In this document: piece by piece, positions 1 through 32,060 of the stretch
Numbering within the stretch: the stretch's first letter is position 1
How the letters are laid out: every line of letters begins with the position of its first letter
Assembly: GCA_029265715.1 (NCBI GenBank)
Contig: JAJUGZ010000043.1
Location: forward strand, 1-32,060
Source: Bacteroidota bacterium
Lineage (GTDB): Bacteria; Bacteroidota; Bacteroidia; Bacteroidales; Prolixibacteraceae
DNA length: 32,060 bases
Reading direction: 5' to 3'
Made by a program: the position numbers and the translations under genes
The notes under the pieces: generated by a model
Seen by the model: only the letters and a program-made list of their open reading frames with translations
Told to the model about the DNA's origin: nothing
The model's database searches: none

Positions 1-305
1 ATAGGCCTAGCATATTGATATTCTTCATTGTTGCTCTTTTTTGTACTGTAAAATAGGCAATCTAACCATATATCCCATGCTTAAAATATTAACAATTAAA
101 CAAATATATTAACATTGGGTTTTTAGAGATGCCCTTTAGTTTATCGAAAAATTTTAAACCCAATTTTATCATTTTTCACTCACCCCAAGCCCGGGGAACC
201 GGTCTTTTCATCGAAGGTGCGACAGGGGTAAGTATCGGGGGGAAATAAAATTTAAACAGTTTTTTATATCCGGGATTTGTGTAAATTCAACACTAAAATG
301 GATGG
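1..305. other. AT-rich non-coding stretch upstream of the sigma factor gene
   Basis: I see no convincing gene here. The stretch is AT-rich with several TATA-like patches and one GC-rich patch near 181-210. It presumably contains the promoter of the sigma factor gene at 306, but I could not place a convincing TTTG/TAnnTTTG pair. Any upstream gene ends before the window. Confidence 0.5.
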
Positions 306-908
306 ATGGGCTTGGATGTTGATTTATTGGGAGGATTAAAGTCCGGAAATGAAAATGTATTCCGGAGGATAATGGAGCTTTGGTATTCAAAGCTTTTCAA
401 TTTTGCGCGGGGTTATATTCCTGACGAAGAATTGGTCCGGGAAATCCTTCAGGATGTTTTTGTGCAATTGTGGAGTAAGCGGAGCATGTTAGCCGAAAAT
501 ACCTCAATCAATGCTTACCTTTTTACTGTGACCCGCAATCGCTGTATTGATCATATCAGACGGCAACGGCTAATGCTTCAATTCCGGAAAGACTGTCAGG
601 ACGAGTTCCAGCGTTTGGGCGAAAGTTTTCAAGCCTTGTCCGATCCGGTCTTAGATAACATTTTTGCGCAGGAAGTACAGGCAGAAATTGGGAATGCGAT
701 AACCGGGCTTCCGGAGCAGTGCCGACGGGTTTTTACCCTGAGCCGTTTTGAAGGCTTAAAGAACCGGGAAATCGGAGAAGTGCTCAACATTTCGGAAAAA
801 ACCGTAGAAACGCACATCACGAAGGCGCTGAAAACAATCCGGAATGTGCTGGAACGTAAGTTTGCCGGGAACCTGAATTTGATCGCCCTGCTTTTTCGAA
901 GGAAATGA
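306..908 (+). CDS. ECF-subfamily RNA polymerase sigma-70 factor
   Basis: This is a 200-residue extracytoplasmic-function sigma factor of the Bacteroidota type that works with FecR-like anti-sigma factors to switch on SusCD transport operons. Region 2 spans about residues 20-90; the core-binding helices end in the DNA-melting segment AYLFTVTRNRCIDHIRRQR (70-88). Region 4 spans about 130-185, with the helix-turn-helix NREIGEVLNISEKTVETH (153-170). Region 3 and the N-terminal region 1 of housekeeping sigmas are absent, as expected for ECF factors. The ATG at 306 is the first in-frame start. The gene lies directly upstream of fecR-, susC- and susD-like genes, so its likely target is that operon. 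The 274 bases between it and the anti-sigma gene suggest separate promoters are possible. The family assignment is firm; the target is inferred from position. Confidence 0.95.
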   Translation: MGLDVDLLGGLKSGNENVFRRIMELWYSKLFNFARGYIPDEELVREILQDVFVQLWSKRSMLAENTSINAYLFTVTRNRCIDHIRRQRLMLQFRKDCQDEFQRLGESFQALSDPVLDNIFAQEVQAEIGNAITGLPEQCRRVFTLSRFEGLKNREIGEVLNISEKTVETHITKALKTIRNVLERKFAGNLNLIALLFRRK

Positions 909-1034
909 GTTCTTATTTAAATCCCAATAGGTTTTTGGGTGACGCTTGGTCCCTTGGCGTCTTTGGGGCATGAGAAATAGCCATCAGGTCACTAAATACG
1001 AAGAAATCCGATCGTCTGCTGGCGGACCTCTTCC

Positions 1035-1052
1035 CTCTCTACCCATAGAGAG
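1035..1052. other. Short perfect hairpin in the sigma/anti-sigma spacer
   Basis: CTCTCTA (1035-1041) and TAGAGAG (1046-1052) form a 7-bp stem with loop CCCA. No T-run follows, so it is not a standard terminator. A G-rich segment GGGTGGGT at about 1077-1084 complements the flanking CCC runs only partly. It may be a decayed palindromic intergenic repeat of the kind common in Bacteroidota, or chance. Confidence 0.3.
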
Positions 1053-1182
1053 ACAAAGCGAATGCAGAGAGTTTAGGGTGGGTCAATAATGACCGAAAAA
1101 AACAGTTTCCGATTAAAAAAAATTCATTAGCCACTCAGGGGTTCTGGGAAGCTATTCGTTTTAAGTGAGAAATTTGATTGTG

Positions 1183-2169
1183 ATGACTGACGATTTAATC
1201 ATTAGATATATTACCGGGCAGGCTGATCAGTTTGAAGAAAAGCTGGTCCACGAATGGATTTCTCAGGATGAAAGCCACCAGCGCGACCTTGTCCGGCTTA
1301 AAAATGCCTGGGTTTTATCCGGACTTGGCCAGGAAACCGACGAAGCCCGAAAGAATCAGGAGATACAGGCTATTTTAAAACGTATCCGTACCGGGCAGAA
1401 GCGATCAATTTCCATTCCGGTTTATTTGAGAAATGCGGCTGCTGTTTTGTTAATCGCCGCAACGTCGGGTATTGCCGGCTACTTTTTCTCCCGGGTAAAA
1501 CTTGCTCCTGAAACCTATACCGAGATTGTTGTCCCGCGGGGCGAACGTTCAAAAGTCATACTTTCTGATGGCACAACCGTCAAACTGAACGGCGATTCCC
1601 GATTAAGGTTCCCGTCAGCATTCGACGGCAAAACCCGCGAGGTTGAACTGGAAGGCGAAGCCTATTTTAATGTGGCACACAACGAAAAAATGCCATTTGT
1701 TGTTAAGGCGTCTGATTTTCAGGTAGAAGTTCTTGGAACACGGTTTAATGTGAATTGTTATTCCAACGAGCAAGATTTTACAACGTTTCTGGAAAGCGGG
1801 CGGGTAAAAATTTCGAGCCCCGAAAACCACATTGATAATATTGTGCTAAAGCCCTCCGAGTCATTGGAGTTTGACCGTATAACCGGGAAATATCTGAAAC
1901 TGACTATACCGGATAGCCGTATGACCGACTGGACTAAAGGCATCTTAACCGTTAAAGGCGAAACGATTGAAGAACTGGCAAAAAAGCTCGAACGTCGGTT
2001 TAACATTCGGATCGTATTTGGCGATGATGCAGTGAAGAAGCATACTTATACCGGATCAATTAAAGACGAAGAATTGAAAACGATCCTGGATGCTTTGCAG
2101 TTTGCTTCGTCGCTGAATTATGAGATAACCGGGAACATTGTAACCCTGTCGTCGTCGGGGAAAAAATAA
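1183..2169 (+). CDS. FecR-family anti-sigma factor
   Basis: This is an inner-membrane anti-sigma factor of 328 residues that holds the upstream ECF sigma until the outer-membrane transporter signals. The cytoplasmic N-terminal domain (1-75) binds sigma. One transmembrane helix lies at about 85-102 (AAAVLLIAATSGIAGYFF). The periplasmic FecR beta domain (about 112-215) has the typical VVPRGERSKVILSDGTTVKLN and GEAYFNV segments. The C-terminal domain (about 252-322, DUF4974-like) resembles an STN fold and ends near the stop. I chose the ATG at 1183 over an in-frame GTG at 1165 because MTDDLIIRYITG is the usual N-terminus. The STN domain on the SusC protein that follows is the expected partner in the periplasm. 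Confidence 0.93.
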   Translation: MTDDLIIRYITGQADQFEEKLVHEWISQDESHQRDLVRLKNAWVLSGLGQETDEARKNQEIQAILKRIRTGQKRSISIPVYLRNAAAVLLIAATSGIAGYFFSRVKLAPETYTEIVVPRGERSKVILSDGTTVKLNGDSRLRFPSAFDGKTREVELEGEAYFNVAHNEKMPFVVKASDFQVEVLGTRFNVNCYSNEQDFTTFLESGRVKISSPENHIDNIVLKPSESLEFDRITGKYLKLTIPDSRMTDWTKGILTVKGETIEELAKKLERRFNIRIVFGDDAVKKHTYTGSIKDEELKTILDALQFASSLNYEITGNIVTLSSSGKK

Positions 2170-2171
2170 AA

Positions 2172-2200
2172 ACCGGAAAATGTTCGCAGCATTTCCCGGT
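2172..2200. promoter_or_regulatory. Hairpin between anti-sigma and susC-like genes
   Basis: ACCGGAAAATG (2172-2182) pairs with CATTTCCCGGT (2190-2200) with one mismatch, giving an 11-bp stem and a 7-base loop just after the fecR stop. No U-run follows. It could be a weak terminator or an RNA processing/stability element that lets susCD be expressed at a different level from fecR. Confidence 0.45.
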
Positions 2201-2281
2201 TGACCAAGATAATTAATATCGTGCCGATTGATTCGCAGTCAGGAAGCACAAACGTTTAACTATCAAATTGAAACCAAACTT

Positions 2282-5200
2282 ATGAAAAAAAAACAAAAAA
2301 GCGATCAGTCTGATTATCGCAGGTTGATCCGAAGAGGATTTTTAATTATGAGGTTATCAATACTTCTCATTCTGCTGGGCGTTCTTCAAAGTGTGGCTTC
2401 GGTATATGCCCAGAACTGGCGTTTTACCCTAGATGAAAAAAACGCTTCCATTAAAGAGATAATGGAGAAAATCGAAAGCCAGAGCGAGTTCCGGTTTTTC
2501 TACGAAAACAAGCTGGACGTTGACAACAAACTGAACCTGAAGTTAAAAAACTGTACCATCGAGCAGGTTTTGGAACAACTGTTTAATTCATCCGGAATTG
2601 ACTACAAAGTGCTCGACAACAATTACATCGTTCTGAAAAGCAAGACTGACCAGAATTTTCAGGCTGTATCGCAGCAAAAAGGCAGTGTGTCAGGGAAAGT
2701 GGTCGATGCGTCAGGGTCCCCGCTGCCGGGGGTTACCGTTGCTGTAAAAGGCACAACGCAGGGAACAATTACCGACATGGACGGGAAATATACCCTGACC
2801 GGTATTCCGGATAAAGCCGTGTTGGTGTTCTCGTTTGTGGGGATGAAAACCGAAGAAGCTCCGGTAACTTCACCAACCATAAACATGACCCTGAAAGAAG
2901 AAACCATCGGGATCGAAGAAGTGGTGGCGATTGGCTATGGCGTTGTCAAAAAACGTGACCTGACCGGTTCAGTTGCTTCGGTAACCGGAGAGAAACTTGC
3001 CGAAAACCCTGTATCTAACGTAGTACAGGCCATGCAGGGGCGCTTGTCTGGCGTTAACGTTATATCGCAGGATGGCCGGCCGGGTGCAACCATGTCTGTG
3101 CGCGTACGTGGCGGTGGATCGATTACTCAATCGAACGAGCCTCTTTACGTTGTTGATGGTGTGCAGTTAAGTAGTATTGATGATATCCCTGCCGATAATA
3201 TTGAAACCATTGACGTGTTGAAAGATGCCTCTTCAACTGCCATTTATGGTGCGCGGGGCGCCAATGGCGTTATCCTGATCACCACCAAAAGTGCCAAGGA
3301 AGGACGGACTACCGTTAAGTACAACGTGTACAATCAAATAAAACAAAATCCATCTACCTTGGGAGTAATGGATGCTTATGATTATGTTCTTTGGAACTGG
3401 TCGTATGCAACTGCTTACGGATCATCTTATGGCGACGGTGTCGCTAAATATTTCGGCTTAGGATCGTCTTATGGCAACCATTTGAATGAATATAAGAGTG
3501 TTAAAGCCCACAATTACATTAACGATGTAATGCGTACAGCAAACACAACAAACCATGATTTGTCTTTGACTTCAGGCACCGATAAAACCAAAATCTATGC
3601 TTCGCTGAACTACCTGAACGATGAAGGTATCCGTATTGCTTCTGGTTATTCGCGCTGGAATGCAAACTTCAAGTTAGACCAGAAAATAAACAAAGACCTT
3701 ACGTTTAATGCCGACTTACGATATGCTGAAAGTCAGGTCGATGGGACCAGTTTCGATAGAGCGACTTCGGCGTATCAATACAGGCCCATTGACAACCCGC
3801 TGGGTGATCCTACCTATACAACCGGGTTGGGGCAGGGCGAACCAAGTGTTTCTGAAGATTACAACGTAGTAAGTATTATTAACAACTATCAAAACATTGC
3901 TGATGATTATAGTGTTAACGGGCGAGGTTCGTTAACATGGAATGTTTTTAAAGGGTTAGTCGCTAAATCAGAATTGTCGTTAACCCGTAGTTGGGGCGAA
4001 ACGAAGTACTGGGATGCCGGGCTGGAAACAGGTTATAGTCTGGCAAAACTTACTAAAAAAGATGGAGAGGCTGTTCGCTGGGCAACAACATTAAATTATG
4101 AAGTTCAGGGATTGGGAAACAATCAAAATTTATCATTCCTCGTTGGAAACGAAGTCTTGGCCTCACAGTCGAACAGTACTGTTATTCAGGGGGCCGGCTA
4201 CCCGAGCGGGTTTGATATGAATGATGCATTCGGTATGATCAATATGACCAATGTGCAGAAAGATTACGGTAAAGATCAGTTCAGTAACACCATCGGCACC
4301 CCATCGCATACACAGTCTTATTTTGGACGTGTTAATTACTCTCTTTTTAGTCGCTATTTATTAACGGCAACATTTCGCGCCGATGGTTCTTCAAAATTTG
4401 CACCCAATCATCGCTGGGGTTATTTCCCTGCAGCAGCTGTTGCATGGCGTATCTCAGATGAACCATTCCTTGCCAATGCCAAATCTTTTCTTGATAACCT
4501 GAAATTGCGTGTTTCTTATGGTTCGTCAGGTTCTGATAATATCAGCCCTTCGTTGTGGAAAGAAACCTGGACTACGAAACAAATCACAGTTGGGACCAAT
4601 ACAATTACCACGTATGTTCCCGGGTCAATGTTAAGCAATCCTGATTTGAAATGGGAAACAACAATCTCCCGGAATACCGGTTTGGATTTTGGGTTCCTGG
4701 ATAACCGGATAAGCGGTACCCTTGATTTTTACTGGAACACAACAAAAAATATCCTGATGAAAGTCCCGGTTGATCCATCGGCCGGTTACAGCTATCAGTT
4801 CCAGAATGTTGGACAGACTTCGAACAAAGGTGTTGAATTGGCATTAAATGTGGATATTGTACGTTCAAAAGATTTCAACCTGAATTTAACGGCAACCTAT
4901 AACTTCAACAAGAATAATATTGATGAACTGAGCGAAGATGCCTTGGCCGATACCCATACCGGCTGGGGTTCCAGTATGCGTTTGCCGTATTATGACTATA
5001 TTATCCGGAAAGGGCAACCCGTTGGCGTAATCCAGGGATTTAAATCAGCCGGATACTATACTGTTTCCGACTTTGATTATGATGCGGCAAGCGGGACCTA
5101 TACGTTAAAAACGGGTATTCCGGATATAAAAAACATCGTAAACTACCCGACCAATGTGACCAACGGATTTAAAAAAGCTACCGGACAGACAGCATTTCCC

Positions 5201-5848
5201 GGCTGTGCCAAATTTGAAGATATAAGCGGCGATGGCGTAGTGAACGGCGATGATGCAACCATTATCGGGCATACAATGCCTAAGCACACGGGCGGTTTTG
5301 CATTAAATGCATCGTATAAACAATTTGATTTAAGCGCCGGCTTTACTTATCAGATCGGTGGAGATGTGTACAATGCAAATGCGATGTATAGCATGATGGG
5401 AAATAAAGATAATAGTCTGGGACAGAACCGGCTTCGGTTTGTAAAAGACACCTACAAAGTGTACGATGTAAATTCGAGCGGTAACTTGCAATTAGTTACA
5501 GACCCGACTGCCCTGAATACACTGAACGAAAATGCCAAATATGCGCTGAACTATTCTGAATACGGAATCGCTTCTTCTCAATTCATTGAGAATGCGTCTT
5601 ATCTCCGGTTGCAGAACCTTACTTTCGGGTACACAATCCCAAAAGATCTGATCAGAAAAATTGGAATCCAGAATTTACGTATCTATTTCACAGGCACTAA
5701 TTTGTTCTGCTTAACAGGTTATTCAGGGTTGGACCCGGATGTTAACACCGATACCGACGGGGTCGACGGTTTCCCAACACCAAACTATGATTATAACGCA
5801 TACCCCAAAGCAAGAACGTATACAATGGGGCTTAACTTAACTTTTTAA
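2282..5848 (+). CDS. SusC/RagA-family TonB-dependent outer-membrane transporter with STN domain
   Basis: This 1188-residue outer-membrane transporter imports glycan oligomers using TonB energy. The signal peptide covers about 1-44 and ends at VYAQ. Next come an STN signalling domain (about 50-117), a carboxypeptidase-regulatory-like domain (about 136-200, GSVSGKVVDASGSPLPGVTV), the SusC signature EEVVAIGYGVVKKRDLTGSV (212-231), a plug to about 340, and a 22-strand-type barrel ending in the terminal Phe of GLNLTF. The ATG at 2282 is preferred over an in-frame TTG at 2228: MKKKQ with basic residues before the hydrophobic core matches STN-type SusC proteins. The STN domain implies control through the adjacent FecR/ECF pair. 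The susD-like gene starts 21 bases downstream. Oligogalacturonide as substrate is inferred from the enzyme genes that follow. Confidence 0.96.
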   Translation: MKKKQKSDQSDYRRLIRRGFLIMRLSILLILLGVLQSVASVYAQNWRFTLDEKNASIKEIMEKIESQSEFRFFYENKLDVDNKLNLKLKNCTIEQVLEQLFNSSGIDYKVLDNNYIVLKSKTDQNFQAVSQQKGSVSGKVVDASGSPLPGVTVAVKGTTQGTITDMDGKYTLTGIPDKAVLVFSFVGMKTEEAPVTSPTINMTLKEETIGIEEVVAIGYGVVKKRDLTGSVASVTGEKLAENPVSNVVQAMQGRLSGVNVISQDGRPGATMSVRVRGGGSITQSNEPLYVVDGVQLSSIDDIPADNIETIDVLKDASSTAIYGARGANGVILITTKSAKEGRTTVKYNVYNQIKQNPSTLGVMDAYDYVLWNWSYATAYGSSYGDGVAKYFGLGSSYGNHLNEYKSVKAHNYINDVMRTANTTNHDLSLTSGTDKTKIYASLNYLNDEGIRIASGYSRWNANFKLDQKINKDLTFNADLRYAESQVDGTSFDRATSAYQYRPIDNPLGDPTYTTGLGQGEPSVSEDYNVVSIINNYQNIADDYSVNGRGSLTWNVFKGLVAKSELSLTRSWGETKYWDAGLETGYSLAKLTKKDGEAVRWATTLNYEVQGLGNNQNLSFLVGNEVLASQSNSTVIQGAGYPSGFDMNDAFGMINMTNVQKDYGKDQFSNTIGTPSHTQSYFGRVNYSLFSRYLLTATFRADGSSKFAPNHRWGYFPAAAVAWRISDEPFLANAKSFLDNLKLRVSYGSSGSDNISPSLWKETWTTKQITVGTNTITTYVPGSMLSNPDLKWETTISRNTGLDFGFLDNRISGTLDFYWNTTKNILMKVPVDPSAGYSYQFQNVGQTSNKGVELALNVDIVRSKDFNLNLTATYNFNKNNIDELSEDALADTHTGWGSSMRLPYYDYIIRKGQPVGVIQGFKSAGYYTVSDFDYDAASGTYTLKTGIPDIKNIVNYPTNVTNGFKKATGQTAFPGCAKFEDISGDGVVNGDDATIIGHTMPKHTGGFALNASYKQFDLSAGFTYQIGGDVYNANAMYSMMGNKDNSLGQNRLRFVKDTYKVYDVNSSGNLQLVTDPTALNTLNENAKYALNYSEYGIASSQFIENASYLRLQNLTFGYTIPKDLIRKIGIQNLRIYFTGTNLFCLTGYSGLDPDVNTDTDGVDGFPTPNYDYNAYPKARTYTMGLNLTF

Positions 5849-5869
5849 TTTGGAAGGGAGATAAAAACT

Positions 5870-8017
5870 ATGAAAAAAGTAATATATAAAGCACTATTGG
5901 TAGCAAGCATTGCTACCATCGCTTCATGTAACGATTTTTTGGAAACAAGTTCTCCATCGGTTATTGATGCAACGTTTGTTTTTTCAAACATCGAAACAGC
6001 CCGGGCTGCCATGGATGGAGCGTATGAAGAATGGAGGTCTACAGCCCAGAACCAGGTTTTTGGCGACGGATTGTTTTATGCCGTAGATGTAACCGGCTCT
6101 GACATAGAAAGACATCCCGAAGCGTTTACAAACCAACCCGGGCGCCACTGGCCAGAGTGTTTGTATCAGAACGGAACATACGCCAGCAGTTATGGATTAC
6201 TGTCGTACCAGACAGAATCAAACGCATATACCGCTTTGTTCAGTTGTATTGCGAAAGCAAACGCCATCATAAATGCTATGCAAAGCTCAGACACGTTCAA
6301 TTCGATCATGGGTGCCGGAGCTCCTTCAGAGTTGAGTCAATTATATGGTGAAGCCATTGCCTTGCGTGCGGTGGCCTATCGCGAATTAATCCGTAACTAC
6401 GGAGATGTTCCGTATGCTACAAAGAATGGTGTTGCAGCAAAAGGGCTTACCCCGAGAGATTCCATTTACGACTGCTGTATCGAAGACCTGAAAAAAGTAG
6501 AACCTTTGATGTACCGGGTGGGCGCAAACTCTGATGTGACAAAGAATATATTTTCGCGAACGTTTGTCCAAGGTTTAATTGGCCGCATGTGCCTGGATGC
6601 TGCCGGTTATCAGGTCCGTCGTAACGACCTGGGAGCGTCTTTCTATAAAGATGGGAAAGGCAATGTACTGACGTTTGAAAAATTAGGCACTGAAAATAAC
6701 AACAGTTTTTACGGCCGTCGTTCGGATTATCTTACGCTCTATCAAACAGCTAAAACATATCTGAAAGACTGTGTCGAAAATTCGGGATCGGCGGTGTTCC
6801 ATTCTACCGACCCACGCTCAAAAGGTTCAAATGGACAGATATACGACAACCCATATCAGTACTTCTTTCAGCAAATGAACGATTTGCAGAATGCCGACGA
6901 GTCGATCTATGAATATATCATGACACAGGGAACCGGCAATGATGCCCGTCCATATTCATTTGGCCGTGTATCAAGCGGCGGGAGCAGTAAAGCTTTCCCA
7001 TGTAAAGCATATGGGCAGGGCCGTATCAATCCGGCTTTCTATTATGGAATGTTCGACCCTAAAGACAAACGCCGCGATGTAAGTGTTTGTGTTACCGGAA
7101 GTACAGGCAAGGGTGTTGAAAAATTGATCCCCTTTACTCCGAACTCGAAAGCTGAAGGGGGCGGTTTAACCCTTAATAAATGGGACGAAAACCGTATGGC
7201 AAACCCGTATGTTCTGGCACAGCGCACCTCAGGTATTCATGGTCCGTACATGCGTTTAGCCGAAGTGTATCTGAATTATGCAGAAGCATGTGCCGTTACA
7301 GGCGATAATGCGACAGCCCGGACATATCTGGCCAAAATACGTGAACGTGCATTCCCTGAAGGAGAGGCCAATACCGATGCATTTATCACCTCTTGCGGTA
7401 GCATGTTCAATGCAATTATTACCGAGCGTGCATTTGAATTTGCCGGCGAAGGCGACCGTCGCTGGACGTTGGTGCGCACTGGTTTGTTGCCTGAGGCAAT
7501 CCGAAACATCAAAGAAATGACTTACAAAATGATCCAGGGACTGAAAACGAACGGATACTACACCTTTAGCAATGGCAACACGATTTCAAACTATGTTTAC
7601 ACCAAACTGGTTGATGCAAAGACTACCTATGGTTATCGCTTAACAACTCAGTGCCCTGCCGGAAAAGAAAACGATCCGGTGCTTTATCCGGGATGGCGTG
7701 GTCAGAACGACGACTGGGAAGCAATTGCAACCAAGAACGGCTTATCGTTTACGTATACCGACAAAAAAACCAATCTGGCCATCAAGGGACTGTTTAATTA
7801 TATTGACCCAAGTAGCGCAGAAGCTGCTGCCCTTGTTGCCGATGGTTATGCCAAGGCAGATTGGGGTTCAAAAATTGCCAGTTATGAAGATGAATATTAC
7901 AAGTATTTATTCTACGATTACGACTATACAAAAGCTCCGATTTATCTGTGGCCATATACTCCGAATATTATTTCTACCGGAGGATTTACAAATGGATACG
8001 GATTTGCTCAGAAATAA
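5870..8017 (+). CDS. SusD/RagB-family glycan-binding surface lipoprotein
   Basis: This surface lipoprotein forms the lid of the SusC transporter and captures oligosaccharides. It is 715 residues, at the long end for SusD proteins. The lipobox ATIASC puts the lipidated Cys at residue 20, followed by the typical N-D-F-L-E start of the mature protein. Helical TPR-like segments are visible, for example QLYGEAIALRAVAYRELIRNYGDVP around residues 160-185 and PYMRLAEVYLNYAEACAVTGD around 460-480, followed by the conserved C-terminal ITERAFEFAGEGDRRWTLVRTG block. The start is the ATG 21 bases after the susC-like stop, so the two are co-transcribed. A strong terminator follows the stop. The family is certain; the ligand is inferred from context. 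Confidence 0.96.
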   Translation: MKKVIYKALLVASIATIASCNDFLETSSPSVIDATFVFSNIETARAAMDGAYEEWRSTAQNQVFGDGLFYAVDVTGSDIERHPEAFTNQPGRHWPECLYQNGTYASSYGLLSYQTESNAYTALFSCIAKANAIINAMQSSDTFNSIMGAGAPSELSQLYGEAIALRAVAYRELIRNYGDVPYATKNGVAAKGLTPRDSIYDCCIEDLKKVEPLMYRVGANSDVTKNIFSRTFVQGLIGRMCLDAAGYQVRRNDLGASFYKDGKGNVLTFEKLGTENNNSFYGRRSDYLTLYQTAKTYLKDCVENSGSAVFHSTDPRSKGSNGQIYDNPYQYFFQQMNDLQNADESIYEYIMTQGTGNDARPYSFGRVSSGGSSKAFPCKAYGQGRINPAFYYGMFDPKDKRRDVSVCVTGSTGKGVEKLIPFTPNSKAEGGGLTLNKWDENRMANPYVLAQRTSGIHGPYMRLAEVYLNYAEACAVTGDNATARTYLAKIRERAFPEGEANTDAFITSCGSMFNAIITERAFEFAGEGDRRWTLVRTGLLPEAIRNIKEMTYKMIQGLKTNGYYTFSNGNTISNYVYTKLVDAKTTYGYRLTTQCPAGKENDPVLYPGWRGQNDDWEAIATKNGLSFTYTDKKTNLAIKGLFNYIDPSSAEAAALVADGYAKADWGSKIASYEDEYYKYLFYDYDYTKAPIYLWPYTPNIISTGGFTNGYGFAQK

Positions 8018-8046
8018 TAGCTCTGTATTACGCTAACCAGTATATT

Positions 8047-8079
8047 AAATAACCCGTCAATGTTTCTGGCGGGTTATTT
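8047..8079 (+). terminator. Intrinsic terminator after the susCD pair
   Basis: A 13-bp stem, AAATAACCCGTCA (8047-8059) with TGGCGGGTTATTT (8067-8079), has one G-T wobble and a 7-base loop; a T-rich stretch (GGTTTTT) follows about 6 bases later. It lies 30 bases after the susD-like stop and would separate susCD from the enzyme genes, or let them be expressed at a lower level by read-through. Confidence 0.8.
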
Positions 8080-8199
8080 AATTCCGGTTTTTAATTTAGA
8101 TCAGAATGCCGGGACAAAAGAAATGCGAATGGTAGTTTAGGGACCGTGCCAGCAGATCTGATCAACTCGTTTTCCCGAATTTTTTGTTCTTAAACCAAC

Positions 8200-8880
8200 A
8201 TGGACCTGACCCGAATTTTGCCTGTTCTTGGCCTGTCGGTTCTCTTTTTCATTACCTCCGGAGAATCGCTGTTTGCTCAGGACTGGATTTTGAGCAAGCT
8301 TATTGAGAAACCCGCCGAAGGAATTTATTTGAAGGGGAATCCGGAAATTATCGGTTGCCCCTATGGAAAGGCTGTCCGTTTTAACGGAGAGAGCGATGGA
8401 ATTTTTCTGCACCAGATGCCATTGGCCGGCGTGGAACAATTTACCATCGAAGTAATTTTTAAACCTGAAAGCGGGGGCAATTTTGAACAGCGTTTTTTCC
8501 ACTGTGGCGAAATCCGCGGCGACCGGGTTTTGCTCGAACTTCGCGCAACGCAAAGCGACTGGTATTTCGACGCGTTTATTAACTCCGGCGAACAGAAAAT
8601 GACCTTGATTGACCCGGCGATGCTGCACCCGCTTGACCAGTGGTACCATGCGGCTTACGTGGTCGATCGCGGGAAGCTGACAACCTACATCGACGGAGAA
8701 AAAGAGCTGGAGGGGAAAATAGACCTGAGTCCGCTTCGGACCGGGAACCTGTCGCTGGGAGTGCGTCAAAACGAACAGTCCTGGTTTAAAGGGGCGATTT
8801 ATCAAATTCGAATTTCTCCGGTAGCTTTAGGCGTGAACGATTTTATAAAAAATGAACCATCCCCGAACCAACGAGACTAA
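8200..8880 (+). CDS. Secreted LamG-like (concanavalin A fold) protein
   Basis: This 226-residue secreted protein has a signal peptide (1-27, ending LFAQ). The rest reads as a single LamG/concanavalin-type jelly roll: GKAVRFNGESDGIFL, FTIEVIFKPES, QWYHAAYVVDRGKLTTYIDGE and GNLSLGVRQNEQSWFKGAIYQIRIS are the usual strands of this fold, with the WYHAAYV strand central. No catalytic residues of a known lyase or hydrolase family stand out, so it is more likely a carbohydrate-binding accessory protein than an enzyme. It is the first gene after the susCD terminator and sits 60 bases before a PL10 lyase. The fold is well supported; the role is inferred. Confidence 0.8.
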   Translation: MDLTRILPVLGLSVLFFITSGESLFAQDWILSKLIEKPAEGIYLKGNPEIIGCPYGKAVRFNGESDGIFLHQMPLAGVEQFTIEVIFKPESGGNFEQRFFHCGEIRGDRVLLELRATQSDWYFDAFINSGEQKMTLIDPAMLHPLDQWYHAAYVVDRGKLTTYIDGEKELEGKIDLSPLRTGNLSLGVRQNEQSWFKGAIYQIRISPVALGVNDFIKNEPSPNQRD

Positions 8881-8940
8881 TCCTGACTAAAGAAAAACTA
8901 ACCACGCAATTAGCGAATTAATAAACCAAAAAAACCACGC

Positions 8941-10563
8941 ATGAAGATTTTGAAACTTTGCTTTGTCTGGCTGGCCATGGTGTCGCTGGCAAAGTCACCG
9001 CTTGGGGCCCAAAATGTAAAACTGGCTGCCGAAGCCCGACAAACCATGCTCCGTGCTACCCGCTACATGGTCGAAACCGTCAGCACGCAGGGCGGATATG
9101 TTTGGTACTATTTGCCCGATTTCTCCCGACGCTGGGGCGAAATGGAAGCCTGGAAAACCATGATCTGGCTCCAGCATCCGGGAACAATCAGCATGGGGCA
9201 TCTGTTTCTCGACGCCTATCGGGCAACCGGAGACGAATATTATTACCAGGCGGCCCAGAAAGCAGCCCATGCAATTATCTGGGGACAGAGCAGCGAAGGC
9301 GGTTGGAACTACATGGTTGATTTTGCCGGCGACCGTTCGTTGAAACAGTGGTACAACACCATTGGCAAAAACGGCTGGCGGATCGAAGAATTCCAGCATT
9401 ATTACGGTAATTCAACGTTCGACGATGATATTACGTCGGATGCCGGACGTTTCCTGCTCCGGATGTACCTCGAAAAATTAGACCCTGTTTACAAACCGGC
9501 GCTCGATAAGGCCATCAATTTTATCCTGAAAAGCCAGTACCCGAATGGCGGCTGGCCCCAGCGTTATCCGCTGAAATACGATTTCAACAAACAAAACCAC
9601 CCCGATTATTCGTCGTTTTATACGTTCAATGACGATGTAATTTGGGAAAACGTCCATTTCCTGATTCAGTGTTACCTGACTTTGGGCGAGCAACGTTTTC
9701 TCGATCCGATCCAACGCGGGATGGAGTTTTACCTCATTTCGCAGGATGGTTGCGGCGCCTGGGGCCAACAATTGGATATGAACATGAAAACTGCCGGGGC
9801 TCGCACCTACGAGCCTGCTGCATTCCTGCCTTCTACGACTTGCGAAAATGCCATGCTGTTACTGAAGTTTTACCAATATACCGGCGACAAACGATTTCTG
9901 GCGCATGTTCCGGATGCTATTCGCTGGCTGGAGCAAACCCGGCTTCCGGAGAACGAAATCGAAGGGGCGCGGACCCACCCGACATTTGTAGAAGTGGGGA
10001 CTAACAAAGCCATTTTTGTGCACCGGAAAGGCTCTAATGTAAAATACGGGACATATTATGTCGATTATAAAGATACTTTGTTGTTGGCACACTATTATGG
10101 GAAATGCCGGGTTCAGTTAGATGAGTTAAAAAATGAATACCAGCGGCTTTTGACGATACCGGTTGAAGAAGCGACCAAAGATTCGCCCCTTATACCGGGA
10201 CAATTTACCGCTCCGGGGACCCCTCAGACGTATTATGACCTGAACCGGTACAATTTTCCGATGCGCCCCGATGAAAAAACGGTACGCGAAATCATTGCTT
10301 CCCTGGATTCGCAAAACCGTTGGCTGGTCAGGCATGCCATGATTAGTCACCCGTATGCCGGAGACGGGCAAAATCAGGAACAAACCAACGAGTTCGCTTC
10401 AACCAACGTGGGCGACGAAACCGACACTTCGCCTTACCGCGATGCGTCTGAACAGCAATACATTTCGACCGGCGAATACATCCGGAACATGAAAATACTG
10501 ATCAATTATATCGAATCGGTGAAATCGCCGGACGGAGTCCCGAAGTCGGTGCTCTGGCAGTAA
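8941..10563 (+). CDS. Secreted pectate lyase, polysaccharide lyase family 10 (long form)
   Basis: This 540-residue secreted enzyme should cleave de-esterified polygalacturonate by calcium-assisted beta-elimination. The signal peptide is about 1-24 (LGAQ). The PL10 alpha-barrel signatures are in order: EGGWNYMVDF (119-128), STFDDDIT (158-165), SQYPNGGWPQ (198-207), YTFNDDV (227-233) and ARTYEPA (287-293). R288 in the last is the likely counterpart of the catalytic Arg of the family, and the Asp residues of FDDD and FNDD are the likely calcium/substrate ligands; these are matched by motif, not by alignment. About 140 residues beyond the lyase core (400-540) have no clear assignment. The gene lies 12 bases before the beta-helix gene. 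It differs from the second PL10 at 16021 in length and motif wording, so they are not recent duplicates. Confidence 0.9.
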   Translation: MKILKLCFVWLAMVSLAKSPLGAQNVKLAAEARQTMLRATRYMVETVSTQGGYVWYYLPDFSRRWGEMEAWKTMIWLQHPGTISMGHLFLDAYRATGDEYYYQAAQKAAHAIIWGQSSEGGWNYMVDFAGDRSLKQWYNTIGKNGWRIEEFQHYYGNSTFDDDITSDAGRFLLRMYLEKLDPVYKPALDKAINFILKSQYPNGGWPQRYPLKYDFNKQNHPDYSSFYTFNDDVIWENVHFLIQCYLTLGEQRFLDPIQRGMEFYLISQDGCGAWGQQLDMNMKTAGARTYEPAAFLPSTTCENAMLLLKFYQYTGDKRFLAHVPDAIRWLEQTRLPENEIEGARTHPTFVEVGTNKAIFVHRKGSNVKYGTYYVDYKDTLLLAHYYGKCRVQLDELKNEYQRLLTIPVEEATKDSPLIPGQFTAPGTPQTYYDLNRYNFPMRPDEKTVREIIASLDSQNRWLVRHAMISHPYAGDGQNQEQTNEFASTNVGDETDTSPYRDASEQQYISTGEYIRNMKILINYIESVKSPDGVPKSVLWQ

Positions 10564-10575
10564 AAACAAAATCCA

Positions 10576-13119
10576 ATGACAATATATCTGAAATTAGTTG
10601 GGTTCGGGCTGGTTTCGCTAATACTCTTGCCGTTCACGCTGAATGCACAGCCAGTCGGGAAAAACTCGCTGAACCCGGAATTGTCGTTTGCGGGCGACCA
10701 TATCTTTTATAAGGGCCGGAAAGTTCAGCTTGGCCCCAAAGCCTTTTACATCGACGGGCAGCTTTCGGATGAAGAAACAAAAAAATACAACTTCGTTTAC
10801 AACTCGGTGAACGAAGCAGCGAAGCATCTGGTTAATGGCAACGAATCCGATCCGATGGTACTTTACATCGCGCCTTGGGTGTATTGGATCGATAACCCGG
10901 ATGATCCGGAAGTTCGCGTTCCAAAATCGCCCGGAGGAACACCTTTTGGCTTGGAAATCGATTGCGAATGGCTCAAATTCTATGGGCTTTCCGACGATCC
11001 GATGAATGTGGTGCTGGCCAGCAACAGGGGGCAGACCATGGGGGCCAAAGGAAATTTTACCATGTTCCGCATTACCGGGGATGGCACATGTGCCGAGAAT
11101 GTAACGTTTGGAAATTATTGCAATATCGATTTGGAATATCCGCTCAATCCCTCACTGAACCGGCCCAAAAGGGGATCGGCCATTGTTCAGGCGCAGCTGG
11201 CTTTTTGTTTTGGAGATAAATTGGTTGCCCGGAATACCCGTTTTGTGAGCCGGCTTAATTTGTGCCCGTTCTGGGGTGGAAAGCGAACCCTGTTTGACCA
11301 TTGTCATTTTGAATCGACCGACGACGCGTTGGCGCCAACCGGGGTTTATCTAAACTGTACCTTCGACATGTATTCGTCGAAACCATTCGGGCATACAGAA
11401 GGAACCGGCGCCGTGCTGTTGAATTGCGACATTCGTTCGTTTTCGCGCGGAGAGCAGTACGTTGTGAAAGGGCGCGGACAGGTTGCGGCAGTCGATTGCC
11501 GGATGGAAACTTCGCTGGCTACGTATTGGGGCTGGCGTGAAAAACCCGAGCCTGAATCACGAAATTATCAGTTCAACAATACATTCAACGGGAGAAAAAT
11601 ATCGATCGGGACGCGCCACCCGTATGCAACGGTTGATATGACTGCTAAACCGGTATTGGATGCCTACCGTTTCGAGTACGATGGAACGGTTATTTACAAT
11701 ATCTACAACCTGTTGCGCGGAAACGATGAATGGGACCCGATGAATCAGCGAAACACGGTATTGGCAGCACAGCGGGAAAATGGGAAATCGTATATTGGCT
11801 TGCCGACCCAGATTTTGATTTCACCAACACGCGATACCATCGAAACTGGTAAAAGCAGCGCGTTCCTGAAAGCAACGGTGAATAGATTCGGTAACTACGA
11901 GCTAACGGGGGAGAAGATTCGCTGGGCAGTATCTCCGGAATATGATTCATTGGTCGATCTGAACGTTCACCCCGATGGTTCGTGCGAAGTTGTCCCCACC
12001 AATCAGGAAGATGAAACCAAGATGGTAGTTGTTACAGCTTCAACGGCTTCGGGACTGGAAGCAGCCAGTGTCGTTTATGTATCTCCATTGTTACAGGAAG
12101 CGTCCAGATTCAGTTCGCTGCCGGTTCTTCAGAAAAATTCGGATGGGAGCCTGAGTGTAAATTACCAGCTGAATATGCGCTTTAAAGATCAGTCGCTGAT
12201 TACCTGGTATCGGTGCACCGATGCAACCGGGAGCAATCCGGTTGAGGTGGCTGTTTCACGGATTAATAAACCGAAGCAGAACTATGTACTTTCTTCCGGA
12301 GATATTGGTTGGTACATCATGGTAACGGTTGAGCCCAGGCATATCCGGTCTCTTCCAGGCCCTCCCGAAACGGTTGTGACAACCCAGCCGGTTCTGCCGG
12401 GCGATGTAAAAACCGATAGCCATTTCCTGGTTCCCGACCTGAGAAGCATGTCAACCAAATATCAACCCGAAGTAATGCCGGGATTCTGGACGCTTGATAG
12501 CTTTGCCCCTGCCGATACCTACGATTGGACAGGCGACAATAGCCGCGACCCTTGGTACTATGGTGTGGGAGAAGATGGCGCATCGCGCGATACGGGATTG
12601 GTACAAGCCACCAAAGGTGCCCGCCTGCGATATACGCCGATAGGCGACAAGTTTGGCGATATGAAAATCAGTTTTACGGCAGTCCCGGCTAAGACAGCTG
12701 GTCAGGGGTTTAGCAGTGCCCGGCAGCAATACTTGGACGTTTTCATTAAATTCGATACGAAAATGCTGACCGGTTATGCTTTGCGCCTGATCCGAACAAC
12801 CAAATATGGCGATGCGCTCGATTTCATCCTGATGCGTTATCAGGATGGCATTGCAACGCCGATCAGCAAATCGGTTTCATCCGATTGTTTCCGCCCTGAT
12901 TGCCATATCACTGTGGAAGTGATAGGAACCAAATTAGCGGTTCATGCTGAGAATCCGAAGAGCTATTACATTATTCCGGGTAGGCCGGAGGTAGTACAGG
13001 TAGTTGATCTTGAATCGGAAATTACCCCCAACAATTGGGGCGGATTGGGCTTTCAGCATACCGGAACCGTGGGCAGTGGCGCAACGTTGATTAAAGATCT
13101 GAAGATTGAGTGGAAGTAA
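10576..13119 (+). CDS. Large secreted beta-helix protein related to pectin methylesterase (altered active site)
   Basis: An 847-residue secreted protein with a signal peptide of about 25 residues. Residues 40-390 read as a right-handed beta-helix. The stretch 204-262 lines up by eye with the CE8 enzyme encoded at 18496: QAQLAF for QAVALH, FGDK for EGDR, RNTRF for RNCRI, FDHCHFESTDD for FADCYIEGTTD and NCTF for RCTI. In this alignment the second catalytic Asp (nucleophile) is kept as D250, the first (proton donor) is replaced by Asn228, and an Arg in KGRG (about 300) may stand for that of LGRPW. Residues about 410-505 look like an Ig-like bacterial domain, and the C-terminal 220 residues like a jelly-roll binding domain (FDTKMLTGYALRLIR, ITVEVIGTKLAVHAEN). 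It may be a divergent esterase or lyase, or a pectin-binding scaffold. The fold is likely; the activity is unknown. Confidence 0.7.
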   Translation: MTIYLKLVGFGLVSLILLPFTLNAQPVGKNSLNPELSFAGDHIFYKGRKVQLGPKAFYIDGQLSDEETKKYNFVYNSVNEAAKHLVNGNESDPMVLYIAPWVYWIDNPDDPEVRVPKSPGGTPFGLEIDCEWLKFYGLSDDPMNVVLASNRGQTMGAKGNFTMFRITGDGTCAENVTFGNYCNIDLEYPLNPSLNRPKRGSAIVQAQLAFCFGDKLVARNTRFVSRLNLCPFWGGKRTLFDHCHFESTDDALAPTGVYLNCTFDMYSSKPFGHTEGTGAVLLNCDIRSFSRGEQYVVKGRGQVAAVDCRMETSLATYWGWREKPEPESRNYQFNNTFNGRKISIGTRHPYATVDMTAKPVLDAYRFEYDGTVIYNIYNLLRGNDEWDPMNQRNTVLAAQRENGKSYIGLPTQILISPTRDTIETGKSSAFLKATVNRFGNYELTGEKIRWAVSPEYDSLVDLNVHPDGSCEVVPTNQEDETKMVVVTASTASGLEAASVVYVSPLLQEASRFSSLPVLQKNSDGSLSVNYQLNMRFKDQSLITWYRCTDATGSNPVEVAVSRINKPKQNYVLSSGDIGWYIMVTVEPRHIRSLPGPPETVVTTQPVLPGDVKTDSHFLVPDLRSMSTKYQPEVMPGFWTLDSFAPADTYDWTGDNSRDPWYYGVGEDGASRDTGLVQATKGARLRYTPIGDKFGDMKISFTAVPAKTAGQGFSSARQQYLDVFIKFDTKMLTGYALRLIRTTKYGDALDFILMRYQDGIATPISKSVSSDCFRPDCHITVEVIGTKLAVHAENPKSYYIIPGRPEVVQVVDLESEITPNNWGGLGFQHTGTVGSGATLIKDLKIEWK

Positions 13120-13184
13120 GCGATAAACTGGAGGGGAATCAAGAAAATAGTTACATGTCGAAACAACCTTAAAGGAATAGAGAT

Positions 13185-14033
13185 ATGAAGAATTTAGTTT
13201 TAAGTGTATGTGTCTCACTGATCTGGCTGTCAGGTGTTGCACAGGTCAATTCAGTAGAAGCTTCAAAAATGGCGGTTAATCCGGCTGGAGAAGCTCAATC
13301 TTCGCAGTGGAAAGGCAAGCGCGTAGCTTATTTGGGCGATTCGATGACCCAAAAATCGTCTAAAGGGACAAATAAAATATACTGGGAATACTTGACAGAA
13401 TGGTTAGGGATTGAACCCTTCGTTTATGGTATCAGCGGAAACCAGTGGGATGGCATTTACAGGCAGGCAGTGAAATTATACGAAGAAAAGGGAACAGCAG
13501 TCGATGCTATTTTCATTTTTGCCGGAACAAACGATTACAATCATGGCATCCCGATGGGCAGTTTCTTTCGGGAAACAATAAAAGAAACCAACCACAACGG
13601 ACAGATGGTAACGCGAAAATACCGCACTCCGGTTGAGAATGACTCAACATTTTGTGGCCGTATCAACAAGGTGATGGCTTTCCTGAAAGCGAAATTTCCG
13701 GAACAGCAGATCATTATCATGACCCCGATTCACCGGGGACTTTCAACGTTTAGCAGTACGAACGTGCAGCCGGAGGAATATTTCGCCAATGGAGCTGGCC
13801 TGTACCTTGATGCCTATGTTGATGCGCTAAAACAAGGGGCATTAAACTGGGCTGTTCCGGTTATCGATCTGTACTCTGTAAGTGGTTTGTACCCGCTTGC
13901 CGATTCGCAGGTGCAGTATTTCAACAATGTCGATACCGATCGGTTGCATCCGAATGCAAAGGGCAATTACCGTTTGGCAAAAACGATCTTTTACCAGTTG
14001 CAGGCTTTGCCTTCTACGTTTGTTTTGGAATAA
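13185..14033 (+). CDS. Secreted SGNH/GDSL-type esterase
   Basis: This 282-residue secreted hydrolase probably removes acetyl groups from pectin. The signal peptide is about 1-20 (LSGVAQ). The SGNH blocks are all present: block I GDSM with nucleophile S53, block II YGISGNQ (81-87) with the oxyanion Gly, block III GTND (114-117) with the Asn, and block V DRLHP with D252 and H255 completing the triad. The ATG at 13185 is preceded by AAAGGAATAG, a fair ribosome-binding site. It follows the beta-helix gene by 65 bases and is the last gene before the first cluster of leader repeats. Many GDSL proteins in pectin loci are rhamnogalacturonan or pectin acetylesterases; the exact substrate here is inferred. 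Confidence 0.86.
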   Translation: MKNLVLSVCVSLIWLSGVAQVNSVEASKMAVNPAGEAQSSQWKGKRVAYLGDSMTQKSSKGTNKIYWEYLTEWLGIEPFVYGISGNQWDGIYRQAVKLYEEKGTAVDAIFIFAGTNDYNHGIPMGSFFRETIKETNHNGQMVTRKYRTPVENDSTFCGRINKVMAFLKAKFPEQQIIIMTPIHRGLSTFSSTNVQPEEYFANGAGLYLDAYVDALKQGALNWAVPVIDLYSVSGLYPLADSQVQYFNNVDTDRLHPNAKGNYRLAKTIFYQLQALPSTFVLE

Positions 14034-14086
14034 ATATCTGCAAAATATTGCAGGTGAAAAAATAGGCTGTGTTTCGTTCGTGGCGG

Positions 14087-14272
14087 CATAGGCTAAGAGC
14101 CATAGCTCATATCAACCGAAAATGTATAACTGGCTATTCGCTTGGCGGATTTCCCTGCGTGGATCTTTGCTACACTCCGATTTGCAGGCTCAATTTCATG
14201 TCGGTGCTAAATTGATTGAAAAGCAAAAGCTGTTACGAAAATTGTACGAACCAACATTGAAAATTTATACGG
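14087..14272 (+). repeat. Leader repeat unit A1 (degenerate long form)
   Basis: This is the most decayed copy. Its left arm is eroded (GCATAGGCTAAGAGCC), and the unit has the long middle also seen in unit C2 (CTGGCTATTCGCTTGGCGG and TTGATTGAAAAGCAAAAGC). It ends GAAAATTTATACGG directly before the ATGAAATAG of unit A2. The left edge is approximate. Confidence 0.7.
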
Positions 14273-14407
14273 ATGAAATAGCCATAAGAGCCGAAGCTCA
14301 TGCCAACCGAAAATGTACAAATGGCTATTCCATCTCGTTGAGAAACTAGTTTGAAAAACAGGAATAGATACGAAAGTTTTACAAACCTGCTTTGAAAATT
14401 TATACAG
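14273..14407 (+). repeat. Leader repeat unit A2 (135 bp)
   Basis: The unit begins ATGAAATAGCCAT and ends GAAAATTTATACAG. GATGAAATAGCCAT (14272-14285) pairs with ATGGCTATTCCATC (14321-14334), a 14-bp stem with one mismatch. The tail carries CGTTGAGAAACTAGTTTG. It is the same length as units C1 and C3. Unit A3 follows with no gap. Confidence 0.88.
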
Positions 14408-14504
14408 ATGAAATAGCCATGATTTGCAAACACCAGCAGATAATGAAAACAATAACCGGATCATGGCTATCCCATCTGACAACTTAAAAACAAATTATTT
14501 ACAG
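14408..14504 (+). repeat. Leader repeat unit A3 (97-bp short form)
   Basis: This short variant has longer arms: GATGAAATAGCCATGAT (14407-14423) against ATCATGGCTATCCCATC (14460-14476), two mismatches in 17 bp. Its tail ATTATTTACAG abuts the ATGAAA start of the GH43 gene at 14505. It differs from unit B2 at only 3 of 97 positions. Confidence 0.9.
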
Positions 14505-16004
14505 ATGAAAAAATATTTATTCGTTGTTGTTTTTTTCGCAGAACTTTTTGTGGGAGGAACAGAAGTCAGGGCTCAGTCTGTGGGGTTTTACCAAAATCCG
14601 GTTTTGGGGGGCGATTATCCCGATCCTTCCGTATTGAGGGTTGGAAAAGATTATTATATGACCCATTCGTCGTTCGAATATGTACCCGGATTGCTGATCT
14701 GGCATTCGACCGACCTGATCCACTGGGAGCGTATTGCGTATGCGCTGAATACTTATGTTGGTCCGGTTTGGGCACCCGATCTGGTCAAATACGGCGATAC
14801 GTATTACATCTATTTCCCCGCCGGCCGGAGAATCTGGGTTGTAACCGCAAAATCTCCGGAAGGGCCCTGGTCGGCTCCGGTTGACACCAAAATTCAGGGT
14901 TTTATCGACCCGGGGCATTTTGCCGATGCCGAAGGGAACCGCTACCTCTATTTGTCGAATGGATACACGGTCAAACTCAGTAAAGACGGTCTCTCGGCCG
15001 ATGGCGAACCAGTGCAAAATTACGCCGGATGGCAGTTTCCCAAAGAATGGAGCACCGAATGTTTCTGTTTGGAGTCGCCAAAGTCGACGATCAAAAACGG
15101 CTACTTCTATCAGACGGTGGCCGAGGGCGGAACAGCCGGGCCGGCTACAGCGCACATGGTTGTTTCGGCGCGGTCGGAAACGCCTTTCGGCCCCTGGGAA
15201 AATTCGCCCTACAACCCGATTGTGCATACCGACAGCCGGGCCGAACGCTGGTGGTGCCAGGGCCACGGCACGCTGGTTGACGATGTGAACGGCAACTGGT
15301 GGATTATGTACCACGGCTATGAAAAGTATTTTCAGACGTTGGGTCGGCAAACCTTGTTGCTGCCTATTGAGTGGACCAGCGACAACTGGTTCCGCGTTCC
15401 TGTAGGCGTGAACAGCAGCGGCAACCTTCCGTTACCGGCAGGCGCTCCGTTTTCTGCGGACGCCGGGCTTTCTGACGATTTTTCCGGAGATGGGCCGGGA
15501 TTGCAATGGCAGTTCTTCAAACAATATGAACCCGACCGGTTCGAAGTGAAAGACGGGCAACTGCTCCTTCGGGCCGAAGGTAATTCGTTTGCCAATAGTT
15601 CGCCCATGCTGGTGAATCCGGCCGACCGCAAATACGAGGTTCGGGTTGAATATACCATCGATCCGGAAACAACAGCCGGGTTGTGCCTGTTTTACAACGA
15701 ACAGGGGAACCTGCGCATTTCGGTCGATCAGGAGAAGTTCACGGTTTTTAATCAGCAATCGGCCAAAATCAGGGAGAAAAACACGTTGGGGAACCACGGT
15801 TTTCTGCGCATCCTGAATGATGAAAACGAAATCAGCTTTTACTACAGCGCCGACGGAAAGTCGTGGAACCGGGTAGAACGGAGCATTGATGCAACCGGGT
15901 TTAACCACAATATTTTCGGAGGGTTCATGAGTTTACGCGCCGGTTTGTTCGCGTTTGGCGAGGGGAAAGTCCGGTTCGATAATTTTATTTATAACAAGTT
16001 ATAG
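14505..16004 (+). CDS. Secreted glycoside hydrolase family 43
   Basis: A 499-residue secreted beta-xylosidase or alpha-L-arabinofuranosidase. The signal peptide is 1-24 (EVRAQ). The five-bladed propeller carries the GH43 triad: base D40 in DYPDPSV, pKa-modulating D135 in FIDPGHF, and acid E190 in CLESPK; WAPD (89-92) is also conserved. Residues about 345-499 form a beta-sandwich (FKQYEPDRFEVKDGQLLLR, FNEQGNLRISVD-like strands), as in two-domain GH43 enzymes. An in-frame ATG at 14424 would add 27 residues, but those are read from repeat A3 and also occur upstream of the unrelated esterase at 17482; the signal peptide starts cleanly at 14505. In a pectin locus the likely targets are xylose on xylogalacturonan or arabinose side chains. 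The subfamily was not resolved. Confidence 0.92.
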   Translation: MKKYLFVVVFFAELFVGGTEVRAQSVGFYQNPVLGGDYPDPSVLRVGKDYYMTHSSFEYVPGLLIWHSTDLIHWERIAYALNTYVGPVWAPDLVKYGDTYYIYFPAGRRIWVVTAKSPEGPWSAPVDTKIQGFIDPGHFADAEGNRYLYLSNGYTVKLSKDGLSADGEPVQNYAGWQFPKEWSTECFCLESPKSTIKNGYFYQTVAEGGTAGPATAHMVVSARSETPFGPWENSPYNPIVHTDSRAERWWCQGHGTLVDDVNGNWWIMYHGYEKYFQTLGRQTLLLPIEWTSDNWFRVPVGVNSSGNLPLPAGAPFSADAGLSDDFSGDGPGLQWQFFKQYEPDRFEVKDGQLLLRAEGNSFANSSPMLVNPADRKYEVRVEYTIDPETTAGLCLFYNEQGNLRISVDQEKFTVFNQQSAKIREKNTLGNHGFLRILNDENEISFYYSADGKSWNRVERSIDATGFNHNIFGGFMSLRAGLFAFGEGKVRFDNFIYNKL

Positions 16005-16020
16005 GAAAATTTGTCTGAAA

Positions 16021-17211
16021 ATGAGAAACGATCTGATTAACCGGGTTGCCCTGTTTATTATGTGCGTGGTTTGTGCCATTGGAAAAACATCGGGGCAAGC
16101 GGTAAATTATCCACCCATCAGCATGGCGCCGTTTGGCGACAGCATGCGGCATTGGTATGGCATTCACGACGACAGCAACATTGTTAACCCGGTAAAAAAC
16201 CAACCCCGGTATCCGGAGAGTGAAATCACGAAAATTGCCGATAATATTTTACTTTTTCAGCGCAACAACGGGGGCTGGCCCAAGAACTACGACATGCAGG
16301 CCGTTCTGACCCCCGGACAGGTCGACAGCCTGCTTAAAACCAAGGATATGGTCCATACAACCTTCGATAATTCAACAACCTATACGCACATCGGCTACCT
16401 GGCTAAAGTTTATACTATAACTCAGCAGGAGAAATACAAGGAGGGCTGTTTGAAAGGGATTGAATTTATTCTGAAGGCTCAATATCCAAATGGCGGATGG
16501 CCCCAGTACTTCCCGATTGAGGAAGGCGATTATAGCCGGCGCATCACGTTCAACGACGGGGCATATATGGGCATCATGTCCCTGCTCCGGAAGATTGTGG
16601 AAGGCGATCCGGATTTTTCGTTTGTTGCCGGCGGCCTTCGGGAGAAGGTGAAGCAGGCTTATGAAAAGGGACTGGAATGTATCCTGAACATGCAGATTGT
16701 CGACAATGGCCGGCTTACCGTCTGGTGCCAGCAGCACGACGAGGTTACGTTGCAGCCGGCCTGGGCACGTGCGTTTGAACCGCCAGCTATCTGCAATGGC
16801 GAAAGTGCCGGGATTGTTCTGTTCCTGATGAGCCTCGACATGCCGGATGAGCGGATTATCCAATCGGTACAGGCTGCCGTGAAGTGGTTTCAGGATTCAA
16901 AAATCTATAACACGCGCGTAGAAACAGTCAAGGCAAATCCGGAAGCCTCGCAGTGGCGCACCTATACAACCGACCGGGTAGTGGTGGCCGATTCGATGGC
17001 GCCGCCTATCTGGACCCGCTATTATGAGCCGGGAACCGATCGGCCTTTGTTTTGCGACCGGGACAGCAAATACCTGTATTCGCTGGCCGAAGTCAGTCGC
17101 GAGCGCCGTGTTGGATATGCCTGGTACACGTACGCCCCTCAGCAGGTTTTAGACGCCTATCCGGAGTGGCAAAAGAAATGGGCGCCAGGCGATAATGTGT
17201 TAGGACGCTGA
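16021..17211 (+). CDS. Secreted pectate lyase, polysaccharide lyase family 10 (short form)
   Basis: This 396-residue secreted PL10 lyase has a signal peptide of about 1-26 (KTSGQ). Motifs in order are NNGGWPKNYD (82-91), TTFDNSTT (113-120), AQYPNGGWPQ (153-162), TFNDGAYM (176-183) and PAWARAFEPPAI (246-257), where R250 is the likely catalytic Arg. This form is close in size to catalytic modules of characterised PL10 enzymes, whereas the enzyme at 8941 is longer and reads FNDDV. An in-frame ATG at 15955 lies inside the GH43 gene; the ATG at 16021 directly precedes the signal peptide and leaves 16 bases after the GH43 stop, so the two genes are probably co-transcribed from a message led by repeat A3. 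Confidence 0.93.
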   Translation: MRNDLINRVALFIMCVVCAIGKTSGQAVNYPPISMAPFGDSMRHWYGIHDDSNIVNPVKNQPRYPESEITKIADNILLFQRNNGGWPKNYDMQAVLTPGQVDSLLKTKDMVHTTFDNSTTYTHIGYLAKVYTITQQEKYKEGCLKGIEFILKAQYPNGGWPQYFPIEEGDYSRRITFNDGAYMGIMSLLRKIVEGDPDFSFVAGGLREKVKQAYEKGLECILNMQIVDNGRLTVWCQQHDEVTLQPAWARAFEPPAICNGESAGIVLFLMSLDMPDERIIQSVQAAVKWFQDSKIYNTRVETVKANPEASQWRTYTTDRVVVADSMAPPIWTRYYEPGTDRPLFCDRDSKYLYSLAEVSRERRVGYAWYTYAPQQVLDAYPEWQKKWAPGDNVLGR

Positions 17212-17251
17212 TTGATGTTTATGGTCATCCAGTTCAATATAGAAGAAACGA

Positions 17252-17384
17252 ATGAAATAGCCATAAGAGCCAACTCATATACCAACCGGAGATGTATAAA
17301 TGGCTATTCCATCTGTTGGAATTCAGATTGAAAAGCGAACACGGTTACGAAAATTGTACGAACCAACTTTGAAAATTTATACAG
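17252..17384 (+). repeat. Leader repeat unit B1 (133 bp)
   Basis: The unit begins ATGAAATAGCCAT 40 bases after the PL10 stop, has the right arm ATGGCTATTCCATC at about 17300-17313, and ends GAAAATTTATACAG against the ATGAAATAG of unit B2. Its tail is of the GTTACGAAAATTGTACG type shared with A1 and C2. Confidence 0.88.
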
Positions 17385-17481
17385 ATGAAATAGCCATGAT
17401 TTGCAAACACCAACAGATAATGAAAATAATAACCGGATCATGGCTATTCCATCTGACAACTTAAAAACAAATTATTTACAG
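17385..17481 (+). repeat. Leader repeat unit B2 (97-bp short form)
   Basis: This unit is nearly identical to A3 (three differences). Its arms GATGAAATAGCCATGAT and ATCATGGCTATTCCATC differ at one of 17 pairs. It ends ATTATTTACAG directly before the ATGAAA start of the esterase at 17482. Confidence 0.92.
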
Positions 17482-18477
17482 ATGAAAAAGAATACAATAA
17501 TATTGCTTTGGGTAATTTTTTTGATTGTCAATTTAACCCTTTCGGCCCAGCAACCTTTTCCTCCCATCCCGCGCGATACAAGCTATAACGTATCCCGCGT
17601 TTACCGGCAGGTTAAAGCTGATTTTCCATACGCCAGTCCGGCCCGGGACCTTTTACCTTCAGGTGTAACCGAAAGCCGGAATGTGGTGTATGCCACCTTG
17701 CCCGACACGCCATTTGGTAAGCGCGATTTGCACATGGATGTTTTTCGTCCGGAGAAACCGGGGAACTGCCCGGCGTTGGTCATGGTGCATGGAGGAGGTT
17801 GGCGTTCGGGCGATAAAGCGATGCAGGTGCCAATGGCTCAGCAGATTGCTGCTCATGGCTATGTGACTGCTTGTGTCGAGTACCGGCTTTCGCCTGAGGC
17901 GCTTTATCCGGCTGCTGTGCACGATATTAAGGCCGCCATCCGGTTTTTGCGCGCCAATGCTGCGGCGTATTCTATCAATCCGGGGCAGATAGCCATTTCC
18001 GGATGTTCGGCTGGCGGGCAACTGGCAGCGCTGGTCGGAATGACTTCCGGTGTTGCAAAATTGGAGGGAAACGAAGGCAGTAACGGGGTTTCTTCCGGTG
18101 TGCAGGCTATTATTGACATAGATGGGGTTTTGGATTTTACCGACCCGAACGAAAGCGGCAAGGATGATGATCCGGCCCGACCGTCGGCCGGTGCCTGGTG
18201 GTTTGGGGCAACGTTTAAGCAGGCTCCGGAAAAATGGATTGAAGCTTCTCCGGTTCAGTATGTCGGGAAAGCTTCGCCTCCCATTTTGTTTATCAACAGC
18301 GCTTTGCCGCGTTTTCATGCGGGTCGCGACAGCGTGATCGCTATATTGGACCAACATCAAATCTATTCTGAAGTACACACGATCCCGGGAACACCTCATC
18401 CGTTCTGGCTATTCCACCCGTGGTTCGGGCAAACCGTTTCTTATATGGTTGCTTTTCTGGACAAGCAATTTAAATGA
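17482..18477 (+). CDS. Secreted alpha/beta-hydrolase esterase, probable pectin acetylesterase
   Basis: A 331-residue secreted esterase with signal peptide 1-23 (LTLSAQ). The oxyanion motif HGGGW is at 103-107, the nucleophile is S176 in GCSAGG, and the likely catalytic His is H306 in GTPHPFW. The acid residue is not assigned with confidence. The pattern matches secreted acetyl/feruloyl-type esterases often placed in pectin and xylan loci. The in-frame ATG at 17401 would prepend 27 residues read from repeat B2 and is rejected in favour of the ATG at 17482, which starts the signal peptide. The CE8 gene follows 18 bases downstream; deacetylation and demethylation together would prepare homogalacturonan for the PL10 lyases. 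The substrate is inferred. Confidence 0.85.
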   Translation: MKKNTIILLWVIFLIVNLTLSAQQPFPPIPRDTSYNVSRVYRQVKADFPYASPARDLLPSGVTESRNVVYATLPDTPFGKRDLHMDVFRPEKPGNCPALVMVHGGGWRSGDKAMQVPMAQQIAAHGYVTACVEYRLSPEALYPAAVHDIKAAIRFLRANAAAYSINPGQIAISGCSAGGQLAALVGMTSGVAKLEGNEGSNGVSSGVQAIIDIDGVLDFTDPNESGKDDDPARPSAGAWWFGATFKQAPEKWIEASPVQYVGKASPPILFINSALPRFHAGRDSVIAILDQHQIYSEVHTIPGTPHPFWLFHPWFGQTVSYMVAFLDKQFK

Positions 18478-18495
18478 TCCTTAACTCGTTGAAAT

Positions 18496-19479
18496 ATGAA
18501 TCAATTTAAACTTATTGCGGCATTTTTTCTGTTCCTGATTTCGCTTGCAATGCGGGCTCAGGATAAATTTGAACTGGTTGTTGCACCGGATGGAAGCGGC
18601 GATTTTACGTCCATTCAGGCTGCCATTGATGCCTGTAAAGCGTTTCCCGATCAGCGGGTGACGGTGTATGTCCGGAATGGTGTTTATCACGAAAAGGTGA
18701 GAGTCCCGGATTGCAACAGCCGCTTATCGTTGATCGGAGAGAGCGCCGAAAAAACCATTCTTTCGTACGACGATTTTTTCGACAAGATTAACCGAGGGCG
18801 GAACAGTACGTTTTACACCTACACCCTGCTGGTTGAGGCCGACGATTTTTATGCCGAGAACCTGACCATCGAAAATACCGCCGGGCCGGTTGGTCAGGCA
18901 GTAGCCTTGCATGTGGAAGGCGATCGCTGTACGTTTCGCAATTGCCGGATACTGGGGCATCAGGATACGCTTTATACAGCCGGGCAGAACAGCCGCCAGT
19001 ATTTTGCCGATTGTTACATCGAAGGAACAACCGATTTTATTTTTGGCGCGGCTACAGTTTTGTTCGAGCGGTGCACCATTAACAGCAAAAGCGACTCGTA
19101 TGTGACGGCAGCCAGCACGCCCAAAGGAAAACCGTTTGGGTATGTCTTTCTCAACTGCAAACTAACTGCCGCTCCGGGAGTTGCCAAATGTTACCTGGGC
19201 CGCCCGTGGCGCGACTTTGCCCGGGTTGTTTACATCAATTGCGAGCTGGGGGCTCATATCCTTCCCGAAGGATGGGTCAACTGGGCAAAAACATCGCGCG
19301 ACCAGACGGCCTATTATGCCGAGTTCGGCAACAAAGGGCCGGGCGCCAATCCAACGAAACGGGTAGCCTGGAGCCATCAGTTGACACCGGAAGAAGCTGC
19401 AAAATACACCCCGCCCCATATCCTGGCCCCGGTCTTGCCGGGCGAGTTTAAGGTTGGCGACAGTTGCACGGGAAATTAG
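18496..19479 (+). CDS. Secreted pectin methylesterase (carbohydrate esterase family 8)
   Basis: This 327-residue right-handed beta-helix enzyme hydrolyses methyl esters of homogalacturonan, releasing methanol and exposing galacturonate for pectate lyases. The signal peptide is about 1-22 (MRAQ). All family signatures are intact: GQAVAL (133-138), GHQDTLY with acid D157, GTTDFIFG with nucleophile D180, and LGRPW with R236. The N-terminal VVAPDGSGDFTSIQAAID is typical of CE8. It is the last gene of the pectin locus, 18 bases after the esterase. It also serves as an internal reference for the altered homologue at 10576. Confidence 0.96.
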   Translation: MNQFKLIAAFFLFLISLAMRAQDKFELVVAPDGSGDFTSIQAAIDACKAFPDQRVTVYVRNGVYHEKVRVPDCNSRLSLIGESAEKTILSYDDFFDKINRGRNSTFYTYTLLVEADDFYAENLTIENTAGPVGQAVALHVEGDRCTFRNCRILGHQDTLYTAGQNSRQYFADCYIEGTTDFIFGAATVLFERCTINSKSDSYVTAASTPKGKPFGYVFLNCKLTAAPGVAKCYLGRPWRDFARVVYINCELGAHILPEGWVNWAKTSRDQTAYYAEFGNKGPGANPTKRVAWSHQLTPEEAAKYTPPHILAPVLPGEFKVGDSCTGN

Positions 19480-19498
19480 TTTTTTGAAGATTGACCGA

Positions 19499-19578
19499 AT
19501 CGAGCAGGAGGCAGGTAATTCTACCGACTGTCCTCTCTCATACCGCTGTGCGTATTGTCTGGCATACGGCAGTTCGTA
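19499..19578 (-). other. Possible decayed 3' end of a group II intron
   Basis: Read on the minus strand, this stretch has a GCCGTATGC...GCGGTATGAGAGAGG block, then an imperfect hairpin (about 19507-19535) around GGTA/TACC, then CTGCTCGAT. That order resembles domain V, domain VI and the 3' end of bacterial group II introns, as far as I recall them. The pairing is imperfect and there is no reverse transcriptase ORF nearby, so at best it is a relic. Confidence 0.25.
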
Positions 19579-19753
19579 AATTTTTAAAGGGTTATCGCGA
19601 TAATGCGTACCCAATCAATGAACAACCAGATTTAATGTGAGTTCGATGTAAGAAATAAGGGGTTCTTTTTCATATCGGATCTTAGCAACTACACTTGGGG
19701 CGAAGTTGTAAGTTTCTCTAAAAACTCAGAAATACTGATCCGATAAGCCAATG

Positions 19754-19805
19754 TTTGCCGGTCGGCAAATGGCACAGCGGTTTGGCAACAATTCGGGTTA
19801 ACCCG
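19754..19805. promoter_or_regulatory. Pair of operator-like palindromes
   Basis: TTTGCCG-GT-CGGCAAA (19754-19769) is a perfect 7-bp inverted repeat. CGGGTTAACCCG (19794-19805) is a perfect 12-base palindrome starting 24 bases later. They lie about 300 bases upstream of the permease. They could be regulator-binding sites; no regulator gene is adjacent. Confidence 0.35.
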
Positions 19806-20101
19806 GACCAGCATGGTATTGGGGTAGTTTGTGGCAATGTATAAACCACACATGTGATATTTAAAACGTTAACCGTGGTTATTGGTTTTGGCCCCTAAAC
19901 AAACTGGAATAAAAAAGGGCAACCAGAAATTACCTGCTAAATATCAAATCATTACTTGCGAAATTCAAATAATTCGTCAAAAAAAAAGATTGAGCAAGAG
20001 TTCTGTAAGCGAAACGCTTGCTCCTGAAACCAAAGTAAATTTCTTACCCATAAGTACTAACTTATTTTCTATTTTAGCCTCGTATTTTCAAACATCGTTT
20101 T

Positions 20102-21490
20102 ATGGCTGGTCAACGAAATCTGGTCCGCACGCTCGGCCTGAGCTATGTAATCATCTTTGTCATTGCAAACATCATTGGCTCAGGGGTATATAAAAAGATA
20201 GCGCCAATGGCTGCCGAGCTCCACTCTTCTGTTTGGATCCTGATGGCCTGGGTTGTTGCCGGGATTATTACCATCCTGGGGGCCTTAAGCAATGCCGAAG
20301 TTGCTGGCCTGTTGGCCGATACCGGGGGCGAATACGTGTACCTGAAAAAAATATATAACCGCTTTTTTGCATTCATCTATGGTTGGTCGCTGTTCACGGT
20401 GATCGAATCGGCCACCATTTCGTCGCTGGCTTACATATTTGCTCAGTCGTTAAACAGCATTCTCCCGATTCCGGATATTTTACCCTCGTTGCACGATGTG
20501 ACCATTGGCGGCATATTTTTCCCGTTTCAGGATTTTGGCGTTAAGCTGACTGCCATTTTGCTGATCTTGGTCCTGACGGCCTTGAATATTTCAGGACTAA
20601 AAAGCGGAGCCTGGGTCAGCAAAGCCATCCTGACGATGGTATTCATCGGGCTTCTCCTGATTGTTGGATTTGGTTTGACCAGCCACGTGGCAAAACCGGC
20701 TGACTTTATGAATTTCTCTGATTTGTCGAACGGGACGGTTACGTTTTCGTCCTTTTTCACGGCCATGCTGGCGGCCTTTTGGGCCTATCAGGGTTGGGTT
20801 TCAGTCGGATTTATTGGCGGCGAAGTGAAAGATGCAAACCGGAACCTTCCCAAAGGGATTGTGGCAGGCGTTTTTGTGGTAATTGTCATTTATCTCTTGG
20901 TAAACGTGACCTACCTCGCACTGCTGTCCATCCCCCAACTGGAGCAGGTTCATGCGGCCGGTAACCAGATTGCAGCCATCGAGGCTGTCAGAAGTTTCTG
21001 GGGAGCAGGAGGGGTTCTGTTCATTTCGCTCTTGATATTGCTTACTACGCTGGGTTGCACCAATGCCACCATTCTGACTGGCGCCCGGCCATATTATGCG
21101 ATGGCAAACGACCGCCTGTTTTTTCCCTCGATTGGCAAAATCAACAAAGCCAATGTGCCCGGGCATTCGCTCTTCTGGCAGGGGATCTGGGCTTCTGTTC
21201 TGGTTTTGTCGGGCACGTTCGACCAGCTGACCGACATGATTATTTTTGCCGTGTTTATTTTCTACGGGGCCACAACGCTGGGTGTATTCATCCTGCGCCG
21301 CAAGATGCCGGATGTACACCGTCCGTACAAAGTATGGGGATATCCGTTTGTTCCGGCCATCTATATTGTTTTTTGTGTGGTTTTGTTTTTCAACACCATC
21401 CTGACCCGTCCGCGCGAAGCAGCCATCGGGATGGTCTTGATTCTGACCGGAATTCCGGTTTATTTTTTACTACAGAAGAAAAGCGCCTAA
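20102..21490 (+). CDS. APC-family amino acid permease
   Basis: A 462-residue inner-membrane transporter of the amino acid-polyamine-organocation superfamily. About twelve hydrophobic helices are visible. The first carries the unwound-helix substrate motif IIGSGVYKK (24-32), equivalent to GSGIF of the family, and helix 3 begins near FFAFIYGWS. The segment VWGYPFVPAIYI near the C-terminus is typical of the LAT-like branch. Expected substrates are amino acids by exchange or proton symport; the sequence does not say which. It lies 620 bases after the pectin genes and has no evident link to them, so it is likely a separate unit. Leader repeats begin 118 bases after its stop. Confidence 0.88.
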   Translation: MAGQRNLVRTLGLSYVIIFVIANIIGSGVYKKIAPMAAELHSSVWILMAWVVAGIITILGALSNAEVAGLLADTGGEYVYLKKIYNRFFAFIYGWSLFTVIESATISSLAYIFAQSLNSILPIPDILPSLHDVTIGGIFFPFQDFGVKLTAILLILVLTALNISGLKSGAWVSKAILTMVFIGLLLIVGFGLTSHVAKPADFMNFSDLSNGTVTFSSFFTAMLAAFWAYQGWVSVGFIGGEVKDANRNLPKGIVAGVFVVIVIYLLVNVTYLALLSIPQLEQVHAAGNQIAAIEAVRSFWGAGGVLFISLLILLTTLGCTNATILTGARPYYAMANDRLFFPSIGKINKANVPGHSLFWQGIWASVLVLSGTFDQLTDMIIFAVFIFYGATTLGVFILRRKMPDVHRPYKVWGYPFVPAIYIVFCVVLFFNTILTRPREAAIGMVLILTGIPVYFLLQKKSA

Positions 21491-21607
21491 ATCATTGTCG
21501 AATACAGGCATCCGGGCCAAATCATCTTCCGGATGTCAAAAGATTAATAATTCAAAGGCCCCCGATTGGATGCTTTCCATTATTTTTGTCGACAATTTTT
21601 TAAGCAG

Positions 21608-21742
21608 ATGAAATAGCCATAAGAGCCATCGCTCATATAAACCGAAGATGTACAAATGGCTATTCCATCTCGTTGAGAAACTAGTTTGAAAAACAGGAAT
21701 AGATACGAAAATTGCAAGAAACAACTTTGAAAATTTATACAG
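21608..21742 (+). repeat. Leader repeat unit C1 (135 bp)
   Basis: The unit begins ATGAAATAGCCAT, with right arm ATGGCTATTCCATC at about 21655-21668 and tail CGTTGAGAAACTAGTTTG, and ends GAAAATTTATACAG. It abuts the ATGAAA of the 48-residue ORF at 21743. It is nearly identical to unit C3. Confidence 0.92.
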
Positions 21743-21889
21743 ATGAAACGAACATGCCACAGTAACAAAATTTATGGTGGTGGCACCAAAGGCCATGTAA
21801 ATATTAGTAGAGAAGCTAATTTTCATGGCATGGCGTTCCATAAGTACACACCTAAATTTCAATATTTTAACAACAATATTTACTTATGA
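21743..21889 (+). CDS. Small 48-residue ORF enclosed by leader repeats
   Basis: This ORF runs from ATGAAACGAACA to a TGA at 21887-21889 and encodes a basic, Asn/His-rich peptide (starts MKRTCHSNKIYGGG, ends YFNNNIYL). I do not recognise it, and it has no signal peptide or transmembrane segment. Its start codon sits exactly at the end of repeat C1, as for the three larger genes preceded by these repeats, and its stop overlaps the ATGAAATAG of unit C2 (TTATGAAATAG). This gene-plus-repeat arrangement looks like a cassette. It could be a real small protein, the remnant of a longer gene cut down by repeat insertion, or chance, since 49 codons without a stop is not rare in 147 bases selected by eye. 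Confidence 0.4.
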   Translation: MKRTCHSNKIYGGGTKGHVNISREANFHGMAFHKYTPKFQYFNNNIYL

Positions 21890-22045
21890 AATAGCCATAA
21901 AAGCTGAAGCTTATACCAACCGGGAATGTATAAATGGCTATTCGCTTCGCGGATTTCGCAAGCTCAATTCCATACCGGTGCTAATTTGATTGAAAAGCAA
22001 AGCTGTTACGAAAATTGTACGAACCAACATTGAAAATTTATACGG
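21886..22045 (+). repeat. Leader repeat unit C2 (160-bp long form)
   Basis: The unit begins ATGAAATAGCCATAA and has the right arm ATGGCTATTCG followed by CTTCGCGGATTTCGC, as in A1. It ends GAAAATTTATACGG directly before unit C3. A1 and C2 share both the long middle and the ACGG ending, which makes them a subfamily. Confidence 0.88.
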
Positions 22046-22180
22046 ATGAAATAGCCATAAGAGTCATCGCTCATACAAACCGGAAATGTACAAATGGCTA
22101 TTCCATCTCGTTGAGAAACTAGTTTGAAAAACAGGAATAGATACGAAAATTGCAAGAAACAACTTTGAAAATTTATACAG
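22046..22180 (+). repeat. Leader repeat unit C3 (135 bp)
   Basis: This is a 135-bp unit like A2 and C1, with arms ATGAAATAGCCAT and ATGGCTATTCCATC. It ends TTTATACAG immediately before the ATGAAA start codon of the L,D-transpeptidase gene at 22181. Confidence 0.92.
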
Positions 22181-22927
22181 ATGAAATTTCTGATCTATCT
22201 CTTTTCTTTATTTCTCCTGACATTTGGGGTCACCCCCCGATCGTTCCGGGATAAACAAAAATCGTATACCCGGGTCAGCGAAGCGTATGGAGAGAAAGAA
22301 AAGATTGTGCTAAAAACACTGGCAGAACATTCCATTTCGCGCGATAGCCTGCGGATTTATTTCCGGGCATTTAAAACCGAAAAAAAGATTGAGTTGTGGG
22401 GCAAGAATGCTTCCGACTCGGCTTTTACCCTGCTCAAAGAATTTCCGGTCTGTGAAATGTCGGGCGAAATTGGTCCCAAAAGGCGTTATCGCGACATGCA
22501 GGTGCCGGAGGGTTTTTACCATATTTCCGACCTGAACCCGTTCAGCAAATACTATTTGTCGATGCAAATCAATTACCCGAATGCTTCCGACAGCATCCGG
22601 GGAGTGAAGGGACATCTGGGAAATGAAATTTTTATCCATGGCGGTTGCCTCTCGTCGGGGTGCATCGCGATGAACGACGAACGGATTAAAGAGCTGTTCG
22701 TTTATTGCGTCGAAGCATACAACAGCGGCCAGCAACGGATCGACTTCACCATTTATCCGGCTTGTCTGAATGATGCCAATTACACAAAACTGACCAAAGA
22801 ATACAGCAAAGACAAAGATAAAATTAGTTTGTGGGCCGACCTTAAAAAAAGCTACGACCGGTTTAACACATCCAAAGTCCCGCCAGTGGTCAGGTTCCTC
22901 CCCGATGGGACACACGAAGTAAATTAA
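22181..22927 (+). CDS. L,D-transpeptidase (YkuD domain, YafK-like)
   Basis: A 248-residue exported protein with an N-terminal signal or anchor segment (about 1-18). The YkuD catalytic domain spans about 55-195. The active-site motif reads IHGGCLSSGCIAM (152-164), with catalytic Cys161 and His153; the same form is seen in YafK-type murein transpeptidases. Such enzymes cross-link peptidoglycan or attach or detach proteins from it through meso-diaminopimelate. The ATG at 22181 is the first in-frame start and lies directly at the end of repeat C3, which supplies the whole leader. The gene converges on the AraC-type regulator with 111 bases between stops. The family is clear; which transpeptidation or hydrolysis reaction it performs cannot be told. 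Confidence 0.9.
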   Translation: MKFLIYLFSLFLLTFGVTPRSFRDKQKSYTRVSEAYGEKEKIVLKTLAEHSISRDSLRIYFRAFKTEKKIELWGKNASDSAFTLLKEFPVCEMSGEIGPKRRYRDMQVPEGFYHISDLNPFSKYYLSMQINYPNASDSIRGVKGHLGNEIFIHGGCLSSGCIAMNDERIKELFVYCVEAYNSGQQRIDFTIYPACLNDANYTKLTKEYSKDKDKISLWADLKKSYDRFNTSKVPPVVRFLPDGTHEVN

Positions 22928-23038
22928 GCAGGTACAATATAATGGACAATTTGTGCTATAATTCTTTTGTGATGAATACAGCCTGTTCTAACGATTCAAC
23001 ATGGGGTAACTCACCATTACAATTCATTTTTTTATCAT

Positions 23039-23947
23039 TTAATTCTGCCGCCGGTATTCGTTTGGCGACACCCCAACCCGCTGTTTAAACAGCCTGGTAA
23101 AGTGCTGCGGATATTTGAACCCCAACTCGTAGGCAATTTCATTCACACTTTTACTGGCATCGAAGGTTTTGTTCTTGGCCATGTCAATAATTTTATCCTG
23201 AATGTATTCCCTGGCCGATTTCCCGGTTTCTTTCTTGATCAGGTCGCCAAAATAGTTGGCCGACAAATGAAGTTCTTCGGCAAAATAAGCTACAGAGGGT
23301 AATCCGATTACCTGGGGTTTATCGGATGAAAAATAGCCGTTCAACTGCTCTTCAAACTTTTCTAAAATTCCTTTATTAACATGTTCCCTAGTAATGAATT
23401 GCCTGTCGTAAAACCGCTCGCAATAATTCAGGAACAATTCAATATTTGAAGTGATAAGTTTCTTGCTGTGCTTATCGACGTTCTGTTGCAATTCAGATTC
23501 TATTTTCGAAAAACAATCCAGTACAACCTGCCTTTCGCGTTCCGACAGATGCAACGCTTCGTTTGCAGAGTAACTGAAAAAGTTATAGTCATCGATACTT
23601 CTGGCAAGCGAAGTGCCACGAATCAGATCAGGATGGAATACAAGAGCGTATCCTTTAGGTTGATATACCTGTCCGTCGGTTTCAACAACCACAGTTTGTC
23701 CCGGTGCAACAAAAACCAAAGTACCCTCCTGATAGTCATAGTAGTTGCGGCCATATTTTAATTCGCAGTCTTTTCCATCTTTTAAAAAAATGCAATACAG
23801 GCCATAATTGATCCGAACACTCTTTTCTCCCCAAGATCTGGGTCTTGCTTTCGAGAAATCAATCACGCTTACTAAAGGATGCAGCGTTTCGTGATTATTC
23901 AGGTCATTGTATTCGCTTACAGTATCATATCTGAATGTGCGTTCCAT
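23039..23947 (-). CDS. AraC-family transcriptional regulator
   Basis: A 302-residue regulator. The N-terminal ~180 residues form a cupin-like sensing domain (YCIFLKDGKDCELKYGRNYYDYQEGTLVFVAPGQ is typical). The C-terminal ~100 residues hold the two AraC helix-turn-helix motifs: SVAYFAEELHLSANYFGDLIKKETG and SVNEIAYELGFKYPQHFTRLFKQRVGVSPNEYR, the latter with the family signature. I chose the ATG at 23947 over that at 23971 because a TAATTTTG -7 box at 23969-23976 would put the transcript start downstream of the farther ATG. It is divergent from the aldo/keto reductase operon with about 217 bases between, the usual arrangement for a local activator. The effector is unknown. Confidence 0.9.
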   Translation of the reverse strand: MERTFRYDTVSEYNDLNNHETLHPLVSVIDFSKARPRSWGEKSVRINYGLYCIFLKDGKDCELKYGRNYYDYQEGTLVFVAPGQTVVVETDGQVYQPKGYALVFHPDLIRGTSLARSIDDYNFFSYSANEALHLSERERQVVLDCFSKIESELQQNVDKHSKKLITSNIELFLNYCERFYDRQFITREHVNKGILEKFEEQLNGYFSSDKPQVIGLPSVAYFAEELHLSANYFGDLIKKETGKSAREYIQDKIIDMAKNKTFDASKSVNEIAYELGFKYPQHFTRLFKQRVGVSPNEYRRQN

Positions 23948-23968
23948 ATCTGCTTTGTTTTTATGATA

Positions 23969-23976
23969 CAAAATTA
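23969..23976 (-). promoter_or_regulatory. Putative -7 box of the AraC-type regulator gene
   Basis: On the minus strand this reads TAATTTTG, matching the Bacteroidota TAnnTTTG consensus, 21 bases before the chosen ATG. No clear -33 TTTG is seen at the usual spacing, so support is partial. Confidence 0.4.
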
Positions 23977-24073
23977 AGCATTCTAATATCAGGGCGAACG
24001 ATCACATTATCAAATCAGTAAAAGTGGTAGAAGAAGCAGTAATTTATATACCAAAGCCCTTTTTTTCATCACC

Positions 24074-24081
24074 TACTTTTG
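24074..24081 (+). promoter_or_regulatory. Putative -7 box of the aldo/keto reductase operon
   Basis: TACTTTTG matches TAnnTTTG and lies 83 bases before the first gene of the operon. No good -33 element is found 19-21 bases upstream, which would fit a promoter that needs the adjacent AraC-type activator. Confidence 0.4.
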
Positions 24082-24149
24082 CAAAGTCATAAAGCACTGA
24101 TCAGATAACTTACAGTGATTGCATTCTGCTTAAAACAAAAGAAGTCTAA

Positions 24150-25016
<867 letters not shown>

Positions 25017-25019
25017 TAA

Positions 25020-26018
<999 letters not shown>

Positions 26019-26031
26019 AAGTTACACGGTC

Positions 26032-27104
26032 ATGGAAAAGTCTTACAACAAAGTCAGCTTTATCTTTTTACTGTTTGCGGCTATTGCTGTTTCATCTTGC
26101 ATCACAACCAAACAGCAACCAATAATACTTCATGATCAGGGCAGCTTTAGTGTTGGTGGTACTGTGATCACAAATCCAGGTACATTCGATCCTTACAAGC
26201 CAAGTCCTGAAGGACAGACATTCCACGGTGACCATGCGTACGTCTTTTATCAGATTCCGGATAAAGCACGAAAATACCCGCTGGTCATGTGGCACGGAAT
26301 CGGTCAGTTTTCCAAAACTTGGGAAACAACTCCTGACGGTCGCGAAGGCTATCAGAACATCTTTTTGCGACGCCGCTTTTCGGTTTACCTGATCGACCAA
26401 CCGCGCAGAGGAAATGCCAGTCGCAGTACCGTCGCTGCAACCATTAATCCAACACCCGACGAACAGGGATGGTTTGGAACTTTCCGGGTTGGAATCTGGC
26501 CCAATTATTTCGAAGGGGTGCAATTCTCGAAAGATCCAGAGGCGCTCAATCAATATTTCCGCCAAATGGTTCCCAATGTCGGTCCAATCGATATCAATGT
26601 GAATTCTGATGCCGTTTCGGCGCTGTTCACTAAAATTGGCGACGGAATCCTTGTTACACATTCACATTCAGGAGGAATGGGATGGGGCACAGCGATTAAG
26701 AATCAAAATATAAAAGCCATCGTTTCGTATGAGCCTGGAAGTGGGTTCGTGTTTCCCGAAGAAGAAGTTCCGGCGCCAATCGCCATGGCTGGCGGAACAT
26801 TATCTGGCGTTGGTGTGCCGATGGCCGATTTCATGAAATTGACAAAAATCCCGATTGTAATTTACTACGGCGACAACATTCCCGATAAACCAGCTGAAAA
26901 TCCGGGTCAGGATGGATGGAGGGCACGCCTTGAAATGGCGCGTTTATGGCGTGATTGTGTAAATAAGCACGGCGGAGATGTTACCGTGATTCATCTTCCT
27001 GAAATTGGCATCAAAGGCAATACCCATTTCCCATTTTCAGATTTAAATAACATTGATATAGCCGACTTAATGTCGAAATGGTTAAAAGAGAAAGGATTAG
27101 ACAA

Positions 27105-27108
<4 letters not shown>
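26032..27108 (+). CDS. Alpha/beta-hydrolase lipoprotein (putative esterase)
   Basis: A 358-residue predicted lipoprotein with lipobox AVSSC (Cys23). The hydrolase fold starts with PLVMWHGIGQFSKTW (about 83-97), the oxyanion/His-Gly region. The nucleophile is S213 in THSHSGGMG, and a C-terminal NTHFPF gives the likely His. Its mature N-terminus, with GSFSVGGTVITNPGTFDP, is characteristic of a group of secreted esterases annotated only as alpha/beta-hydrolases. It starts 13 bases after the AKR stop, and its own stop overlaps the next start (ATGA). It lies in a redox operon, so a lactone or ester substrate made or used by the reductases is possible. Confidence 0.82.
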
Positions 27109-28995
<1,887 letters not shown>

Positions 28996-29051
28996 CTCGC
29001 ATCTATCGTAAAACTAATTCTCAATTGTGAAACAATTAAACAATTATCAGT

Positions 29052-29516
29052 ATGAAAGCAACAATTCTGGGACTGTTTTTAATCATCGTGAGCGCGCAAT
29101 TATCTTTCGCACAGAATCCTGAGACAAAGAGTTTCACCCCTGCCGAGCAGGAAATCGTTAATCTTTCAAAAGAAAAGTGGCAGTGGATGGCCGACAAAAA
29201 TGTCGACAAACTTGCTAACCTCTTTCACGATAAAGCTGTCTTCGTACACATGGGCGGAAGCTGGGGTAAAGAACAGGAAATCAAAATTATCAAAGATGGG
29301 GGTATCTGGTATAAAAAAGCAGATATCCATGAAGTTTCGGTGAATATCATTCGCCAAACGGCCATTCTTTTAAATCGGATTGATCTGCTGGCTGTTGTTG
29401 GCGGAAATGAAGTGACCAATCCGTTTATGGTTACCGAAGTGTATATAAAACAGGACGGCAGCTGGAAATTAGGCTCGCTCTCCTTTACCCGGTTAATGAC
29501 ACCAGGCGGACATTAG
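29052..29516 (+). CDS. Exported SnoaL/DUF4440-like (NTF2 fold) protein
   Basis: A 154-residue protein with a signal peptide (1-20, QLSFAQ). The mature part has the cone-shaped NTF2-like fold: EIVNLSKEKWQWMADKNVDKLANLFHDKAVFVHMGG is the usual opening helix pair and first strands, and VTEVYIKQDGSWKLGSLSFTRL the closing hairpin. Proteins of this type are ligand-binding or small isomerase/cyclase-like enzymes; key residues differ widely, so no reaction can be given. It lies 56 bases after AKR copy 2 and probably belongs to the same operon. Confidence 0.82.
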   Translation: MKATILGLFLIIVSAQLSFAQNPETKSFTPAEQEIVNLSKEKWQWMADKNVDKLANLFHDKAVFVHMGGSWGKEQEIKIIKDGGIWYKKADIHEVSVNIIRQTAILLNRIDLLAVVGGNEVTNPFMVTEVYIKQDGSWKLGSLSFTRLMTPGGH

Positions 29517-29595
29517 AAAAACAAATCAAACAATAGCATCTTTTAAGCCTTCCCGCCATAGGCGATAGGTTTGGAGAGGCATAAAAATCAGTGAG

Positions 29596-31227
29596 ATGAA
29601 AAAAATTACAACAGCCTTCGTTATCCTGATCGCTTTCTGTTTGCAGGCACAGCAAGCACTGGCTAAACCATCACCGGAAGCAGCGCCAAAAGTTCGTACT
29701 GCTTCCGGAATCGTACGCGGTGTGACCAGTGGCGATGTGGATAGTTTCAAGGGAATTCCATACGCGGCACCTCCGGTCGGTGAGTATCGCTGGCGTCCGC
29801 CTCAACCGGTTGTTCCGTGGCAGGGTGAGTTGTATGCGAGCAAGTTTGGTGCGAGTTGCGCGCAGGCAGGATGGGGCGCAGCACCCGGGACTATTCAGGC
29901 AGGTTCGTCAGAAGATTGCCTTTACCTGAATATCTGGAGACCAGCCGGGACTAAACCCAAAGCAAAACTGCCGGTGATGGTTTGGATTCACGGTGGCGCT
30001 TTTGTGGGTGGCAGCGGCAACACATCCGGAGAAGGATTTGCCAAACAGGGGGTCATTCTGGTTAGCTTCAATTACCGTCTGGGGCGACTCGGTCATTTCG
30101 CGTTTCCTGCGCTGAGCAAGGAACATCCGGAAGAACCCAAGGGCAGTTATGCCTACATGGACCAAATTGCAGCGCTCAAATGGCTACAGCAAAACATCTC
30201 AGCGTTCGGTGGCGACCCTGAAAATGTGACCATTTTCGGCTTTTCTGCCGGTGGTGTTTCGGTACATTCCCTGCTAACCATCCCAGCGGCAAAAGGTCTT
30301 TTTCAAAAGGCAATCAGCCATTCCGGTGGTGGCCGCGATGGCGTTCTGACCGGCAGACCAATCGACAAGGAAAATGCAAGTCGATACTACCCCGTTTCAG
30401 CAGAAACTATCGGAATAAACTTTGCCCGCAAACATGGGATCGAAGGTACAGATGCGGCCGCGCTGGCCAAATTGCGTGCATTGAAAGTGGAAGAGATTGT
30501 GGACGGTGGACAGGAAACAAACGGGCAGGGAGGTCCGCGTATCTATTCAGGCCCTATTCTCGACGGGAGATTAGTTGTTGAAACGGCGGAGAGTGCTTAC
30601 AAGGCAGGCCGCCAGGCGCGCGTTCCGCTCATGATCGGGAATAACAGTGCGGAAATAGGTGGAGGCTTTGTGAATCAAAGTCAATCAAAAGAAGAACTTT
30701 TCTCACTTTTTGGGGAATTGGGAAATGAGGCAAAAACAGCCTACGATCCTGACGGGAACAAAGAATTCACTGAAGTACAAACCCGGTTTAACACCGACAA
30801 GGTATGGGCAGAGCCCGCCCGATTTACAGCACGGGCTTTTGCCGCTGTTGGCGATCCGGCGTACGTTTTTCTCTTTTCGTACGTACCTTCTGCCATGAAG
30901 GATCGGATGACCTATGGCCCCGGACACGGAACCGATGTTGCTTTTGTATTCGATGATGTTGGAGGTCGTCCCGGGTCAACTCCTGCTCCGGATGACGAAG
31001 AGGTTGCCCGGATGATGAATGCCTATTGGGTAAACTTTGCCAAAACCGGTAATCCGAATGGGAAAGGGCTTCCGAAGTGGCCTGTTTACAATCCCAAAAC
31101 AAACGAGATTCTCGACATCCAACCCGATGGAGAACCAGTCGGCAAAACCGATCCGAGGAAAGCGAGACTGGATGTAATTGAAAAAGCTGTGGATAGTGGG
31201 GATAAACTACAACCCAATGGGATTTAA
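29596..31227 (+). CDS. Exported type B carboxylesterase
   Basis: A 543-residue exported serine esterase of the carboxylesterase/cholinesterase family, with signal peptide about 1-23. The signatures are [12 protein letters not shown] (51-62), EDCLYLNIW (106-114), oxyanion IHGGAF (131-136), nucleophile S217 in GFSAGG, E353 in NNSAEIG (usually in a T-x-x-E context) and H444 in GPGHGTDV. It hydrolyses esters of uncertain identity. Its base composition looks a little richer in GC than the genes before it, and its wording (RWRPPQP, Ala-rich N-terminus) resembles proteobacterial homologues, so transfer is possible but untested. It starts 79 bases after the SnoaL-like gene. Confidence 0.9.
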
Positions 31228-31288
31228 ACTGTACTTTTTGCTAAATAAAAGTGCTGGGTCTTTTTATAACCATTGTAAAAGATGTAAA

Positions 31289-31942
31289 ATGACAAACAAA
31301 AAAAACACGACAAACAGGCTCAAAATAAACGTAGTCGGAAAATTGCTACTGATTTTTGTTGCAACCTGTTTTTACCCCAACTATCTGAAATCTCAAAATA
31401 ACATGAGTACAAATCAACAACTTACGCCAGAGCAACGAAGTATTGTTCAGATTGCAGCCCTCACTGCACGGGGCGATTTGGGTGCTTTAAAACTGGCGTT
31501 GAACAATGGACTGGATGCCGGTTTAACGATCAATGAAATAAAAGAAGAAATGGTCCACTTGTATGCTTATTGCGGGTTCCCGCGAAGCCTGAATGCCATT
31601 AATACATTTATGGCTGTGTTGGAAGAAAGAAAATCGAAGGGCCTCACAGATGTTTTGGGTCGTGAAGCAACTCATACGTCACATCATTCTGATAAATATG
31701 AGCAAGGGTTAAAAACGCTGGAGGTATTAACCAAAACGCCACAATCGGGGCCAGCAAAAGGCTATGGTGAATTTGCCCCCCGCATCGATACTTTTTTAAA
31801 AGAACACCTCTTTGCTGATATTTTCGAAAATGATGTCCTCTCCTATCAACAACGCGAACTGGCAACAATTTCTGCTTTAGCTGCCATGCCGGGGCTTGAG
31901 GCTCAATTAACATCCCATATTATTTCTACTTTAACAGATTAG
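31289..31942 (+). CDS. Carboxymuconolactone decarboxylase-family protein, exported
   Basis: A 217-residue protein with two CMD-like repeats. The first (about 45-105) has the helix motif EEMVHLYAYCGFPRSLNAI; the second (about 145-210) has QRELATISALAAM. The peroxidase CxxC of AhpD is absent, leaving a single Cys in YCGFP, so alkylhydroperoxidase activity is unlikely. The ATG at 31289 gives a hydrophobic export segment (VVGKLLLIFVATCFYPNYLKSQ). An in-frame TTG at 31178 lies inside the carboxylesterase gene, and an ATG at 31403 would give a cytosolic form. Small CMD proteins often accompany aldo/keto reductases under AraC-type control in Bacteroidota. It is probably the last gene of the operon; the function is unknown. 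Confidence 0.85.
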   Translation: MTNKKNTTNRLKINVVGKLLLIFVATCFYPNYLKSQNNMSTNQQLTPEQRSIVQIAALTARGDLGALKLALNNGLDAGLTINEIKEEMVHLYAYCGFPRSLNAINTFMAVLEERKSKGLTDVLGREATHTSHHSDKYEQGLKTLEVLTKTPQSGPAKGYGEFAPRIDTFLKEHLFADIFENDVLSYQQRELATISALAAMPGLEAQLTSHIISTLTD

Positions 31943-31980
31943 AAAAATGTGCACAATTCGTTGGCATTCTTTATCTTGTA

Positions 31981-32012
31981 TTTGTTTTAGTTGTTGATTA
32001 TTAGTACTTTAG
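31981..32012 (+). promoter_or_regulatory. Putative promoter reading out of the window
   Basis: TTTG at 31981-31984 and TACTTTAG at 32005-32012 are separated by 20 bases, close to the Bacteroidota -33/-7 arrangement, with one mismatch to TAnnTTTG. It would serve a gene beyond the right end of the window. Confidence 0.4.
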
Positions 32013-32060
32013 AAGCGTAATAGAAAAACAGATTTATCGTTCAGAGCAATGTTTAATACA

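Follow-up and report, generated by a model that had tools for sequence, protein, structure and literature searches.

In the genome sampled here, short non-coding hairpin elements number well above one hundred copies, an observation larger than the one first made from the stretch of DNA under study (the window, 32,060 nucleotides from a Bacteroidota bacterium). We interpret these units, with a probability of roughly 60%, as a superfamily of short elements, of about 93-191 bp, that are mobilised in trans and insert 5' of ATGAA, putatively by means of a guide-like hairpin foot and a Y1 HUH enzyme.

Nine units in three arrays, all on the + strand, were identified in the window. The first array opens with a degenerate A-type unit (type X, 14091-14272; profile match and sequence) that has a decayed head, an insert in the descending arm and an intact tail. 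It continues with an A unit of 135 bp, comprising hairpin and tail (14273-14407), and a B unit of 97 bp (14408-14504) that ends at -1 of the gene starting at 14505. In the second array, a 133-bp A unit (17252-17384) is followed by a 97-bp B unit (17385-17481) ending at -1 of the gene at 17482. The third holds four units: a 135-bp A unit (21608-21742), a C unit of 143 bp (21743-21885), a 160-bp A-type unit, again of type X with an insert in the descending arm (21886-22045), and a 135-bp A unit (22046-22180) that ends at -1 of the gene at 22181. The sequence-only reading had counted eight related units in three clusters; the clusters stand, and the C unit brings the count to nine. Its account of the unit borders holds, in that ATGAAATAGCC opens seven intact units, one further unit (14091-14272) being degenerate, and the tails end in TTTATACAG, TTTATACGG or TTATTTACAG, the following base being the A of ATGAAA. 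Pfam bears out three of the four downstream genes it had proposed, which encode a GH43 protein (14505; E 7.6e-80), a BD-FAE esterase (17482; E 7.3e-50) and a YkuD L,D-transpeptidase domain (22181; E 7.2e-7); the supposed gene at 21743 is itself the C unit, with an open frame that stops at a TGA overlapping the next ATG. A search of positions 13900-22400 against Rfam gave one sub-threshold match (24.2 bits versus a gathering score of 62) and none above the gathering score.

Genome-wide, the head pattern ATGAAATAGCCATR has 147 exact matches (75 + 72), versus 0 + 0 for the reversed-pattern control, and AWTTATACRRATGAA has 61 + 56, versus 0 + 1. The window together with 79 further stretches, 1.215 Mb in all, contains 228 units in 139 arrays; these stretches were chosen for holding units, so that unit densities in them are not genome averages. 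What had been taken for a single unit family resolves into several hairpin subfamilies, mixed head to tail in arrays and sharing a common plan: an ATGAA start, a second hairpin foot that is usually TTCCAT, and an AT-rich tail followed by ATGAA, with unit lengths of about 93-191 bp. Where a unit of the divergent subfamilies E and F adjoins one of another family, it is the left-hand member in 15 of 17 pairs, and the one opposite-strand neighbour pair among the 139 arrays is a symmetric D hairpin. Subfamily C has 23 copies in the 1.2 Mb sampled, with a mean pairwise identity of 95%. The C unit in the window (21743-21885) contains a 48-codon open frame and was considered as a real gene; this was rejected, as 16 copies carry 13 synonymous versus 44 non-synonymous changes, about the neutral expectation, and the frame bears no protein-level constraint. 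One exact 19-base head pattern had no match in viral contigs, one A unit had no blastn match in plasmids and phages, and searches of open-licence PMC papers returned no recognised report of ATGAA hairpin units in Bacteroidota.

Right ends were scored in the 133 arrays that lie away from sequence ends, 115 of which have ATGA near the right end of the profile, 103 of them at 0-3 nt. All but one of these 103 clean right ends (102/103) read ATGAA, a proportion that is conditional on ATGA because arrays without it at 0-3 nt were dropped (the 103 exclude, of the 139, 6 arrays at sequence ends, 18 without ATGA near the profile end and 12 with ATGA outside 0-3 nt). The units always have one orientation relative to the adjoining ATGAA. 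An ORF of at least 80 aa begins at the right end of 74 of the 103 clean arrays in the 1.2 Mb sampled, and such ORFs start at 74 of 102 ATGAA ends versus 382 of 924 unoccupied, non-interior ATGAA sites (Fisher OR 3.7, P 2e-9). Eight downstream ORFs are real genes, since their proteins pass NCBIfam cut-offs (DnaN, enolase, AccC, RlmH, CysK, Dxr, RecQ and LeuB were the eight tested). In five relatives, 39 of 47 unit sites are at ORF starts; the 39 include L360 and L361, whose right ends open ORFs of 546 and 314 codons, and L337, which lacks ATGAA, was scored as a miss. The rule that a unit always ends at a start codon fails genome-wide, with 29 of the 103 clean ends at an ATGA that opens no ORF of at least 80 aa (25 of fewer than 50 codons, 4 of 50-79). 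The association with start codons as such survived, as no array of the 139 is located within a called gene at more than 60 nt from both of its ends, with genes called by a custom codon-usage script.

Empty orthologous sites were found at two kinds of locus. Upstream of dnaN, the genome of the window has two units, the last base of which is at -1, versus no unit motif upstream of the ATGAAA start in the 24 other orthologs whose start could be placed. Placement relied on a pattern near ATGAAATTTG that is biased towards ATGAAA, and 5 of 30 loci yielded no start. Among those five, L287 starts with ATGAGA and L288 with ATGAAG, and neither has a unit in the 150 nt inspected. The second case is a Y1 transposase gene (C73 of genome G000) that is interrupted by a unit between ..GAGTATG and ATGAA.., and whose 76% identical ortholog in G018 is unsplit. 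These empty sites show, by comparison of orthologs, insertion 5' of an ATGAA that was already present. Of the two origins first offered, mobilisation in trans is supported by the lineage-specific insertions, the empty orthologous sites, the insertion into a transposase gene and the insertions at non-start ATGAA, and a conserved regulatory leader is unsupported, given the empty sites and the non-start insertions. We regard the units as mobile, non-autonomous elements with an ATGAA target rather than as a conserved leader.

The inverted repeat noted in each unit folds as a bottom-strand hairpin of single-stranded DNA with z scores of -3.19 (A, 22046-22106) and -4.06 (B, 17385-17452) relative to shuffles. 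Among 103 hairpins with ATAGCCAT, the second foot is TTCCAT in 99 and TTTCAT in 4; TTCCAT is also the foot in 9 of 12 E, 6 of 12 F and 22 of 23 C units. In A and B, in which one strong hairpin is evident, the foot pairs on the bottom strand only, where it reads ATGGAA. The best fold of the C unit (21744-21844) has no pairing through the foot on either strand, and for this reason the guide model rests on A and B together with sequence likeness. Pairing of the A and B foot with the target via a G.T wobble suggests guide-directed, single-strand transposition of an IS200/REP-like kind. The preference for the lagging template that IS608-like transposition would lead one to expect was not seen by GC-skew in the small sample of non-start arrays (14 co-oriented with the leading strand, 11 opposed); the corresponding counts are 47 versus 27 for start arrays and 509 versus 418 for all called genes.

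In the mechanism that we favour, an element enters precisely 5' of an existing ATGAA, which on the bottom strand is TTCAT. On this strand, the internal ATGGAA may pair, by G.T wobble, with the TTTCAT at the 3' terminus of the element or, equally well, with a TTTCAT in the target, and a candidate Y1 HUH single-strand transposase, of IS200/IS605 or REP type, would cut after TTCAT at the site chosen by the guide. Insertion that separates the old 5' UTR from the start codon makes the element the gene's new leader and leaves the gene unbroken, and several units can stack head to tail. Most surviving copies sit at start codons because many genes here start with ATGAA and in-gene copies were not found. 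Their excess at start codons over free ATGAA may reflect selection, with the tail serving as an open, AT-rich ribosome landing site, and perhaps also a real site preference. The first description of the units, as a portable 5' UTR that brings along a tail for starting translation, is correct as to the outcome, but the start codon is met because the element targets ATGAA. The 30 nt before unit-led starts have a GC content of 25%, and structure around the start is weaker at 74 unit-led sites than at 214 other ATGAA starts (mean MFE -3.53 versus -5.29 kcal/mol, P 0.001). We are doubtful of a more far-reaching version, in which the element would have its own target code (ATGGAA versus TTTCAT) steering hairpins to starts, a tail that is always a ready translation leader, families that stack gene-proximally, an enzyme unlike any known RAYT or TnpA, and a bias for starts beyond the ATGAA target.

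The search for a mobilising enzyme covered 91 Y1 locus records (295 kb, some covering the same place twice), which represent part of the Y1 genes found, and used unit profiles and a loose hairpin scan. No Y1 gene with these units as its ends was found in these records, where units occur only at the split gene; a weak C-profile match (L303, 21 bits) and a palindrome (L099/L202) proved on reading to be other sequence. The split gene itself, the one PF01797 gene of G000, is flanked by other palindromes and was considered as a partner of the units: the abutting unit splits its 3' end at ATGAA, and the orthologs read keep other palindromes. This partnership was rejected because units and close orthologs of the gene do not co-occur, G001, G021, G026 and G036 having a 66-74% ortholog and no unit match, and G013 and G017 having units and no close ortholog. 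An NF047646-type RAYT-like gene (C60 of G000) was likewise set aside: the palindrome inside it is unrelated, and a scan of 3.4 kb gave no unit motif. None of the unpaired unit heads and tails examined encloses a gene, and modelled units are shorter than 200 bp.

A conserved cis-regulatory RNA leader belonging to the downstream genes, riboswitch- or attenuator-like, would account for the strong hairpin, the fixed position before start codons and the plan common to related bacteria. We consider it very improbable, as the downstream genes are unrelated, of the 25 dnaN orthologs whose start was placed one carries units, families are mixed in arrays, insertions are also seen at ATGAA that are not starts and within a transposase gene, and the sole Rfam match lies far under the gathering score. 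The flanks raise another reading, that of a MITE moved by a DDE transposase: ATGAA is found on both sides of 71 of the 103 arrays, which is compatible with duplication of a 5-bp ATGAA target. This, however, is unlikely, since the unit ends look unrelated, with no terminal inverted repeat, the left ATGAA lies within the hairpin, where in A and B it is base-paired to the internal foot, and one array has ATGAA on the left and ATGAG on the right. DDE elements rarely require one fixed 5-bp target, so the fixed ATGAA also counts against it.

The mixed head-to-tail arrays with a common core, the strand-asymmetric hairpin and the lack of lagging-strand bias would also suit an integron-like process, in which a tyrosine recombinase would use the folded bottom strand as its substrate and link units to the short core ATGAA; we think this distinctly unlikely, given that no cassette genes were seen within units and that the units are spread over many contigs. 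An element like the mycobacterial MIRUs would enter start codons and keep the gene expressed through translational coupling of its own ORF. An ATGA target at start codons would fit, as would subfamily C, in which all 9 start-proximal arrays have an open frame with a start codon that reaches a TGA overlapping the ATG, and the description of MIRUs in excerpts of PMC12548453 agrees with such a scheme. Among A arrays, however, just 2 of 43 show the overlap, and among B arrays none of 9 (2 of 8 for X and 2 of 5 for F). Stop codons also interrupt the C frame in 4 of 23 copies, and the frame otherwise changes in the manner of non-coding sequence, all of which makes this reading quite improbable next to trans-mobilised insertion 5' of ATGAA.

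A mobile element of the kind we propose would spare its host by entering genes at the sole place where it does not break them, and the leaders of core genes (dnaN, enolase and dxr) would have been replaced across one genome. Bacteroidota largely lack Shine-Dalgarno sites, and the units make translation initiation in this phylum testable, with one AT-rich tail before dozens of unrelated genes and empty orthologs as controls. The units can also flag true start codons for annotators, and they pose a clean question in the missing mobilising enzyme.

The target of MIRUs is DTGA, a motif that our literature search did not find given as such. Repeats that insert at start codons are already known, contrary to the initial view that no named family has this property: mycobacterial MIRUs are, in the excerpts consulted, likewise short and apparently mobile, and enter genes at the start codon while doing them little damage (PMC12548453). 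They differ in that the MIRU ORF overlaps the gene by 4 nt and is thereby coupled to it, an arrangement seen here only in subfamily C, and in that the present units have a bottom-strand hairpin foot matching the target, an ATGAA target, mixed multi-family arrays and a host in another phylum. With REP/REPIN sequences and their RAYT (TnpA-REP), as outlined in part of PMC6006769, the units share high copy number, a guide-like hairpin foot, a mostly extragenic location and presumed movement in trans. The foot here is ATGG(AA), however, rather than GT[AG]G, the units are of about 93-191 bp, in head-to-tail arrays with a fixed ATGAA at one end, and no cognate RAYT or repeat-flanked tnpA-REP was found in the 91 Y1 locus records. 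CGTC-tagged palindromic repeats are, according to excerpts of PMC3733652, also palindromic, tagged at one end and without a dedicated transposase. As far as those excerpts go, their tag, size and placement relative to start codons differ from those of the units. In some IS200/IS605 members the element-end and target motifs are identical, and here too the last bases of the element are the target motif (TTCAT). The single strong hairpin evident in A and B may set the units apart from IS200/IS605 elements, from which they also differ in that no internal tnpA or tnpB was seen and no lagging-strand preference was observed. They resemble these elements, as described in part of PMC6006769, in insertion beside a short fixed motif, in the absence of terminal inverted repeats and in the logic of guide pairing.

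Three clusters of units lie on the + strand of the window, at 14091-14272, 14273-14407 and 14408-14504, at 17252-17384 and 17385-17481, and at 21608-21742, 21743-21885, 21886-22045 and 22046-22180; these exact coordinates, taken from the sequence, bear out the positions proposed in the sequence-only reading. Every window unit is followed directly by ATGAAA, as that reading had also held. Its four genes starting at unit ends are reduced to three: those at 14505, 17482 and 22181 do begin with the A of ATGAAA and encode GH43, BD-FAE esterase and YkuD domain proteins according to Pfam, but the supposed gene at 21743 belongs to another repeat subfamily (C), of which the sampled DNA contains 23 copies that are on average 95% identical. 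A pectin-degradation set occupies 14505-19476 (GH43, pectic acid lyase, BD-FAE esterase and pectinesterase by Pfam), and two of its four genes have unit leaders. The C unit was ruled out as a real gene because its frame gathers substitutions like non-coding DNA. Among 16 copies of equal length, changes in the frame were 13 synonymous, 44 non-synonymous and 0 stop (expectation, 25, 71 and 3%); internal stops interrupt the frame in 4 of 23 copies. In 21743-21885 and the 22 further C units, the TGA of this frame overlaps the next ATG, as in mycobacterial MIRUs, without coding constraint.

The window is one contig (C141) of a 4.2-Mb genome in 200 contigs. The genome contains 147 copies of ATGAAATAGCCATR (control, 0) and 117 of the tail motif AWTTATACRRATGAA (control, 1); BLAST with one unit gave at least 59 matches when 40 of the 213 candidates had been scored. 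In a 1.215-Mb sample, composed of the window and 79 stretches picked for holding units, seven profiles identified 228 units in 139 head-to-tail arrays. The subfamilies are A (133-135 bp), X (like A, but with extra sequence inserted in the arm), B (97 bp), C (141-143 bp), D (few copies), and E and F (about 93 and about 97 bp, respectively); arms are common to A, X and B and otherwise differ from type to type. In type X (e.g. 21886-22045 and 14091-14272 of the window; 18 near-full copies in 1.2 Mb), a stretch of ~25-55 bp (GCTTCGCGGATTTC...GCAAGCTCAATT) breaks the descending hairpin arm. Contigs C5, C31, C40, C69, C91 and C112 of this genome end inside a unit or at its edge; thus, assembly may collapse copies, and unit counts may be minimal.

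Within three bases past the profile end, 103 arrays have ATGA (clean ends), which reads ATGAA in 102 and ATGAG in one; the sixth base of this right-end motif is A in 82. When arrays running into a sequence end are excluded, 18 of 133 have no ATGA near the profile end, and many of these look decayed or truncated. Of the 139 arrays, none is flanked on both sides by more than 60 nt of the called gene in which it lies, although genes contain 2,912 of the 3,836 ATGAA that are unoccupied in this DNA. Of the 103 clean ends, 74 coincide with the start of an ORF that is 80 aa or longer. Eight unit-led proteins were tested against NCBIfam, and all score above the cut-offs (DnaN, enolase, AccC, RlmH, cysteine synthase, Dxr, RecQ and LeuB); in several, the alignment starts at residue 1-3 of the protein. 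Under a near-identical rule, 382 of 924 unoccupied ATGAA outside gene interiors are start-like, and the start excess of units over these free sites has an odds ratio of 3.7 (P = 2e-9). Thus, much of the start-codon association follows from the ATGAA target and the absence of copies inside genes; the excess could reflect target choice or selection. Selection has a visible handle in the low GC before unit-led starts and the weak folding around them: GC in the preceding 30 nt is 25% for unit-led genes, 32% for other ATGAA genes and 38% for non-start ATGAA, with mean folding energies (-30 to +30) of -3.53, -5.29 and -8.27 kcal/mol, respectively (74, 214 and 470 sites).

When 61 genomes were searched by BLAST with one unit, 14 gave a match; these count the window's own and divide into 10 of its genus, 3 of its family and 1 of its order. 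GTDB contigs scanned with a pattern yielded 21 stretches, 18 labelled Prolixibacteraceae and 3 labelled Bacteroidetes or Bacteroidota. One head pattern gave 47 sites in five relatives, 39 of which are followed directly by an ORF of 80 aa or more; the others are one 61-codon ORF, one apparent E unit and six further sites, one lacking ATGAA. In the related genomes G011 and G017, one and the same unit type precedes apparently the same gene (locus L321 with L334, L336 with L346), so some insertions were probably inherited vertically. Among 25 dnaN starts located in 30 fetched loci, only one, in the window's genome, is preceded by units, a pair that ends at base -1. No unit motif was found upstream of the other 24 (500 nt scanned, 303 in one), all of which start ATGAAA; two of the five unlocated genes, read directly, start ATGAGA and ATGAAG. 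Three units stand in front of the enolase gene of the window's genome (contig C31), and none was seen in the 500 nt read before its 89% ortholog in G013 (L232).

The absence of copies inside genes has a partial and informative exception. Near its 3' end, the only PF01797 transposase gene found in the genome (contig C73, L061 1489-2080) contains a unit, between GAGTATG and ATGAAAAATATTTATGG; the G018 ortholog (76% identical) reads GACTATGATGAACGATATTTATGG. Here the last codons are displaced, and the frame continues into the hairpin as a new C-terminus. The palindromes GCCCTTTCAGGGC and CCCAAGGCG lie in the flanks of this gene. Our search for a cognate enzyme among candidate Y1 transposase genes found none; in 91 fetched Y1 locus records (295 kb, part of the Y1 matches listed), units occurred at the split gene only. 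Four relatives have its ortholog (66-74%) without a unit match, whereas two others carry units but lack a close ortholog. The two RAYT-like genes of the window's genome, the split gene and one on contig C60, have other palindromes. The gene on C60 (L298 1351-1956, minus strand; NF047646 62.8 bits, below cut-off; no Pfam match) has the palindrome ACCTGACAGGTTTTGAAAACCTGTCAGGTGT within its open frame, resembling REP insertions described for TnpA subclass 2.4 (PMC6006769).

On the bottom strand, a unit reads TTCAT, then the tail and, further on, ATGGAA-hairpin-TTTCAT. In intact-head copies the second foot is TTCCAT in 89 of 105 A, 18 of 23 X, 29 of 31 B, 9 of 12 E and 6 of 12 F units, as it is in 22 of 23 C units (rows read by eye); the two D hairpins listed have TTTCAT. 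Hairpins with the ATAGCCAT arm have TTCCAT in 99 of 103 cases and TTTCAT in 4, so the asymmetry is the rule. In DNA folds of A and B, the bottom strand pairs through the foot via a G.T pair, and on the top strand an A.C mismatch leaves the foot open; in the best fold of the C unit at 21744-21844, it pairs on neither strand. Thus, element end and target are one hexamer, and a single internal motif could pair with either. The outermost types are divergent and presumably old: in 15 of the 17 adjacent pairs that they form with other families, E and F are on the left. A is left of C, the least divergent subfamily, in 17 pairs and right in 7 (P = 0.064). With divergent types outermost and C tending inward, it is as if new copies would enter on the gene-adjoining side of the array.

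At IS200/IS605 ends and REPs, a guide beside the foot of the hairpin dictates where cleavage occurs (PMC6006769), and foot-target pairing in the units probably follows the same logic. The units look as if they work like these elements; with no enzyme found and no preference for the orientation placing TTCAT on the lagging template, we do not class them as REPs or IS200/IS605 members. As to where insertion occurs, the nearest precedent is the mycobacterial MIRU, which, according to a review of translational coupling (PMC12548453), appears mobile and enters start codons, its internal ORF then being coupled to the gene. Among start-proximal arrays, the feature of such coupling is present in all 9 of subfamily C, in contrast to 2 of 43 for A and 0 of 9 for B. 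Start-codon insertion as such is already known from MIRUs; one thing that sets the units apart is the limitation of coupling to subfamily C.
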